Positions 1 to 59,464 of a stretch of 59,464 nucleotides of DNA are shown here, in pieces. This DNA comes from an uncultured Clostridia bacterium. GTDB taxonomy: Bacteria > Bacillota > Clostridia > Christensenellales > UBA1242. The DNA lies in contig CALVNQ010000005.1 of the NCBI GenBank assembly GCA_944349895.1, positions 1-59,464 of the forward strand, given 5' to 3'. The stretch's first letter is position 1; every line of letters begins with the position of its first letter. The position numbers and the translations under genes were made by a program. The notes beneath the pieces were generated by a model. It was not told the origin of the DNA. It saw nothing but the letters and a program-made list of their open reading frames with translations, and did not search any database.

Positions 1-66
1 AATCCACTGGTTAAAAAGCAATTCTCCATTTTCTCCTATGTGAATTAAATCATCAAAAACACCCAT
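1..66 (-). CDS. partial CDS, N-terminal 22 codons only
   Basis: An ATG at 66-64 on the minus strand opens a frame that stays open to the window edge and begins MGVFDDLIHIGENGEL. An AGGAAG-like ribosome binding site lies about 12 nt upstream, in the minus-strand copy of 75-90. Only 22 residues are visible and no family can be named. The gene runs out of the window to the left. It could be a chance ORF, but the start context is reasonable. Confidence 0.45.
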   Translation of the reverse strand, partial: MGVFDDLIHIGENGELLFNQWI

Positions 67-93
67 ATTATATCATACTTCCTTATAGAATAC

Positions 94-128
94 AAAAGGT
101 TGAAGAAATAATTTTTCTTCAACCTTTT
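94..128 (-). terminator. bidirectional-looking intrinsic terminator
   Basis: A perfect 15-bp stem (94-108 paired with 114-128) with a 5-nt loop, flanked by A and T runs. On the minus strand it follows the recombinase remnant and precedes the partial gene at the window edge. Confidence 0.75.
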
Positions 129-187
129 TATTTGCATTATATCATTAAATTTTTATATATTCACTAAACTGTGCCATATTTTACTAT

Positions 188-376
188 TTACATTTCAAAA
201 TCTTTTTCTTTATGCCCCAATAGTTGTTGAATTACTTTTGGATATTCATTCATCTCAAAAAGCATATTAGAAAATGTATGGCGAAGCCCGTGAAAATAAA
301 TATTATATTTATTAAGATTATCTCTTCTCTTAAATCTATCAAACACCATTCTACAACCAGAATATGTGCATAAGTT
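188..376 (-). pseudogene. C-terminal remnant of a tyrosine recombinase/integrase
   Basis: The minus strand encodes 62 codons between an in-frame TAA at 379-377 and a TAA at 190-188. They contain YFHGLRHTFSNMLFEMNEY followed by QQLLGHKEKDFEM. HxLRHTF and LLGHK are the second conserved block (His-x-x-Arg) and the third catalytic His region of phage-type integrases. The N-terminal domain, the first catalytic Arg and the C-terminal catalytic Tyr are all absent, so it cannot be active. It is most likely the scar of a lost mobile element. Which element it came from cannot be told. Confidence 0.8.
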
Positions 377-455
377 TTAAAATTTTTTGCACCTAATATT
401 TTTACTTATTAATTTCACTCTTATTATTTATTTTTTTCAATATATTTGTGGAATT

Positions 456-2345
456 TTAATTAAAAATTAAATCAACTTTATAATCTTTTGAAATATTATT
501 AAATCTGATATATATACCTTGATCTTGTAGAAACATTAAGTCTATGTTTGCTTCATTTATTGTGTATTTGTTAACATAATTAAAAACATGTTCGTAATAT
601 ACACGCTCGCCTTCTTGGATCTCTTGCAAATTAATATTATATTCTTCTGACCCACTTGTGATTTTAAATTTCATTGTGTTATATTTAACAAACATTTGCG
701 AGGTCTCAAAATATAGCACAGGAGAAGCTGTAGGAATAAAATCACCCGAAATTTTATAATACAAATTCTTTTGTGTGTTTGAGTCTAAATCCATATAAAT
801 GTTTTGGACATCGCTAGACCCAATTCTATCTATAACCAAACCTTCCATATCACCCTTTTCTTTATTGGTTGTTACTGTAAGCTTTGCGACGCCGGTTAGC
901 TCATCGCCAACTTTAATATTATCTACTTTAATTTGATACCTAGTTGTGTAGAGAGGGTATGATTCAAAGGTTTCAAAATCTTCGTTTGTATAGAAATCTA
1001 CAGGGAGGATATCCTTAACAATGGTAATTTCAAAGCATTCTTTACCATTTATGTTTTTAAGTTTATACCATGCCACATCGTCGTTTGTTTTGCTGGTTAT
1101 TTCTGGTATTATTGTATCATTTATTGATACAACAGTTTCACTAAAATCAAAACCTGAAACAGCTTCATCATTTAATGTCGTAGCATAAAAAGTTCTATTT
1201 GTGTTTACATTTCCGATAGGGCAGATATTCGTACTACTTCCATCGAGTTCGGTCGTTATTGAACTAGCGTAATTTTCTACAGTTGCTTCAAAATTGCTTG
1301 TTTTCATATTATCGGTTGATAAAATTATTAAATTGTTGTCATAAAAATTTAATTTCATATTTGACATGTTTTTAACATCTACGCCTTTGTCTGCCATATC
1401 TTTAAAGTACACTATTTCATCATTGTCGATTTGTATTGTTGAACGGCTATAATCCCCAATTGTATAATCATAGTATTGTTCTTGTGCGCTTTCTATTAAG
1501 CTCCCTACTTCAAATTCGTAGTTTTTTCCACATGGCGCGTTTGATTGGAAATTATTTTCATCTTTAAAGTTATAGTAACCAAACCCATTTTCTGAATAAA
1601 GAAACATTGGTTTTGCATAATATGCCGAAGAATGAAATTCAAAGAAATCACTGACATTATATGTGAACATATAAGGGCTATATTTATTTTCCTTTGAAGA
1701 ATCTGTGATTTGGTAATCAGTATCATTTGAAAACAGGTATTTTGCACTTACAAGGCCATATTTATCTGGGGTAATTTTTATATCTTGTTGTTCTTCTAAT
1801 TTTTCAAGATCACTATTGTTTATTTTTACTTTATAATTACTTTTAAATGTGCTTAGATTTGTATCGCTACCTTTTTCTGTATAAGGACCTGCTGTGTCAA
1901 AAATCCAATCAAGTCTGCTATCGCTATTGTGTATAAAGCCAATTTTTATTTCAACATCCTTAATTGATGATTCATCAAAAGAAATCGTTGTGTTTTCTTT
2001 AAAGGTACCAAAGTATAAAGTTCCTATTTGAACGCTGGATCCATCATATGAATTTATGCTAAAATCATTAGGTTGAAAAATTGAATTATCATTAACAACT
2101 TCGCCATTTACTAGAACTTTTAGCTCAGAATAATCATAAATGTTATATCCGTAAACAGGTGCCGAAGTGATCGAGCTGTTAACAGGGAATGACCAACCTG
2201 CATAATGACAAGATATTTTACTTTCGTCTGTGGTAGCTATTGTGATCTTTGCCTTAGTTTTGGATTCACCACATGCTGTTGCAAACAACATTACTGGGAT
2301 AATTAAAACCAAAGCTAATGCTAAAATCAATATTTTTTTCTTCAT
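456..2345 (-). CDS. large secreted lipoprotein of unknown function
   Basis: A 629-residue protein with an N-terminal Lys-rich and hydrophobic signal peptide (MKKKILILALALVLIIPVML) ending in a lipobox-like FATAC. This predicts lipidation at Cys25 and anchoring on the outer face of the membrane. The mature part is rich in Asn, Ser, Thr, Asp and Tyr and looks beta-rich. I recognise no catalytic motif or known domain. The start is supported by AAAGGAGGT just upstream and by a near-consensus promoter at 2437-2409. It appears to be transcribed alone. A surface or substrate-binding role is only inference. Confidence 0.85.
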   Translation of the reverse strand: MKKKILILALALVLIIPVMLFATACGESKTKAKITIATTDESKISCHYAGWSFPVNSSITSAPVYGYNIYDYSELKVLVNGEVVNDNSIFQPNDFSINSYDGSSVQIGTLYFGTFKENTTISFDESSIKDVEIKIGFIHNSDSRLDWIFDTAGPYTEKGSDTNLSTFKSNYKVKINNSDLEKLEEQQDIKITPDKYGLVSAKYLFSNDTDYQITDSSKENKYSPYMFTYNVSDFFEFHSSAYYAKPMFLYSENGFGYYNFKDENNFQSNAPCGKNYEFEVGSLIESAQEQYYDYTIGDYSRSTIQIDNDEIVYFKDMADKGVDVKNMSNMKLNFYDNNLIILSTDNMKTSNFEATVENYASSITTELDGSSTNICPIGNVNTNRTFYATTLNDEAVSGFDFSETVVSINDTIIPEITSKTNDDVAWYKLKNINGKECFEITIVKDILPVDFYTNEDFETFESYPLYTTRYQIKVDNIKVGDELTGVAKLTVTTNKEKGDMEGLVIDRIGSSDVQNIYMDLDSNTQKNLYYKISGDFIPTASPVLYFETSQMFVKYNTMKFKITSGSEEYNINLQEIQEGERVYYEHVFNYVNKYTINEANIDLMFLQDQGIYIRFNNISKDYKVDLIFN

Positions 2346-2408
2346 TTTACCTCCTTTTGTTATATATTAGTCAAATTATAAGACTACCATTACTATATAA
2401 CTACATTT

Positions 2409-2437
2409 AGTATACATAATAAAATGAAAAAAATCAA
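2409..2437 (-). promoter_or_regulatory. sigma-A type promoter of the lipoprotein gene
   Basis: On the minus strand, TTGATT (2437-2432), a 17-nt spacer and TATACT (2414-2409). The predicted transcript starts near 2402, giving a leader of about 55 nt before the ATG at 2345. The rest of 2438-2586 is AT-rich with no gene seen. Confidence 0.6.
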
Positions 2438-2586
2438 GTGAATAAAGTTATAAACTTAATTAATATATTGAAGGGAAATCGACAAATTTTTTTAATTAAA
2501 TTATAATATGAAATAAATTGTTATATTTGATCAATTATATAAAAATTCTTAAATTTAGTGTTTTGTGGAAATAAGTGTCTCTAACA

Positions 2587-3186
2587 TTAAATTTCTTTTA
2601 TGTTTGTTAATTGTCTGTCTTTTGAATTATCTATTTCAATAATCTCATTGGATAATTCTATTAATTTTTCTTTATTTTTTATACTTCTATAAAACCTGTT
2701 TATTAATTTTTCTTTTGGCACATCATGTCCGCCTGCGAGGACTCTTTTTTCTAGCCTTTTTAAATTAATATTTGGGTCGATTGTGTATATAAAAACCGAC
2801 GTAATTTTAAAACCATTTTCTTTTGCTTTTTTTATTAAATCTAATTTACTAGGATGTGATAAGACGGTTTCATAAACGAATGAGGTTTTGCTATTAATTG
2901 CTTGCATAACTCTATCCATTGCTAATTGCATGCCTTTTATATTCCTTTCTTCATCATTTTTGATGTTATTCAGTTCGAATTTGTTTATTATATCTGCATT
3001 GATATACTCATAGTCACAAATGTTTTTTATATACAAGTTAGCTATGTATGTGCTTTTCCCACTGGCATTTGGCCCAGCAACAACAATCATGGTTGGTTCG
3101 GTATTATTTATAGTTTCTTTTTTATAGGCTTTTTCTAAAATTTTTAAAGTTGTTATATAATCATATATTTTAAATTTTTTAATCAT
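2587..3186 (-). CDS. zeta-toxin-like P-loop kinase (predicted ABC-type ATPase family)
   Basis: 199 residues. A Walker A motif, GPNASGKST, sits at about residues 38-46. It is followed by NADIIN (about 69-74), ETVLS (about 106-110) and a C-terminal RVLAGGHDVPKEKLINRFYR block. That order is typical of the zeta-toxin/COG4185 kinase family, whose members phosphorylate UDP-GlcNAc or other small substrates. An AAGGAG site lies about 10 nt before the ATG. No small antitoxin gene is adjacent: the upstream neighbour is a radical SAM gene on the same strand, 60 bp away. It may be a solitary kinase with a housekeeping role rather than a toxin. The substrate cannot be read from sequence. Confidence 0.75.
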   Translation of the reverse strand: MIKKFKIYDYITTLKILEKAYKKETINNTEPTMIVVAGPNASGKSTYIANLYIKNICDYEYINADIINKFELNNIKNDEERNIKGMQLAMDRVMQAINSKTSFVYETVLSHPSKLDLIKKAKENGFKITSVFIYTIDPNINLKRLEKRVLAGGHDVPKEKLINRFYRSIKNKEKLIELSNEIIEIDNSKDRQLTNIKEI

Positions 3187-3246
3187 TTTTTAAGTGCTCC
3201 TTTTGTAATTATTGATCAAATAAAATAAGAAAATTTTAAAAATTTT

Positions 3247-4149
3247 TTACTCTTTATATGTATTTTTACTATTTGATTTTTTACAGGCAGTTTTTTTTAT
3301 TTGTTCATGGTAAAAGAAATTGACTATTGTAGGGGAAGAATGCAAAGATTTTTTTATGTTATCTTCATTTATTACGTATTTTAAATTTTGTTCTCGAGCA
3401 AAGTTTTTTATATCAGCTTCTAAATTTTCCCAATAAATTGTGTTTGATAAATTGTAAATATCATTGTACAGAGGAAAAAGTTCGGGATATTTATATTTTA
3501 TAAAATTTAAGATTTTTATTTTATAATCACCACGAAGATTTAAATTTTCTATCCAAATTAAATCGCATTGGTCTTTTACTTTATTTATTATTGCTTTGAC
3601 ATCAGTTATTTCGGGAAAAATTGGTGATATAAAACATACCGTTTCTATATTAGAATCATAAAATTTCTTCATTGCTCTTAGTCGTTTCTCTATGCTTACA
3701 GCTTTATCCATATCATTTTTAAAATTTTCATCAAGTGTGTTTATGCTGAAACCCACTCTTATATTTGGGAAAGATTTAATTAAATCTAAATCTCTTAATA
3801 TGAGATCTGATTTGGTTTGTAAAGTTATTTTAGCAGTCGTGCCTTGTAGTTGTTTAAGTAATTCTCGGGTTTTATTATATTTTTCTTCAAAAGGATTATA
3901 GGGGTCTGTTACCGACCCGATAAATATTGTTTTCCCGTTATATTTTTTTGGAGAATCGATTTTTTCCCAATTTTTTATATCAATAAATTCTCCCCAATTT
4001 TCAGTATGGTTGGTAAACATTTTCATAAAACTTGCGTAACAATATTTGCAAGCATGCGAACATCCTACATATGGGTTTGCACAATAATCGCTTTTTGGTA
4101 AGTTGGATTTTGTTATTATATTTTTTACTTTAATTTCTTTTATTAACAT
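3247..4149 (-). CDS. SPL-type radical SAM protein (COG1533 family)
   Basis: About 300 residues. The cluster motif CSHACKYC (CxxxCxxC) inside NPYVGCSHACKYCYA marks a radical SAM enzyme binding a 4Fe-4S cluster. The surrounding NPY.GC..C.YCYA pattern is that of the spore-photoproduct-lyase-like COG1533 group. IFIGSVTDPYNPFE and LQTKSDLILRD are also characteristic. I place the start at the ATG at 4149. A TTG at 4164 extends the frame by five codons but overlaps the GGAG ribosome binding site at its correct spacing. The substrate is unknown. True SplB would carry a conserved C-terminal Cys and is larger, so I do not call it splB. Confidence 0.8.
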   Translation of the reverse strand: MLIKEIKVKNIITKSNLPKSDYCANPYVGCSHACKYCYASFMKMFTNHTENWGEFIDIKNWEKIDSPKKYNGKTIFIGSVTDPYNPFEEKYNKTRELLKQLQGTTAKITLQTKSDLILRDLDLIKSFPNIRVGFSINTLDENFKNDMDKAVSIEKRLRAMKKFYDSNIETVCFISPIFPEITDVKAIINKVKDQCDLIWIENLNLRGDYKIKILNFIKYKYPELFPLYNDIYNLSNTIYWENLEADIKNFAREQNLKYVINEDNIKKSLHSSPTIVNFFYHEQIKKTACKKSNSKNTYKE

Positions 4150-4251
4150 TAATTTAAACTCCAATGATATTATAAAAAAAAATTAAAGATATCAAAATAA
4201 AAAATAAAAACTTTTTTTAATTTTTTTCATATTATGTTTTTGGAGTAAAAT

Positions 4252-5394
<1,143 letters not shown>

Positions 5395-5397
5395 TTG

Positions 5398-5429
5398 AAA
5401 CAATTCACTAACCAGTGAATTGTTTTTTT
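5398..5429 (+). terminator. intrinsic terminator after the collagen-like gene
   Basis: A 12-bp perfect stem (5398-5409 with 5414-5425), loop AACC, followed by T7. Confidence 0.9.
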
Positions 5430-5502
5430 ATTATTTTTTTTGCAAAATTTTGTCTAATTTAATTTTTGAAGGACTGTTTAATAAAAATTGCTTTTAATAT
5501 GC

Positions 5503-5531
5503 TTGAAAAATATTTATTCTTATGTTATAAT
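5503..5531 (+). promoter_or_regulatory. sigma-A promoter of the secG-rnr operon
   Basis: TTGAAA (5503-5508), a 17-nt spacer and TATAAT (5526-5531), about 28 nt before the first start codon at 5559. Confidence 0.75.
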
Positions 5532-5558
5532 CTCTAAGTAAACACAGGAGGGATAAGG

Positions 5559-5783
5559 TTGTCTTTAATTGGGGATATCATTGTTGATTTAAATAATTGG
5601 GTGAGAAGTTGGGACAGCACTGTGTTCGCCATTGTTATTATCATTTTGGTTTTTATTGGAACAATGTTTTCTATAAATATCATAAAAGCATTGATTGGCG
5701 GCACTATTAAATTTAAATTTTTTTCTTTCCTGTTTTTAGCAGTAGTTCTCGGGGCTATGATTTATATATGTTTGATACGTTAA
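5559..5783 (+). CDS. small two-helix membrane protein
   Basis: 74 residues starting at TTG, preceded by GGAGG at about 7 nt, so the start is well supported. Two hydrophobic segments (about residues 22-45 and 53-72) are joined by a short Lys-containing loop. It is the first gene of an operon with secG (12 bp downstream) and rnr. The family is not recognised. Position next to secG hints at a membrane or secretion role, which is inference only. Confidence 0.75.
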   Translation: MSLIGDIIVDLNNWVRSWDSTVFAIVIIILVFIGTMFSINIIKALIGGTIKFKFFSFLFLAVVLGAMIYICLIR

Positions 5784-5795
5784 AAGGAGTTTAGA

Positions 5796-6104
5796 ATGAA
5801 TTTTGCTTTATTGCTTGCTGATGAAATAAGACCAGATTGGCAGACGGGTTTTCTTCCTATTTTGAGATATATTTTATTCTTTTTAATTATCGCTTGTTCT
5901 GTGATAATAATAATCACAATATTATTGCAATCTAACTCATCTTCTGGGGGAGACCCTATAACCGGCATTCAAGAAAGTTATTATAGTAAGAACAAAGGTA
6001 GCACGCGTGATGGGAAACTTAAAATTGTTACTATTGTTTGTGCAAGTATCATTATCATTAGTGTTATTGTATATTTTATTACCGAATTAGTGAATAAATC
6101 TTAA
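5796..6104 (+). CDS. secG: preprotein translocase subunit SecG
   Basis: 102 residues with two transmembrane segments (about 23-45 and 77-97). Between them is the SecG-type cytoplasmic loop, with LLQSNSSSGGDPITG followed by a Gly/Ser/Lys-rich stretch. SecG joins SecYE and stimulates SecA-driven export across the cytoplasmic membrane. The loop is slightly longer than in the ~75-residue Bacillus protein. AAAGGAG lies 8 nt before the ATG. It stands directly before rnr with a 1-nt gap; the secG-rnr-smpB-ssrA order is common in Firmicutes and supports the call. Confidence 0.9.
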   Translation: MNFALLLADEIRPDWQTGFLPILRYILFFLIIACSVIIIITILLQSNSSSGGDPITGIQESYYSKNKGSTRDGKLKIVTIVCASIIIISVIVYFITELVNKS

Positions 6105-6105
6105 G

Positions 6106-8184
6106 ATGATGTTAAGTGAAAGGATTAAGGAAATTTTATCAAAAGAGAGTTTGGTTTATTCTAAGCCAGACAGTCTTTTTTTATTTTTGTCAACTGCTTT
6201 AGGTAAAAAATATCAGACAATTCAAACAGAGTTTAAGAAATTATTAAATTTTGGCGATATTTATGAAATAAGGAAAGGCAAGTTTATTGTTATCCCTTCT
6301 CATGGTTATGTTAAAGGAAAATTCATGGGTTCTACTAAAGGATTTGGTTTTTGTGATGTGGGATTAGAAGAGGATATATTTATACCAGGGAATAGAATCA
6401 ATGGGGCTATTGATGGGGACATTGTTATAGTCAAACTTTTTTCTAAAGATAATGGGCATGACGGAGAGGTTGTAAAAATTGTTAAGCCAACTAAAACCGT
6501 TGTTGGCAGAGTTATAAAAATTAGTAAAAACTTTTTCGTTGAGCCTGATAATAATAAAATACCATTTAAAATACCACTTATAAAATCTAAATTATTGCCA
6601 CAGATTAATCAAAAAGTTGTTGTAAGACTTATGCGGAAACCAAGTGGTAAAATCAGTGGTGAAGTAATTGAAAGCCTTGGAAGTTGTGATGATGTTAAAT
6701 CTTTGGAACTTTCATTAATTAGAGAACATAATCTATACGAGGAGTTCCCTGAGGAAGTAGAAAAATTTGCTGAAGAGTTAAATATCCCTGTTACTGAAAT
6801 TCAAAAACGTGGCAGGCTTAATTTAACTGATGAAATTACTTTTACTATTGATGGCGAAGATGCAAAAGATTTTGATGATGCTGTTTCTATAAAAAAAATC
6901 TCTGATGGATATGAGCTCGGCGTTCATATCGCAGATGTTGGTGAGTTTGTCAAGTTCGGCTCTAAACTCGATGAAGTGGCTTTTGAAAGGGGGAATAGCA
7001 CTTATTTCCCTACATCTGTGTTGCCAATGTTGCCAGTGCCAATTTCGAATGGGATTTGTTCTTTAAACGAAAATGAAGATAGACTTACACTTTCATGCAT
7101 TATGAGAATTAATAATGAAGGGGTTGTTAAGGATTATCAAATTAAAGAGAGCGTTATCAACAGCAAAGCTAGGTTAACTTATACCGATGTTTATCAAGTG
7201 ATTTTAGGTAAAGGGAAAGACACCAAGGCTTATAAATTTAAATCTCAAATTTTATTAATGAATGAATTATCTAAAATTTTAGAAAAAAATAGATTATTAA
7301 GGGGAGCATTGGATCTTGATATTCCTGAATCACAATTTATTTTTGATGAAAAAGGTTATGTTATTGGCGTTCAAAAGAGAGAAAGAAACGATGCGCATAA
7401 GTTAATTGAAGAGTTTATGGTTATAGCTAACGAAACAGTAGCAAAACATTTTTGTAAGTTAAAAGTTCCTTTTGTTTATAGAATCCATGAGAGACCAACA
7501 ATGGAAAAAATGAAAAATGTTTTAGAATTTTTAAAAGGTCTTGGTGTTGCTTGCCCCGCTTTGCAAAAAAATATTACTTCTTCTTACGTTAAAAAATTGT
7601 TAGATTTAATAAAAAACAAACCTTATGAAGAAGTCGCTAATAAAATTATTCTAAGAAGTTTGCAAAAGGCAGTTTATAAAAATCAAAATTTAGGGCATTT
7701 TGGATTAGCATTAGAATTTTATTGCCATTTTACTTCTCCAATTCGTAGATATTCAGACTTGACTATTCATAGAATAATTAAAGACTATTTACACAATGAT
7801 ATCAATTCAGAAAAATTAGATGACCTTGAGCAATTCACTTTCGAAAGTTCTCAACAAAGTTCGGAAACCGAAAGAAATAGTGAAAAAGCTGAAAGAGAGG
7901 TCGATGACCTGTGGAAAGCATATTTAATGAAAGATAAAATTGGTCAGGTGTTTGATGCCATTGTGACAAGCGTAACTAATTATGGTCTCTTTGTTGGATT
8001 AGAAAATTCGGTGGAGGGACTGGTTAAACTTGAAGATTTGCCTACAGATGGATATTTATTTTTTGAAAGATCTTTGGAATTAAAAGGGCAAAAACATACT
8101 TTTAAAATTGGTGATAAGCTTAAAGTTAAACTGATTTCTTCCAATATTTTTACGAGAAAAGTCGATTTTGTGCTCGAGAAATAG
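6106..8184 (+). CDS. rnr: ribonuclease R
   Basis: 692 residues, usual for RNase R. The order is an N-terminal winged-helix region (about 1-60), cold-shock/OB domains (GYVKGKFMGSTKGFGF onward), the RNB catalytic core and a C-terminal S1 domain (IVTSVTNYGLFVGL). The RNB core shows DGEDAKDFDDAVS, which carries the metal-binding aspartates, and HFTSPIRRYSDLTIHR. The enzyme degrades structured RNA 3' to 5' and, with tmRNA-SmpB, removes non-stop mRNAs, which fits its neighbours. No strong ribosome binding site is seen. It starts 1 nt after the secG stop and is probably translated by coupling. A second ATG follows immediately. Confidence 0.95.
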   Translation: MMLSERIKEILSKESLVYSKPDSLFLFLSTALGKKYQTIQTEFKKLLNFGDIYEIRKGKFIVIPSHGYVKGKFMGSTKGFGFCDVGLEEDIFIPGNRINGAIDGDIVIVKLFSKDNGHDGEVVKIVKPTKTVVGRVIKISKNFFVEPDNNKIPFKIPLIKSKLLPQINQKVVVRLMRKPSGKISGEVIESLGSCDDVKSLELSLIREHNLYEEFPEEVEKFAEELNIPVTEIQKRGRLNLTDEITFTIDGEDAKDFDDAVSIKKISDGYELGVHIADVGEFVKFGSKLDEVAFERGNSTYFPTSVLPMLPVPISNGICSLNENEDRLTLSCIMRINNEGVVKDYQIKESVINSKARLTYTDVYQVILGKGKDTKAYKFKSQILLMNELSKILEKNRLLRGALDLDIPESQFIFDEKGYVIGVQKRERNDAHKLIEEFMVIANETVAKHFCKLKVPFVYRIHERPTMEKMKNVLEFLKGLGVACPALQKNITSSYVKKLLDLIKNKPYEEVANKIILRSLQKAVYKNQNLGHFGLALEFYCHFTSPIRRYSDLTIHRIIKDYLHNDINSEKLDDLEQFTFESSQQSSETERNSEKAEREVDDLWKAYLMKDKIGQVFDAIVTSVTNYGLFVGLENSVEGLVKLEDLPTDGYLFFERSLELKGQKHTFKIGDKLKVKLISSNIFTRKVDFVLEK

Positions 8185-8243
8185 AGGTTTTTAATACTTT
8201 CGGCACAAATTATTAAAAAATATTAAAAAGGGTATTGAAATAA

Positions 8244-8723
8244 TTGACTAAAAGTGATATAATAAACAAAGAAATAAAATTGATAGCCTCAAACAAGAAA
8301 GCCTATCATGATTATTTCCTTTCTGACCTGTTAGAAGCAGGCATCGTCCTTGAAGGTAGCGAGGTCAAATCGTTAAGACAAAATGGTATGAGCTTAAATG
8401 AAAGTTTTGTTTATTTTAAAGGTAATGAAATTTTTCTTAAAAATGCTTATATTAAGTCGTATGAAAAGTCCTCCTCTTTCAAACCAGATGAAAGAAAAGA
8501 TAGAAAACTCCTTTTGCACAAAGTGGAAATAGGAAAGTTGAAGAAAAAAACTCAAGAAAAAGGTTTTTCAATTGTTCCTACAAAAACTTACTTTTCAAAA
8601 GGTAAAGTAAAGGTTGAAATTGCTTTGGCTAAGGGTAAACATCTTTTCGATAAAAGAGAAGCTCTGAAAGAGAAAGTGGTTAAACGAGAAATAGATAGAG
8701 CTGTCAAATTTAGGGGGCGATAA
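8244..8723 (+). CDS. smpB: SsrA-binding protein SmpB
   Basis: 159 residues with the family signature: ISNKKAYHDYFL-type N-terminus, EAGIVLEGSEVKSLR, and LLLHKVEIGKLKKKTQEKG. The basic C-terminal tail KREIDRAVKFRGR inserts into the ribosome's mRNA channel. SmpB carries tmRNA to stalled ribosomes. The start is TTG at 8244; an AAAAGGG lies rather far upstream (12-15 nt). The last 11 nt of the frame, including the TAA stop, lie inside the first bases of tmRNA (8713 onward), so the two genes physically overlap. Confidence 0.93.
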   Translation: MTKSDIINKEIKLIASNKKAYHDYFLSDLLEAGIVLEGSEVKSLRQNGMSLNESFVYFKGNEIFLKNAYIKSYEKSSSFKPDERKDRKLLLHKVEIGKLKKKTQEKGFSIVPTKTYFSKGKVKVEIALAKGKHLFDKREALKEKVVKREIDRAVKFRGR

Positions 8724-9067
8724 GGCTTCGACGGAGTAGATGAGAAAAGTGCAAAGCGTGTGGTTGATGATGTGAAACCTAAAAACAAATCAAAAAAATA
8801 AACGCAAATAATAACTATAAGACTGTTTTAGCTGCGGCTTAACGTCCACCTATTGTTTTCTTTGCCACTCGGGTTAACAAGGTGTCAAAATTGAGTGGAA
8901 AGTAGTAATTATTGTTTGCTTTTGACTTTAATTATGAAATTTATAAAAGCTAACATTTTCAAGTTTGTTTGTGGAATTGATTATGTGACTTTAAACACAA
9001 ACTGCACACGGAGAAAAGCTTTTTGGGTCTATTTCGGACGTGGGTTCAATCCCCACCGTCTCCACCA
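8713..9067 (+). ncRNA. ssrA: transfer-messenger RNA (tmRNA)
   Basis: 355 nt. The 5' end GGGGGCGATAAGGCTTCGAC and the 3' end ...CGTCTCCACCA pair as a 7-bp acceptor stem with two G-U pairs, and GGTTCAATCCCC forms the T arm. The tag frame begins at GCA 8804 and reads ANNNYKTVLAAA then TAA at 8840-8842, a standard hydrophobic AAA-ending degradation tag. CCA is encoded. The gene overlaps smpB by 11 nt and I see no good promoter inside the smpB 3' end. A weak imperfect hairpin at 9074-9097 may act as terminator. Confidence 0.95.
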
Positions 9068-9127
9068 ATTTTAGTTTTACAGATAAATTCTGAAAACATA
9101 AATAATTTTTATAAGGGGTAAAAAAGT

Positions 9128-10216
9128 ATGGGTACAATTATTCTTAATGTCGTTATTGTTCTTGGTATAATTATTGCTGGAGGATTTTTAATATTTTTCC
9201 TTGGAGATCTTTTAATTTCTATCATAGATCCAAAAGGGGAAGAAGAAAGAGTTAAAATGAAGAGAAAGGCATCTTCAAAAAAATTTGTAGAAAAATTGGC
9301 AAAACTTCCTGAGGAAGATGTTGAAGAGATCAAAGACGATAACCAATTTGTTAGCGAAGTTTTAGAAGAGGTCTCTCAAGAAGAAAATGTTGAAAAGAAG
9401 GAAGAAATTGTCCCTGTGGTTGAGGATTATGTGCCTCAAGATTTAGTTGAACAATCAGAAGAGACTTCTCAATTAGATAAACTTGCTGAAGCAAGGAAAG
9501 CCCTTGAAAAAAGGAAAGAAGAAATTTTAAGGCGCATGAGAGAATCTATTGAAAATGATGATGTTGAGACAGAAGATTCTGATGATGACGATGATGTAGA
9601 AGATGAAGTTGAAGAAGAACAGAAAACCGAAGGGGGAGTTGTTTTAGAAGACAGCATTGAAAATGTAATAGAGGAAAATGTTGTTCTTAACGATGAAGAA
9701 GATTCTCAAGATCAAGATGATAACAACAATACTTCCGAAGAAGAATCTCAAGTGATTACTGAAGATAAAGCAGTACCAGTTAATCTTATGTCTGAAGAAG
9801 AATATTTAAAACAACTTGCTGAATTACAAACAAGATTAAGGGAAAATGAAAAAGAGCTAAAAGAGTGTAAAAAAGAATATATTCCTCTTGCTAAAATTAA
9901 CAAAACTCTTGCAAGAGATGAAAAGAAACTCAACAGGAAAGAAGCTATTGTAGCAAAGCAAAAAGTTATGCTTTATGGGGTTAACAATTATGAAGACCTT
10001 GATGAAGATAAAGCTAAGAAACTAGCTGAAGAACTTGATCTGCTTGATGGCCTTAAACTTTCTGTTCAGCATTGCCATGACGTTATGGACGCAAACAAAG
10101 ATCGTTTCCCTATTTTAGAGAAAATGTATAAGATTTTGAAAAACCAAAACGAACAACTTAAGGCAGACATAGAAGAAATTGAGGAAGCATTAAAAAAATT
10201 AAAGAATGGCAAATAA
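9128..10216 (+). CDS. acidic membrane-anchored coiled-coil protein, unknown function
   Basis: 362 residues. One N-terminal hydrophobic segment (about 3-33) is followed by a long Glu/Asp-rich, low-complexity cytoplasmic region (about 60-220). The C-terminal ~130 residues are rich in Leu, Lys and Glu and predicted coiled coil (LAELQTRLRENEKELKECKK). AAGGGG precedes the ATG. It lies between ssrA and a terminator, facing rplL. No family is recognised. The shape suggests a scaffold or tether at the membrane, which is inference. Confidence 0.8.
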   Translation: MGTIILNVVIVLGIIIAGGFLIFFLGDLLISIIDPKGEEERVKMKRKASSKKFVEKLAKLPEEDVEEIKDDNQFVSEVLEEVSQEENVEKKEEIVPVVEDYVPQDLVEQSEETSQLDKLAEARKALEKRKEEILRRMRESIENDDVETEDSDDDDDVEDEVEEEQKTEGGVVLEDSIENVIEENVVLNDEEDSQDQDDNNNTSEEESQVITEDKAVPVNLMSEEEYLKQLAELQTRLRENEKELKECKKEYIPLAKINKTLARDEKKLNRKEAIVAKQKVMLYGVNNYEDLDEDKAKKLAEELDLLDGLKLSVQHCHDVMDANKDRFPILEKMYKILKNQNEQLKADIEEIEEALKKLKNGK

Positions 10217-10248
10217 AAAACATCTGATTAAATCAGATGTTTTTTTTA
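10217..10248. terminator. bidirectional terminator between convergent genes
   Basis: A 12-bp stem (10217-10228 with 10232-10243) and TAA loop, with A and T runs on both sides. It can serve the acidic protein gene on the plus strand and rplL on the minus strand. Confidence 0.9.
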
Positions 10249-10277
10249 CACAAAACAAAAAATTTTTATTTGGTTAA

Positions 10278-10655
10278 TTACTTAAGTTCTACTGTTGCGC
10301 CAGCTTCTTTAAGTTTAGCTTCTATTTCTTTAGCTTCTGCTGTTGGAACGTTTTCTTTAATTGTGCTTGGTGCATTATCTACAAGAGCTTTTGCTTCGCT
10401 AAGTCCAAGACCTGTGATTTCTCTAACAACTTTTATAACTGCAATTTTGTTTGCGCCAGCTTCTTTAAGAGCAACTGTGAATTCACTTTTTTCTTCAGCT
10501 GCAGCAGTAGCAGCACCCGAAACAGGTGCGGCTGCGACAGCAACTGGAGCTGCTGCGCTAACTCCAAACTCTTCTTCAAGAGCTTTTACAAGATCACTTA
10601 CTTCAACTATTGTAAGTTTTTTAATTTCTTCAACAAGATTTTTAATATCTGCCAT
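10278..10655 (-). CDS. rplL: 50S ribosomal protein L7/L12
   Basis: 125 residues with the standard order: an N-terminal dimerisation helix ([19 protein letters not shown]), an Ala-rich hinge (about 35-55) and the C-terminal factor-binding domain ([20 protein letters not shown]). The protein forms the flexible ribosomal stalk that recruits translation GTPases. AGGAGG lies about 8 nt upstream. It is the second gene of rplJ-rplL, 19 bp after rplJ. rpoB, the usual downstream gene, is not here: a convergent unrelated gene follows. Confidence 0.98.
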
Positions 10656-10674
10656 TTTAATTTCCTCCTATCTA

Positions 10675-11190
10675 TTATTTTTCAGCAACTGCTTTAAGAG
10701 CAATTGCAAGTCCCTGAACGGGAGCATTGAGAACTCTAGCAAGCCCACCGATAGGGCCCATAAGACTCCCAAGAAGTTTCGCAACAAGCACTTCTTTGCT
10801 TGGAAGTTTTGCAAGAGCTTCAATTTCCTTGCTTTCAACGTACTGACCATTAAGTAAACCAAATTTAATACTTAACTTTTTAGTTTTGTCAACATAGTCG
10901 CATACAATTTTTGCTTGTGCAACTTCATCTTCATAACCAAAAGCTACGGCACTTGTGCCTTCAAGATGTTTTTCGGCACCTTTAATTCCGAGTTCGTTAA
11001 GTGCAAGGAGCATCAATCTGTTTTTATAAACTTTATATTCAGCGCCATTTTGTCTGAAAGCTTTACGCATTTGAGTGTCTTCTTCAACAGTAAGACCTTT
11101 ATAGTCTACAAAAGTTACAGATTTAGCTTTTTGAAGTTTTTCTTTTATTTCTTGGACTATTTGTTTTTTTGCTTCAAAATTAGCACTCAT
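10675..11190 (-). CDS. rplJ: 50S ribosomal protein L10
   Basis: 171 residues, normal length. KKQIVQEIKEKLQKAKSVTF and VDYKGLTVEEDTQMRKAFR are the family N-terminus. The C-terminal helix that binds L7/L12 dimers is present (GLARVLNAPVQGLAIALKA). It anchors the stalk to 23S rRNA. GGAGG lies before the ATG. It is transcribed from a consensus promoter through an L10-type leader (see below). rplK and rplA are not upstream; leuS diverges instead. Confidence 0.98.
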   Translation of the reverse strand: MSANFEAKKQIVQEIKEKLQKAKSVTFVDYKGLTVEEDTQMRKAFRQNGAEYKVYKNRLMLLALNELGIKGAEKHLEGTSAVAFGYEDEVAQAKIVCDYVDKTKKLSIKFGLLNGQYVESKEIEALAKLPSKEVLVAKLLGSLMGPIGGLARVLNAPVQGLAIALKAVAEK

Positions 11191-11227
11191 GTTTCCTCCT
11201 TATAGATTTTTTTGTTTTGTGTTCCTA

Positions 11228-11350
11228 AAAAAAATCTCTTGCGCCAAAGAAAAAGGGCAAGAGAGAATTATCACTTTTTTCCTTTTTCCTCGGCAAGCAT
11301 GTCTGAAGACATTTACGACAAAGCACTTGCTGTCTATGGAAAGATTTATT
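11228..11350 (-). promoter_or_regulatory. ribosomal protein L10 leader with attenuator hairpin
   Basis: The minus-strand 5' UTR of rplJ is about 165 nt. It contains a conserved-looking purine and AGCAAGTGC/CTTGCCGAGG segment (about 11345-11290). A terminator-like hairpin follows: TCTCTTGC (11264-11257) pairs with GCAAGAGA (11242-11235) and a U-run of eight follows. This matches the known L10-leader logic, where L10 or the L10(L12)4 complex binds the leader and lowers expression of its own operon. The attenuator stem is directly visible. L10 binding is inferred from the known family. Confidence 0.75.
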
Positions 11351-11362
11351 TTAGACTGTTAT

Positions 11363-11391
11363 ATTATAATCTTTTTTTTTGATAATGTCAA
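11363..11391 (-). promoter_or_regulatory. consensus sigma-A promoter of rplJL
   Basis: Perfect TTGACA (11391-11386), 17-nt spacer and perfect TATAAT (11368-11363) on the minus strand. It is among the strongest promoters in the window, as expected for ribosomal proteins. Confidence 0.9.
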
Positions 11392-11433
11392 CACTTTTTA
11401 TCACTTTTTATGATTTACTTTTAAATTATATGT

Positions 11434-11462
11434 TTGACTTTTTTAATCTTTAATGCTAAAAT
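11434..11462 (+). promoter_or_regulatory. sigma-A promoter of leuS
   Basis: TTGACT (11434-11439), 17-nt spacer and TAAAAT (11457-11462). Transcription would start near 11469. That places the in-frame ATG at 11453 upstream of the transcript and supports the start at 11492. No T-box leader is seen. Confidence 0.8.
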
Positions 11463-11491
11463 TTAAGTTGAATTTTAAGGAGTTTTTAACT

Positions 11492-13927
11492 ATGGATTAC
11501 GCTAATATAGAAAAAAAATGGAATGAAAAATGGGAAAGAGATGGTCTTTATCGTTTCGATGAAAAGAATTTAGATAAAAAATATTATTTACTTGAGATGT
11601 TTTCTTATCCAAGTGGTTTAAATTTACATTTGGGTCATTGGTGGAATTTTGGGCTTTCTGATAGCTTTGGTCGTTTTAAGAGAATGCAAGGATATAATGT
11701 TTTTCAGCCTATGGGGTTTGATAGTTTTGGTTTGCCTGCTGAAAATTATGCTTTAAAAACAGGCATACACCCTGAAGATTCCACATTGCGAAATATCTCT
11801 GTAATGGAAAATCAACTTAAAAATATAGGGGGAACTTTTAATTGGGAATATGAGTTGATAACTTGTAAACCAGAATATTATAAATGGACACAGTGGTTGT
11901 TTGTTCAGTTATATAAAAATGGGTTGGCTTATCAAAAAGAAGCTCCAGTTAATTGGTGCCCTTCTTGTAATACAGTTATAGCAAATGAACAAGTGGTTGA
12001 AGGTGTTTGTGAAAGATGTGGAACCGAAGTGATAAGAAAAAATATGAAACAATGGTTTTTCAAAATCACAAATTATGCTGAAAGACTTTTATTGGGGTTA
12101 GATAATCTTGATTGGCCACAAAAGACCAAACTTTTACAAAAAAATTGGATTGGTAAATCTATTGGCTGTGAAGTTGATTTTAAAACTGAAGATGGTCAAA
12201 ATACTTTAACCGTGTTTACTTCAAGGGTGGATACAATTTTTGGGGTGAGCTGGCTTGTGATTGCACCTGAACACCCTTTGCTTTCAAAGTTAGTTACACC
12301 AGAAAATAAGGCAAATGTAAAGGAATATGTTGAAAAAGCTGCAAAGAAAGATGAGATTGCAAGATCTAGCACAAATAATGAAAAAACAGGGGTGTTTACA
12401 GGCACTTATGTCATCAATCCGTTAAATGGAAACAAAGTCCCTCTTTTTGTCGCAGATTATGTTATTGCTTCTTATGCAACGGGTATTGTTATGGGAGTGG
12501 CTGCTCATGATGAAAGAGATTATGATTTTGCAAAAGTTTATAATGTCCCAGTTGTTCAAGTTATTCAACCACTGAATGAAGGAAAAGTTGATTTGCCTTA
12601 TGTTGAATATGGTAAATTAATTAATTCAGGAGAATTTGACGGTTTGACGAGTGAAGAAGCAAAAATTAAAATAGTTGAGAAACTTGAAAAAATTGGGGCA
12701 GGAAGAAAAAAAGTAAATTATAAATTAAGAGATTGGTCTGTTTCAAGACAGAGATATTGGGGGTGTCCAATTCCTATTATTCATTGTCCTAAATGTGGAG
12801 CCGTTCCTGTCCCAGAAGAACAATTACCTGTTTTATTGCCTAGAATTCATGATTATAAGCCAGAAGGTGAAGGGCCTTTAGGGAAAGTTGAAGAATATAT
12901 GTCTGTCAAATGCCCTGTTTGTGGTCAAAATGCAAGAAGAGACCCTGATACTTTAGATGCTTTTGTTTGTTCGAGTTTTTATCAACTTAGATATCCAGAT
13001 GTTCACAATGATAAACAAATTTTTTCAAGTGAAAAGATAAATAAAATTTGTCCAGTGGACACCTATGTAGGGGGAGTAGAACATGCGACTGCTCACCTGT
13101 TATATTCGAGGTTTGTAACCAAGTTCCTTTATGACTTAAATTTAATAAATTTTGACGAGCCTTTTAAAAGGCTTGTTCATCAAGGTATGGTTTTAGGAAG
13201 TGATGGTAAAAAAATGTCAAAGCGTAATGGTGGGAAAACAGCAGATGAGTACGTGAATGAATTTGGAAGTGATGCTTTAAGGTTGACAATGATGTTTTCA
13301 ATGAATTATGTTGATGGGGGGCCATGGAATGATGAGGGGCTTAAACATATGACTGCTTTCATGGATAGAATTGACAGAATAGTTTCAAAATGGGCGAGTT
13401 TGGATGGAGAAAACAATTCACAGTTAAACAGAAAAGAAGAACAAGATTTAGAATATGCAAGAGCTTATTGTGTTAAAGAGATGACAGAAAGCTTTGAAGT
13501 TTTTTCATTCAACACAGCTATTGCAAGGCTCATGGAACTTGTTAATGCAATGTATAAATATGATAAATTCGAATTAAAAAATAATGTTTTAGCAAAAAAT
13601 GTTGCACTAGATGTAATAAAATTGATAGCTCCAGCTGCTCCGCATTTCGCAGAGGAATTATGGCAAAATGTGGGCGAAAAGTATTCTGTTCATAACCAAA
13701 AATATCCAGTTTATGAAAAATCAAAACTAATTAGAGATTCGGTAGAGGTTGTTTTACAAGTTAACAGCAAGATTGTCGCTAGAATGGAAATCCCTTCTTC
13801 AAGCTCTAATCAGGAAGCTATAGATTTTGCTAAGTCTAATGAAAAAATTAAATCTTTGATTGATGGTAAAAATATCATTAAAGAAATTGTTGTGCCAGGT
13901 AGATTAATTAAAATTATTGTTAAATAA
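11492..13927 (+). CDS. leuS: leucyl-tRNA synthetase
   Basis: 811 residues from the ATG at 11492, which has AAGGAG at 11477-11482. Class I signatures are the HIGH-type LNLHLGHWWNF (near residue 40) and the KMSKR loop in GSDGKKMSKRNGG. A Zn-binding pair CPSC...CERC sits near residues 155-180, and the CP1 editing insert follows (TSRVDTIFGVSWLV). It charges tRNA-Leu with leucine and proofreads. Length and domain order are normal for bacterial LeuRS. An upstream in-frame ATG (11453) would add 13 residues but precedes the predicted transcription start. Confidence 0.97.
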   Translation: MDYANIEKKWNEKWERDGLYRFDEKNLDKKYYLLEMFSYPSGLNLHLGHWWNFGLSDSFGRFKRMQGYNVFQPMGFDSFGLPAENYALKTGIHPEDSTLRNISVMENQLKNIGGTFNWEYELITCKPEYYKWTQWLFVQLYKNGLAYQKEAPVNWCPSCNTVIANEQVVEGVCERCGTEVIRKNMKQWFFKITNYAERLLLGLDNLDWPQKTKLLQKNWIGKSIGCEVDFKTEDGQNTLTVFTSRVDTIFGVSWLVIAPEHPLLSKLVTPENKANVKEYVEKAAKKDEIARSSTNNEKTGVFTGTYVINPLNGNKVPLFVADYVIASYATGIVMGVAAHDERDYDFAKVYNVPVVQVIQPLNEGKVDLPYVEYGKLINSGEFDGLTSEEAKIKIVEKLEKIGAGRKKVNYKLRDWSVSRQRYWGCPIPIIHCPKCGAVPVPEEQLPVLLPRIHDYKPEGEGPLGKVEEYMSVKCPVCGQNARRDPDTLDAFVCSSFYQLRYPDVHNDKQIFSSEKINKICPVDTYVGGVEHATAHLLYSRFVTKFLYDLNLINFDEPFKRLVHQGMVLGSDGKKMSKRNGGKTADEYVNEFGSDALRLTMMFSMNYVDGGPWNDEGLKHMTAFMDRIDRIVSKWASLDGENNSQLNRKEEQDLEYARAYCVKEMTESFEVFSFNTAIARLMELVNAMYKYDKFELKNNVLAKNVALDVIKLIAPAAPHFAEELWQNVGEKYSVHNQKYPVYEKSKLIRDSVEVVLQVNSKIVARMEIPSSSSNQEAIDFAKSNEKIKSLIDGKNIIKEIVVPGRLIKIIVK

Positions 13928-14017
13928 TAAATATATATAATATATATTGTCGTTTAATATCAATTAATGTTGACTTATAATATTTATTATGTTAGTATAT
14001 ATATGTAAATAAAGATT

Positions 14018-14980
14018 ATGAATTTCAAAAGAATAAGATACAATTTAATCGTGATAGGACTCATTGCTCTTGTATGTTGTTACATTGGCACGAGTTTCTT
14101 TTTAAATCAAAATCAGAATATTAACGTTAATCAGGGTAATACTCTTGAACAAGATCCAATTTTTAAACCAGATGATAATGAAGAAGAGAATTTTGAAGAT
14201 GATGAAAGCATTGTTGATGCAGACATACCAACTGATGCCTTCAAATTGGTCGAATATGCTTTGGATATTTTAAATAATGGAACAGGCTATACGAGTACTT
14301 TTGAGTCGGTTATTTCAAATACAGCCGCTGGAGTTTCTGCTAAACAAAATTTGGTAGGTAGTGTTAGTAAGGGTATAAATTCTAAAGGTGAAAAAGTTGC
14401 CGTTGAACAAAACTATTACTATTCTAACGAAACGGGTATGGCAAGTGGAATGGTTGCAAATTATTTTTTAGGTTTCTACACAAATTTAGATTCTAATCTT
14501 ACTCAAGTTGTTACAACAAATGATTATAATTATTCAGAGAAAACATATGATGTGGCTTCTGCAACCAGGAATGAAATTTTAGATACTGAAACGGTTAGAG
14601 AAGAAAGAAAAATTTTATTAACAGATGGATTGCCATTTAAAATTTCTAAGTCAAGTGCTAAGTTGGTTGAAGATACTTCCGATAAGAATTATAGGTATTT
14701 AACTTTTAAAATTTCTAAGTTGGATTCATTATCAAAAAATTTCATAGATTTTTATACAACAACTGGGCAAATAAGTAATGTAAAATATAGCGAAATAAAA
14801 ATTATATTTAAAATAAACAAAAATACTGGTTATTTAAATATGCTAAAAAGAGAAGAACTGTTTTCTGCCACAGCAACGGGTATACCTGTTTTAGGAAACG
14901 TTTCTGTTAATTCATCTGTTGTAACTTATCAAACTTTTAAAGATATGAACACAGAAGTAATCTTGTCAGATTCATTATAA
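14018..14980 (+). CDS. membrane-anchored extracellular protein, paralogue A
   Basis: 320 residues. One N-terminal transmembrane anchor (about 9-30) is followed by an acidic linker (DDNEEENFEDDESIVDAD) and a beta-rich extracellular domain. It aligns by eye with the next gene: FKLVEYALDILNNGTGYTSTF against IDLINYALNIYNKGAGSSSTF, similar YYY segments, and matching C-terminal INKNTGYLNMLKREE against INKSNGRLKRLIREE. TTGACT-N17-TAGTAT at 13970-13998 is a plausible promoter; the ribosome binding site is weak. Function unknown. The two genes form a tandem duplicate pair with a 35-bp gap. Confidence 0.8.
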   Translation: MNFKRIRYNLIVIGLIALVCCYIGTSFFLNQNQNINVNQGNTLEQDPIFKPDDNEEENFEDDESIVDADIPTDAFKLVEYALDILNNGTGYTSTFESVISNTAAGVSAKQNLVGSVSKGINSKGEKVAVEQNYYYSNETGMASGMVANYFLGFYTNLDSNLTQVVTTNDYNYSEKTYDVASATRNEILDTETVREERKILLTDGLPFKISKSSAKLVEDTSDKNYRYLTFKISKLDSLSKNFIDFYTTTGQISNVKYSEIKIIFKINKNTGYLNMLKREELFSATATGIPVLGNVSVNSSVVTYQTFKDMNTEVILSDSL

Positions 14981-15015
14981 TAGGATAATAGGACAAGCAT
15001 CAGTAAAAGGATAAT

Positions 15016-16104
15016 ATGAAAGGAAGAACAATTAAATATTATTTAGTACTTTGGTTTATGATTATTCTTTCCGGCGTATATCTCGGAATAAGCTTTTTTT
15101 CGACCTCTTCTTATGCAGATACGCAATTACCTTCTGTAGATAACCCTATAGCTGGCTTGGAACCAGATGATGATATCCAGGAAGGAGAAGATGGGGACAG
15201 TGGTAGTAGCGAAGCAGTTGTTTTACCTGACGATCCAATTGATCTTATAAACTATGCGTTAAATATTTATAATAAAGGTGCAGGCAGTTCATCGACATTT
15301 ACTTATATTGTTGAAAATAAAGGTTCTTTTCAAGGAATGGCTTTAACTGCTGTTCAAAATATAACTGGGAATATTTATCGAAGTGGTAGCGAGTCATTGG
15401 AAGAAGCATATTTTTATTATGATAATGTGCCTCAAATTATAGTTGATAATCAACTTGTTAAAAAAGAATATAGAGCTATTAATGTTGATACAGATAAAGA
15501 TGAAGTTATTGCAGTTGGTACAAAGGATTTTGATTTAAATTCAAGGACATATAACTTAAATTCGTCTTCTGCTTATAAAAAAACATACACTGTTGAAAAA
15601 GCAGTTTCAACTTATAAAGTAATTTATTCTATGGAGTTTCCTTTAGAGATTAATAAGAATACTGTAAACGTGACAAGTAATGACACAAGAACTAGCAAAT
15701 ATTACTATATAATTTCGGTGTCATATAAGCTTGAAAAATTACCGAGTTTTTTGAATGATTATTATTTAGCAAATTCATCATTGCAAGCAGCAACCTATTC
15801 GAAATACAATTTTACATTTGTTATAAATAAATCTAATGGACGGTTGAAAAGACTTATAAGAGAAGAAAATTTTATAACTTATGGCTTGTGGGGGACGGTT
15901 AAGATAGATTCTAAGGCCACTTTTCAGCAAGATTTTAATGTTATGGATAAAGAAATTGAAGTGAAGAAACCTTATCTCGATTTTATTGAGGAGCCTAAAG
16001 ATTCAAATGTGTCTGAAGCACCTGAGGTTGCTGATAAGAATAATGCTGAACAACAAATGGATGGGGACACAGATAAGATTGTTATCGATGACAAACCAGA
16101 ATAA
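15016..16104 (+). CDS. membrane-anchored extracellular protein, paralogue B
   Basis: 362 residues and a clear paralogue of the preceding gene. It has an N-terminal transmembrane anchor (about 8-30), an acidic linker and the same extracellular fold. It carries an extra acidic C-terminal tail of about 45 residues (EEPKDSNVSEAPEVADKN). AAAGGA precedes the ATG. A terminator follows. No known domain is recognised. A cell-surface role is inferred from topology only. Confidence 0.8.
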   Translation: MKGRTIKYYLVLWFMIILSGVYLGISFFSTSSYADTQLPSVDNPIAGLEPDDDIQEGEDGDSGSSEAVVLPDDPIDLINYALNIYNKGAGSSSTFTYIVENKGSFQGMALTAVQNITGNIYRSGSESLEEAYFYYDNVPQIIVDNQLVKKEYRAINVDTDKDEVIAVGTKDFDLNSRTYNLNSSSAYKKTYTVEKAVSTYKVIYSMEFPLEINKNTVNVTSNDTRTSKYYYIISVSYKLEKLPSFLNDYYLANSSLQAATYSKYNFTFVINKSNGRLKRLIREENFITYGLWGTVKIDSKATFQQDFNVMDKEIEVKKPYLDFIEEPKDSNVSEAPEVADKNNAEQQMDGDTDKIVIDDKPE

Positions 16105-16112
16105 TAACATAA

Positions 16113-16142
16113 AAAAACACATTGATTTCAATGTGTTTTTTT
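16113..16142. terminator. bidirectional terminator between convergent genes
   Basis: A stem of 13 bp (AAAAACACATTGA with TCAATGTGTTTTT) with A and T runs, between genes converging from 16104 and 16148. Confidence 0.85.
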
Positions 16143-16147
16143 AATAT

Positions 16148-16822
16148 TTATTTAATTTCATTTTCTTCTTCGTTTTCGTTTGATTCTTCTTTTATTTCTT
16201 CAGCATTTTCTGTATTTTCTATTGGATCCTGTATTTCAACATTTTCTTCAATTATTTCGTCAGAAGATTCTTCATTTAATTTTTCTGATTCTAAGTTTGA
16301 CACTTCATCAAATGTTATTTCTTCAATTTCGTTTGTTATCTCATCTTGTTCTTGAATCTTTTCATTTTCATCTTCATTTTCATCTTCATCATCTTCTTCT
16401 TGAATTTCTTCGTTAATTATTTCTTCATTTTCATTGTTGCCTACATTTTCATCATTTTGAATTTCATCAGATTGACTTATTGTTTCTTCTTCGATTATAT
16501 TTTCATTTACTTTGTTTTTCTTTATAAGATAAGCAATTATGATTGAAATTAATGTTAATGCAAATCCACAAGCTATTGACAATAAAATTATATATAATTC
16601 TGAAGAATTAAATACTCCACATGCTGCGAACACACTTGCGAACCAAAATATATATGTCATCATTGGTATAACCAAAACAAAAATTGTTTTTGTTATGTCA
16701 CTTTTGTAGGCATTGGGTTTTTTTAATGTGTAAAATATTGTTGCTAGTGATAAAATTGAAAATACGATTGCTAAAACAAAGGTTGTAAGTTGAAATGGTG
16801 TTAATAAGTTAAGATTTATCAT
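16148..16822 (-). CDS. membrane protein with a long acidic cytoplasmic tail
   Basis: 224 residues. Three hydrophobic helices (about 10-32, 43-68 and 75-100) are followed by KKNK and then a tail of about 110 residues that is nearly half Glu/Asp (EEDDEDENEDENEKIQEQDE). GGAGG lies before the ATG. Function is not recognised. The tail may bind cations or basic proteins; this is a guess from composition only. Confidence 0.75.
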   Translation of the reverse strand: MINLNLLTPFQLTTFVLAIVFSILSLATIFYTLKKPNAYKSDITKTIFVLVIPMMTYIFWFASVFAACGVFNSSELYIILLSIACGFALTLISIIIAYLIKKNKVNENIIEEETISQSDEIQNDENVGNNENEEIINEEIQEEDDEDENEDENEKIQEQDEITNEIEEITFDEVSNLESEKLNEESSDEIIEENVEIQDPIENTENAEEIKEESNENEEENEIK

Positions 16823-16897
16823 TATTTACCTCCATATATGCTTTATTTTAACATAAATTGTGTTGTTTGTCAATATTTAAATTTAAATAAAATTTGT

Positions 16898-16926
16898 TTG
16901 TTAAGTTTTATCTTATGTTGTATAAT
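16898..16926 (+). promoter_or_regulatory. predicted leaderless promoter
   Basis: TTGTTA (16898-16903), 17-nt spacer, TATAAT (16921-16926), then ATAAGC and the ATG at 16933. The expected transcription start falls on the start codon, and no ribosome binding site exists. Confidence 0.65.
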
Positions 16927-16932
16927 ATAAGC

Positions 16933-17832
16933 ATGACAAAAAAGAAGAAAATTATTACCATAGTTTCTATTTCTGTTAGTTTAGTGTTAGTTTTAACTGT
17001 ATGTCTTTTACTTGTTTTTTTGTTAAAACCACAAAAAGCTAACACAGTTTCTGTTATAAATACAGGACAGAACATTTATGTTAAATCTAGTGTTGCAGAG
17101 GGGGAGAAAACTTATAGATTCAAATTCGTTTCGGGCGATGAAATAAAGGAGTTTGACTCTTCTTCACATTTATTTGATATTACTAACTTACTTTGGAATG
17201 GTGATTTAAATTTCGGAGATAATTACAGCGTTTCGGTTTGTTATGTTGACTCATCGGGTATTTTAGCAGGAGATTATAGTGAAAGTGTTAATTTTGTCGC
17301 GCAAATAAAATTGGCGAGCCCAGAAGTTAGTATTGATGAACAGAATTTATTTTTAAATTGGGAAAATATACAAGGTGCAGATTTTTACTTTATAAATTAT
17401 TATGATGGCAATCAATTTGTAAAGATTAAATCTTATGAAACAAGTTTTGAGTTGTCGACAATAAAAGGTGGAGATAGGAATATTTACGTTACAAGTGCCT
17501 CAGAACATGAATATTTTTTAGAAAGCGAAAAGTCCAACACTTTATCTGTTCAAGTCATTCACGAATTGCTTGAATTTGACAGTGCTTTTTTAAATTCAGA
17601 AAATAAAACTATAACTATTTATGCTAACGAATTTATAGACGAAATTTTGCTTACGGTAGATGGAAAGCAGTATAAAATATACGATTTTGATATTATTCAA
17701 AATGATGGTGAATTTGAAATCACTTTTTCAATCAGTTTAATTTATAATTCAAATGCTACTTTTAAAGTGTCCCCAGTTGGAGATCTCTATAATGTTTTTA
17801 ATGGCGAACCAACTCTTGTAACTTTAACTTAG
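16933..17832 (+). CDS. membrane-anchored protein with fibronectin-III-like repeats
   Basis: 299 residues from the ATG at 16933. An earlier in-frame start at 16894 lies upstream of the predicted promoter and is rejected. A Lys-rich N-terminus and one transmembrane helix (about 8-32) precede an extracellular beta-rich part. SPEVSIDEQNLFLNWENIQG then DFYFINYYDG then NIYVTSAS has the spacing of an FN3 domain (Trp, Tyr and Leu core). Function unknown; probably exposed at the surface. It lies upstream of gerA but seems to have its own promoter. Confidence 0.75.
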   Translation: MTKKKKIITIVSISVSLVLVLTVCLLLVFLLKPQKANTVSVINTGQNIYVKSSVAEGEKTYRFKFVSGDEIKEFDSSSHLFDITNLLWNGDLNFGDNYSVSVCYVDSSGILAGDYSESVNFVAQIKLASPEVSIDEQNLFLNWENIQGADFYFINYYDGNQFVKIKSYETSFELSTIKGGDRNIYVTSASEHEYFLESEKSNTLSVQVIHELLEFDSAFLNSENKTITIYANEFIDEILLTVDGKQYKIYDFDIIQNDGEFEITFSISLIYNSNATFKVSPVGDLYNVFNGEPTLVTLT

Positions 17833-17851
17833 TATAATTAAACTTTCTTTT

Positions 17852-17884
17852 AAGCATACTACATCAAAAGGAAGGAGTATGCTT
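17852..17884 (+). promoter_or_regulatory. hairpin enclosing the gerA ribosome binding site and start codon
   Basis: AAGCATACT (17852-17860) and AGTATGCTT (17876-17884) are a perfect 9-bp inverted repeat. The Shine-Dalgarno purines sit in the 15-nt loop and the gerA ATG (17879-17881) is inside the right arm. The stem is followed by further Ts, so it could also terminate upstream transcription. The structure is visible in the sequence. Control of translation is inferred. Confidence 0.55.
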
Positions 17885-19303
17885 TTTTCTAATTTAGAAG
17901 ATAAAATAGATTGGCTTGAAAAAGAACTCAATGATTCAAGTGATATCGCAAGCAGAATGATTGAAAAAGGTGGAGATAAACTTGGCCTTGTGTTTATTAA
18001 AAGTATGATTGACAACCTTTTATTTATTGAAGGGGTATATGAACCTTTATTACTTTGTGAAAATAAATTAAATGTTGATGTTTTGACTGAGATAATAAAA
18101 TCTGCTGATGTGAATAAGATTAGCTTAAAAGAATCAGTTGAAAAAATATTAATGGGTAATGTGGTTATAATTTTTGAAAAGGACGAACAATGTTTGGCTA
18201 TCGATATTCAAAAATACCCTGCTCGAATTCCATCAGAACCCCCAACTTCTGCTGTTTTACAAGGGCCAAGGGAGGGTTTTACTGAAGATATAAAGACCAA
18301 TATAACTTTAATCAGACGACGTTTTTATAATAAAAATTTAATTTTAAAAGATGTTTTTGTGGGTAAATATTCAAATACTAGAGTTGTCTTAGCCTTTCTT
18401 AAAGGGGTTGCTGATAAAAAGTTGGTAAAAGAAATTGAATCTAAATTACAAAAAATTGATATTGATGGCATTATTGATTCTCACTACATAATTAAATTTT
18501 TAGAAAAAAATCCCGATTCTCTTTTTAAACAAGTCGGTAGCGTGGAAAAACCTGATATTATTGCAGCTAAAATATTAGAAGGAAGGGTCGCCATTCTTGT
18601 TGATGGCTCTCCCATTGTTTTAACATTGCCTTTTCTCTTTTTTGAAGAAATCCAAGCCAGCAATGATTATTATAATAGCCATATTTATTCTTCTTTTATT
18701 AGAGTTGTCAGATTATTAAGCATTTTAATTTCTGTTATTGTTCCAGGAGCTTATATTGCTATGAGGGTTTTTCATCAAAATATTATTCCTATAAAGTTTT
18801 TGGTAACTATAACTAACACTACCAGAGGGTTGCCTTTTACCCCTTTTTTAGAAATGTTGTTTATAAGCTTGTTATTCCAAATTTTATATGAAGTCTCGTT
18901 AAGATTGCCTAGTTATCTAGGCCTTGCAACAAGTATTGTTGGAGCTTTAATTTTAGGAGATACAGGGGTTAAAGCTGGATTAATTTCTCCTCCAGGAGTT
19001 ATTGTTATCGCTCTTGCAAAAATTGCTTTGTATACTGTTCCCGAACAAGCTTATCAGTTGACAGTTTTACAATATTTGTTTTTGATTGTGGGTGGTTCTA
19101 TAGGTATGATAGGGATTGTTGGATTAATGATTTATCTTGTTGTATATTTATCATCCATAGATTCCTATGGTTGCCCTTATCTTGCTCCTTTTGCGCCTAG
19201 AGTAAAGTCAGATTTAAAAGATGGTGTAATAATGGGAACAACTAAGCAAATGAAAACAAGACCTAAGTCATTTAAAAACCACAACTTAAAGAGGCAAAAA
19301 TGA
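17879..19303 (+). CDS. gerA: spore germination receptor subunit A (GerA/KA family)
   Basis: 474 residues. The family landmark PSEPPTSAVLQGPREGFTED (about 117-136) is followed by NITLIRRRF. The C-terminal half has several transmembrane helices, with PGAYIAMRVFHQNIIPI. With GerB and GerC subunits it forms a nutrient receptor in the inner spore membrane that triggers germination. It overlaps gerB by 4 nt (ATGA). The ribosome binding purines lie close to the ATG, within the hairpin described above. Which nutrient is sensed cannot be read. Confidence 0.93.
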   Translation: MLFSNLEDKIDWLEKELNDSSDIASRMIEKGGDKLGLVFIKSMIDNLLFIEGVYEPLLLCENKLNVDVLTEIIKSADVNKISLKESVEKILMGNVVIIFEKDEQCLAIDIQKYPARIPSEPPTSAVLQGPREGFTEDIKTNITLIRRRFYNKNLILKDVFVGKYSNTRVVLAFLKGVADKKLVKEIESKLQKIDIDGIIDSHYIIKFLEKNPDSLFKQVGSVEKPDIIAAKILEGRVAILVDGSPIVLTLPFLFFEEIQASNDYYNSHIYSSFIRVVRLLSILISVIVPGAYIAMRVFHQNIIPIKFLVTITNTTRGLPFTPFLEMLFISLLFQILYEVSLRLPSYLGLATSIVGALILGDTGVKAGLISPPGVIVIALAKIALYTVPEQAYQLTVLQYLFLIVGGSIGMIGIVGLMIYLVVYLSSIDSYGCPYLAPFAPRVKSDLKDGVIMGTTKQMKTRPKSFKNHNLKRQK

Positions 19304-20379
19304 TAAAGACTATTTCTGTAAGACAAACTGCAATAATAATAAGTATTTTATTATTTGCAAATAAAATCTTAGTTTTGCCTTCCTTACTTTATGAAGTTTC
19401 TAAGGCAGATGGTTTTTTTATTATTTTATTTCTTCTTTCATTAGAGTTTTTAATTTTGTTAATGTTTTTGAGGCTTAAAAGTTTATATCCTTCAACTTCA
19501 TTTTATGATATTTTAAAATTAAAATTCGGTACTTTTTTAGCTAAATTTTTTTATATTTTATTGGCGATATATTTTTTTTATAAAATAATGCTTTTATTTA
19601 ATATTTGTTATATGTATTTTCATGTTCAAGTTTATATTGATGCGAGTTATTATATCTTTATTTTTGCTTTTTTGGTTATTATTAATTCTTCGGTTTTAAG
19701 GGGAATAAGACCTATTGCTAGGAGTATTGAATTCTTTTATGGCTTTATTCTTTTTTGTTTAATTTTTTGTATAGCATTGTCTATTGCCAATTTTGATAAA
19801 TTCCCAATTTTTTTTGACAGTAAATTAGTAAATTTTTTTGACGGATCATTTCGACATTTATTTTGCTTTGGAGATATGTTAATTTTGTTAGTTTTGATAG
19901 ACAAAGTTGACTCTAATAATTTATTAAAATCTAAATCAATTCTTTATTTTTTTACTAGTGCAGTTATCATTTTATCTGTTTATTTCATGTTTTATTCAAT
20001 TTTTGATTATACTGCTTTTTTACATAAAAATGCTATATCGGATATCATAACTTTTTCATATAGGTTTATTGATTTAGGAAGACTTGATATCATCGCTGTT
20101 ATTATTATAATGTTTCTTGCTTTCTTTCAATTATGTCTTTATGCTTATGCTTTTATAGAATGTTTTATAAAAATCTTTTCAAAATTGAGTGTTGTATATT
20201 CAATGGTGGTTTTTGATTTACTTTTTATTTTTATTGTTTTTACTTCTCTTATTGATTACCTTGTTGCTATAAAAATAGGCGTTTCAATTATACCTTATCT
20301 TTCTATATTTTTATATTTCTTACTTCCTTTATTTTGTATCTTTGTTAAAAGGGGGGGGAACGATGACAGGTTTTTTTAA
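19300..20379 (+). CDS. gerB: spore germination receptor subunit B (GerB/KB, endospore permease family)
   Basis: 359 residues with about ten hydrophobic helices throughout, as in the GerB branch of the amino acid/polyamine permease superfamily. N-terminal ISVRQTAIIISILLFANKIL is family-like. It is believed to bind or transport the germinant in the receptor complex. The start overlaps gerA by 4 nt and the end overlaps gerC by 17 nt. A run of eight G (20351-20358) lies eight codons before the stop and also serves as the gerC ribosome binding region. Confidence 0.9.
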   Translation: MIKTISVRQTAIIISILLFANKILVLPSLLYEVSKADGFFIILFLLSLEFLILLMFLRLKSLYPSTSFYDILKLKFGTFLAKFFYILLAIYFFYKIMLLFNICYMYFHVQVYIDASYYIFIFAFLVIINSSVLRGIRPIARSIEFFYGFILFCLIFCIALSIANFDKFPIFFDSKLVNFFDGSFRHLFCFGDMLILLVLIDKVDSNNLLKSKSILYFFTSAVIILSVYFMFYSIFDYTAFLHKNAISDIITFSYRFIDLGRLDIIAVIIIMFLAFFQLCLYAYAFIECFIKIFSKLSVVYSMVVFDLLFIFIVFTSLIDYLVAIKIGVSIIPYLSIFLYFLLPLFCIFVKRGGNDDRFF

Positions 20380-21661
20380 ATTAGTCAAAAAGACACCCAT
20401 GATTTTAGCGCTTATTTTTATTTTGCTGTTCTTTTTTCCAACTGCGATTATCGCTCCTTCAGAAAGTGTTAACAATTCTATTGTTACAGCTGTTGGCATA
20501 GATAAAAATGAAAATGATTACGAAGTTACACTGCTAACTTTCGTTTCTTATCCTAATCAAACTTATTCAGAAAAATATCAGGTACTTACAAGTACAGGCA
20601 GTTCATTAAGTGAAGCTTTAACAAAAGCAGGATTACAATTAGGTAAAAATATTTCGCTTTTTCATACACATACTGCGGTTTTAACACAAAACATGTTACA
20701 AGAAGATGTTGTATCTTCATTAGATTATCTTGTTAGAGTTGCTTCACTCCCACAAAGTTGTATTTTACTAGCCACAAACACAAATGTTAAAGATTTTATG
20801 GAATACATTAAAAATTTAAATACTGAATCAGATATTAACTTGGAAGAATTAAGTTTTTATAACGCAAACTACATTAATTGGAATAACACTACAATCAATG
20901 CTTTTTTAGACGGATATTATTCTCCTGTAAAATGTTCTTTAATGAGTTATTTTCCATTAAGAGCTAGCGACATAGATGGGATACCTATCGAAGAGAGTAT
21001 GGAAATTCCAGAGATTGAACAGACAGCCGAGAATGGCTCAGCTAGTCAATCTTCATCAGGAACAGAGAACGATCAACAATCTGGAGGAGGAGGTTCAAAT
21101 TCTAAAGAGCAAAATAAAATCGAATTGGTTAATGATGGAAATGTTTTGATTATTAAAAATGGTAAACAAGGTAGGGAAATAAGTCGAGAAGTTTTAAGGG
21201 GAATTAATTGGTTTAATACAAAAACTACCGGAGCTGTTTTAACTTTAGAAGATATAAATGATGAAAATTTCGAGAATGCAAGATTGGTATACAGGGTAAA
21301 TAAGAAACAAATTAAAGATTTCGTTGAATATGAAAATGGAAGCCCTGTTTATAATATGAGTTTAAAGTTGTTTGTTACGTTGACTGAAGTCAATGGAGAC
21401 AAAGAAGACCTTATGAAAAAGCATGAGCCTAGTTATATAAGTGATAAAGTGCAAGAAAAAGTAGAAGAATTAGTTAAAAGTCAAATAAGAGATGCACTTG
21501 ACATTTTGATAGAGCAGAAAGCTGATGTTTTGGGTATTTATGATAAATTTTATAGAAACAGACGTAAAGAAACAAAATTATTTCTAGATAAAATTGGGCG
21601 CCCTGAAGATTTTATTTCTAATGTCGTATTTAAAGTTTCAGTTTCTATATTCCCGAACTAA
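20363..21661 (+). CDS. gerC: spore germination receptor subunit C (GerC/KC family), atypical N-terminus
   Basis: 432 residues from the ATG at 20363, which follows the G8 tract. The TTG at 20342 is rejected. An N-terminal hydrophobic segment is followed by SIVTAVGIDKNENDYEVTL, the conserved start of GerC domain 1. Most GerC proteins are lipoproteins with a Cys after the signal peptide. Here the segment reads FFFPTAIIAPSESVNN without Cys, so it is probably anchored by an uncleaved helix. A Ser/Gln/Gly-rich insert (about 220-250) separates the N- and C-terminal domains. Context makes the assignment firm. Confidence 0.88.
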   Translation: MTGFFKLVKKTPMILALIFILLFFFPTAIIAPSESVNNSIVTAVGIDKNENDYEVTLLTFVSYPNQTYSEKYQVLTSTGSSLSEALTKAGLQLGKNISLFHTHTAVLTQNMLQEDVVSSLDYLVRVASLPQSCILLATNTNVKDFMEYIKNLNTESDINLEELSFYNANYINWNNTTINAFLDGYYSPVKCSLMSYFPLRASDIDGIPIEESMEIPEIEQTAENGSASQSSSGTENDQQSGGGGSNSKEQNKIELVNDGNVLIIKNGKQGREISREVLRGINWFNTKTTGAVLTLEDINDENFENARLVYRVNKKQIKDFVEYENGSPVYNMSLKLFVTLTEVNGDKEDLMKKHEPSYISDKVQEKVEELVKSQIRDALDILIEQKADVLGIYDKFYRNRRKETKLFLDKIGRPEDFISNVVFKVSVSIFPN

Positions 21662-21737
21662 TTGCATAAGTAATTTAAAATATGTCAAATTTTTATAATA
21701 AATGATATATACTTATGTTATGATGACTTTAAATTGT

Positions 21738-21766
21738 TTGTAAAAAAAACTTTATTATGTTAAAAT
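21738..21766 (+). promoter_or_regulatory. sigma-A promoter of ftsH
   Basis: TTGTAA (21738-21743), 17-nt spacer and TAAAAT (21761-21766), 27 nt before the TTG start. Confidence 0.65.
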
Positions 21767-21793
21767 ATTTATTGTTTATTGGAGGTAAAAACT

Positions 21794-24112
21794 TTGGAAG
21801 AAAAAAAAGGTGGATTCAAATTTTCTTATTTGATTTTAATATTAGTGCTGGTTTTGCTTGTATGTTTTTTATTCATTGATACATCAAATCCAGGGAAGCT
21901 CGTGAAAATTAGTGACGTCAGTCAGATGATAGCCGGAGAATATGAAGACAAAGATTCAGGAAAGCAAAATATACAATTAGAACAACTTTACTATTACGAT
22001 GGCATTGGATATATCCTTATTAAGGACAGCGAAATTAAAGATGGTTTTCCTAATAATGCCGACTATTATTTTGAATATTCTTCTTCTGCCGAAATTGCAG
22101 GCATTATTGAAGAAATTAAGACGCATAATGGAGATACTACGATACCTGACTTAGTCTATATATCTTATTACACAAATCGCCCAAGTGAAAATTGGTTCCT
22201 TTCATTTTTGCCAACGCTTTTGATTATTGTGTTTGGTGGAGTTATGGTATGGGTGCTTTACAGAATGATGGCTGGGTCAAATCGAAGTGCATTGAATTTT
22301 GGTAAGACTCGGGCAAAAGCATATGCTACAACAAAAGTTAAGTTTTCAGATATCGCAGGTGCCGATGAAGAAAAAGCAGAGCTTGAAGAAATTGTGGAAT
22401 TCCTTAAAAATCCTAAAAAATTTACAGATTTAGGGGCTAGAATTCCAAAGGGTATTTTACTCGTCGGGAATCCTGGCACAGGGAAAACATTGCTTGCTAG
22501 GGCTGTAGCAGGAGAAAGTAATGTGCCATTTATTTCAATCTCAGGATCTGATTTTGTTGAAATGTTTGTAGGTGTTGGTGCGTCAAGAGTTCGTGATTTA
22601 TTTGATCAGGCAAAAAAGAATAAGCCTTGTATTGTTTTCATAGATGAAATTGACGCTGTTGGTAGACAGCGTGGCGCTGGGTTAGGTGGTGGCAATGATG
22701 AAAGAGAACAAACCCTTAACCAATTGCTGGTCGAAATGGACGGTTTTGAGCCCAATGAAGGAATTATAGTCCTCGCTGCCACCAATAGAAGTGATGTTTT
22801 AGACCCTGCTTTATTGAGACCAGGCCGTTTCGATAGACAAATTTATGTTCATGTTCCAGATGTTAAAGGAAGAGAAGGAATTTTGAAGATTCACGCGAAG
22901 AATAAGCCTATTGATGAGTCAGTAGATTTTAAAACATTAGCAAGAATTACAGCAGGGTTTACTGGCGCTGATATAGAAAATATGCTGAATGAAGCCGCAA
23001 TTTTAGCTGCAAGGGCTAATAGACCTAAAATCATTATGACTGATATAACTGAAGGGATAAATAAAGTTATTATGGGCCCTCAGAAAAAGAGCAGGCTTGT
23101 GACCGAAAAAGATAAACTTATCACTGCTTATCATGAATCAGGTCATGCTTTATTGGCTAAAAAACTAAAATATACTGATGATGTTCAAGAAGTTTCTATT
23201 ATACCACGTGGAATGGCAGGTGGATACACTATGAGCCGTCCAGAAAATGATGAATCATTTGTTAGTTATGGTAAATTAATGGACGAAATTGCTATGTCTA
23301 TGGGTGGTAGAATAGCTGAAGAAATTATTTTTAATGAGATAACCACAGGTGCCTCAAGTGATATACAACAAGCGACTAAAATTGCTCATAAAATGATTTT
23401 CGATTGGGGTATGAGTAAAAGACTTGGCTTTTTAACTTTGTCTTCCCAAGAGACAATCTTTGTTGGAAGAGATTATCAAACAAAAAATGATTTTTCTGAA
23501 AAGCTTGCATCAGAAGCCGATGATGAAGTTAGAGAAATTTTACAAGAAAATTATAGTAGAGCTAAAAAAATACTAAAAGACAATAAAGATCTGCTTGAAG
23601 AAATGGCTAAACTCTTGTTAGAACGTGAGACTATTTACAAAGAAGAAGTTGACATGATTATGGCTGGCAAGAAAACTGAAGAAATTGTAAAATACATGGA
23701 AAAAAGAGAAAAAGAACAAAAGGCCAAAGAGGAAAAAATAAAAGAGAGCAGGTTGCAAACTCAAAAACTTGAAGAATATGCTAAAAAGGTTCAAGAGGGC
23801 AAAAAGTTATTAGATAATGGTATTATAAATAAAGATGAATATGCTCTGATTATTAAAGAATATGAGCTTGCAGTTCAAGAATTTGAAAAAAACAAGGAAC
23901 AATCTGCTGGCGAACAAAATAAAGTGAAAAAGGCAACTTCTACCAAAGTTAAAAAAGAAAGTGCAAATGCTTCGAAACAGGAAAGTGAAGAGAAAAAGCC
24001 TAAACGTGTTAGAGCTAGTTCTGCTTCGGAAGAGGGAGAAACAGCTAAACAAAAACAGATGAACAAAGTAAATAAACAAAAACAAGACAGTGATAAAGAC
24101 AAAGGAGAATAA
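21794..24112 (+). CDS. ftsH: ATP-dependent zinc metalloprotease FtsH
   Basis: 772 residues from the TTG at 21794, chosen because GGAGG (21781-21785) is correctly spaced to it. Two transmembrane helices flank an extracytoplasmic domain. The AAA module follows, with Walker A GNPGTGKT (about 224-231; the usual second residue is Pro), Walker [14 protein letters not shown] and the arginine region [11 protein letters not shown]. The peptidase carries HESGH (about 446-450). FtsH degrades membrane and regulatory proteins. The C-terminal ~150 residues form an extended Lys/Glu-rich coiled tail, longer than in Bacillus. It is followed closely by a small membrane protein gene. Confidence 0.97.
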
Positions 24113-24114
24113 GT

Positions 24115-24768
24115 ATGCCGAAAGAAAAGCTAACTTTAGATCATGATTTGATAATAAAAAAGAAGAAAAAAAATAAAATTATCGCTTTTTCTATTCTCGC
24201 AATTACTTTGATTTTAGCTGTTTTAATTATTGTCGGTGCTTGTGTCCCTGTGAATTTGAAGCCTAATGTCATTGAAAATCCTAACAGGATTGCTGTTTAC
24301 AACAAAACTTCTAATTTTGGTGAATTTGCGTCAGATCAAGAAGAATATAGAGAGTTTATGGCTCATTTTGATAGCATGTTTGAATCCTCTTATTTAGTGT
24401 CTTTATTTAGTGGCAGATTGGGAGATTATGTTATTGAGGAACCTCAAGAAAATGTATATTTAAGTGAAGTTAAAAGTGAGATTTTACAACAAGGATATTA
24501 TGTAGAGTTTAAGTATGATGAACCTCAGATTTTGACCTATAGTGATGGGAAATTATATTACAGTATATTTGATAAAAATAAAACACTTTCGTTCACTTCT
24601 GTTTATTTTGCTATCTCTGAAAATAATGAGTTGACTACTATGGACATATATATTTCTATAAAGTATTCAAATTCTTCAGATGCAAAAGATACTATAATAA
24701 AGGTTTCACAAAAAGCTAATAGTTATATTTTATATGAAAATATTCAAGATTTTAAGACTTTCAATTAA
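24115..24768 (+). CDS. membrane-anchored protein of unknown function downstream of ftsH
   Basis: 217 residues. A Lys-rich cytoplasmic N-terminus (KKKKKNK) and one transmembrane helix (about 22-45) are followed by an extracytoplasmic domain without recognised motifs. GGAG overlaps the ftsH end and the gene starts 2 nt after the ftsH stop, so it is cotranscribed and probably coupled. It could be an FtsH partner; this rests only on position. Confidence 0.75.
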   Translation: MPKEKLTLDHDLIIKKKKKNKIIAFSILAITLILAVLIIVGACVPVNLKPNVIENPNRIAVYNKTSNFGEFASDQEEYREFMAHFDSMFESSYLVSLFSGRLGDYVIEEPQENVYLSEVKSEILQQGYYVEFKYDEPQILTYSDGKLYYSIFDKNKTLSFTSVYFAISENNELTTMDIYISIKYSNSSDAKDTIIKVSQKANSYILYENIQDFKTFN

Positions 24769-24770
24769 TA

Positions 24771-24800
24771 AAAAAACACCTAAATTTAGGTGTTTTTTAT
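24771..24800. terminator. bidirectional terminator between convergent genes
   Basis: A 12-bp stem AAAAAACACCTA with TAGGTGTTTTTT, serving the ftsH operon and the P-type ATPase gene. Confidence 0.85.
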
Positions 24801-27184
24801 TTATTTTTTAATTTTTTGATTTCTTTGATTGCTTTAATTTTTTTATCAATTATATATGTTAAAAGTAAAATTAATAGTGTGCATGTCATTACAGTAAAGA
24901 AAGTTATTAAAACAATAAAACTAAAATCTGTCATTGTGAAGAATTCGGGCATCAATAAACTTGTTCCTACAAGCAATGCAAATGATATTATTATAGTTAT
25001 TGATTTTAATTTTGTTAATGGTAGACACAGCCAACATAAATTTAAAAATCCTGTGAATGTCAATGTTAAAGTTATCAGAGTGTTATATTCTGTTTGACTT
25101 AGTGTACTGAAATATTCTGAACCTAGGAAAATAATTACAAAAACATTTAAAATCATGAGCGCTGCTCTTGGTATGGATTTCTTTAAAACTTGAGGGATAA
25201 AGTTTCCTTTTATTAATTCTGTATTAGGTTGGAAGGTTAATATGAATGATGGCAAACCTATTACAAACATCTCTAGTAAAAATAGTTGTCTTGGTATACA
25301 AGGGTAAGGGACGACCATAATTATTGTTGATAAACACATAAACAATGTAAATAATGTTTTCATTAAATATAATACCGATGAATTTTGAACGTTATTTACA
25401 ACTTGTCTTCCTTCTTTTACAATGCTTGGCAATGAAGTGAAATTGGAATTCATAAGGACTAAATGGGATATGTTTCTGGCCACTTCGCTACCATCAGCCA
25501 TAGCTATCGAACAGTCTGCTTCTTTTAATGCCAAAGTGTCATTTACCCCATCTCCTGTCATTGCCACAACTTTGCCTTTTTTCTTTAATGTTTTAACTAT
25601 CGCGTACTTTTGTTCTGGAGATACCCTGCCAAAAACCGTAAATTGATCGGCGATTTTTTCAACTTCATCTATTGAAACATTCTCTAATGAGACATATTTA
25701 TCAAAGCCTTCTACACCGACTCGGTTAGCTATTTTAGAAACCGTTAATGGATCATCGCCTGAAATTATTTTTATTTCTACTTCGTTTTCTTTAAACCATT
25801 TTATTGTTTCTATTGCATCTTCTCTTATATGATCTTCCAATACAAACAGTGCTAAAGTTTCTCCAACTGTTATGCCTTTTTTCTCGTCAAAAGTTTTGTC
25901 GGTTTCGGTTAGAGCTATAACTCTGTAACCTTTTGAAAGTTTTTCTTTTAGCAGGGAAGATTGTTCATTATTTAATTTCGCTTTGACGTAAGTCGGCGCA
26001 CCTAGATAGTATGTTTTACCATTTATAAAACTTGTTATCGAACATTTTCGTTCAGAAGAAAATTCAATTTTATCTTTCACTTTTAAATCATGCTTTATTC
26101 CAAATTTTTTTATTAAAGCATTCCCGGTTGCATTGTTTGTCTGCTGAGCTCCAAGAATATTTGATATTATTTTGTGAATGGTTGCCTTTTTTTTATTGCT
26201 TGTATAAATGGTTTCAATCACATTCATTGTACCATCTGTGATTGTGCCAGTTTTATCCAAACATAAGACATTGCTTCTTGCTAACATTTCAATTGAATAT
26301 ATATCTTTAACGAGAGTCTTCTTTCTTGCTAATTTTATTACTCCAACTGATAATGAAATTGTTATTAAGAGAAACATTCCTGCAGGTATCATGCCTGTTA
26401 ACGCACCAGAAGTATTGGTTATAGCTTCATTAATTGGATTTGGCAAGAAGACAAACTCTTTGATAAAAGTTAATATGCCTAATGGTATTAAAATAATTCC
26501 TATATATTTTATCAAACTGTTTATGTCCTTGAACAAGTTTGAAGCTGGCGCTTTAAACTCTTTTGCTCTTGCTGCAATAGTTTGTATATAATTATCTTTT
26601 CCAATTTTTTCTACTCTAGCCCAACATTTTCCTGCAACTAGGAAACTTCCAGATAATAAGCTATCTCCAATTTTTTTCTTGATGGAATTTGATTCCCCTG
26701 TTAAAAGGCTTTCGTTAACTTCTATGTCTCCATCTATTATTATGCAATCCGAAGGCACCTGGTCGCCATTCGAAAGAATTATTATGTCGTCTAGTAGCAG
26801 GTCTTCTGTTTTAATTTCGACTTCTTCTCCTTCACGTATTGTTTTGATTTTTGGTAATGTGACAAGTGACAACTTTTCAACTGTATATTTGGCTCGACAT
26901 TCTTGTATTATTGCCACAGCTGTGTTACAAAAAATAACTAATAAAAATAATAAGTCGCCGTATGCACCAACACAAATTAAAGCTATTGCAATTATTAACC
27001 ATATAAGGTTGAAATATGTGCAAGTGTTTTTTATAAAAATAGAAAAATAAGACCGAGTTGATTTAACTTTAGAGTCATTTACCAAGTCATGCTCTTTTCG
27101 TTCGGCTATTTGTTCGGCATTTAATCCATAACATTTTTCAGTTTGATAACGAATTATTTCAAAATCTTCTTTTTTTCTTTTCAT
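24797..27184 (-). CDS. cation-transporting P-type ATPase
   Basis: 795 residues with all P-type landmarks: the actuator motif LLTGES, phosphorylation site CLDKTGT, KGxxEx-like region, DPLTV and the hinge TGDGVNDTLALKEAD. About ten transmembrane helices are present. The TM4 motif is IPAGM, where Ca-ATPases have PEGL. There is no N-terminal heavy-metal domain and no CPC, so it is not a Cu/Zn type. It resembles the HAD-IC transporters of Gram-positives used for Ca or Mn export, but the ion is not certain. It is the only gene of its unit and diverges from the CCA-adding enzyme. Confidence 0.88.
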   Translation of the reverse strand: MKRKKEDFEIIRYQTEKCYGLNAEQIAERKEHDLVNDSKVKSTRSYFSIFIKNTCTYFNLIWLIIAIALICVGAYGDLLFLLVIFCNTAVAIIQECRAKYTVEKLSLVTLPKIKTIREGEEVEIKTEDLLLDDIIILSNGDQVPSDCIIIDGDIEVNESLLTGESNSIKKKIGDSLLSGSFLVAGKCWARVEKIGKDNYIQTIAARAKEFKAPASNLFKDINSLIKYIGIILIPLGILTFIKEFVFLPNPINEAITNTSGALTGMIPAGMFLLITISLSVGVIKLARKKTLVKDIYSIEMLARSNVLCLDKTGTITDGTMNVIETIYTSNKKKATIHKIISNILGAQQTNNATGNALIKKFGIKHDLKVKDKIEFSSERKCSITSFINGKTYYLGAPTYVKAKLNNEQSSLLKEKLSKGYRVIALTETDKTFDEKKGITVGETLALFVLEDHIREDAIETIKWFKENEVEIKIISGDDPLTVSKIANRVGVEGFDKYVSLENVSIDEVEKIADQFTVFGRVSPEQKYAIVKTLKKKGKVVAMTGDGVNDTLALKEADCSIAMADGSEVARNISHLVLMNSNFTSLPSIVKEGRQVVNNVQNSSVLYLMKTLFTLFMCLSTIIMVVPYPCIPRQLFLLEMFVIGLPSFILTFQPNTELIKGNFIPQVLKKSIPRAALMILNVFVIIFLGSEYFSTLSQTEYNTLITLTLTFTGFLNLCWLCLPLTKLKSITIIISFALLVGTSLLMPEFFTMTDFSFIVLITFFTVMTCTLLILLLTYIIDKKIKAIKEIKKLKNK

Positions 27185-27191
27185 CTTTTAA

Positions 27192-27220
27192 ATGATAAAA
27201 AAAAATGTGTAAAAAGTCAA
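27192..27220 (-). promoter_or_regulatory. near-leaderless promoter of the P-type ATPase
   Basis: On the minus strand: TTGACT (27220-27215), 17-nt spacer, TATCAT (27197-27192), seven nt, then ATG at 27184. No Shine-Dalgarno is present. It is back-to-back with the promoter at 27237-27265. Confidence 0.6.
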
Positions 27221-27236
27221 ATGAAATAGCATTTGC

Positions 27237-27265
27237 TTGACAAAATTAATTAATTTGTTTAACAT
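27237..27265 (+). promoter_or_regulatory. leaderless promoter of the CCA-adding enzyme
   Basis: TTGACA (27237-27242), 17-nt spacer, TAACAT (27260-27265), AAACAT, then ATG at 27272. The predicted start of transcription is the A of ATG. Confidence 0.7.
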
Positions 27266-27271
27266 AAACAT

Positions 27272-28486
27272 ATGGAAATGTTTAATATTTTACCAAGTGC
27301 AAAGCTGAAAAAGTTAGCTTCGATTGTAGGCTCCGATTTTTATGTCGTTGGAGGATTTGTTAGAAATTCTTTATTGGGACGGGAATGTGAAGATGAAGAT
27401 GTTTGTAGCCCATTTACTGTTGATCAGTTAGAAGCGAAACTTAAAGATAGTGAGTTTATTATTAAAAATAAAAATAAGTTTTTTGGTACATGCAAGATTG
27501 TTTGTGACTCAAAGTCTTTTGATTATGCTACATTTAGAACTGAAATTTATAAAAAAGGGCATTGTCCCGAAACCGTTGAATTCATCACATCATTAGAAGA
27601 TGATTCAAAAAGGCGTGACTTTACAATAAATTCAATTTATTTTGATGTGCTAAATGGAGAAATTATTGATCCATTTAATGGCATAGGAGATATTAAAAAA
27701 AAGAAAATTCGTGCAATAGGCCAAGACACGTTGAAAAATGACGGGTTGCGAATTTTAAGAATGATAAGATTAGCAGGTGAATATAAATTTTCTATCGAAA
27801 AATATACTTTTTGTTCTGCTCTAAAAAATATCGAAAACCTTAAGGATTTATCCAAATCTAAAGTTGCTGAAGAGATACAAAAATTATTTGAAAGAACTTC
27901 AAATAAAGGCGCTGTAAGAGCCATTAGATTATATAATAAGCTTGGAGTTTGGAAATATATCGGACTCGACATAGAACGCTTAAAAGCTTCCATGCTTGCT
28001 AAATGTGAAGATAAATTCATGGGTTTTATTATTGATATAATTGATAATATAAAACCTGCAAGCATTTCATATTTTCTTAACCATCTTTTAGATGATTGTG
28101 GATTTACTAAAAAAAGAATGTCTCAAATTATAAATATTTTGTCAGGATATTATGATGCTTTAAATCATTTAAAAAATAAACAATATTTTTTCAAGTATTT
28201 TGATAATTTTCCTCAAATTTATCAAATATTAAATAAGAAATCTAAATTTTTAGCTCAAAAATATAAATTTTTTTATAGATATATTATTTCTCATAAATTA
28301 GTTATTAAAAAAAGTGATTTAAAAATCACCGAAAAAGATTTAAAAAAACATTTTCCTTCAATGCCTGATAAACTTTATGATAACGTCCTTATGGATGTTT
28401 TTAGCGATGTCTTTGATGGGAAGTGTAAAAACTCTTTACAAGATATTTTAAAAAATATTGCAAAAAAACATTTCCATAAGTTTTAA
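27272..28486 (+). CDS. CCA-adding tRNA nucleotidyltransferase / poly(A) polymerase family
   Basis: 404 residues. The class II nucleotidyltransferase head is clear: YVVGGFVRNSLLG followed by EDEDV (catalytic acids), then RRDFTINSIYFD, the IIDPFNG motif and the template-like LRILRMIRLAGE. These enzymes add or repair the tRNA 3' CCA. All complete tRNAs in this window already encode CCA, so repair is the likely main job. A poly(A) polymerase role cannot be excluded from sequence. The C-terminal third is divergent and Lys-rich. A terminator overlaps the stop codon. Confidence 0.88.
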   Translation: MEMFNILPSAKLKKLASIVGSDFYVVGGFVRNSLLGRECEDEDVCSPFTVDQLEAKLKDSEFIIKNKNKFFGTCKIVCDSKSFDYATFRTEIYKKGHCPETVEFITSLEDDSKRRDFTINSIYFDVLNGEIIDPFNGIGDIKKKKIRAIGQDTLKNDGLRILRMIRLAGEYKFSIEKYTFCSALKNIENLKDLSKSKVAEEIQKLFERTSNKGAVRAIRLYNKLGVWKYIGLDIERLKASMLAKCEDKFMGFIIDIIDNIKPASISYFLNHLLDDCGFTKKRMSQIINILSGYYDALNHLKNKQYFFKYFDNFPQIYQILNKKSKFLAQKYKFFYRYIISHKLVIKKSDLKITEKDLKKHFPSMPDKLYDNVLMDVFSDVFDGKCKNSLQDILKNIAKKHFHKF

Positions 28487-28506
28487 GCGCAAAAGCGCTT
28501 TTTTTT
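28484..28506 (+). terminator. intrinsic terminator overlapping the stop codon
   Basis: AAGCGC (28485-28490), loop AAAA, GCGCTT (28495-28500), then a T tract to 28506. Confidence 0.8.
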
Positions 28507-28534
28507 GTATAATAAACTTTTCACTAAACATAAT
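28505..28534 (+). promoter_or_regulatory. predicted leaderless promoter of the VanW gene
   Basis: TTGTAT (28505-28510), 18-nt spacer, CATAAT (28529-28534), AAATGT, then ATG at 28541. A TATAAT at 28508-28513 is an alternative with a leader of about 20 nt and no ribosome binding site. Confidence 0.5.
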
Positions 28535-28540
28535 AAATGT

Positions 28541-30076
28541 ATGAGTAAAGGTTTAAAAACAAAAACCAAAGCAAAACACAGTGGCTTTTATTGGGGTATC
28601 GGTATCGCAATTTTTGCAGTCGCTTTACTTTTATTTTGTCAATTCTTTTTTGTGGATAATCTTTCACCTAATGATACTTTTTTAAAGGGAACAACTATAA
28701 ATGGTATTGATGTTTCAGGGATGACTAAACAACAAGCTGAAAATGTTGTTTCCTATTCTTTACTTTCTTCAAGATCTGATGTTAAATTAACTCTTACATA
28801 TCAAGATTTAAAATGGACTTTTACTGGGAATGATTTCGAAGTCATAAATGAAGTTGAACCTGTGTTAACAAACGTTTTAAAAATAGGACATGAGGGGAAT
28901 TTTATTAAAAGATATAAAGATGCTAATGAAATAAAGAAAAATGGTCTTGCCGTGCAGGTTTCTTACAAAACCGTTCTAGGAGGGCTTGAAGATAAAATTG
29001 AGATGATTGCACTTGCTATAGACAAACATGGCGAAAAACCTCAAGTTATTTTTGATCCTAATGCAGAAAAAATGTTTACATTAAGTGAAGGCAAAAATGC
29101 TATATGCGTGGATAGAGGTAAATTATACTCGCTAATAGATGAAGCTTTACAAAATGAGAAAGAAGCTGTTATTGAAATCCCAATTTTAGAAATCCCGTTC
29201 GAAATCGATGAAGATGAAATTTTAAATGCAATCACTTTAAGGTCTTCTTTCTCTACAAATTATTCTTCTTCATCTGATGCGAGAAAAAACAATGTATCCA
29301 GAGCTTTAAATTCTTTTAACGGAAAGGTTATTATGCCAGGAGAACAAGTTAGTTTTAACAATGTGACAGGAGCCAGGACAGCAGAAAATGGGTATAAACA
29401 AGCAAATATTATTTTAAATGGTGCCTATGTAAAAGGTAGTGGAGGTGGAGTTTGTCAAGCTTCTACAACACTTTATAATGCGCTTATTCTAGCTGATATA
29501 GAAATTTTGGAAGCGAACCATCATTCTTTGCCAGCAAGTTATGTGCCGTTATCTTTTGATGCTATGGTGTCGGAAGGATATTCAGATTTAGTTTTTATTA
29601 ATAACCTTACTGCTCCTATTTATATTAAAACTTATTATGATAATGATAATGTTTATGCCGAAATTTATGGGCAACCTTTCGAAAATGGCGAAACAATAAA
29701 AACAAGGGCTGAATTTATTAAAGTTTTACCACATCAGGGAGATAAAATAATTCAAGACACAAAAGGCGAATACGCTGATAAAGTTATATATAAAGGTGAA
29801 TACTACCGAGTTAAGTATCCAAGAGAAGGTTATGAAAGCAAAGGTTATATTCAATACATTGTGAATGGTGAAGTTGTGGAAGAGAAAGAAATAAGACATG
29901 ATTATTATTGGCCACAAGAAGGAATTATTGTAGAAGGTGTGGAAGAGTTAGGGGAAGGCATGACGTTGCCTGAAAATGATGTCAAATTTATCCCACCTCA
30001 AAAGATTACAACAACTACAACTGAAACTGTAAGAGCTAAAATTGAAAAAGAACGACCAAGTGCTTATAATCCATAA
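28541..30076 (+). CDS. VanW-family cell-envelope protein
   Basis: 511 residues from the ATG at 28541. After a transmembrane anchor (about 20-40) comes a peptidoglycan-binding-4-like segment (INGIDVSGMTKQQAENVV). The VanW domain follows, with FSTNYSSSSDARKNNVSRAL, GEQVSFNNVTGARTAENGY and GGGVCQASTTLYNA. A G5-like beta tail closes the protein. VanW proteins are surface proteins of Gram-positives with unclear biochemical function, often tied to cell-wall binding. The longer TTG start at 28505 lies inside promoter and terminator sequence and is rejected. Confidence 0.9.
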   Translation: MSKGLKTKTKAKHSGFYWGIGIAIFAVALLLFCQFFFVDNLSPNDTFLKGTTINGIDVSGMTKQQAENVVSYSLLSSRSDVKLTLTYQDLKWTFTGNDFEVINEVEPVLTNVLKIGHEGNFIKRYKDANEIKKNGLAVQVSYKTVLGGLEDKIEMIALAIDKHGEKPQVIFDPNAEKMFTLSEGKNAICVDRGKLYSLIDEALQNEKEAVIEIPILEIPFEIDEDEILNAITLRSSFSTNYSSSSDARKNNVSRALNSFNGKVIMPGEQVSFNNVTGARTAENGYKQANIILNGAYVKGSGGGVCQASTTLYNALILADIEILEANHHSLPASYVPLSFDAMVSEGYSDLVFINNLTAPIYIKTYYDNDNVYAEIYGQPFENGETIKTRAEFIKVLPHQGDKIIQDTKGEYADKVIYKGEYYRVKYPREGYESKGYIQYIVNGEVVEEKEIRHDYYWPQEGIIVEGVEELGEGMTLPENDVKFIPPQKITTTTTETVRAKIEKERPSAYNP

Positions 30077-30077
30077 A

Positions 30078-30104
30078 AAAGACCTTTTAAAGGTTCTTTT
30101 TTTG
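30078..30104 (+). terminator. intrinsic terminator after the VanW gene
   Basis: ACCTTT (30082-30087) pairs with AAAGGT (30089-30094), extended by A/T pairs, followed by T7. Confidence 0.65.
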
Positions 30105-30214
30105 CTAATTTGTTTGTTTTTTCTTCTTTATTGTCGAACCTGCTTTTAATTTTAAGCATTTTGTCTATTTTTGTAAAAAAATAGCAATTTTTTTACAAAA
30201 TGTTTAAAAATGCT

Positions 30215-30242
30215 TTGCTTTATTTTTTTAATTTTGTATAAT
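30215..30242 (+). promoter_or_regulatory. sigma-A type promoter of the Spo0A-like gene
   Basis: TTGCTT (30215-30220), 16-nt spacer and TATAAT (30237-30242), upstream of AAAGGAGG and the ATG at 30264. Confidence 0.6.
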
Positions 30243-30263
30243 TAGGTTATTAAAGGAGGAAAT

Positions 30264-30662
30264 ATGACGGATTTTGAGATTTTTTCTAGGGAGGAAGTAA
30301 CAAAGATTTTATTAGAACTTGGTATTCCTGCCAATCTCCAAGGTTTTAGGTGTTTACAATTATGCACATTAAAGGTAATTGAAAATCCCGAGCTGTTAAG
30401 AAAAGTTACAAAAAATTTATATCCGGTTGTTGGGCAAGAATTTTCGATCGATGGTTCTGTTGTTGAAAGAAGCATGAGACATTCTACCGATATTGGTTTT
30501 TATAAAACTCGTTTCAAACCACTTTGTAAATTGTTTGATATGTCAGAAAATAATTGGACTTATAAACCTACTAACAGTGAATTGATAGCTTTACTTGCCG
30601 AGTATGTTCGTTTTAAAGCTGAAAAAAATGGACTTATGCCAATTAATCATGACGACAAATAG
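30264..30662 (+). CDS. stand-alone Spo0A C-terminal (DNA-binding) domain protein
   Basis: 132 residues. The segment from ILLELGIPANLQGFRC through NPELLRKVTKNLYPVVGQEF to VVERSMRHSTDIGF follows the Spo0A effector domain, a helix-turn-helix family that binds 0A boxes. In Spo0A proper this domain follows a phospho-receiver of about 120 residues. Here the protein starts directly at the effector domain, so it cannot be controlled by phosphorelay in the usual way. AAAGGAGG makes the start secure. The extra C-terminal ~30 residues are not recognised. It could be a regulator in its own right or a modifier of Spo0A. Confidence 0.85.
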   Translation: MTDFEIFSREEVTKILLELGIPANLQGFRCLQLCTLKVIENPELLRKVTKNLYPVVGQEFSIDGSVVERSMRHSTDIGFYKTRFKPLCKLFDMSENNWTYKPTNSELIALLAEYVRFKAEKNGLMPINHDDK

Positions 30663-30697
30663 TGACTAATTTAAAAAAATAAACATATTTATTTCTT

Positions 30698-31954
30698 ATG
30701 AAAAGATTTTATTTCATAGGAATTTGTGGTGTTAGCATGAGCGCCCTTGCACTATTTTTGAAACAAGATGGGAATTATGTTAAAGGTTATGATTTAAATA
30801 ATTCAGCTTTTTTAAAAGAGTATAATATTGAAGTTGATAATTTGATTAATTTAGAAAATATTAAATGGGCTGATGAAGTTATATATTCGTCGGCATTCAA
30901 TGAAGATTTTATACTTATTGATTTTGCTAAAAAATTAAAAAAAACTGTAAAAGTAAGGGGTCAGTTGCTTGGTGAAATAGCTTCTGCATATGAAAACGTT
31001 ATAGCTGTTGCTGGGGCGCATGGGAAATCAACGGTAACTTCTTTAATATACAATATTTTGAAGGTAGCCGGTGAAAAACCTTCTTTACATGTAGGCGCTT
31101 TTTTAAAAGAAAACAACAAAAATTTTGAAATAGCAGATAAAAAATATTTTGTCTCTGAAGCATGTGAGTATCATGATAATTTTCTCTATTTGCATCCAAA
31201 AATTTCGGTTATAACTAACGTTGAAAGTGAACATTTGGATTATTTTAAAAATTTTAACAATCTTTTAAAATCCTTTGAAAAATTTGCTAAGCAAAGTCAA
31301 TTTTGTATTTCAAAATCCGATTTAAAAATCAAAAGATTAAAATATGATAATAATGGATTTTTAATTTTTGATGTCTACGAAAATAAAGAAAAATTTTTGT
31401 CACTTCATATGAACATTGGGGGAGTATATAATGTAAAAAATATTCTTTTCGCTATTGAGGTGGCAAAAAAGCTTAAAATAAGTAAATGTTTTATTAAATT
31501 AGGATTGGAAAGTTTTAAAGGGATTCAGAAGCGCTTTGAAAATGTTGGGAGTATTTCTAGCGCAAAAGTTTATTTGGATTATGCTCATCATCCCAAAGAA
31601 ATTGCGTCTTTATATGATTCGGTAAAAATGTTGTCAGGTAAAAAGGTGGCTGTTTTTCAACCCCATACATTTTCCAGAACGTTAAATTTTATGAACGATT
31701 TTGTTGACAGTTTAGCAATGTTTGATGAAATTTACCTTTTTAAAACATTCCCAGCTAGAGAGAAGATTAACACAGACGTGGAAATAGAGCTTTTAAAAAA
31801 GTTATCTATAAAAAAGAAAGTGATATTGTATTATGATGTTGATGCGTTAATAGATAAATTAAAAGTTTTGTCTGAAAAAGATGTATTGTTAATCATGGGC
31901 GCAGGCGATTTGCCAGAAATTTTAATAAATAAAAATTTTATTTGGAGAGATTAA
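30698..31954 (+). CDS. murC: UDP-N-acetylmuramate--L-alanine ligase
   Basis: 418 residues. The N-terminal UDP-binding motif is FIGICGVSMSALALF, the ATP-binding loop is GAHGKST, and the centre carries SEACEYHDNFL and NVESEHLDYF. The family C-terminal segment is DYAHHPKEI. MurC adds L-Ala to UDP-MurNAc in the cytoplasm, the first step of the peptidoglycan stem peptide. It is slightly shorter than the usual 430-460. No clear Shine-Dalgarno is seen before the ATG. It may be cotranscribed with the preceding gene or have a short leader. Confidence 0.92.
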   Translation: MKRFYFIGICGVSMSALALFLKQDGNYVKGYDLNNSAFLKEYNIEVDNLINLENIKWADEVIYSSAFNEDFILIDFAKKLKKTVKVRGQLLGEIASAYENVIAVAGAHGKSTVTSLIYNILKVAGEKPSLHVGAFLKENNKNFEIADKKYFVSEACEYHDNFLYLHPKISVITNVESEHLDYFKNFNNLLKSFEKFAKQSQFCISKSDLKIKRLKYDNNGFLIFDVYENKEKFLSLHMNIGGVYNVKNILFAIEVAKKLKISKCFIKLGLESFKGIQKRFENVGSISSAKVYLDYAHHPKEIASLYDSVKMLSGKKVAVFQPHTFSRTLNFMNDFVDSLAMFDEIYLFKTFPAREKINTDVEIELLKKLSIKKKVILYYDVDALIDKLKVLSEKDVLLIMGAGDLPEILINKNFIWRD

Positions 31955-32004
31955 TTTTTTATATTAATTTGAATTTATTTAAATAATAAATACATTCTAA
32001 TTTT

Positions 32005-32193
32005 ATGTATTATAATTATCATGCGAGAGTTAAAAAATTAATTAAAGAAGGGAAGTTATTATTTTATGAAATTGTGGAGAATTATCACGGTATTTCTCCA
32101 GCATTAGTTTTGTATTTTGTTAATCATCAGCCAATGCCCATAAGAGAACATAAATGGCAAGAATATTTTGATTTAATTGCTAAACTAGAGTAA
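32005..32193 (+). CDS. small protein of unknown function
   Basis: 62 residues, rich in aromatic residues and Lys (IVENYHGISPALVLYFVNH). No motif is recognised. There is no ribosome binding site. TTGAAT-N16-TACATT ends 8 nt before the ATG, suggesting an almost leaderless transcript. The composition looks like a real soluble protein and the frame fills the gap before tRNA-Glu. Confidence 0.55.
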   Translation: MYYNYHARVKKLIKEGKLLFYEIVENYHGISPALVLYFVNHQPMPIREHKWQEYFDLIAKLE

Positions 32194-32209
32194 AATTAAA
32201 TCAAAACTC

Positions 32210-32238
32210 TTGCTTTTTTTTAAAAATTTTGATAAAAT
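32210..32238 (+). promoter_or_regulatory. promoter of tRNA-Glu
   Basis: TTGCTT (32210-32215), 17-nt spacer and TAAAAT (32233-32238), about 18 nt before the tRNA. Confidence 0.6.
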
Positions 32239-32256
32239 TACAAAGTCTTTGAGTTT

Positions 32257-32331
32257 GGTCCCTTGGTCAAGCGGTTAAGACGCCACCCTCTCACGGTGGA
32301 ATCAGGGGTTCGATTCCCCTAGGGACTACCA
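32257..32331 (+). tRNA. tRNA-Glu (anticodon CTC)
   Basis: 75 nt with encoded CCA. GGTCCCT pairs with AGGGACT, the anticodon arm is CCACCCTCTCACGGTGG with anticodon CTC, and the T arm is AGGGGTTCGATTCCCCT. A short hairpin with T6 follows at about 32341-32364. Confidence 0.93.
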
Positions 32332-32344
32332 AAAAAAAGAAGTT

Positions 32345-32459
32345 GATAAAGTATAACTCTTTTTTATCTTGATTTAGTAGGGGAATCGAACCCCTGGGTT
32401 CGTGGGGCCCCCGAAAATGAATTTTCATTTTTGGGGTAAGGTTCCCCTAGGGACTACCA
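32345..32459 (+). repeat. tRNA-Glu-tail repeat unit 1
   Basis: A 115-bp unit with, in order: a hairpin/T-run (GATAAAG...TTTTTTATC); a left arm TAGGGGAATCGAACCCCTG that is a slightly altered inverse of the tRNA-Glu T arm; hairpin CGAACCC/GGGTTCG (32387-32402); hairpin CCCCGAAAATG/CATTTTTGGGG (32409-32436); and a right arm TTCCCCTAGGGACTACCA identical to the tRNA 3' end through CCA. TAGGGGAA (32378-32385) and TTCCCCTA (32442-32449) close both hairpins in one structure. Confidence 0.85.
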
Positions 32460-32472
32460 TAAAAAAAGGAGT

Positions 32473-32587
32473 GATAAAGTATAACTCTTTTTTATCTTGA
32501 TTTAGTAGGGGAATCGAACCCCTGGGTTCGTGGGGCCCCCGAAAATGAATTTTCATTTTTGGGGTGGGGTTCCCCTAGGGACTACCA
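32473..32587 (+). repeat. tRNA-Glu-tail repeat unit 2
   Basis: Second copy of the preceding unit, offset by 128 bp. By eye it differs only at two bases near the right arm (TAAGG against TGGGG). It again ends with the tRNA-Glu 3' end ACTACCA. Downstream, to 32667, I see only AT-rich sequence. Confidence 0.85.
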
Positions 32588-32667
32588 AAAAAATGTATGA
32601 TGGGAATTTGTTCATTTAATTTTTATTAATAGAATAAATCCCCTTAATATTAAAAAATTATATGTGA

Positions 32668-32841
32668 CTTTTATGTTTAGGTCAGCAGTTAAATCCTGAT
32701 CTGCCAGCAGAAGAACTTAAAAGGATTTTAATAGAAACGGCTGTCAACAATAACAATATAATAAGTCCTATCGACTTTGTAGAAAAAGTTAAAATGCAAC
32801 GTAAATTAGAAAATTCCAACGAGAAAAATATGATACTTTAA
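32668..32841 (+). pseudogene. truncated gene fragment (C-terminal piece)
   Basis: An open frame of 57 codons follows an in-frame TGA (32665-32667) and ends at TAA 32839-32841. It includes GQQLNPDLPAEELKRILIET and IISPIDFVEKVKMQRKL. The sequence looks like real protein, but the frame has no plausible start codon or ribosome binding site. It is best read as the 3' end of a gene whose 5' part was lost when sequence was inserted or deleted next to tRNA-Glu. The family is not recognised. Confidence 0.55.
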
Positions 32842-32850
32842 GTTATATTA

Positions 32851-32880
32851 AAAAAATCTTGTTTAAACAAGATTTTTTTT
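32851..32880. terminator. bidirectional terminator
   Basis: A near-perfect palindrome AAAAAATCTTGTTT/AAACAAGATTTTTT with an outer T run, between the gene fragment and mazF on the opposite strand. Confidence 0.8.
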
Positions 32881-32881
32881 C

Positions 32882-33241
32882 TTATCTTTCAGCAAAACCG
32901 AGGGATATGAGTATTGCTCGGTTAATTTCTTTCATTTTATTGTCTTCAAGCGATGTTATTTTTTCTTTTAATCTTCTTTTGTCTAATGTTCGTATCTGTT
33001 CTAATAAAGCAACACTATCTTTTGGTAAATGATATTTTTCAGATGAAAGTTCGATATGAGTCGGTAATTTGGCTTTATCAAGCTTGCTTGTTATCGCAGA
33101 AACTATTACAGTGGGAGAATATTTATTACCTATGTTATTCTGTATGATTAAAACCGGCCTTATCCCTCCCTGTTCGCTTCCTACAACAGGGCTTAAATCT
33201 GCCATATATATTTCTCCTCGTTTTACGCTAAGTTCTTCCAT
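32882..33241 (-). CDS. mazF: MazF/NdoA-type mRNA interferase toxin
   Basis: About 119 residues from the ATG at 33241. [47 protein letters not shown] and [12 protein letters not shown] are close to Bacillus NdoA across the protein. The family cuts single-stranded mRNA at short sites. A longer frame to 33259 overlaps the upstream gene; the ATG at 33241 follows AAAGGAG, although the spacing is short. The gene overlaps its upstream neighbour by 14 nt, the usual arrangement for a toxin and its antitoxin. Confidence 0.92.
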
Positions 33242-33455
33242 TGCTCCTTTCCAAATCATTTAAATCGGCTATTTCTAATTCTAAAAGTTCTTTATAAACT
33301 TCTTCGCCTAAGAAAAATTCCTCTTTCTTTAGCAGTTTATGCTTTTTTAATGAAGAAGTTTCCTTTATCGCAATTTTCGATATGTCTCCATATTTTTCTT
33401 CAAAATGTTTTAAATTTTCTTCAAGTTTCTTTCTATATTCTTCTTTATATCTCAT
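33228..33455 (-). CDS. possible antitoxin partner of MazF
   Basis: 75 residues, highly charged ([20 protein letters not shown]), ending in [26 protein letters not shown] lies before the ATG. It precedes mazF and overlaps it, the position held by mazE/ndoAI. It does not show the ribbon-helix-helix start expected of the Bacillus antitoxin. Assignment as antitoxin is by position only. Confidence 0.6.
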
Positions 33456-33616
33456 TTATGCACCTCTTTGCCTACTTATATTCATTCTTAGATTGAGAAA
33501 ATTGGCATTTTATATTCTTTAAGTTCTTACTATTTTTGTCGAAATTTGTTAAAAATGTTTAGACAAAATTTTTCTAACAATAAAATAATAGAAAAAAATA
33601 ATCTAAAATATCTAAT

Positions 33617-33823
33617 ATGGAAAAAGAAAACTTTAATGATAGGGTTAAAGAATTAAGAAAAGAGCTTGGTTTAACCCAAACTCAATTCGCTACGAAAATC
33701 GGGTCAACTCAAAGGCAAGTTAGTTTTTGGGAAAGTGGACAGATTGAACCGAATATTTTTTGGCTTATAAAATTAGCTGATTTTTTTGATGTTAGTGTTG
33801 ATTATTTGATTGGACGAATTTAA
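33617..33823 (+). CDS. small XRE-family transcriptional regulator
   Basis: 68 residues, a single helix-turn-helix: RVKELRKELGLTQTQFATKI then RQVSFWESGQIEPNIFWLIK then DFFDVSVDYLIGR. This is the common Cro/C1-type domain with nothing attached. No ribosome binding site is seen; TAAAAT ends 7 nt before the ATG. It diverges from mazF and its partner, so it might regulate them. That link is inference. Confidence 0.85.
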   Translation: MEKENFNDRVKELRKELGLTQTQFATKIGSTQRQVSFWESGQIEPNIFWLIKLADFFDVSVDYLIGRI

Positions 33824-33846
33824 ATATGTTATAATTGGAGACAAAA

Positions 33847-35883
33847 TTGTTAACTAAAGATAAATTTTCATTTAAAATTAATTTTCGTCCAATTGTTGTG
33901 GTATTTTTAAGTCTGTTGTTTGGTTTAATTTCAGCCAGAAAGTTATATGCAGGCGACAGTATTTATATTTCTCTTGTTTCGATTGTTTTTATTGGCCTTG
34001 TTATTTATACTTGTTTCAGAGGCAAATTTATTTTAATTTTACTTTTTACTGTCTTCTTTTTTCTGGGCAATGGTATGTTTTATCTTTCATATAACTCTTT
34101 TTTAGGGAAGGAATATAAAGATGCTGATGTTTGTGCAAGAATCAGCGAGGTATCTTATAACGATGAATATGGTTATGCAAACCTTTATCTCGAAAAAGTT
34201 GTCGCAAATGGGGAATCTGTTAGTGGTGCTTCTTTATTTGTTTATAACGTGAGTTATGATTCTTTTGAAGTTGGAGATTTTATTACTTTTAAAGGGGATT
34301 TAGAACATAAAAATTTGTTTAGCCTTAATGGATTCTACTCCTCTTATTATAGAGCAGGTATTGCTTACGATGCTTACACAGATACAGATAATATTAATAT
34401 TGTTAGTGGGAATTTAGAATTTGATGAAAATGTCAGAGATTCAATTAAAACTTTGCTGTATGAAAATATGGATGAAAGATATGCGGGAGTTGCTTTTGCT
34501 GTTTTAACCGGAGATAAAGATGGGGTTTTTGAATCTGTATTAGATTCTTATAGAGATTCAGGCATTATACATTTACTTACAGTTTCTGGGTTACATGTAA
34601 CTTTTCTTTGTGGTTTGATTGCTTGGATTTTTAAAAAATGCAAAATTAATCGTTTTATTAATTTTTTATTAACTTTCTTTATTCTGCTCGTTTATGCTTA
34701 TATTTGTGGGTTTGCTCCTTCTATTGTCAGAGCAATGATAATGGGCCTTGTTCTTATTAGTGCTAATTTGTTTGGAAAATGGTATGATGGACCAACTTCT
34801 TTGTCTATTGCAGGATTGATAACACTTTTTATTTCACCTCTTTCTGCATTAGATGTTGGTTTCCTTATGAGCTATTCTTGTGTTGGAGCTATTTTTATTT
34901 TACAAAAGCCTTTTGCGAATGTCTTTAAAAAATTTTTGCCTAATAAAATTGCAGATTTGATTGCTATTTCCTTTGCTACTCAAATTGGGATATTGCCTTT
35001 TTTGGCTTCATTTTTCTCCGAACTAAATTTATTGAGTTTCTTTGTTAATCTTCTTGTTATTCCGTTTTTCGCTATACTTTTTCCTTTATTGGTTATATCT
35101 GTTTTATTTGTTTTAATTTTTCCAGGAGCAGGTTTAATATTAAAAATTTGTCAATATGGATTTTTCTACATTGAAATGGTGGCCGAATTTTTTACTTCAA
35201 CTTCTTTAAAATTAACTTTAAAACCTTTTGATCCTTTATTTATTGCACTTTTCTTTATGATTGTTTTTTCATGCAGTTATTTTGTAATAACTTCGTCGAT
35301 TATTAAATGGTTTTTAATTGCTACTTTAACTTTGTTGTTAGGGTTGTATGTTATGATTAAACCTGAATTAACTTATAGAGGGACCTCTGTGGCTATTATA
35401 GGAACAAAATATTCTAACTGTTATATCTTGGAAAGCGAAAATGGACAAATAGCTTGTGTAGGGTATGACGAAAATTATATCAATAGTTATTTGGCTATGG
35501 AGGGTTTAGACAAATTAGATTTCATTTTTGTGGATTATAAAGTAAAAAATGATTTTGGGGCAGAAATTATTTATGACAGTGAAGGCTTTGCCGGAGATTT
35601 TAAATTTTTATTGCAAAATGGAATTTATATATTTGAATTTGATGATGTTAAAATTTTCTTTACAAATCTTTCTTATTCGAGTTATAATTATAGTGTAATT
35701 TACAACACTATTATGAATAATCATTTTGATTTTGCTTATTTTGAAGATAGTGAATTTCTCTATGACCTAGATAATTGCTTTTTAGTTTCTTATGATTATT
35801 GTGAAAATTTTGATTATTCTTATAAAAAACAGGGAAGCTTTAAATATATTTTCGACACTAATTGTGTATGGAGGATTGATTGA
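33847..35883 (+). CDS. comEC: ComEC/Rec2-type DNA-uptake channel with degenerate C-terminal domain
   Basis: 678 residues from the TTG at 33847, correctly spaced from GGAG at 33837-33840. N-terminal helices and an OB-like extracellular domain precede the Competence domain, with HLLTVSGLHVTFLCGLI and GFAPSIVRAMIMGL. Several membrane helices follow. The last ~160 residues correspond to the usual metallo-beta-lactamase domain but lack HxHxDH; they read IIGTKYSNCYILESENGQIACVGYDE instead. ComEC transports single-stranded DNA. The gene overlaps holA by 4 nt, a typical Firmicute arrangement. Confidence 0.88.
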   Translation: MLTKDKFSFKINFRPIVVVFLSLLFGLISARKLYAGDSIYISLVSIVFIGLVIYTCFRGKFILILLFTVFFFLGNGMFYLSYNSFLGKEYKDADVCARISEVSYNDEYGYANLYLEKVVANGESVSGASLFVYNVSYDSFEVGDFITFKGDLEHKNLFSLNGFYSSYYRAGIAYDAYTDTDNINIVSGNLEFDENVRDSIKTLLYENMDERYAGVAFAVLTGDKDGVFESVLDSYRDSGIIHLLTVSGLHVTFLCGLIAWIFKKCKINRFINFLLTFFILLVYAYICGFAPSIVRAMIMGLVLISANLFGKWYDGPTSLSIAGLITLFISPLSALDVGFLMSYSCVGAIFILQKPFANVFKKFLPNKIADLIAISFATQIGILPFLASFFSELNLLSFFVNLLVIPFFAILFPLLVISVLFVLIFPGAGLILKICQYGFFYIEMVAEFFTSTSLKLTLKPFDPLFIALFFMIVFSCSYFVITSSIIKWFLIATLTLLLGLYVMIKPELTYRGTSVAIIGTKYSNCYILESENGQIACVGYDENYINSYLAMEGLDKLDFIFVDYKVKNDFGAEIIYDSEGFAGDFKFLLQNGIYIFEFDDVKIFFTNLSYSSYNYSVIYNTIMNNHFDFAYFEDSEFLYDLDNCFLVSYDYCENFDYSYKKQGSFKYIFDTNCVWRID

Positions 35884-36821
35884 AAACTTTAAAAAAAAGA
35901 TTGGCTGATGGCATCGCAAGAGTTTATCTCGTCCAGGGAGATGATTTTTATCTTTTTGATAAAGCTTTTTTGATGATCAAAAATGCGTGTAAAATTTCTC
36001 TAGAAGATTTTAATGTTTCGGTTTTTGACGATGAAAATTTTAGTTTAGATAAATTTTATGAAACCACAGAATTAATGCCCATTATTGATGAAAAAAGATT
36101 GATTATTGTTAAAAATTTAAAATTATCTGAAAATGATAAAAAAAAGTTCAACGAAATTTTGCTAAAAATTCCAAAACATACCGTTGTTGTTATTTTAGAT
36201 TATAATAATAATTTTGAATCTTTAAAAAAAGATTTTGTTTTTGTAGATGCTAATCGTATGGATAAAGATACTATAAAAAAAATTATAACTTCTTTTTTAA
36301 TAAAGCAGGGTAAAGTTATTGATCAAGAAGCATTGTCAACACTTATTGATAGTTGTAATTGCTATTTAACCAAAATTATGAATGAACTTAATAAACTAAT
36401 TTTTTATAATATTGAAGATAATGTCATTTCTAAACAAATGATAGATGCAATGGTTATTAAAGATGTTGAATTTTCAGTTTTTGAACTTACTGAAGCTTTG
36501 TCTAAAAAAGATGGTGACAAAGCTGTTAAAATTCTAAAAATTGTCGAGAAGGATTCAGGAATTTTTACTTTAATTGCCAATCAATTTAGAAGATTGTTTT
36601 ATGTTTCGCTTTCTGATTTGACTAATACAGAGTTGGCAAATTTATTAGGTGTGAAAGAATATGCAATTATTAAATCAAGACAGTTAGCTAAAGGTTTTTC
36701 TAAGGCACAATTAAAGAAAATATCTACCTTTTTGGAAGATTTTGATTATGCTGTTAAATCTGGTGCAATGCTAATTTCTAATGCTTTATATTTGTTGGCA
36801 TTTAATATAATCTATGTTTAA
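35880..36821 (+). CDS. holA: DNA polymerase III subunit delta
   Basis: 313 residues beginning at TTG, with GGAGG upstream. RVYLVQGDDFYLFDKAF, LMPIIDEKRLIIVKNL and a C-terminal GIFTLIANQFRRLF region follow the HolA pattern. The delta subunit opens the sliding clamp within the clamp loader. Length is normal (about 320-340). It overlaps comEC by 4 nt. Confidence 0.9.
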   Translation: MKTLKKRLADGIARVYLVQGDDFYLFDKAFLMIKNACKISLEDFNVSVFDDENFSLDKFYETTELMPIIDEKRLIIVKNLKLSENDKKKFNEILLKIPKHTVVVILDYNNNFESLKKDFVFVDANRMDKDTIKKIITSFLIKQGKVIDQEALSTLIDSCNCYLTKIMNELNKLIFYNIEDNVISKQMIDAMVIKDVEFSVFELTEALSKKDGDKAVKILKIVEKDSGIFTLIANQFRRLFYVSLSDLTNTELANLLGVKEYAIIKSRQLAKGFSKAQLKKISTFLEDFDYAVKSGAMLISNALYLLAFNIIYV

Positions 36822-36835
36822 AAGGAATTTGAATC

Positions 36836-37669
36836 ATGTTTGGAAGGAAAAAGCCTAAAATTGGAATTGCTTTTGGTGGAGGTGGAGCGAGAGGGTTTAC
36901 TCATATCGGCGTCATTAAAGCTTTCAATGAATTTGGTTTAAAGTTTGATTATGTGGCTGGCACAAGCGCTGGGAGTATGGTTGGCGCTGCCTATGCCGCT
37001 GGGAAAAATTGGGAAGAAATTTACGAGATTGCTAAAAAAATTAAAATTAAGGATATCAGAACAAGCAAAATCCCTCTTATGCCATCTAAAACCGATGGAA
37101 TTGAGGCTGTCATTAAAAATTTTCTTGGGGATATAAATATTGAAGATTTACCTATAAAATTTTCCGCCGTCGCAGTAGATATTAAATCAACAAAAGAGGT
37201 ATGTATTTCTCATGGGAATTTAGCTAAAGCTGTTGCAGGCTCTTGTTGTGTGCCTGGCGTTTTTATTCCTGTTGAATTTGGAGATATGTTACTTTGTGAT
37301 GGTGGTTTACAAAATACTATTCCTGCTGATATCCCAAGATATTTTGATTGCGATTATGTTATATGCGTTGATTGTAATAAATCTCGCACATATGGAACTG
37401 ATTCTTCTAAATTATTAGATGTTTTGTCATGTGCGATTAGAATTTTAATGAAATCTAATGCTGTGAAGGGGTATGTCAATTCAGATGTAATTATTGCTCC
37501 TGAAACAAAAAGATTTAAATCCACTCGAACTGAAGGTTTTGAAGATTTAGTGGAAGAAGGGTATAAAGCTACCATAGACATTATGCCTAAAATTATGGCT
37601 GTTTTTAAAAAAAGAAAACCGTTTAGAAAAAAAAGATTTTCAAATGCAGGTGATATAGAATTTATATGA
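36836..37669 (+). CDS. patatin-like phospholipase (RssA/YlbK family)
   Basis: 277 residues with the patatin active site: oxyanion loop GGGGARG (about 14-20), nucleophile GTSAG (about 43-47) and catalytic LLCDGGLQN. The family comprises cytoplasmic or membrane-associated lipid acyl hydrolases; the substrate is unknown. AAAGGA lies upstream. The end overlaps the next gene by 4 nt, so they are cotranscribed. The C-terminus is Lys/Arg-rich, possibly for membrane contact. Confidence 0.88.
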   Translation: MFGRKKPKIGIAFGGGGARGFTHIGVIKAFNEFGLKFDYVAGTSAGSMVGAAYAAGKNWEEIYEIAKKIKIKDIRTSKIPLMPSKTDGIEAVIKNFLGDINIEDLPIKFSAVAVDIKSTKEVCISHGNLAKAVAGSCCVPGVFIPVEFGDMLLCDGGLQNTIPADIPRYFDCDYVICVDCNKSRTYGTDSSKLLDVLSCAIRILMKSNAVKGYVNSDVIIAPETKRFKSTRTEGFEDLVEEGYKATIDIMPKIMAVFKKRKPFRKKRFSNAGDIEFI

Positions 37670-38742
37670 AAAAACTAAATTTTAAATTTAACCATTACAG
37701 CAAGTTATCGGTGTTAATTCGTATTATTTTATCACTAGTATTTGTTGCTTTAATTATTTTGGTAGTTGTTTTTAGAGTTGAAATTTCTAAAAAAATTTAT
37801 CATTGGGGCGATTATGTCGCCGAAGGCAATATTTTTGTACATTTTATTGATGTCGGCCAAGGCGATGCTACTTTGATTGAATTTGATGATGGTTCTACTA
37901 TGCTTATTGATGCAGGTCCTAAAAGTTCGTCAGATGATTTAGTAAATTATATAAATAATCTTGGGATTTCAACTATTGATTATTTTTTAATTACTCACCC
38001 TGATGCTGATCACGTTGGTGGAGGTATTAAAATTTTTGAAAATTTTCAAATAAATAACTTTTATAGACCTATGATAAGTTCGGTTTCTGAAGAAGATACC
38101 AGTCCATACCCTGTTCATGATACAGGAACTTACGATGAAATTATACAAGCTTATTTAAATGAAGAAAATTGTAATTTGTTTTATAATAGTGATGCAGTAT
38201 CAATAATTGGAGATAATTATTCGGTAAATATCATTTATCCTGATGGAGTTTACGAGGACACTAATGATTCTTCGGCAATTTGTTTTATTAAAATTTATGA
38301 TTTTAAATTTTTATTTATGGCAGATGCAGATACAAAGATAGAATCAAAATTAATAGAAAAATATGGATATGAATTGCAGGCAGATGTTTTGAAAGTGGGG
38401 CATCATGGAGCCGAAACTTCAACGAGCGAGGAATTTTTGGAAGTTGTAAAACCAAATTATGCTGTGATAAGTGTTGGGGAAAATGACTATGGTCATCCAT
38501 CTGGAAAGGTTTTGGAACTTTTAGATCTTGAAAATGTCAAATATTTTATTACTTATGAATCAGGAAACATTGTCGCTTCTGTGAGTCAGGCACTTTTAAA
38601 TTTTGATTCAAACACAGGCAAAATGATTGACTATGCCACTATTGTTGTTGTTTTATCTTTAATTATTCTTTTAGTTTGGGGAATTCCAGATTTTTGGAAT
38701 AAAAATCAAAGAAAAAAAGATATTAAAAATATCAATATTTAA
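37666..38742 (+). CDS. ComEC-like metallo-beta-lactamase protein with membrane anchors
   Basis: 358 residues. An N-terminal transmembrane helix (about 15-38) precedes a metallo-hydrolase domain with FIDVGQGDATLIE, the metal-binding HPDADHVGGG, DTNDSSAICF and KVGHHGAETSTSEEF. These are the signatures of the C-terminal domain of ComEC/YdeI-like proteins. A second hydrophobic helix (about 325-345) lies near the C-terminus. It likely acts on DNA or phosphodiesters outside the membrane. It is four genes into the comEC unit, whose own ComEC lacks an active domain of this kind. Confidence 0.88.
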   Translation: MKKLNFKFNHYSKLSVLIRIILSLVFVALIILVVVFRVEISKKIYHWGDYVAEGNIFVHFIDVGQGDATLIEFDDGSTMLIDAGPKSSSDDLVNYINNLGISTIDYFLITHPDADHVGGGIKIFENFQINNFYRPMISSVSEEDTSPYPVHDTGTYDEIIQAYLNEENCNLFYNSDAVSIIGDNYSVNIIYPDGVYEDTNDSSAICFIKIYDFKFLFMADADTKIESKLIEKYGYELQADVLKVGHHGAETSTSEEFLEVVKPNYAVISVGENDYGHPSGKVLELLDLENVKYFITYESGNIVASVSQALLNFDSNTGKMIDYATIVVVLSLIILLVWGIPDFWNKNQRKKDIKNINI

Positions 38743-38743
38743 T

Positions 38744-38771
38744 TTGGTTAAATATTAAATTATGTTAAAAT
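38744..38771 (+). promoter_or_regulatory. predicted leaderless promoter
   Basis: TTGGTT (38744-38749), 16-nt spacer, TAAAAT (38766-38771), AATTCT, then ATG at 38778. No Shine-Dalgarno. Confidence 0.55.
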
Positions 38772-38777
38772 AATTCT

Positions 38778-39245
38778 ATGAAAAAGTTAAGTGATAGCAT
38801 TTTAATTGTAAGTTTAAATGAAATAGAGGGAAAGTCATTAGCACAAGATTTAGCTAATACTTTAAATCTGCATTATGCTTCATGTAAAGAAATTTTAGAA
38901 TATGATTTATTTGATAGCGGAGCTATTCTAGAAAAATGTGGAATTGCTTATCTTAACAAACGTGAAAAATCTATTATGAAAGATATTTCTATGTATGAAA
39001 ATTCTTTGATTTTCATCTCTTACGATTTGTTACAAAATAATTTGCGAATTTTTGAAAAAATTTATCCTAAAATATTTTTAAAATTTCCAAAACGCAAACT
39101 ATCAAAAAACGACACTATAAATTTGATTGCCTATGAAGAAAGAAACTCTTTTTTAAGTAAATTTTGCGATTTGTCAGTTGAGGTTTCTTCTTCCAGTAAA
39201 TCTAATTTATCCAAAATATTAAAGGAGATAGATAAAAAAGTATGA
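38778..39245 (+). CDS. degenerate shikimate-kinase-like protein
   Basis: 155 residues with the overall plan of shikimate kinase. A beta strand and loop (ILIVSLNEIEGKSLAQDLAN) stand where the P-loop should be, followed by SGAILEKCGIAYLNKREKSI. A C-terminal LIAYEERNSFLSKFCDLSVEV matches the kinase's R-x-P-x-Y-x-x-x-A-D region. The P-loop lacks its first Gly, and the DxD and GGG substrate motifs are missing. It is therefore probably not an active kinase. It overlaps transketolase by 4 nt and is co-expressed with it. A structural or regulatory role is possible. Confidence 0.65.
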   Translation: MKKLSDSILIVSLNEIEGKSLAQDLANTLNLHYASCKEILEYDLFDSGAILEKCGIAYLNKREKSIMKDISMYENSLIFISYDLLQNNLRIFEKIYPKIFLKFPKRKLSKNDTINLIAYEERNSFLSKFCDLSVEVSSSSKSNLSKILKEIDKKV

Positions 39246-41209
39246 AAAAAATTGTTCAAAAATCTTTAAATTATTTAAAAGCTTTAACAGCAGAGACTGT
39301 CTCTAATGCAAATTCAGGCCATACAGGGACTGCGCTTGGAGGAAGTTCTATCCTTTTTGCTTTGTTTAAAGACCACTACAAATTTGATGTTTCTGATACT
39401 GACTTTTTGAATAGGGATAGATTTGTTTTATCGGCAGGGCACGCAAGTGCATTATATTATTCTTTACTTGCTATGTTTGGATTTGATGTTTCTTTGCAGG
39501 ATTTAAAAAATTTTAGAAAAATTGGATCAATAACTTCTGGCCATCCAGAATTTGGGCTTATTAATGCTGTTGAAACTTCAACAGGGCCTCTTGGTGAGGG
39601 AGTAGCAAATGCTGTCGGTATGGCTATTGCAGAAAGCATTATGGAAGAGAAATTTAATAATATCGGATTTCCTATTATTAATAATTATACTTATTGTTTC
39701 GCAGGCGATGGAGATTTAATGGAAGGTGTAGCTCAGGAGGCTTGCTCTGTCGCAGGAGCTTATAAGTTAAACAGATTTATTTTGCTTTATGATTGTAACG
39801 AAGTAACAATTGATGGAAGCTTAAATTTGTCTAATCGTGAAAATGTTAGAAAAAAGTTTAAAGCCATGGGTTTTAGGGTAATTGAAGTTAAAAAAGGTAA
39901 TTCATTTTCTGCTTGCACAAGAGCCATAGCTAAGGCTAAAAAATCCGACCTACCAACAATTATTATTTTCCATACAACTATTGGAATTGGAACTGAAAAA
40001 GAGGGAACAAGTGCTGTCCATGCCTATCCTTTGAAAAAAGAAGAATTAGTCGCTTTCAAAGAAAAATTGGGCGTCAAAGAATCATTTTTTATTCCAAGTG
40101 ATGTTAGAGAGTTTTGCATGGAATCAACAATAAATGGCAAGCTGTTACATGAAAAATGGAATCAAGATTTGGCAGTTTATGCAACCACCCATCCCGATTT
40201 ATATAAAAAACTTTTATCTTTTTTTGATAGTAAAAAAATTGATTATGAAAAATTAGCTCAAACTTATAATAATAGTGATTACGATTCTATCCGAGACCTC
40301 AATCATTCACTGTTAAATGATTTTGCTGATAAGTTCTGTCAAATTTTTGGAGGCACAGCAGATGTCGCTCCTTCAACTAAAGCATATATCGATGAAGGAG
40401 GAGATTTTGTTGCAGGAAATAAAAGAGGAAGGAATTTCCATTTTGGTGTTAGAGAGCATGCTATGGCGGCTATATGTAACGGGATTAGTTTGTATGAAGA
40501 TTTCTTACCTTTTGATTCAACTTTTCTTGCCTTTTCTAACTATATGATTCCTGCATTAAGAATGAGAGCAATGATGAAACTCCCAGTTCTTGATATTTTT
40601 ACACATGATTCAATTTTGATAGGGGAAGATGGCCCAAGTCATCAGCCTATTGAGCAAATAGCAATGTTGAGAAGTATTTTGGGATTAAATGTGTTTAGAC
40701 CTTGTGATGTCAATGAATTGATTGCTTGTTATAAAATGTATTTTACTGAAAGAAAACCTACCTCATTAATTCTACCAAAACAAAAGGTTATTTCCAGTGG
40801 TTTATCTTCTATCAAGAATGCTAGTTTAGGTGGATATATTCTCAAACCAGCAAAGAAATCTGCAGATATTGTTTTAATGGCGAGTGGGAGCGAAATTCCT
40901 TTAGCTTTGTCGGTTGCAAAAGAATTAGAAAAGAGTTTTGATGTAAGTGTTGTTAGCATGCCTTGTTTTGAAATTTTTGAACAACAAAGTGATTCTTATA
41001 AATCAAAAATTCTTCAACCAAATGCTAAATTAAGAGTGGCAATAGAGGCTTCAAATGATAGTGTTTGGTATAAGTTTATGTCTGCTAATGATATTTTTAT
41101 TAAAGTGGAGAATTATATGCCAGGTGGAGAGGGAGAGCAGGTTTATCAAAAAGCAGGTTTTTCTGTAAAACAGATTTTAAAGCAAATTAATAAAAAATTA
41201 AAAATCTGA
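39242..41209 (+). CDS. tkt: transketolase
   Basis: 655 residues, full length. The thiamine diphosphate motif begins GDGDLMEGVAQEACSVAG and ends NEVTIDG. N-terminal ANSGHTGTALG carries the substrate His, and the Pyr domain has the FHFGVREHAMAAICNG motif with the catalytic Glu. It moves two-carbon units in the non-oxidative pentose phosphate pathway. AAAGGAG lies in the end of the preceding gene and the start overlaps it by 4 nt. Confidence 0.95.
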   Translation: MKKIVQKSLNYLKALTAETVSNANSGHTGTALGGSSILFALFKDHYKFDVSDTDFLNRDRFVLSAGHASALYYSLLAMFGFDVSLQDLKNFRKIGSITSGHPEFGLINAVETSTGPLGEGVANAVGMAIAESIMEEKFNNIGFPIINNYTYCFAGDGDLMEGVAQEACSVAGAYKLNRFILLYDCNEVTIDGSLNLSNRENVRKKFKAMGFRVIEVKKGNSFSACTRAIAKAKKSDLPTIIIFHTTIGIGTEKEGTSAVHAYPLKKEELVAFKEKLGVKESFFIPSDVREFCMESTINGKLLHEKWNQDLAVYATTHPDLYKKLLSFFDSKKIDYEKLAQTYNNSDYDSIRDLNHSLLNDFADKFCQIFGGTADVAPSTKAYIDEGGDFVAGNKRGRNFHFGVREHAMAAICNGISLYEDFLPFDSTFLAFSNYMIPALRMRAMMKLPVLDIFTHDSILIGEDGPSHQPIEQIAMLRSILGLNVFRPCDVNELIACYKMYFTERKPTSLILPKQKVISSGLSSIKNASLGGYILKPAKKSADIVLMASGSEIPLALSVAKELEKSFDVSVVSMPCFEIFEQQSDSYKSKILQPNAKLRVAIEASNDSVWYKFMSANDIFIKVENYMPGGEGEQVYQKAGFSVKQILKQINKKLKI

Positions 41210-41291
41210 TAAATTTTGTCATTTTTCAATATTTTTCTTATGTAAGCATATTTATCATTAAAAGTAAAATATAGTATATATGAGGTGATGT

Positions 41292-42203
41292 ATGTTTACA
41301 AAAAAAAGTTTGGTGCTCTTAGGAGTAAATTTACAGAGGGAAAAAGCAGTTTTAACTTTGGAAAGCAATAATGATCTTATTGAAGGTCGGCTGAGACTTT
41401 ATAATTTTAATCAAGAACCAGATGGAATTTTGAGCCTTGGTTTTTATGATAACAAAAGTGTTAAAAAGGCAGGTTTGGTTAAATCAGGGAATATGCTTTA
41501 TACTTTTAAGACTGATAAAAATTTGAATGAAAATTTCTCTTGTGCAGTGGTTAATTTTATTGGAGCTAATGTTAAGCCAATTTTGTTTGGCTCGACTGAA
41601 GGACAAAATCAAGAAGACGTGCTTAGCAAAATTGCAGATGAAGTTATGGATTTAAGCTCGGCAGGCTCTGTTCAAAAAGTATTAGATGATAACGGTATAG
41701 AGTTTGATGATGACTTGAAAGAAGAAATTGACAAAACAATAAGTGCTGAAATAGATAAAATTGATGTTAATTTAGACAAACATAACGAACATCCTAATTG
41801 CGCAACTTGTAAGTACAGAAAATGTTTTTTTGGCGATGAAGATAATAAACAAGAAAATAATGTAAGATTTATAGACGATATAAAAGGGCAAATTGATAAA
41901 ATTTTTGAAAATAATCCAAAAGAAAATTTTTTGGAAGAAATGATTCCATCTTCAAAGTGGGTTAGGGTTGAATTTGACGATGATGGGGATTATTATATAT
42001 TGGGATTGGTTTATGACGAGAATGATAACATTAAGTATATTTGTTACGGAGTCCCGGGAATTTATCAAAAAACTCCACCTAAACAATTGTCAGGTTTCCC
42101 TGTTTGGTTCCCATTAGATGTTGATAAAAAAGAAAGCTTTGGTTATTGGTTAACTTATCAGGATGCCGAGAGTGGAGAAAGCATTAAAGCTATTGTTGAA
42201 TAA
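41292..42203 (+). CDS. unknown protein with CxxC-x3-C cluster
   Basis: 303 residues. The N-terminal part is beta-rich (about 1-100), the middle is acidic, and the cluster HPNCATCKYRKCFF (near 163-176) may bind zinc or a metal. The C-terminal domain runs from SSKWVRVEFDDDGDYYILGL through YICYGVPGIYQKTPPKQLSG to FPVWFPLDVDKKESFGYWL. I believe I have seen this C-terminal pattern in other clostridial hypothetical proteins but can assign no function. GAGGTG precedes the ATG. Confidence 0.8.
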   Translation: MFTKKSLVLLGVNLQREKAVLTLESNNDLIEGRLRLYNFNQEPDGILSLGFYDNKSVKKAGLVKSGNMLYTFKTDKNLNENFSCAVVNFIGANVKPILFGSTEGQNQEDVLSKIADEVMDLSSAGSVQKVLDDNGIEFDDDLKEEIDKTISAEIDKIDVNLDKHNEHPNCATCKYRKCFFGDEDNKQENNVRFIDDIKGQIDKIFENNPKENFLEEMIPSSKWVRVEFDDDGDYYILGLVYDENDNIKYICYGVPGIYQKTPPKQLSGFPVWFPLDVDKKESFGYWLTYQDAESGESIKAIVE

Positions 42204-42214
42204 AAGGAGAACAA

Positions 42215-43150
42215 ATGAAAATTTTTTCCATTGTAATGCTATGTTTAATAGGTCTTTTGATTTTAGGTATGGCACTATATTTGATTATTGGAGCTATATG
42301 TTTTAAAATTGCTCTTTCAAGGAAAAGCACTGCCAAAAGATTAGTAAATAAAACCATGCAAAAAACTTTTGAAAATTATAAGATTGATTTTTGTTGGTGG
42401 GAAAAGTTTAATTTTGAATCGTTAAGTTTGATTTCTAAAGATGGTTTAAAACTAGTCGGGCATTTTTTACCAAATTCATCGGACAAGTTGGCAATTATTG
42501 TTCATGGATATGGTGCAGATTACAGAGAAATGCAACAATATGCAAAATTTTTTGTTGAAAAAAATTACAATATACTTGTTGTAGAAAATCGAGCACATGG
42601 AAACAGTGAAGGCAAAATGATGGGTATGGGGTGGTTTGATAAAAATGATATAGTTCAATGGATTAACTTTATGATTGACAAAAACCCTAAATTTCAAATT
42701 GTTCTTTTTGGCCTTTCAATGGGAGCGGCTACCGTTTGTATGACAAGTGGGGAACAATTGCCTGATAATGTGAAAGGCGTTATTTCAGATTGCGCATATG
42801 ATACAGTTTATAATCAGTTTAAATATGTTTTTCGTAATAAATCTCATCTTCCAACTTGGCCAATTTTAGATATATTTTATTTTTATTTAAAAACCGTTTA
42901 TAAATTTGATATAAAACAAGCAGATGCTATCAAGCAAATTAAGAAGTCTAAGCTTAGGTTTTTATTTATTCATGGAGATAGTGACACCTTTGTGCCAACA
43001 GAAATGGTTTATAAACTCAGTGGAGCTGTTCCTGATGATCGCAAATCTGTTTATATCGCCAAGGGCGCCGATCATGCAATGAGCTATCCTGTTGATCCTG
43101 TTGAATATGAAAGACAATTAAAAGCTTTTCTTAATAAAATTTTCAAATAA
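42215..43150 (+). CDS. membrane-anchored alpha/beta hydrolase
   Basis: 311 residues with one N-terminal transmembrane helix (about 5-30). The hydrolase fold shows IVHGYGADYREM (oxyanion HG), the nucleophile elbow GLSMGAAT, the acid in HGDSDTFVP and the histidine in KGADHAMSYP. All three catalytic residues are therefore visible. It belongs to the COG1073-type hydrolases; the substrate is unknown. AAAGGAG lies upstream and the gene is 11 bp after the Cys-cluster gene, so probably cotranscribed. Confidence 0.88.
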   Translation: MKIFSIVMLCLIGLLILGMALYLIIGAICFKIALSRKSTAKRLVNKTMQKTFENYKIDFCWWEKFNFESLSLISKDGLKLVGHFLPNSSDKLAIIVHGYGADYREMQQYAKFFVEKNYNILVVENRAHGNSEGKMMGMGWFDKNDIVQWINFMIDKNPKFQIVLFGLSMGAATVCMTSGEQLPDNVKGVISDCAYDTVYNQFKYVFRNKSHLPTWPILDIFYFYLKTVYKFDIKQADAIKQIKKSKLRFLFIHGDSDTFVPTEMVYKLSGAVPDDRKSVYIAKGADHAMSYPVDPVEYERQLKAFLNKIFK

Positions 43151-43180
43151 AAAAAAGACAATTTTGATTGTCTTTTTTAA
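43151..43180. terminator. bidirectional terminator between convergent genes
   Basis: An 11-bp stem AAAAAAGACAA with TTGTCTTTTTT, between the hydrolase and the PFOR gene. Confidence 0.85.
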
Positions 43181-46100
43181 TTATTACCTGAGGTTCTTTC
43201 CATTTGTTTATATTTAGCTATGTTTTCTTTTACTTTTTCTTTTGATCTTTTAAATAGTTTTTTTGCCTTTTCTGGATATTTTTCCATTAAGTATGCATAC
43301 CTTCTTTCGCCTATCAAAAATGGAATAAATTTATTGCTTATTTGTTCACTATCTAATTTAAATCCTTCTACTGGGTGATATCGATAAAGAGTTACATAAC
43401 CTGCATCAACAGCTTTCTTCATTTCGGTTAATGATTTTGACATTTCAAATCCATGATTCACACATGTTGAATATGCGATGATCAAACTTGGACCATTATA
43501 AGCCTCGGCTTCTCTAAAAGCTTTAATGCATTGATTCATATCTGCACCTATAGCGACAGAAGCAACATAGACATTCCCATAGCTTAATGCCATTAGCCCT
43601 AAATTCTTTTTGTTGGTTTCTTTGCCTCCATCTGCTAATTTAACTGATGCTCCTGCAGGCGTAGATTTTGAAGATTGACCACCGGTATTGGCATAACATT
43701 CATTATCTAAAACTAAAATATTCACATTTTTGCCACTTGCTAGGACATGATCCAATCCTCCAAAACCTATATCATAGGCCCAGCCATCTCCACCTATTAT
43801 CCACACACTTTCTGATGAATTTCTTTTTTCTTTTGCAAGTTTAATTCCAAGACCAAATTCAGCGTTATCTTCAAAAAGACTATTTGCCCATGCTGGACCT
43901 TTTCCATTTTCATTTTTAGAATAAGGGCAAGAAGGATAACTGCCACCATATATGCTCGAGCATCCTGTTGCATTTGCTATTACCATTTTATGCCCAAACA
44001 ACATTGAAGCTAATTTTATATATGGTGTTTCTCCACAACCAGCACATGCGCCAGGGAAAATAAAGTAGTTCTGTTCAAACTGTAAACCTTTGACAGTGGA
44101 TTTTGAAAAAGGTGTTTTTTTGATCTTTTTTAAAGTCTCTACCTTCTTAAAATTTGTTTTTTCCTTTTCTAAAACTTCTGAAGCGTTTTTCATTATTATA
44201 GCTTTCCCTAGAGCAGGGCATATTTCTTGGCATAATCCACAACCTGTGCAATCTTCAGGAGAAACTTGTATTCTGTAATAGCCTTCTATTCCATATGCTT
44301 TAACAAAAGGAACATCTTCTGGAGGATTTTTAACTAAAATCGCTTTGATTGCTCCGTGTGGACAGGCTAAAACGCATTGTCCACATTGCAAGCATTTTTT
44401 AGGTTGCCATTCGGAAATTTTTTCAGCTATGCATCTTTTTTCAAATTTTGAAGTATCTGTTTCTATACTACCATCCTTTGAGAAAAAGGATACAGGCTTA
44501 CAATTAAAATCAGGAACCAATTTAATTGGAATTGCAGTTTCAGTCATATTAATATTTTTTAGATTAACTGACTTTGTCAATTTTTTTGCCATAGAAACTG
44601 CTTGTTTATTTTTATTGACTATATCTTCACCTTTTTTTAAAAAGTTTTGTTCAATTTCAAAATAAAGTTCTTTTTCAAAATTCTTTTTTAATTTAGTTAT
44701 AGTAAAAAATGCACTTGTCATGATCATATTTATCTTTTCTTTTAGACCAAGTTCATTTGCTATTTTATGTGCATTAATAACATATATTTTTGCCTTACAA
44801 TCTAATAGCTGTTTCTTATAATTTAAGGGAAGTATTTTATCTAACTCTTCAGGTTCAAAAACAGTATTGAATATTACCACTCCATTTTCTTTCAAACCTT
44901 CTAAACAATTATACTTATGCACAAATGAAAAATTATTTATCATTATTATATTGGGTTCTTTACATAAATAAGTGCTATGGATCTCATTTGAGGATATACG
45001 CAAATGAGAAATTGTCATGCTTCCTGATTTTTTGCTATCATATTCAAAGTATCCTTGAACATAGTTGCCTTCTTTTTCTCCAAGTATTTTTGTTATAGAC
45101 TTGCTTGCAGAAACTGATCCGTCAGATCCCAAACCAAAAATTTTTATTTCGGTTTGATTTAAATTTAATTTTATTTGTTTAATTGGTAAACTTTTTAACC
45201 TTACGTCATCTGTTATCCCAACAGTAAAATCGTCTTGCATTTTGTTAAAATTTTCTAAAACAGCCATAGCTTCGGTAGGTGAAAATTCTTTTCCACCTAT
45301 GCCGTATTTTCCTCCAACGACTTGTATGGATTTATTAGAAAGGGCATTTTTTACATCTAAAAACAAAGGACCCCTTGCTCCACTTTCAATTGTTCTGTCT
45401 AAAACTATGATTTTTCTTGTATTTTTTGGCAATGTTTTTACAAATGCCTCTTCATCAAAAGGTCGGTATAAACGCACTTTTATTAAGCCTGCTTTTTGGT
45501 TTGTATTATTTAAACAATCAATAAATGTTTCGCCTCCAGAACCCATTATTACAATTATATTTTCAGCATTTTTATCACCAAAATAATCAAACTTGTTATA
45601 TTTTCTTCCTGTTATATCTTCAAAATTTTTAAATATCCCATCGATGTCTTTTTTTATTTTTTCATAATTGATTTCTCTAGCTTCTCTGTTTTGAAAAAAA
45701 ACATCTGGATTTTGTGCTGTTCCATATTGCCTTGGAGAAGATGATGATAAACACATATTTGTTGGTTTTTCTTTTAAAGGGAATATTTTTTTTATTTGAT
45801 TTTCCTCTATTGCTTCTATTTTTTGAAATTCATGACTTGTTCTAAACCCGTCAAAAAAATGTAAAACAGGCATATTTGATGTGTAGGCTAATGTGTGAGC
45901 AATTAATGCCATGTCTTGTGCTTCCTGTACATTTGAAGAGGAGAGCATCGTAAAACCCGTCATTCTGACGCTCATTACGTCTGAGTGGTCTCCGAATATT
46001 GATAACGCATGAGATGCTACACTCCTTGCAGCAACATGTATTACTCCAGGCAAACATTCGCCTGCCATTTTATACATATCGGGTATCATTAATAAAAGAC

Positions 46101-46356
46101 CTTGGCTCGATGTGAAAGTAGAGCACATAGCTCCACCTATTAACGCACCATGCATTGCACCAGCAACACCTGCCTCTGATTGCATTTCAACTGTTGTAAC
46201 TTTTTCTCCAAAAATGTTAGTTTTGCCGTTTGAAGATTTTTTTGCACTATATTCAGCCATCGGAGATGACGGAGTGATTGGGTATATTGGTATAATTTCA
46301 CTTAAGTTATATGCGATAGATGCAACAGCAGTGTTTGAATCAGTTGTGATTTTCAT
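43177..46356 (-). CDS. nifJ: pyruvate:ferredoxin oxidoreductase
   Basis: 1059 residues in a single chain. Domain order is N-terminal pyruvate-binding (PITPSSPMAEYSAKKS), gamma and linker regions, an 8Fe ferredoxin domain with CLQCGQCVLACP and CTGCGLCQEICP, then the TPP domain. The last has GACAGCGETPY, ANATGCSSIYGGSYPSCPYS, GDGWAYDIGFGGLDH and NTGGQ. The enzyme makes acetyl-CoA, CO2 and reduced ferredoxin in anaerobes. It is about 110 residues shorter than typical PFOR (about 1170), by loss spread through the chain; the C-terminus is present. AGGAG precedes the ATG. Confidence 0.96.
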   Translation of the reverse strand: MKITTDSNTAVASIAYNLSEIIPIYPITPSSPMAEYSAKKSSNGKTNIFGEKVTTVEMQSEAGVAGAMHGALIGGAMCSTFTSSQGLLLMIPDMYKMAGECLPGVIHVAARSVASHALSIFGDHSDVMSVRMTGFTMLSSSNVQEAQDMALIAHTLAYTSNMPVLHFFDGFRTSHEFQKIEAIEENQIKKIFPLKEKPTNMCLSSSSPRQYGTAQNPDVFFQNREAREINYEKIKKDIDGIFKNFEDITGRKYNKFDYFGDKNAENIIVIMGSGGETFIDCLNNTNQKAGLIKVRLYRPFDEEAFVKTLPKNTRKIIVLDRTIESGARGPLFLDVKNALSNKSIQVVGGKYGIGGKEFSPTEAMAVLENFNKMQDDFTVGITDDVRLKSLPIKQIKLNLNQTEIKIFGLGSDGSVSASKSITKILGEKEGNYVQGYFEYDSKKSGSMTISHLRISSNEIHSTYLCKEPNIIMINNFSFVHKYNCLEGLKENGVVIFNTVFEPEELDKILPLNYKKQLLDCKAKIYVINAHKIANELGLKEKINMIMTSAFFTITKLKKNFEKELYFEIEQNFLKKGEDIVNKNKQAVSMAKKLTKSVNLKNINMTETAIPIKLVPDFNCKPVSFFSKDGSIETDTSKFEKRCIAEKISEWQPKKCLQCGQCVLACPHGAIKAILVKNPPEDVPFVKAYGIEGYYRIQVSPEDCTGCGLCQEICPALGKAIIMKNASEVLEKEKTNFKKVETLKKIKKTPFSKSTVKGLQFEQNYFIFPGACAGCGETPYIKLASMLFGHKMVIANATGCSSIYGGSYPSCPYSKNENGKGPAWANSLFEDNAEFGLGIKLAKEKRNSSESVWIIGGDGWAYDIGFGGLDHVLASGKNVNILVLDNECYANTGGQSSKSTPAGASVKLADGGKETNKKNLGLMALSYGNVYVASVAIGADMNQCIKAFREAEAYNGPSLIIAYSTCVNHGFEMSKSLTEMKKAVDAGYVTLYRYHPVEGFKLDSEQISNKFIPFLIGERRYAYLMEKYPEKAKKLFKRSKEKVKENIAKYKQMERTSGNN

Positions 46357-46413
46357 TTTATTTCTCCTGTTGATATTATATACTAATATATAATTTTTTT
46401 CAAAAGAATTGCT

Positions 46414-46441
46414 TTGATTTCTTCTAATAAAAGTGTATAAT
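46414..46441 (+). promoter_or_regulatory. predicted leaderless promoter of truA-alaS
   Basis: TTGATT (46414-46419), 16-nt spacer, TATAAT (46436-46441), TCTCAT, then ATG at 46448. Confidence 0.65.
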
Positions 46442-46447
46442 TCTCAT

Positions 46448-47179
46448 ATGCAAAGAATTAAGATTGTCTTACAATATGATGGAAGCTCTTTTTCAGGCTG
46501 GCAAAAACAAAAAAAATCGAGAAGCATCCAAGAAGAAATTGAGAAGGCTCTATTCAAACTTTTTGGGAAAGAAACTTTGGTGACAGGCAGTAGCAGAACA
46601 GATGCTGGTGTGCATGCTTTGGGCCAAGTTTGCCATTTTGATTGTGACGAAAAATTTCCTGTAAAAAATTTATGTAAAGCTATTAATGCTTTTTTACCAG
46701 ATGATATAAGGGTTATTAAAGCATATAAAGTTAAAGTAAGTTTTAATGCGAGATTTGATGTTATTAAAAAAACATACATATATGTTTTGTCCAATCAAAA
46801 TTTTAATCCAATTTTTAGAAAATATTATACCACTATTGATTATCCTTTAAATGAATCTAAAATGAAAGATTGTATGCAATTATTTCTTGGCAAACATAAT
46901 TTTAAAGGATTTTGTTCTAGTTCTGCACAAGTGAAAAATTTTGAAAGAGAAATTTTTGAAGCAAAACTAACTAAGAAATTTAAATGTTTTGTTTTTGAAT
47001 TCACAGGTAATGGATTTTTACAACATATGATTAGGATCCTGGTTGGTACAGTTGTTGATGTCGGTCGAGGTAAACTTACCCTCGAACAAGTTAAAGAATG
47101 CTTGAGATCTTATGATAGATCATTATCAGGTAAAACCATGCCCCCAAATGGGCTTTATTTAAAAAAAATTTTTTATTAG
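46448..47179 (+). CDS. truA: tRNA pseudouridine(38-40) synthase TruA
   Basis: 243 residues from the ATG at 46448; the GTG at 46433 lies inside the promoter. IVLQYDGSSFSGWQKQ, the catalytic Asp in SSRTDAGVHALGQVCHFD, and FTGNGFLQHMIRILVGTVVDVGRG are all TruA signatures. It forms pseudouridine at tRNA positions 38-40. alaS follows 10 bp later with its own AGGAG. Confidence 0.95.
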   Translation: MQRIKIVLQYDGSSFSGWQKQKKSRSIQEEIEKALFKLFGKETLVTGSSRTDAGVHALGQVCHFDCDEKFPVKNLCKAINAFLPDDIRVIKAYKVKVSFNARFDVIKKTYIYVLSNQNFNPIFRKYYTTIDYPLNESKMKDCMQLFLGKHNFKGFCSSSAQVKNFEREIFEAKLTKKFKCFVFEFTGNGFLQHMIRILVGTVVDVGRGKLTLEQVKECLRSYDRSLSGKTMPPNGLYLKKIFY

Positions 47180-47189
47180 GAGAAGTTTT

Positions 47190-48986
47190 ATGATTACAGA
47201 CAGACAATTAAAAGATTTATGGTTTAAATTTTTTTCGGCTCATAATTATAAAAAAATTAACGGTTATTCTATAATACCTGAAAACGATCCCACAGTGCTT
47301 TTTACCACTGCTGGCATGCATCCTCTCGTCCCTTATTTATTGGGTGAAAAACATCCAGAGGGAGACAAAATTTTTGATGTTCAAAGATGTTTGAGAACAA
47401 ATGATATTGACGAAGTTGGTGATGATAGCCATCTTACTTGTTTTGAAATGCTTGGTTGCTGGACTTTGGGAGAATGTAATAAGAAAGAGATGATTAAACT
47501 TAGTTTCGAATTTTTGACAGGTAAAGAGTATCTCAATATTCCAAAAGAATCTCTGGCTGTGAGTGTCTTTGCTGGAGATGATAATGCCCCTAGGGATGAA
47601 GAAGCTGCTCAGGCTTGGAGAGATTGTGGGATCAACAAAATTTTCTTTTTACCTAAAGAAAATAATTGGTGGGCTTTAGGCGGAGGTATAGGCCCTTGTG
47701 GACCAGATACTGAAATGTTTATTGACACTGGTAAACCAGCTTGCTCTGAAAATTGTAGTCCTGCCTGTGATTGTGGTAAATATTTAGAGATTTGGAATGA
47801 TGTTTTTATGCAGTACAAAGTAGAAAAAGAAGGGGACAAACCTGTTGCTTTAAAAAAACCAAATATCGATACAGGTATGGGGCTAGAAAGAACTTTGGCT
47901 GTTATTAATAATGTTAAATCTCCCTACGAAATTGGTTGTTTAAAAAGAGCTTTGGAATTTGTTAGAGCAAATAGTCTTAACTTTGATGAAAGAAGTGCAA
48001 GAATCATTGTGGATCATACCAGAGCAGCTACTTTTATTTTAGGTGATGAAAAGGGTGTTGTCCCAAGTAATCTTGGTCAAGGATATGTTTTAAGAAGGCT
48101 TATCAGGAGAGCAATTAATCATTCTAGAAAGATTGGTTTTGATACTGTCAACTTAATTTTATTATCAAATATGTTCGTTGAAGAATATGGTGAAGATTAT
48201 GCAGATATAAAATTAAACAGATCAAAAATCGAACAAGAACTTAACAAAGAAATTGATAAGTTTGCTAAAGCTTTAGATGAAGGATTTAAAGAATTTGAAA
48301 AGGTGATAGCTGGAATTGAAAAGCATAAGCTCTTTGCAAAACAAGGCGAAGTTGTTGAAAATATCATTAGTGGGAAAGCTGCTTTTAGGTTGTATGATAC
48401 TTTCGGTTTCCCAATTGAATTGACAAAAGAACTTGCGAACGAAAAAGGATATATTGTTGATGAAGAAGGTTTTAAAGAAAAATTCAAAGAACATCAAGAA
48501 AAATCACGCTCGTTAAATGCGGGAGTTTTTAAAGGTGGGCTTGCAGATAGTGGAGAACAGACAACAAAATATCATACTGCAACACATATTTTACTTGCTG
48601 GTATTAGACAACTTAATCCAAGCGCAATGCAAAAAGGATCAAATATTACTTGTGAAAGGATGAGGCTAGATTTTAATTTTGACCATAAAATGACCGACGA
48701 TGAAATAAAGTATTTGGAAAAATTTGTCAATGATGTTATTTCAAAAGATATCCCTGTGGAATGTCAAGAAATGTCTCTTGAAGATGCACAAAAAAGCGGG
48801 GCTGTCGGAGTTTTTGAAAACAAATATGGGAATATGGTCAAAGTTTATACCATAGGTAATATATCCAAAGAAATATGTGGAGGGCCTCATGTTAAAAAAA
48901 CAGGGGAGCTCGGTAAATTTACTATAATAAAAGAAGAAAGTTCTTCTTCGGGTGTAAGAAGAATAAAAGCGATTCTTAGCGAATAA
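47190..48986 (+). CDS. alaS: alanyl-tRNA synthetase lacking the C-terminal C-Ala domain
   Basis: 598 residues; typical bacterial AlaRS is about 870. The class II catalytic core is complete (motif 2 region FDVQRCLRTNDIDEVG...CFEML, and NIDTGMGLERTLAV), as is the tRNA-recognition region (GQGYVLRRLIRRAINHSRK). The editing domain is present, with HTATH (about 460) and CGGPH (about 561). The protein stops right after editing, so the DHHA1/C-Ala domain is missing. An inserted Cys cluster, CSENCSPACDCGK, may bind zinc. It pairs with truA in an operon. Whether another alaS exists elsewhere cannot be seen. Confidence 0.9.
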   Translation: MITDRQLKDLWFKFFSAHNYKKINGYSIIPENDPTVLFTTAGMHPLVPYLLGEKHPEGDKIFDVQRCLRTNDIDEVGDDSHLTCFEMLGCWTLGECNKKEMIKLSFEFLTGKEYLNIPKESLAVSVFAGDDNAPRDEEAAQAWRDCGINKIFFLPKENNWWALGGGIGPCGPDTEMFIDTGKPACSENCSPACDCGKYLEIWNDVFMQYKVEKEGDKPVALKKPNIDTGMGLERTLAVINNVKSPYEIGCLKRALEFVRANSLNFDERSARIIVDHTRAATFILGDEKGVVPSNLGQGYVLRRLIRRAINHSRKIGFDTVNLILLSNMFVEEYGEDYADIKLNRSKIEQELNKEIDKFAKALDEGFKEFEKVIAGIEKHKLFAKQGEVVENIISGKAAFRLYDTFGFPIELTKELANEKGYIVDEEGFKEKFKEHQEKSRSLNAGVFKGGLADSGEQTTKYHTATHILLAGIRQLNPSAMQKGSNITCERMRLDFNFDHKMTDDEIKYLEKFVNDVISKDIPVECQEMSLEDAQKSGAVGVFENKYGNMVKVYTIGNISKEICGGPHVKKTGELGKFTIIKEESSSSGVRRIKAILSE

Positions 48987-49049
48987 AACATAATTAACAT
49001 CTTGATTTATAATTAAAATATTGTTATAATAATACTGAGGAGTAAAACT

Positions 49050-50441
49050 ATGGCTAAAGATAAAGTTAAAAATGGTTTCTTTTTATATTTTGGTCTTTTC
49101 CTTTTAATTATTTTGGCAGTTGTTTTAATAATTTTTGTTGTTATGCTTTTTATGCCAGGAACCTCTATATTAGGGTTAGAATATTTTTCTAATTCAAATA
49201 AAATATTAGTTACGCAAACAACAGATGCAAGCAAAACTGAAATCAATTTTGATTCACCAAATTTTTCGAGTGTGGAAATTAATTGCTCTTATGCAAATGT
49301 TTATGTTCAAAAAAATAATGAATTGAAAAGAAATGCTGTTTATATTTTAAATAATTCCAAGGGATTTGTTACTTCAAGTAATGCAAAAGACTTTCACTAT
49401 GATGTTAAAATTGAAGGTGGAGTTCTGAAAGTTTCGGTTTCCGAGCAAAATGCTTTTTTGTATTTTTCTAAAGATATAAAAATTATTTTTCAGATTGCTA
49501 ATGAAAATTCCAACCCTTTAAAAAATAAATCTGTTAAAATAAAAACCACAGACGGGAATGTCTACGTTGGTGGTAGTGTAATAACAGGGTATTCACATGA
49601 CCTTGATTTATCTAGTTTGGATATACAAACTTCAGGAGGATCGGTTTTTCTCAGCAAACACGCTCCGAACAGTTATAACACATTAAATGTTAAAACACAG
49701 TCAGGGGATATTATAATAAATGATGCTTCAATTTCTGCTGATAATATGTTGTTAGATTCGGCTTCAGGAAATATTAATGTTAATGAAATTTCTTCATCTA
49801 ATAATATCAACTTGAATTCTGAAAAAGGGTCTATAACCATTAATAAAATAAATGGCAATGTTGTAAGTAAATGTTCAAATGCATATATGCAAATTAGTGA
49901 TATTAATGGTAGCGTAGATTTTTCGCCTTCTTCAAAGTCATTTGCATCAAGTGTTATTAAAATTGGTAATGTATCGGGAAATTTTTATGCCACAGAAGCT
50001 AGAGACACAGATTTTGAAATATCTCATATAGGCAATTCTGCTCAAATTGAAACTTCAACGGGTTATATTAAAATTGATGATGGCATTGTTTCAGGTTCTA
50101 AAATAAAAACCGTTTCTGGAGAAATTGATATTAAAGTTGCTTCTCATGCGTCTTCAGTAGAAGTGCAAAGCAATAAGGGCAATATTAATTTGCATTTGCC
50201 TGAACAATTTTCTTCTGTTACTGTTGCTAATGATGTGGGGCAAACTTATCTATATTTGCCAAAGGATTATGGTTATACTTTTTACTTTTCCTATTTTAAT
50301 ACTGAAGATTTAGAAGGGTTTAAATTTAATAATATAAATTTAAATTTAGATATAGAAAAAGTAAACCCTCTCTTAGTTAACTCGGGTGGATCTTCTTTAT
50401 ATGTGAAGTGCAATAAACAGGTTAATTTTTATTGGCAATAG
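49050..50441 (+). CDS. membrane-anchored DUF4097-like adhesin/beta-helix protein
   Basis: 463 residues. A Lys-rich N-terminus and one transmembrane helix (about 10-36) precede a repetitive beta-strand domain with recurring TxxGxIxI units (VKTQSGDIIINDASIS, SASGNINVNEISSS, ETSTGYIKIDDGIV). This is the pattern of the DUF4097 putative adhesin family, which forms a beta-solenoid outside the cell. Function within the family is unclear. GAGGAG lies 8 nt before the ATG. A terminator follows. Confidence 0.8.
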   Translation: MAKDKVKNGFFLYFGLFLLIILAVVLIIFVVMLFMPGTSILGLEYFSNSNKILVTQTTDASKTEINFDSPNFSSVEINCSYANVYVQKNNELKRNAVYILNNSKGFVTSSNAKDFHYDVKIEGGVLKVSVSEQNAFLYFSKDIKIIFQIANENSNPLKNKSVKIKTTDGNVYVGGSVITGYSHDLDLSSLDIQTSGGSVFLSKHAPNSYNTLNVKTQSGDIIINDASISADNMLLDSASGNINVNEISSSNNINLNSEKGSITINKINGNVVSKCSNAYMQISDINGSVDFSPSSKSFASSVIKIGNVSGNFYATEARDTDFEISHIGNSAQIETSTGYIKIDDGIVSGSKIKTVSGEIDIKVASHASSVEVQSNKGNINLHLPEQFSSVTVANDVGQTYLYLPKDYGYTFYFSYFNTEDLEGFKFNNINLNLDIEKVNPLLVNSGGSSLYVKCNKQVNFYWQ

Positions 50442-50442
50442 G

Positions 50443-50465
50443 GCATCAGCGATGATGCTTTTTTG
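50443..50465 (+). terminator. intrinsic terminator
   Basis: GCATCA, loop GCGA, TGATGC, then T6. Confidence 0.8.
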
Positions 50466-50466
50466 T

Positions 50467-50495
50467 TTGTTTTGATATTATTTTCGTGCTATAAT
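50467..50495 (+). promoter_or_regulatory. predicted leaderless promoter of yhaO-yhaN
   Basis: TTGTTT (50467-50472), 17-nt spacer, TATAAT (50490-50495), TCTAAT, then ATG at 50502. Confidence 0.6.
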
Positions 50496-50501
50496 TCTAA
50501 T

Positions 50502-51575
50502 ATGAAAATTATTCATGTTGCAGATCTTCATTTAGAGGGTGGTTATAAAAAAGTTAGTGGTGATAAAAACAAACTTCTTCGAGACGAAGGATTACAACTT
50601 TTTGCTGATTTAATTTCTTTTGCAAACAAAGAAAAAGTTGATGTGATTTTAATTTGTGGAGATTTATTTGATAAACTTTCTGTAAGAAAATCTACATTAA
50701 AATTTGTTGTGGATCAAATTAAATCTGTCCCAAATATTAGGTTTTTTTATTGTCTTGGTAACCATGACAATAAAAAACTTTTTGAAGATGATTTACCACA
50801 AAATCTTTATATATTTCCTGTGGGTTTCTCTAAAATAGATTTAGGAGATGTAACTATAGGTGGTAATAGTGTTATAAAATATGAAGAACAAAATTTTGTT
50901 GACTCTATAAATTTTGATAAAGATAAAATAAATATCTTTATGCTTCATGCTTTTTTGTCTGGTGCTCATGATAACGACTGTTTAAGTTTTGATGTTAAAG
51001 ATCTTAAAAACAAAAATATTGATTATCTTGCTTTAGGACATATCCATAAAAGACAAAATGGCAGAATTGATGATAGGGGCGAATGGGTATACTCTGGAAA
51101 TTTTGGAGATTATTTATTCGGCGACTTCCCAAAGGGGTTTGTCCTTATCGAAATTGTAAACAAAAAAATAATATGGCGTAGAATAGATTTAATTTGCAAA
51201 AGAAAGTTTTTTGAATTTTATGTTGATTTATCTGATTGCCAAAGTTTCTTAGATTTGAAAAATAAAATTAAAAATCAAGTTCTATCGGCTTCGTGTGATG
51301 ATTTTGTCAGGTTATATCTAACTGGTGAATATGAAGAAGGTTTTGAAAAAAAAGTTGATTATATTTTTAGTGAATTCAATGACAAATTTTTTTATTTTGA
51401 CATTGTTGATGAAAGCAAAATAAAAATAGATGTTGAAAAACTCAAAAAAGAAACTTTATCTTTAAAGGCTGAATTTATTAAGTTGGTTTATGATTCTGAT
51501 TTGCCTGAAATGGACAAACAAAAAATTGTGAAAGTTGGGATTAGTGCTCTTCTAAATGAGGAGGTAGAATTATGA
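50502..51575 (+). CDS. yhaO: SbcD/YhaO-type metallophosphoesterase (DNA repair nuclease subunit)
   Basis: 357 residues from the ATG at 50502. The earlier in-frame start at 50463 lies upstream of the promoter. Metal-binding motifs are in order: HVADLHLEGG, LICGDLFD, CLGNHDN, MLHAFLSG and ALGHIHKRQ. The family cuts DNA as the partner of an SMC-like ATPase, encoded next with a 4-nt overlap. The C-terminal part is a divergent capping domain. Confidence 0.88.
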   Translation: MKIIHVADLHLEGGYKKVSGDKNKLLRDEGLQLFADLISFANKEKVDVILICGDLFDKLSVRKSTLKFVVDQIKSVPNIRFFYCLGNHDNKKLFEDDLPQNLYIFPVGFSKIDLGDVTIGGNSVIKYEEQNFVDSINFDKDKINIFMLHAFLSGAHDNDCLSFDVKDLKNKNIDYLALGHIHKRQNGRIDDRGEWVYSGNFGDYLFGDFPKGFVLIEIVNKKIIWRRIDLICKRKFFEFYVDLSDCQSFLDLKNKIKNQVLSASCDDFVRLYLTGEYEEGFEKKVDYIFSEFNDKFFYFDIVDESKIKIDVEKLKKETLSLKAEFIKLVYDSDLPEMDKQKIVKVGISALLNEEVEL

Positions 51576-53227
51576 AATTATTGAGTTTACATATAGAAAA
51601 TTTTGGCAGATTTCATGATTTTAATTATGTTTTCAAAGATGGGTTAAATGCTATAATGCAAGAAAATGGTTGGGGAAAAACAACACTTGCAGTTTTTATT
51701 AAAGCTATGTTTTACGGCATGGATAAAAAGGGTAATTTAAAGTCTTTTTGTGCTGAAAGAAGTAAATATTTGCCTTGGCAAGGTGGAGTTTATGGAGGGA
51801 GTTTAATTTTCCAAGTTAATGATAAAACTTATAGAGTTCTCAGAACATTTGGATTAACCCCAGAGGGAGACAGATTCGAATTATTGGATCTAGGTTCAAA
51901 TAAACTGTCAAAGGATTATTCTTATAATTTAGGCGAAGAATTGTTTGGCGTCGGGAAGAATACATTTTCGGTTACAACTTTTTTCCCACAAGGAGAAATA
52001 GAAGGGGAGATAAATGACGAAATAAGGTCCTATCTTACTGGCGCATATGAAATGGAAGGAGATGTGGAAAACCATTCTAAAGCTATTAAAAAAATAAAAG
52101 AAACTATTAAAGCATTATCTGTTTCTTCTCCTAAAAATTTCGATATACTTGAAATTGAGGGGGAAATTAAGGTTAAAGAAGAAGAAGCCCAAAACTTGTC
52201 TGATAATCGAAATGATTTAAAACAAAAAATTTCTGAAACTTCAAATTACATTCAGAATATTAAAAATAATAATGACAAAAATGATTGTAATTTTGAAGAT
52301 GTTAAAACAAACTTAAATGATATTAATTTCAAAATTAATACAATAGAGGACATATTAAAAGTTACAAAAAAAAGGTATATCTTGTTTCTATTTTTATTCT
52401 CATTTTCATTAATTTTAAGTTTTGCTCTGATCATTTCTGGTTTGTTAGTTATTATTTTTAATAATTTAGTAGCGCTTGGGACGATTTTGAGCGTCTTAGG
52501 AAGTATAACATTTGTTTTTATACTTGTCTTTTTATTAAAATTTTTAAAATTTAAGAATGAAAGGTTGGTTAAGTTAAAAAAAGAGAAAGAAAATTTATTT
52601 GCAGAAAAAAACAGTTATGATGATACTTTATTTTCTATTGTGGAAAAATCTCAAAACAGTTTATCGTCTTTAAATGAAAAAGTTGAATTTGAAAAAGAAA
52701 ATGCTGTTTTGGAAACTAAACTCGCTCATATAGAAAATGATTTAGAGAAAACTTTGGAACTTATCAGTAATTATGAAGATAAACTTAATTTGCTGAAAAT
52801 AAAAAAACAAGATGTAGAAAATAAAATTCTTATTGCAAACAAAACTATAGAATTCCTTGAGCAAGCTCAAATTAATATTTCTCAAAGATTTGTTAAACCC
52901 ATGCAAGAAAAATTTAGTAAAATTATTAAGAAGGTTGCTGAAGATTTAAGTATCAGACTTGATTCTGATTTTAAATTATCTACAGACACTCAAATTGGAG
53001 TTAAAGAAAAAGAATATTTAAGTCGTGGGAAGCAGGACATTGTTTTAATTTGTAGGAGATTTGCATTAATAGAATCAATTTTTAAAAAAGAAGTTCCTTT
53101 TATAATTCTTGATGATCCATTTATAAATTTAGATGATAAATCTGTAAAAAATATGATTGACTTATTAAAAACTTTTTCAAAAGATAACCAGATAATTTAT
53201 TTCGTATGTCATTCTTCAAGATCTTAA
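51572..53227 (+). CDS. yhaN: YhaN-type SMC-like ATPase with mid-protein membrane helices
   Basis: 551 residues. The N-terminal ATP-binding part has QENGWGKTTLAVFIKAMFYG. The C-terminal part has an LSRGKQD signature and Walker B FIILDDPFINLDD, with coiled coil between. Within the coil lie two hydrophobic helices (about 268-295 and 298-325), so it is probably tethered to the membrane. This resembles Bacillus YhaN but is much shorter (YhaN is about 960). With the upstream phosphoesterase it forms a small SbcCD-like pair. The loop lacks the usual first Gly of Walker A. Confidence 0.85.
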   Translation: MKLLSLHIENFGRFHDFNYVFKDGLNAIMQENGWGKTTLAVFIKAMFYGMDKKGNLKSFCAERSKYLPWQGGVYGGSLIFQVNDKTYRVLRTFGLTPEGDRFELLDLGSNKLSKDYSYNLGEELFGVGKNTFSVTTFFPQGEIEGEINDEIRSYLTGAYEMEGDVENHSKAIKKIKETIKALSVSSPKNFDILEIEGEIKVKEEEAQNLSDNRNDLKQKISETSNYIQNIKNNNDKNDCNFEDVKTNLNDINFKINTIEDILKVTKKRYILFLFLFSFSLILSFALIISGLLVIIFNNLVALGTILSVLGSITFVFILVFLLKFLKFKNERLVKLKKEKENLFAEKNSYDDTLFSIVEKSQNSLSSLNEKVEFEKENAVLETKLAHIENDLEKTLELISNYEDKLNLLKIKKQDVENKILIANKTIEFLEQAQINISQRFVKPMQEKFSKIIKKVAEDLSIRLDSDFKLSTDTQIGVKEKEYLSRGKQDIVLICRRFALIESIFKKEVPFIILDDPFINLDDKSVKNMIDLLKTFSKDNQIIYFVCHSSRS

Positions 53228-53293
53228 TTAAAAAATTAATTATCCTTTATTCCAGTCATATAAAATAAAGTTGTGAAAATTTATTAAAAATAG

Positions 53294-53322
53294 TTGATTT
53301 TTTATTAAGTTTTTGTTATAGT
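53294..53322 (+). promoter_or_regulatory. promoter of tRNA-Gly
   Basis: TTGATT (53294-53299), 17-nt spacer and TATAGT (53317-53322). The leader before the tRNA is about 48 nt. Confidence 0.6.
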
Positions 53323-53376
53323 TAATACGCATGAGCATAAATTATATTAACATTGTCTCTTTGCGTGTTTAACTTT

Positions 53377-53452
53377 GCGGGAGTGGCTCAGTTGGTAGAG
53401 CGTTGCCTTGCCAAGGCAAAGGTCGCGGGTTCGAACCCCGTCTTCCGCTCCA
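53377..53452 (+). tRNA. tRNA-Gly (anticodon GCC)
   Basis: 76 nt with encoded CCA. GCGGGAG pairs with CTTCCGC, the anticodon arm is TTGCCTTGCCAAGGCAA with anticodon GCC, and the T arm is GCGGGTTCGAACCCCGT. Confidence 0.95.
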
Positions 53453-53478
53453 AATTTTCAAAGGGGCGACCAAAAAAT

Positions 53479-53516
53479 AATCGCGGACACGGCATTTTGC
53501 CTAACCGTGATTTTTT
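53479..53516 (+). terminator. terminator after tRNA-Gly
   Basis: AATCGCGG (53479-53486) pairs with CCGTGATT (53505-53512), enclosing a small GGCA/TGCC hairpin, followed by T6. Confidence 0.75.
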
Positions 53517-53572
53517 GTTTGTTTTTATTTAAAATAACAGTATAATAAAAGTGAAGCACAAAAGGGGAATTT

Positions 53573-54184
53573 ATGAAAATTGCAATTGATATGGATGACT
53601 GCATTACAAATACTCAGGAATTGGATTTTGCTTGTGCATGGAACTATAATAAACAAAATCATCCTAATGATGAAAAGTTTCATTATGGAATAAATCATGA
53701 CGCAACAAAAATTTTTAAATTTACAAATGAAGAAAAGTATTCTTTTTACATAAAACAACGCAAATATATAATAAAAAATAAATTGATTGACCCTAAACCT
53801 TTTGCAAAAGAAGTTATAAACCAGTTGTTGCATGATGGCCATGAAATTTATATTGTTACTAGCCGAGAAGATGAATATTGGAATGGTAATGCAAAAAGAG
53901 AAACTGAAAAATGGTTAAAAAAACATGGAATAAAATTTACAAAATTATTTGTGAATTGCTTAGATAAAGGTGCAAAATGTGCTGAATTAGGGGTTCATAT
54001 TTTAGTTGACGATAATCAAAAATATGCTAGACAAGTTAATTCGCAAGGGATAAGAACGATTGTTTTCACTGCCCCATATAACAAAAATTATAAAAATATT
54101 TTAAGTACTCATGCATCTTGTTGGCCAGAGGTGTATTACATAATTAAAGGTTTAGTAATTTCGCTAGGAGACATACAAGTTTAG
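53573..54184 (+). CDS. HAD-type 5'(3')-nucleotidase family protein
   Basis: 203 residues. HAD motif I is IAIDMDDCITNT (Asp nucleophile and second Asp), motif II lies in EIYIVTSRED, and motif IV is HILVDDNQKYA. The layout fits the NT5C-like deoxyribonucleotidase group, which removes phosphate from nucleotides. AAAGGGGA precedes the ATG. The substrate is not certain. Confidence 0.82.
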   Translation: MKIAIDMDDCITNTQELDFACAWNYNKQNHPNDEKFHYGINHDATKIFKFTNEEKYSFYIKQRKYIIKNKLIDPKPFAKEVINQLLHDGHEIYIVTSREDEYWNGNAKRETEKWLKKHGIKFTKLFVNCLDKGAKCAELGVHILVDDNQKYARQVNSQGIRTIVFTAPYNKNYKNILSTHASCWPEVYYIIKGLVISLGDIQV

Positions 54185-54250
54185 AACTAGGTAAAATTTT
54201 CTTTATTTTTTAAAAATATCAAAACTTTGCCTTAGTCAAAAGCAATCTTG

Positions 54251-54279
54251 TTGACAGAAATTATTTATAATGCTAATAT
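54251..54279 (+). promoter_or_regulatory. leaderless promoter of sufC-sufB
   Basis: Perfect TTGACA (54251-54256), 17-nt spacer, TAATAT (54274-54279), AATCAT, then ATG at 54286. Confidence 0.7.
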
Positions 54280-54285
54280 AATCAT

Positions 54286-54999
54286 ATGCTAAAATTAGAA
54301 AATGTTAGTTATGTTGTTGAAGAAAATGGTAAAAACAAAACCATTCTTGATAATATTAATTTAGACTTTGATGATAAAAAATTATATGTCATTACTGGTC
54401 CCAATGGTAGTGGCAAGTCTACTCTTGTCAAAATAATTATAGGCATCGAAACTCCTACAACTGGCAACATTGTTTTTAATGGAATTAGCCTTGATGGCTT
54501 AGAAATAAATGAAAGGGCAAACTTAGGAATTAGTTATGCTTTTCAGCAACCTGTTAAATTTAAAGGATTAAAAGTAAGAGATTTATTGGATTGTGCAACC
54601 GGCAAAAAGAACGATTTTGCATCTTTATGTCATTATCTTTCAGTGGTTGGTTTATGTGCTAGGGATTATGTTGATAGGCCAGTTGATGATAAACTTTCAG
54701 GCGGGGAGTTAAAACGGATAGAACTTGCCATGGTTCTTTGCAGGGAGAGCAAATTGAATATTTTTGATGAGCCAGAGGCAGGTATAGATCTTTGGAGTTT
54801 CGATAATCTTACAAAAATTTTTAAATCGCTTTCAAATAGTACTAATATAATCGTGAGTCATCAAAAGAAAATTTTGGAAATCGCCGATGAAATTATATTG
54901 TTGAAGAATGGGAAGATAGAAAAAGTTGGTAGCTATTATCAAATGCTTCCTTATATTCAAAATACTCAATGTGAAAAACTTCGAGGTGACCATGAATAA
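54286..54999 (+). CDS. sufC: Fe-S assembly ATPase SufC (SmsC-like)
   Basis: 237 residues, an ABC ATPase: Walker A GPNGSGKST, signature LSGGELKRIELA and Walker B LNIFDEPEAGIDLWS. The DEPEAGID form and overall length are typical of SufC. It powers cluster assembly on its SufB-type partner, encoded next with an 8-nt overlap. No SufS, SufU or SufE gene is adjacent. Confidence 0.92.
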   Translation: MLKLENVSYVVEENGKNKTILDNINLDFDDKKLYVITGPNGSGKSTLVKIIIGIETPTTGNIVFNGISLDGLEINERANLGISYAFQQPVKFKGLKVRDLLDCATGKKNDFASLCHYLSVVGLCARDYVDRPVDDKLSGGELKRIELAMVLCRESKLNIFDEPEAGIDLWSFDNLTKIFKSLSNSTNIIVSHQKKILEIADEIILLKNGKIEKVGSYYQMLPYIQNTQCEKLRGDHE

Positions 55000-55912
55000 A
55001 ATTGAACAAGCATTACTTGAAAAAATTTCAAACCTTCACAAAATTCCTGCGGGCGCAGTTAACATAAGAAGTAACGGGGAAGTTGTTAAAAGAACCTCTA
55101 CAAGCGAAATTGAAATTGTTCCTAAAAATGACAAAAGTGGAATTGATGTTTTTGTTAAACCAAATGTTGTGGGCAAAAGTGTGCATATTCCAGTTCTTAT
55201 AACAGTTGGTGGTTTTGACGATGTCGTTTACAACGATTTTTACATTGCAGAAAATTGTGATGTTACCATTGTTGCAGGTTGCGGAATTCATAATTCTACT
55301 TGCAACACCAGCACGCATAATGGTATCCACTGTTTTCATGTTTCAAAAAACAGTAAAGTTAAATATTTTGAAAGCCATGTTGGTGAAGGCGAAGGTAGTG
55401 GTGATAAAATTTTAAATCCAATCACTAAAATTTATTTGGAAAGTGGCAGTCAGATGCTAATGGAAACTATTCAAATCGAAGGAGTTTCTTCGTCTATCAG
55501 AAAAACTTTTGCCAGTTTGAAAGACAATGCTAAACTTTCAATTAGTGAAAAACTTCTGACGACAGATTTTCAAACTGCAAAAACTCAATTTGATGTAAAC
55601 TTGTTGGGAGAAAATAGTAGCGTTGAAGTTAAAAGCAGAAGTGTTGCAAAAAATTATTCCATGCAAGAATTTAAGTCGAATATTGTAGGTAAAAATCAAT
55701 GTTTTGGGCATGTTGAATGTGATGGGATTGTGCTTGATGAGGCAAGGATAATTTCAACACCGAAAATTGATGCGGTAGATAACAACGCTTCACTTATTCA
55801 TGAGGCTGCAATAGGTAAAATCGCAGGCGAGGAGTTAACTAAACTAATGACGCTGGGGTTAACCAAACAGCAGGCAGAAGAGATGATTATTCAAGGATTT
55901 TTGATGGGATAA
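54992..55912 (+). CDS. SufB/SufD-like scaffold protein (SmsB-like)
   Basis: 306 residues from the ATG at 54992, which has GAGGTG upstream; a longer frame to 54926 runs inside sufC and is rejected. The beta-helix core carries Cys/His residues in VAGCGIHNSTCNTSTHNGIH, and the C-terminus has HEAAIGKIAGEELTKLMTLGLT, a SufB/D signature. It is shorter than SufB (about 470), which fits the minimal two-gene SMS type of anaerobes. It would build clusters together with SufC. Confidence 0.88.
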   Translation: MNKIEQALLEKISNLHKIPAGAVNIRSNGEVVKRTSTSEIEIVPKNDKSGIDVFVKPNVVGKSVHIPVLITVGGFDDVVYNDFYIAENCDVTIVAGCGIHNSTCNTSTHNGIHCFHVSKNSKVKYFESHVGEGEGSGDKILNPITKIYLESGSQMLMETIQIEGVSSSIRKTFASLKDNAKLSISEKLLTTDFQTAKTQFDVNLLGENSSVEVKSRSVAKNYSMQEFKSNIVGKNQCFGHVECDGIVLDEARIISTPKIDAVDNNASLIHEAAIGKIAGEELTKLMTLGLTKQQAEEMIIQGFLMG

Positions 55913-55940
55913 AACTGAATAGTAATGTTCAGTTTTTTCT
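55911..55940 (+). terminator. intrinsic terminator after the suf genes
   Basis: AAAACTGAA pairs with TTCAGTTTT across an 8-nt loop and is followed by Ts. Confidence 0.75.
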
Positions 55941-56031
55941 TTTGTGTTTTTAATTAGCAGAATTTAATAAAAAGACTGATAATTAAATCAATTAAATATT
56001 CATATCTTACACAAATTTTGCATAAAAATAA

Positions 56032-56060
56032 TTGACTAAATTTAATAATTATGTTATTTT
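56032..56060 (+). promoter_or_regulatory. promoter of tRNA-Cys
   Basis: TTGACT (56032-56037), 17-nt spacer and TATTTT (56055-56060), about 18 nt before the tRNA. Confidence 0.6.
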
Positions 56061-56078
56061 ATTTATGTTCACAACAGT

Positions 56079-56153
56079 GGTACCATAGCCAAGCGGTAAG
56101 GCAAAGGTCTGCAAAACCTTCATTCCCCGGTTCGAATCCGGGTGGTACCTCCA
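56079..56153 (+). tRNA. tRNA-Cys (anticodon GCA)
   Basis: 75 nt with encoded CCA. GGTACCA pairs with TGGTACC, the anticodon arm is AAGGTCTGCAAAACCTT with anticodon GCA, and the T arm is CCCGGTTCGAATCCGGG. Confidence 0.95.
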
Positions 56154-56220
56154 TATTTATTTTCAGCGCTGGGACAGGCGTTAAACACATCTGAAATGCG
56201 TTGGAAATGAAAAATCACAT

Positions 56221-56344
56221 GCTGGTGTGGGCAGTCGGGTTTCCCTGAAAATGCTCGCATTTTTAGGATGAAGTCGGGTTCCCTGAAAATGCTCGCATTT
56301 TTAGGGCACAGTGGCAGACGCATGGGGCTTAAAAGTCCTGTGCG
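56221..56344 (+). pseudogene. broken tRNA-Leu copy interrupted by two hairpin repeats
   Basis: GCTGGTGTGG (56221-56230) repeats the first ten bases of tRNA-Leu. Two tandem 35-39 bp units follow (56233-56306). Then GTGGCAGACGCATGGGGC and TTAAAAGTCCTG resemble the D and anticodon arms of tRNA-Leu(TAA), altered. The flank TCACATGCTGGTGTGG is shared with the intact gene at 56387. No 3' half is present, so this cannot be a working tRNA. Confidence 0.7.
56233..56306 (+). repeat. tandem hairpin repeat, two units
   Basis: AGTCGGGTTTCCCTGAAAAT begins unit 1 (56233) and a copy lacking one T begins unit 2 (56272). Each unit folds as CCCTGAAAATGC/GCATTTTTAGGG with a 2-nt loop (the first unit ends AGGA). 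The arms resemble the second hairpin of the tRNA-Glu units (CCCCGAAAATG/CATTTTTGGGG). Confidence 0.8.
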
Positions 56345-56386
56345 AAAAAAAACAATTTAACAATTGAAAATGAAAAGTAATCACAT

Positions 56387-56472
56387 GCTGGTGTGGCGGA
56401 ATGGCAGACGCACAGGACTTAAAATCCTGAGAGGGCAACTTCGTGTGGGTTCAAGTCCCACCACCAGCACCA
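56387..56472 (+). tRNA. tRNA-Leu (anticodon TAA)
   Basis: 86 nt with encoded CCA and a long variable arm. GCTGGTG pairs with CACCAGC, the anticodon arm is AGGACTTAAAATCCT with anticodon TAA, and the T arm is GTGGGTTCAAGTCCCAC. Confidence 0.95.
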
Positions 56473-56476
56473 GGAG

Positions 56477-56499
56477 ACAAGCCGTCAGGCTTGTTTTTT
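56477..56499 (+). terminator. terminator of tRNA-Leu
   Basis: ACAAGCC, loop GTCA, GGCTTGT, then T6. Most of it is duplicated at 56794-56814. Confidence 0.85.
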
Positions 56500-56630
56500 A
56501 TAATTTGATGGGACTTGAACGGGCGGAAAAGCAAAGGCAGCGGTGACTGCGTTTGCCCGCCCCGGCGTGATAGCCTGCTTTGCCTCTTGCGCATGCTTCA
56601 AAGGCGGAGCAAGTCCCACCACCAGCACCA
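56479..56630 (+). repeat. tRNA-Leu-tail repeat unit, copy 1
   Basis: A 152-bp unit: most of the terminator; a left arm ATGGGACTTGAAC (inverse of the tRNA-Leu T arm); GC-rich hairpin 1 with GGGCGG/CCGCCC and GCAAAGGCAG/CTGCGTTTGC (56521-56562); hairpin 2 GCTTTGCC/GGCGGAGC (56577-56610); and a right arm CAAGTCCCACCACCAGCACC ending in A, the exact tRNA-Leu 3' end. TGGGACTTG (56509-56517) and CAAGTCCCA (56610-56618) close the structure. It is much more GC-rich than the surrounding chromosome. Confidence 0.85.
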
Positions 56631-56773
56631 CAAAAATTGTCGCCTTGTAAGCTCACTTTCTTTTCGAAAGTTCGCGCGGACAGGCGCAATTTTTGTTTAT
56701 GCAGCCAAACGCAAGTCGACAAGCGACTTGGCCGCAACTGCCATCCGAAGCAGGTTTTGCAAGCGAGCGGATG
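56631..56773 (+). repeat. hairpin-rich spacer between the two tRNA-Leu-tail units
   Basis: CAAAAATTG-T-CGCC (56631-56644) pairs with GGCGCAATTTTTG (56683-56695), enclosing ACTTTC/GAAAGT. Next come CAAGTCG/CGACTTG (56712-56718 with 56724-56730) and CATCCG/CGGATG (56742-56747 with 56768-56773). There is no coding sequence that I can support. Confidence 0.7.
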
Positions 56774-56793
56774 ATTATATAAGTTTAATATAT

Positions 56794-56945
56794 AAGCCGT
56801 CAGGCTTGTTTTTTATAATTTGATGGGACTTGAACGGGCGGAAAAGCAAAGGCAGCGGTGACTGCGTTTGCCCGCCCCGGCGTGATAGCCTGCTTTGCCT
56901 CTTGCGCATGCTTCAAAGGCGGAGCAAGTCCCACCACCAGCACCA
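56794..56945 (+). repeat. tRNA-Leu-tail repeat unit, copy 2
   Basis: Appears identical to 56479-56630 base for base, offset by 315 bp. It again ends in the tRNA-Leu 3' sequence through CCA. Confidence 0.9.
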
Positions 56946-56965
56946 AATTATTTAGGTTTATAAAA

Positions 56966-56993
56966 AAAAAAGTCAGCAAACGCTGACTTTTTT
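56966..56993. terminator. bidirectional terminator
   Basis: AAAAAAGTCAGC, loop AAAC, GCTGACTTTTTT. It ends the OYE gene on the minus strand and the tRNA-Leu region on the plus strand. Confidence 0.9.
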
Positions 56994-56998
56994 GTTTT

Positions 56999-59050
56999 TT
57001 AAATTTTTTCTGCAACTTCCCAAGCACGCCATACAACTGTGCGAAGATTGCCAACTTTTAATGCATCTCCAACAATGTGTACATGTTTTGATTTTTTTGC
57101 AAGTGGGGCAGGATTATATCCAATTGCAGATATTATGCTGTCGGCCTTAATTTTGTTTTCTTGTCCACCTTTTGTCATAAAAATAACTTCACCGTTTTTA
57201 ATTTCTTTAACTTTGCTTTCAAGATAAACAGGAACTTTGTTGAGTTTAAAGAAATCTCTAAGGTATGAAGAATTTGCAAGGCATAACCCATTTGAAACCA
57301 TTAAATCTTGTAAACTTTCTATAATCACTGGTTCTTTGCCTTTTAAGTATAAATCATAGGCAATTTCGCAACCGCTTAATCCTCCGCCAATAATTACAAC
57401 TTTGTTTCCAACTTCTTTGCCATTTAAATAGTCAATCGCATCAATGCATTTGTCTCCACCCGGAACTTTAAGAACCCTTGCTTTTGAACCTGTTGCAATA
57501 ACAATTTCGTCAGCATCAAGTTTAGAAATATCGGTTATTTCAGTGTTGTAAACAACTTTTATTGGTAGTGAAGCGATTTGGCGCCTATACCATTCAATAA
57601 GCGCTTTGTCATTTTCTTTAAAACTTGGTGCTGCGGCTGGTATGAAAACACCACCCAATTTATCTGTTTTTTCATAAATTGTAACTTCATGGCCACGCAA
57701 AGTTGCAATTCTTGCCACTTCAATTCCGCCAACACCGCCACCGATTACAGCCACGCGTTTTTTGCGTTTAGCAGGGTGGATATCATATTTATGATTTTGC
57801 ATTGTAAGTGGATTGAGTGCGCATCTTGACATATGTTTGGAATCATCCATAGCCGCTCCACATGCGATCCCTTTATAATGAGATAATGGAAAACATCCGT
57901 TGTGACAATGTATGCAAGGCATAATATCTTTTTCTCTGCCTTCCATAAGTTTTGTAATCCATTCAGGGTCGGTAAGGAATTGTCTTGCAAAACCTACGCC
58001 ATCGATTTTTCCCTCTTTAACTGCTTTTGCCCCTGTTTCAGGAATCATTTTTCCTGCGCAAACAACCGGGATATCAACGAATTTTCTAATATGTTCAACT
58101 TCTTCTAAATTGCAGTTGTTTGGCATGTATGCAGGTGGGTGAGCCCAATACCATGCATCGTATGTTCCATTGTCGCAGTTGAGCATGTCATATCCTGCAT
58201 CTTGAAGATATTTTGCGGCCTTTTCACTTTCAGCCATATCTCTTCCAACTTCCGTGAATTTCTCGCCTGGCATAGCACCTTCACAAAAGCCTTTGGTTTT
58301 ACTTACAACTGAATAGCGTAGAGATACAGGATAATCTTCTCCACAGGCTTTCTTAATTGCTTTAACGATTGCAACTGGGAAGCGATATCTATTTTCGAAA
58401 CTTCCACCATATTCGTCTGTTCTTTGGTTTGTGTATTCAGTGGTAAATTGGTCGAGAAGATAACCTTCATGCACAGCGTGAATTTCTACTCCGTCAACAC
58501 CTGCTTCTTTGCACATCTTTGCAGTTTTAGCGAAACCTTCAATCATTTTTTCAATTTCTTTCTTTTTTAATGGTCTGCAATAAACGCCTTCCGCCCATCT
58601 AGATGGCAAACGGCTTGGCGATGCACAAATTCTTGACACATCAATAAAAGGCTTCAACATTGCGCCCAAAAACTTATTTTTAAGCATTGGAACAAGCATA
58701 GTTGGAATTGAAAAAGCACGCCCAAATCCAGCTGTAAGTTGAATAAAGAGTTTTGCCCCGTTGGCGTGGATTTCATTCATATATGGCTTCAATTTTCTAA
58801 ATGCGCCTTTGGCTTTGTATAACCAACTTCCTCCCATTAAATTTCTAATTGGGGCGATGCCTGGTATGATTAACCCTACATTATTTTTTGCTAGTTTCAA
58901 AAAAAAGTCAGCGGCATCTTGGTCGAAATGATGTTTTTCCATCCAACCAAAAAGTGATGTTCCACCCATTGGACAAATTACAAATCTGTTTTTAATTTCA
59001 ACATTTCCAATTTTCCAAGGAGTGAATAAAGGTTGATATTTTTTTTCCAT
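56999..59050 (-). CDS. NADH:flavin oxidoreductase, Old Yellow Enzyme / 2,4-dienoyl-CoA reductase type
   Basis: About 683 residues. An N-terminal TIM barrel (FTPWKIGNVEIKNRFVICPM; GVDGVEIHAVHEGYLLDQF; NQRTDEYGGSFENRYRF) binds FMN. The linker motif CIHCHNGCFPLSH...C binds a 4Fe-4S cluster. C-terminal FAD/NAD domains carry IGGGVGGIEVARIA and IGGGLSGCEIAYDL. The family reduces enoates, dienoyl-CoA or bile-acid-type substrates; the substrate is not known. I choose the ATG at 59050 because GGAGGG precedes it. The ATG at 59062 is an alternative if the transcript is leaderless. Confidence 0.88.
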   Translation of the reverse strand: MEKKYQPLFTPWKIGNVEIKNRFVICPMGGTSLFGWMEKHHFDQDAADFFLKLAKNNVGLIIPGIAPIRNLMGGSWLYKAKGAFRKLKPYMNEIHANGAKLFIQLTAGFGRAFSIPTMLVPMLKNKFLGAMLKPFIDVSRICASPSRLPSRWAEGVYCRPLKKKEIEKMIEGFAKTAKMCKEAGVDGVEIHAVHEGYLLDQFTTEYTNQRTDEYGGSFENRYRFPVAIVKAIKKACGEDYPVSLRYSVVSKTKGFCEGAMPGEKFTEVGRDMAESEKAAKYLQDAGYDMLNCDNGTYDAWYWAHPPAYMPNNCNLEEVEHIRKFVDIPVVCAGKMIPETGAKAVKEGKIDGVGFARQFLTDPEWITKLMEGREKDIMPCIHCHNGCFPLSHYKGIACGAAMDDSKHMSRCALNPLTMQNHKYDIHPAKRKKRVAVIGGGVGGIEVARIATLRGHEVTIYEKTDKLGGVFIPAAAPSFKENDKALIEWYRRQIASLPIKVVYNTEITDISKLDADEIVIATGSKARVLKVPGGDKCIDAIDYLNGKEVGNKVVIIGGGLSGCEIAYDLYLKGKEPVIIESLQDLMVSNGLCLANSSYLRDFFKLNKVPVYLESKVKEIKNGEVIFMTKGGQENKIKADSIISAIGYNPAPLAKKSKHVHIVGDALKVGNLRTVVWRAWEVAEKI

Positions 59051-59068
59051 GTTTCCCTCCATGGTTAA

Positions 59069-59096
59069 ATGATATCATTTTGTTTATAATTTGCAA
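59069..59096 (-). promoter_or_regulatory. possible leaderless promoter of the OYE gene
   Basis: On the minus strand TTGCAA (59096-59091), 16-nt spacer, TATCAT (59074-59069), then TTAACC and ATG at 59062. TTGAAA-N17-TATATT further upstream is an alternative giving a normal leader. Confidence 0.4.
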
Positions 59097-59171
59097 AACG
59101 ATTAAATTAAAATATAAAATAATAATTTTTATTTTTCAAATTTCAACTTTAAAAGTGTTAACAAAAAATGT

Positions 59172-59200
59172 TTGCAAAATTTATAATTAATGATTATAAT
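59172..59200 (+). promoter_or_regulatory. promoter in front of the truncated tRNA-Arg copy
   Basis: TTGCAA (59172-59177), 17-nt spacer and TATAAT (59195-59200), 27 nt before the truncated tRNA-Arg copy. Confidence 0.65.
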
Positions 59201-59226
59201 ATTAATGTTCAAATTGAAGTTATTTG

Positions 59227-59265
59227 TTCCCCTAGTTCAACGGATAGAACAAGCCCCTCCTAAGA
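59227..59265 (+). pseudogene. 5' half of a tRNA-Arg (CCT) copy
   Basis: GTTCCCCTAGTTCAACGGAT and AGAACAAGCCCCTCCTAAG match the first half of the tRNA-Arg at 59395 through the anticodon loop, then similarity stops. The 130 bp between the two copies are AT-rich with no supported gene. Confidence 0.8.
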
Positions 59266-59394
59266 GTATGTAATAAGGAATATAAGTCCTTTATTTACTG
59301 GGTTTTCGTGAGTTTTTGATTAAATTTTTGAAAGCATCAATAATTTTATCAATAGTTTTGTCCTAAATCTTGTGTGAAATCTCAAAATTTATAT

Positions 59395-59464
59395 GTTCTC
59401 GTAGTTCAACGGATAGAACAAGAGCCTCCTAAGCTCTAGATGTGGGTTCGATTCCCGCCGGGAA
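59395..59464 (+). tRNA. tRNA-Arg (anticodon CCT), cut by the window end
   Basis: 70 nt visible. 5' GTTCTCG would pair with CGGGAAC at the 3' end, the anticodon arm AGAGCCTCCTAAGCTCT has anticodon CCT, and the T arm GTGGGTTCGATTCCCGC is intact. The last bases and CCA lie beyond the window. No convincing own promoter is seen. Confidence 0.9.

Follow-up and report, generated by a model that had tools for sequence, protein, structure and literature searches.

The smpB gene in the window (the whole stretch of DNA that was analysed, 59,464 nucleotides) runs 11 nt into ssrA, and its stop codon lies inside the mature tmRNA on the same strand, an overlap of the Carsonella kind. This observation, first made from one sequence, is right and is better supported than the sequence alone could show. 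Because the identical register occurs in 14 genomes of the window's genus, which form one clade of uncultured gut-type Clostridia, the overlap is not due to chance or assembly error. We put at about one half the probability that smpB and ssrA form an overlapping unit in which translation and tmRNA maturation compete and SmpB is under a passive, arfA-like negative feedback.

The smpB-ssrA locus

The source genome assembly comprises 0.83 Mb in 23 contigs, with completeness listed as 100%. The gene order on the plus strand of the window is secG, rnr, smpB, ssrA, and rnr was thus found in the same gene cluster as smpB and ssrA, where the sequence-only reading had placed RNase R.

5503..5531, plus strand: promoter-like site upstream of the operon, TTGAAA-17-TATAAT with TG (sigma70-type match 11/12)
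5796..6104, plus strand: secG (PF03840, 33.6 bits versus cut-off 29.2)
6106..8184, plus strand: rnr, RNase R (PF00773 RNB, 378 bits, plus CSD2, OB_RNB and S1)
8235..8263, plus strand: smpB-ssrA promoter, P2 (-35 TTGAAA 8235-8240, -10 TATAAT 8258-8263, predicted RNA start about 8270)
8244..8723, plus strand: smpB, ORF from TTG to TAA, 159 aa (PF01668, 183.9 bits; start uncertain, TTG 8244 or TTG 8280)
8713..8723, plus strand: smpB/ssrA overlap (last smpB codons and TAA coincide with the acceptor-stem 5' strand and positions 8-11 of the tmRNA)
between 8712 and 8713, plus strand: predicted RNase P cleavage (mature tmRNA 5' end from ARAGORN and Rfam)
8713..9067, plus strand: ssrA, tmRNA (ARAGORN; Rfam RF00023)
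8804..8842, plus strand: tmRNA tag frame, ANNNYKTVLAAA* (ARAGORN)

The SmpB product matched positions 1-142 of the 143 in PF01668 (cut-off 27 bits) and has 24 residues from DKR to its end; it is not a degenerate, tail-less SmpB. The start at TTG 8244 is uncertain, being the choice of the ORF caller only, and sits in the spacer of the conserved promoter. The tmRNA was full-length in RF00023 (168.3 bits, model 1-374 of 374), and ARAGORN independently gave the same ends. The tmRNA has a G3-U70 acceptor stem and, by ARAGORN, a tag frame. The acceptor stem, GGGGGCG/CGUCUCC, is paired at 7 of 7 positions and is followed by A73-CCA.

The overlap at 8713-8723 reads GGGGGCGATAA. The claim that smpB ends at 8723 and the tmRNA begins at 8713 was upheld by the ORF list, ARAGORN and RF00023, and the two RNA methods agreed on 8713 as the mature 5' end. 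A cut at 8712/8713 splits codon 157 behind its first base, and R157, G158, R159 and TAA pass into the tmRNA as its positions 1-11.

Elsewhere in the window, a small hydrophobic ORF with a TTG start (5559-5783, plus strand) lies upstream of secG, past the promoter-like site at 5503. A collagen-repeat protein gene (4252-5394, plus strand) is followed by a terminator-like hairpin at 5400-5423. A Zeta-toxin-like kinase domain (2587-3186, minus strand; PF06414, 41.9 bits) and a ribosomal protein L10 leader RNA (11220-11357, minus strand; 59.9 bits) were also observed.

Conservation and phylogeny of the overlap

The genus set comprised 112 genomes; smpB was detectable in 105, and both the smpB stop, taken as the first in-frame stop, and the tmRNA start were placed in 103 (without G030 and G137). 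The distance from stop to tmRNA was -12 in 3 genomes (G026, G131, G143), -11 in 14, -1 in 1, 0 in 5, 1-19 in 73 and more than 50 in 7, so that 78 of 103 had a gap of 0-19 nt. Conservation in relatives had been suggested as a check on the overlap, and the -11 register proved identical in 14 species; 13 of these genomes were also found as named records from several MAG projects. In G050 (-1) the stop codon is split, the G of its TAG being tmRNA base 1. In G004, G018 and G038, apparent overlaps (32, 89 and 44 nt, respectively) were false, as tblastn had read through a stop. Among the other genera of the family, 21 of 25 fetched genomes were placed; 20 had gaps of 0 to 406, and the remaining one was G308. 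This genome, from another genus, also shows the -11 register but was left out: it carries smpB twice, and its contig ends within the tmRNA. Its smpB tail is almost identical to that of G149, and G308 is probably a bin mix or contamination (G308:C14; L121, L123, L150).

A tree was built from the SmpB core and RNase R of 102 genomes (471 columns), with the end of the SmpB tail left out. The 14 genomes with the -11 register formed one clade (SH-aLRT 98). The overlap trait needed four changes on the tree, two for the -12 type, and within the genus the tmRNA contains or splits the stop in at least three ways; the -12 register (3 species) and the split stop (1 species) arose separately from -11. The tmRNAs of the clade all start GGGGGCG[A/T]TAAGG and its SmpB proteins all end [R/G]GR, while the acceptor stem is paired 7/7 in all 18 genus genomes that have an overlap. 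The -12 overlaps came to light through Rfam placement of tmRNAs with AAGTTTCGAC or TAGTTTCGAC, which ARAGORN had missed. Eight loci of one subclade (L062, L065, L066, L068, L227, L230, L231, L236) carry these sequences instead of GGNTTCGAC. In two genomes of the genus the locus is missing: G051 (99% complete) had no match to smpB, a full-length tmRNA or RNase R, and smpB and RNase R were absent from G136. Either an assembly gap or a true loss of trans-translation would account for the missing rnr-smpB-ssrA locus.

To judge from non-overlap relatives such as G018, which reads TAAGAAA before GGGGACGATTTTGG and whose tmRNA start would encode RGR without that stop, the overlap looks as if the upstream stop had been lost and a TAA within the tmRNA taken up in its place. 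In a lineage already at a gap of about 0-10 nt, the upstream stop would have been lost, and the TAA at tmRNA positions 9-11 would then have ended the frame. Such a stop codon in this part of the tmRNA is insufficient for an overlap, since 8 other bacteria carrying RGGGGGCGNTAAGGNTTCGACNG showed none. RGGGGGCGNTAAGGNTTCGACNG was present in 22 contig stretches; 14 of them, from 13 clade species and the bin G308, had the overlap, and in the 8 others the gap was 1, 93, 145 or 162 in four, and smpB or tmRNA was unplaced in four.

A wider search used a DNA pattern running from the DKR codons to GGNTTCGAC, and its negatives are partial because the pattern misses the -12 type. A stop inside the tmRNA was found only in the -11 clade, G308 and G050 among 309 family genomes, only in the window among 398 phylum genomes, and, among the matches listed for 396 order genomes, only in clade members. 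By tblastn, 2 of the 50 phylum and order pattern loci hold SmpB (the window, and L172 with a gap of 56).

The stability of the register was compared with the rest of the tree. Of 60 spacing changes overall, 0 fell in the clade versus 13.0 expected; this test overstates the case because a non-coding gap varies more freely. The fairer test, on tail length, is only suggestive and gave 0 changes of stop position in the clade versus 3.8 predicted by the rate elsewhere. Just upstream of the stop, every clade member has at least one codon one step from a stop.

Transcription of smpB and ssrA

Promoters were scanned with a single sigma70-type matrix. Over the 100 nt before the tmRNA in the 18 overlap genomes, the best score was 5.87 bits versus 5.82 in synonymous-codon shuffles. 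A site of at least 10 bits within 60 nt before the tmRNA was found in 0/18 overlap genomes, 1/78 genomes with a gap of 0-19 and 0/7 with long gaps. The same matrix reached 10 bits within 60 nt of ssrA in 16 of 34 genomes of the same order, and in a control of the same class (G545/L172, smpB-ssrA gap 56 nt) it scored a 15.6-bit promoter inside the gap. At the smpB 5' end, all 102 genus genomes tested had a site of at least 10 bits (median 13.9), of the type TTGAAA-17-TATAAT; a control stretch within smpB reached this score in 2/102 only. The best two sigma70-type sites in window positions 5400-9200 are those at 5503-5531 and 8235-8263. A terminator-like hairpin between rnr and smpB was seen in 0/14 clade members, and is present in 13/84 non-overlap genomes and in G026.

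With no promoter-like site just before ssrA in the overlap genomes and a strong promoter before smpB in 102/102, ssrA is most likely transcribed through smpB across the genus. The earlier remark that the smpB 3' end contains no good ssrA promoter was thereby borne out, and the joint smpB-ssrA transcript gained computational support. An ssrA promoter of a type invisible to the scan, giving separate smpB mRNA and tmRNA and leaving the overlap with little effect, is very improbable: the scan did rely on a single sigma70-type matrix, but that matrix detects ssrA promoters in 16/34 same-order genomes and smpB promoters in 102/102.

The smpB leader

RNA usually starts about 7 nt after a -10 box. In the non-overlap genomes a ribosome-binding site (AGGAG and similar) starts directly after the -10 box in 65/84, and an AUG lies 9-12 nt past the box in 72/84. 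In the -11 clade, 13/14 members have an in-frame ATG inside the -10 box (TATAATG) behind AAAGGTG, where the window has TATAATA. The older in-frame ATG (offset 10) is retained by 6/14, a further 7 offer an in-frame GTG or TTG past the predicted start, and G047 has none; leaders are different in the 3 genomes of the -12 type. RNA from P2 would accordingly be predicted to lack the smpB ribosome-binding site and, in 13/14 clade members, the upstream AUG. P2 RNA could be chiefly tmRNA precursor, with the longer operon RNA the better SmpB message, and many transcripts may thus serve as tmRNA precursors and be poor messages for SmpB.

Predicted RNase P cleavage, the SmpB tail and rescue systems

RNase P is established as the maker of the tmRNA 5' end. 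The genome encodes RNase P RNA (RF00010, 295.9 bits); together with the promoter before smpB and the lack of one before ssrA, this would fit a shared transcript processed by RNase P. RNase P should remove the smpB stop from the joint transcript. Bacterial RNase P favours U before the cut. The base there was a purine in 14/14 clade members (A 6, G 8), versus T 68, C 15, A 14 and G 0 in the 97 other genomes of the genus, family and order with gaps of 0-29. With a purine where U is preferred, cleavage in the clade may be slowed by the coding overlap, to the benefit of translation.

The SmpB tail is 24 residues from DKR to the end throughout the clade, with one Lys invariant in 14/14; tails of relatives are mostly 19-23 residues. 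A truncated SmpB of 156 residues would end approximately where the full proteins of relatives do. RqcH (PF05833) had no match in this genome. ArfB was not found either, since PF00472 matched only two proteins, of 365 and 344 residues, both the size of the release factors RF1/RF2. With RqcH and ArfB absent, tmRNA-SmpB is the sole rescue route recognised by these tests.

Discussion

The reading to which we give even odds, passive feedback, would work as follows. From sequence comparison, smpB and ssrA appear to be one overlapping transcription unit with no recognisable separate ssrA promoter. RNA would start near 8270 and probably also far upstream, before secG-rnr, and every RNA would be a possible SmpB message and a tmRNA precursor at once. 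Leading ribosomes could complete SmpB while the tmRNA 3' half is in synthesis. Once the tRNA-like domain folds, known processing predicts that RNase P cuts at 8712/8713 and strips the smpB part of its stop and the three codons before it. The acceptor stem should be unable to fold while a ribosome occupies the end of the frame, and vice versa, so that translation and maturation would compete. Ribosomes on the cut message would stall after F156 and become substrates of tmRNA-SmpB, giving passive negative feedback on SmpB and then decay from the 3' end. The sequence-only reading had each transcript yield either smpB mRNA or tmRNA. So strict an alternative does not hold, as leading ribosomes may finish SmpB before the tmRNA can fold, which needs its 3' half. 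Nor would the transcripts be equivalent, because P2 probably starts past the smpB ribosome-binding site.

The 14/14 membership in one clade with an unchanged register favours feedback, as do the several kinds of overlap, the signs of a joint transcript, the RNase P RNA, the lack of another recognised rescue route and the precedent of arfA. Against it, the system can do without the overlap, because 78/103 genus members keep the stop 0-19 nt before the tmRNA. A P2 start past the ribosome-binding site would also make many precursors poor messages, and the purine before the cut is possibly a poorer RNase P site. A stronger form of the idea, in which tmRNA maturation is a built-in off-switch for SmpB that was selected and evolved more than once in the genus, the non-stop message being destroyed by the pair itself, is rather doubtful; on this reading rnr, upstream on the same RNA, would perhaps be destroyed too, as arfA does to zntR.

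A harmless lock-in is possible, though we hold it with less confidence than passive feedback. Here a compacted genome would have lost the stop by drift, with regain made hard as the extended tail became part of SmpB; SmpB would be finished before RNase P acts, and cut messages would decay at once with no regulation. Small genomes, the short gaps in 78/103 and several separate overlaps fit drift in a compact operon, the fixed 24-residue tail with its invariant Lys looks as if the protein end were selected, and the Carsonella overlap goes along with genome decay. Against it, 0 changes of stop position were seen versus 3.8 predicted, although every member has at least one nearby codon that a single step would turn into a stop. 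Constraint on the protein explains this absence equally well: SmpB function may itself depend on the lost [R/G]GR residues, and the overlap would then persist without regulation. Sequence alone does not separate regulation from lock-in, since reversions would be lacking as well were the extra tail residues important to the protein. A division of labour, with P2 RNA mainly tmRNA precursor and SmpB made from a longer secG-rnr-smpB-ssrA RNA carrying the ribosome-binding site and AUG, is unlikely. In its favour are the leaders of the non-overlap genomes (65/84 and 72/84) and of 13/14 clade members, the promoter-like site at 5503-5531 and the co-transcription of secG-rnr-smpB in S. pneumoniae (PMC3534368). 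Yet an AUG near the 5' end is usable without a ribosome-binding site, 6/14 keep the older ATG and 7 others a GTG or TTG past the predicted start, and leaders of another kind occur in the 3 genomes of the -12 type.

The smpB-ssrA overlap of Carsonella ruddii is said to have been described by Mao in 2009. According to the available sections of Hudson, Lau and Williams (2014, PMC4131195), smpB of this insect symbiont runs into ssrA, tmRNA maturation should give a non-stop smpB mRNA, and the same SmpB feedback was proposed, with the overlap found 'nowhere else'. There the overlap accompanies genome decay, occurs in only half of the strains with seemingly random C-termini, and the SmpB tail is lost, whereas here 14 species share a single fixed register, SmpB keeps its tail, and additional overlaps arose separately in the genus. 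Table 4 of that paper lists CDS-tRNA overlaps such as ftsW-tRNA-Ile in Helicobacter, in which an upstream same-strand CDS overlaps a tRNA-like gene and 5' maturation is likewise predicted to give a non-stop mRNA; it lacks the self-reference because its protein has no rescue role.

In E. coli, the mRNA of the rescue factor ArfA is rendered non-stop by a processing enzyme, RNase III, and trans-translation represses it (PMC10107115, PMC3985003). ArfA is a backup, and RNase III cuts within its frame; here SmpB itself would be affected, through the RNase P cut that matures its partner RNA. The upstream zntR, on the same RNA as arfA, is lost in a PNPase-dependent manner (PMC10107115), and by analogy rnr could be affected here. 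Streptococcus pneumoniae shares the secG-rnr-smpB gene order; the three genes are co-transcribed, and processing in the rnr/smpB overlap gives rnr or smpB (PMC3534368, in its accessible part). There the overlap is rnr/smpB rather than smpB/ssrA, and no active promoter was found before smpB. The accessible part of the 2025 tmRNA database paper has nothing on an smpB overlap, and no literature on this overlap in this lineage was found among the matches listed.

To our knowledge, how cells balance SmpB and tmRNA is not settled. Feedback of this sort has been proposed before for one symbiont, Carsonella; new here are a second, independent and phylogenetically stable overlap, an intact SmpB tail, a probable shared promoter and two further kinds of overlap in the genus. 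That 14 species which are not insect symbionts share a stable overlap overturns the 'nowhere else' statement of 2014 (PMC4131195). A non-stop smpB message would be the very type of damage that SmpB-tmRNA repairs, and the overlap clade, with the further cases in its genus, opens the Carsonella proposal to tests in laboratory bacteria and on comparative RNA data.

Follow-up and report, generated by a model that had tools for sequence, protein, structure and literature searches.

Insertion sequences of the IS200/IS605 type and REP-like elements carry, at the foot of a hairpin, a guide that pairs with the cleavage site, and small non-autonomous forms of these elements exist. Integron cassettes are kept in arrays, and their recombination point lies beside a folded single-strand hairpin with paired half-sites, the attC site. 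Phages and integrative elements use attB sites at the 3' ends of tRNA genes and leave tRNA fragments behind (PMC9897764). Furthermore, the T-loop of the tmRNA gene is occupied at four subsites by group I introns, which obey a rule of U before the intron and G at its end and whose average lengths range from 293 to 414 bp (PMC11915505).

The window analyzed here, a stretch of 59,464 nucleotides, is contig C5 of the 833,808-base draft genome of an uncultured Clostridia bacterium (G000, 23 contigs), and it contains, downstream of a tRNA-Leu(UAA) gene, two units whose shared core, termed module A, partly resembles each of these systems. Like the integrative elements of tRNA genes, module A has a tRNA target, a regenerated host gene, a direct repeat of the 3' fragment of that gene, and a precise empty site; unlike them, its units measure only about 130 to 160 bp, have no genes in the window, and each include an antisense copy of the target arm, and a single core serves about 25 tRNAs and the tmRNA with arms matched to each. 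With the tmRNA group I introns it shares the T-loop target, the U before the joint, the terminal G, and a guide pairing across the joint, but it is much shorter, has no recognizable intron core, and leaves the host gene uninterrupted, since a complete tail precedes the unit. With integron cassettes it shares the arrays and the folded hairpin with paired half-sites beside the recombination point, but it has no cargo and no integron integrase, its target is a T-loop, and its half-sites differ with each host tRNA. The guide of module A is 8 to 15 nt long and host-specific, unlike that of IS200/IS605 elements; its single hairpin complex also sets it apart, as does the absence of any match to the Y1 HUH transposase family (PF01797) in 12 of 14 carrier genomes. 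No published account of such units was found in a literature search that missed most subscription papers, and module A, with a size of about 90 to 100 nt, appears to be a mobile element of a kind not described before. Uncultured Clostridia MAGs, some of them related to Candidatus Onthoplasma and Caccopulliclostridium, are the nearest named relatives of G000. From the rest of G000, the sequence used was confined to the surroundings of tRNAs and units.

Anatomy of the tRNA-Leu(UAA) locus and related units

The host tRNA-Leu(UAA) gene was called at 56387..56472 on the + strand, as were the other parts of the locus and the tRNA-Glu units described below, with the T-loop joint U55|C56 between 56451 and 56452; its final 21 nt, C56-A76, occupy 56452-56472. 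An intrinsic terminator recognized in the sequence, ACAAGCCgtcaGGCTTGT-TTTTT (56475..56499), separates the gene from unit 1. The original prediction, that two apparently identical 152-bp copies lie 315 bp apart and that each combines an inverse T-arm with two hairpins and the tRNA 3' end, was borne out by a direct-repeat comparison: the copies at 56479-56630 and 56794-56945 are 100% identical with a start-to-start distance of 315 bp (exact identity not being provable without reads), and each contains an antisense T-arm, two hairpins, and the tRNA-Leu 3' end through CCA, with a 9-bp closing stem. The parts of each copy follow in the order of partial intrinsic terminator, antisense T-arm, GC-rich hairpin, second hairpin, GGAG, and 21-nt tail. 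The tRNA-Leu terminator is duplicated in part within the repeat, where the portion present, AAGCCgtcaGGCTTGTTTTTT, makes up most of it.

In unit 1, the antisense T-arm or "guide," TGGGACTTG (56509..56517), is the 5' strand of the closing stem P1 and pairs over 9 bp with CAAGTCCCA; together with the start of the core it reads GGGACTTG-AAC. The module A core (56518..56609), delimited by alignment, pair counts, and a covariance model, begins with AAC at 56518 and continues with the GC-rich hairpin, that is, the P2 stem (GGGCGG at 56521-56526 with CCGCCC at 56557-56562) and its inner hairpin P2a, the conserved linker CGGCGTGATA (56563-56572), the P3 hairpin (GC at 56573-56574 with GC at 56604-56605), and the terminal GGAG (56606-56609). 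The tail that follows, CAAGTCCCACCACCAGCACCA (56610..56630), is an exact copy of nt 56 to 76 (C56-A76) of tRNA-Leu(UAA), CCA included. The covariance model R1 matched unit 1 at 56509-56618, and the RNA fold of a window unit was more stable than those of dinucleotide shuffles (z = -3.27; n = 200). Beyond a spacer at 56631..56793, which holds a separate interspersed hairpin element, module D, lies unit 2, with its antisense T-arm at 56824..56832, a core identical to that of unit 1 at 56833..56924, and a tail of tRNA-Leu nt 56 to 76 at 56925..56945.

Module D was also seen at L058 (G000 C4:12921) and near tRNAs of a related genome (G005; C3 and C19), often directly after the CCA of a tRNA, and consists of a stem with compensatory sequence changes and a conserved CCAAACG..hairpin. 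Upstream of the tRNA-Leu(UAA) gene lies a 5' relic, a copy of the 5' part of the tRNA (56213..56344), which has two module B hairpins (CCCTGAAAATGCtcGCATTTTTAGGG) in its D-loop and an inverted copy of the anticodon arm; relatives of this relic are present at L059, L060, and L061. A 5' pseudo-copy of tRNA-Arg(CCU), found at 59217-59264 of the window, lies upstream of the tRNA with which the contig ends. All statements on modules B, C, and D were made by inspection, without models.

The expectation that other tRNAs of the genome would carry such units was met in a scan of tRNA flanks, in which 9 of 38 tRNAs examined in G000 had a flank containing 14 nt or more of the tRNA's own sequence, compared with 0.3% in a control with sequences of other tRNAs, so that the matches are not due to chance. 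The tRNAs with units on their downstream side are Lys-CUU, Leu-AAG, Leu-UAA, Glu-CUC, Asn, Met, and Ile; Ser-GGA, Ile, Leu-UAA, and Arg-CCU have mirrored units on their upstream side. Several module types make up the inner parts of these units, module A being the core of the Leu units of the window, and joints in D-, anticodon-, and V-loops were seen where the core is a different one. The Leu units had been predicted to have the same architecture as two units at tRNA-Glu(CUC) (32332..32587, about 128 bp each). The common plan was confirmed; however, the Glu core is module B, and its joint lies near T-loop position 58|59 rather than 55|56. The Glu units therefore share the plan of the Leu units and are not the same element. 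Module B also occurs at other tRNAs and away from tRNAs (e.g., at L080).

Upstream of tRNA-Ser(GGA) (L056; G000 C1:18000-21000), three tandem 93-bp mirrored units were observed in the order of tRNA nt 1 to 18, module B in antisense, and inverted D-arm, and a similar unit is present in another genome (G022, L171). Module C, found in sister species, has the form CCTGTCGGAnCC..GGCTAAAAAC..hairpin..GCGTCGCC and is inserted at joints in the anticodon or T-stem of Leu tRNAs (L176, L185, and L180), where it has inverted arms; a relative was seen at tRNA-Gln.

A conserved, covarying core at the T-loop of many tRNA genes

A total of 66 module A copies were tabulated, of which 59 had a tRNA or tmRNA upstream within the stretch retrieved, amounting to about 25 host genes when each copy was assigned to the nearest upstream tRNA; of the seven others, five were near contig ends and two had an integrated element between the tRNA and the core. 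The hosts included six Leu, four Ser, two Glu, and several Arg isoacceptors and the tmRNA, as well as tRNAs for Gly, Thr, Asp, Lys, Trp, His, Val, and Tyr. The direct repeat measured exactly 21 nt (C56-A76) in 29 of the 59 placed copies; three copies had 20 nt and one, at a tmRNA, had 25 nt. The tails of the remaining placed copies were mutated or cut, and a few tails did not match the nearest tRNA (e.g., L223 and L172). Because intact tails almost always start at C56, the joint is fixed at the T-loop position U55|C56. Polarity was constant: GGAG, at the 3' end of the core, abuts C56 of the host segment, and AAC, at the 5' end of the core, abuts that segment in antisense copy.

The antisense arm also tracked the host tRNA, reaching 15 bp in one genome (G667). 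The earlier inference that these are elements capturing the 3' end of the adjacent tRNA thus holds over about 25 tRNA species and the tmRNA: tail and antisense arm are both matched to the host, and the core is common to different tRNAs. At L239 (G137), module A lies downstream of the tmRNA gene; its core ends in GGTT instead of GGAG, and the repeat measures 25 nt. In another genome (G518), a tRNA-Ser gene without an encoded CCA is followed by a unit whose tail likewise has none; from this one case, the source of the tail seems to be the gene or a precursor and not the mature tRNA.

In an alignment of 16 module A copies from at least 11 genomes, AACGGG and GCGGAG were invariant and GGCrTGAwAGC was conserved. 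Eleven pairs of the module A stems had changed on both sides, cells with changes on both sides numbered 47 versus 15.3 in shuffles, and the covariation score was 0.328 versus 0.126 for shuffles and 0.02 to 0.08 for slid controls. The covariation of P1 is in part a consequence of having host tRNA as the 3' strand; P2 and P2a give an independent signal. The folded strand is the tRNA-sense strand, as 21 G.T pairs against 7 A.C pairs in P2 and P2a indicate. The module A core is thus a conserved, covarying three-way-junction fold, and the copies in the window have each of the defining properties of module A, namely, the U55|C56 joint, the conserved core with covarying stems, and the host-matched antisense arm.

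The covariance model found module A in 31 of 147 genomes (16 of 42 genera) of the family to which the window belongs, in 10 of 291 genomes across families of the class with its own family included, and in 6 of 299 genomes across the phylum, again including its own; divergent members will have been missed, because the model was built from related copies. Most genomes surveyed were draft metagenome-assembled genomes, and no expression data were available. Three carriers are single-contig genomes of about 3 Mb each (G588, G643, and G667). Rfam searches, run at the gathering level for the window and up to E = 5 for nine unit-bearing loci, gave no matches other than tRNA, tmRNA, L10 leader, and chance matches. 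Viral contigs, phages, and plasmids yielded no copy of module A and only one chance match, in Paracoccus.

Inferred spread of the core, alternative origins, and the search for an enzyme

The comparison of close relatives for presence and absence, proposed with the original prediction, yielded a precise empty site at L059, where the flanks shared with the window are 92 to 94% identical and the sequence directly 3' of tRNA-Leu equals that 3' of the unit 2 tail. This difference may equally well reflect loss at L059 or gain in the window, since recombination between tails would leave the same trace and units are carried at the tRNA-Leu(UAA) locus by G005, L060, L063, and L064. The presence of module A at Leu-UAA in several species of the genus implies that it is not a fast jumper. 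In addition, the orthologous copy at tRNA-His was eroded in two of three relatives (G643 and G714). At some loci, the terminator is also duplicated, and the duplicated tail plus terminator ends near the antisense arm; at others, the last copy of the array is a cut unit. Part of the history of the arrays is therefore ordinary tandem duplication.

Better evidence of movement than the empty site is given by the cores. Among the 24 cores from multi-copy genomes, 18 were closest to a core that sits at a different tRNA in that genome; in shuffles of this nearest-relative test over all 54 cores, the mean was 1.0 and the maximum 7. In G022, for example, nearly the same core occurs at Ser-CGA, Ser-GGA, Leu-AAG, and Leu-CAA, with arms that fit the host at the Ser tRNAs and at Leu-AAG (assigned from the tail sequence, because the contig ends before the tRNA) and a tail at Leu-CAA that differs from the nearest tRNA. 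The likeness of cores within a genome, combined with host-matched arms, suggests that the core spreads and that its two arms are remade to match each new host. A serious alternative to such rewriting is gene conversion among old units.

Gene conversion also enters the rival that survives best, which nevertheless remains unlikely: a cassette of tail, terminator, guide, and core would be cut out, either circular or as a folded strand, for recombination at T-loops by a tyrosine recombinase, as in integrons, with P1 acting like attC and the core spreading by gene conversion. The site-specific joint that regenerates the target gene, the cassette arrays, and the inverted half-sites around a folded core all agree with it, and the GTTCR of the T-loop has a resemblance, though only a loose one, to the GTTRRRY core site of integrons. 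However, a circle with the donor tail would leave the recipient tRNA with a mismatched 3' half. Module A also does not meet the pairing of the attC boxes RYYYAAC and GTTRRRY, in that AAC is present but GGAG stands on the folded strand where attC needs GTT. The supply of enzymes also counts against it. The tyrosine recombinases (PF00589) of G000 comprise one full protein and one weak fragment; the full protein scores best to XerS and reaches 88 bits against a cut-off of 265 bits for integron integrases, and its gene adjoins ORFs that, from a reading of the sequences, we take to be serine tRNA ligase-like and RecN-like. Furthermore, one genome (G014) has a module B unit and no PF00589 match.

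Other candidate enzymes fared no better. No match was found in G000 to the Y1 HUH transposases (PF01797), and none to reverse transcriptases (PF00078, RVT_1) in G000 or in most of the other carriers tested, and both families were rejected as general factors. A 380-amino-acid candidate recombinase in the 8-kb element of L266 has close relatives in only 5 of 147 genomes and none in G000 and, being this rare, is not a general factor. Although the short units have no integrase, an element with a large serine recombinase lies between the tRNA and the module A core at L266 (G150) and L267 (G079); that of L266 also carries a G2P-type Rep and a PD-(D/E)XK nuclease. These elements are probably later insertions. 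The integrative mobilizable elements (IMEs) of L266 and L267 and a tyrosine-integrase element at L299 resemble autonomous forms of the unit but were judged more probably to have inserted later beside the array: their recombinases differ, P1 is broken in L266, the tail at L267 belongs to another Ser tRNA, and L299 has a normal attR before the unit. With neither PF01797 nor PF00078 matched in G000 and its only full tyrosine recombinase XerS-like, the mover is unknown, lost, or the host's own machinery.

A functional RNA of tRNA operons, selected for read-through regulation or 3'-end processing and not mobile, would account for the conserved covarying fold on the tRNA-sense strand, for its usual place after the tRNA terminator, and for its presence at Leu-UAA in several species of the genus. 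We consider this improbable, since the occurrence is sporadic even in the family (the 31 of 147 genomes above), with different tRNAs in each; since the unit is precisely absent in a near relative and decayed in G643 and G714; and since core likeness follows the genome more than the tRNA.

Quite improbable as well is insertion by the logic of group I introns, in which an internal guide in the RNA would pair with both sides of U55|C56, the RNA would insert with its terminal G, and DNA copies would follow. The U before the joint and the terminal G of module A conform to group I boundary rules (with the exception of one tmRNA copy ending in GGTT), the pairing of the antisense arm spans the joint and runs in the order expected of an internal guide sequence, a tmRNA, whose T-loop also holds true group I introns, is among the hosts of module A (L239), and the folded strand is again the right one, tRNA-sense. 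Against this, a search of nine unit-bearing loci up to E = 5 revealed no Rfam match to group I introns or any other catalytic RNA family, about 90 nt is far below the size of a group I core, U55 pairs with A and not with G, and no reverse transcriptase match exists in G000 or most other carriers tested.

Debris of replication template switching at hairpin-prone tRNA genes, with fold-back copying producing inverted arms and slippage producing tandem copies, would explain the inverted and direct host fragments, the variable left border, the tandem arrays, and the joints of other-core units in D-, anticodon-, and V-loops, but it leaves unexplained both a conserved covarying core across classes of the phylum and a fixed 55|56 joint, and as the sole cause it is very improbable. 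An assembly artefact as the origin of the duplicated units can be dismissed with near certainty: the window genome is a 23-contig draft with several contigs ending at tRNA genes, but the element is also present in the single-contig genomes G588, G643, and G667, and divergent tandem copies exist in other genomes. Arrays of two or three slightly different copies occur in relatives of the window genome. The contigs of G000 that end at tRNA genes include C5, C11, C12, C16, C17, and C21, and many breaks at such genes are to be expected from unresolved unit arrays.

Proposed mode of insertion and its significance

The explanation we favor, with a probability of roughly 45%, is that the 152-bp unit is one copy of a group of small non-autonomous mobile elements (module A) that recognize the T-loop of tRNA and tmRNA genes and insert as a folded single strand. 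The core would move as such a strand. Its 3' end would be linked to C56 in the tRNA-sense strand and its 5' end to the other strand of that broken end, capping the downstream end like a hairpin. The capped end would then be copied and rejoined behind the intact tRNA and terminator, giving tRNA-terminator-[antisense arm-core-tail], and the tRNA would remain functional after the insertion. Recombination between tails could subsequently expand the array or remove it precisely. The mobilizing enzyme would act in trans and may be gone from the genome of the window. The joining and capping step is an inference from anatomy alone. The constant polarity of the core is what such capping would produce, and support comes from the tRNA-sense folded strand, from the loci at which the duplicated tail and terminator stop near the antisense arm, and from the single G518 case, in which the tail seems to derive from the gene or a precursor. 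The mirrored units upstream of tRNA-Ser have module B in antisense, as end-capping from the other side predicts; contrary to these, other upstream copies of module B are in sense.

A more far-reaching version, that an element of about 90 nt guided by nucleic acid inserts at one phosphodiester bond of the universal T-loop, re-derives both arms from the host, and moves folded through an unknown enzyme or its own RNA catalysis, is possible but tentative, and we would not rely on it. If true, it would represent a new class of mobile element, very small in size, whose target arm is programmable or rewrites itself and which is bound, across the Bacillota, to the loop most conserved in tRNA genes, and if the mover were found, a site-specific insertion system for tRNA genes would be at hand. 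Even if gene conversion alone is at work, module A is a structured element that is widespread and had no Rfam match in the covariance scans done, and tRNA fragments, pseudo-tRNAs, and assembly breaks gain a new source in these units.
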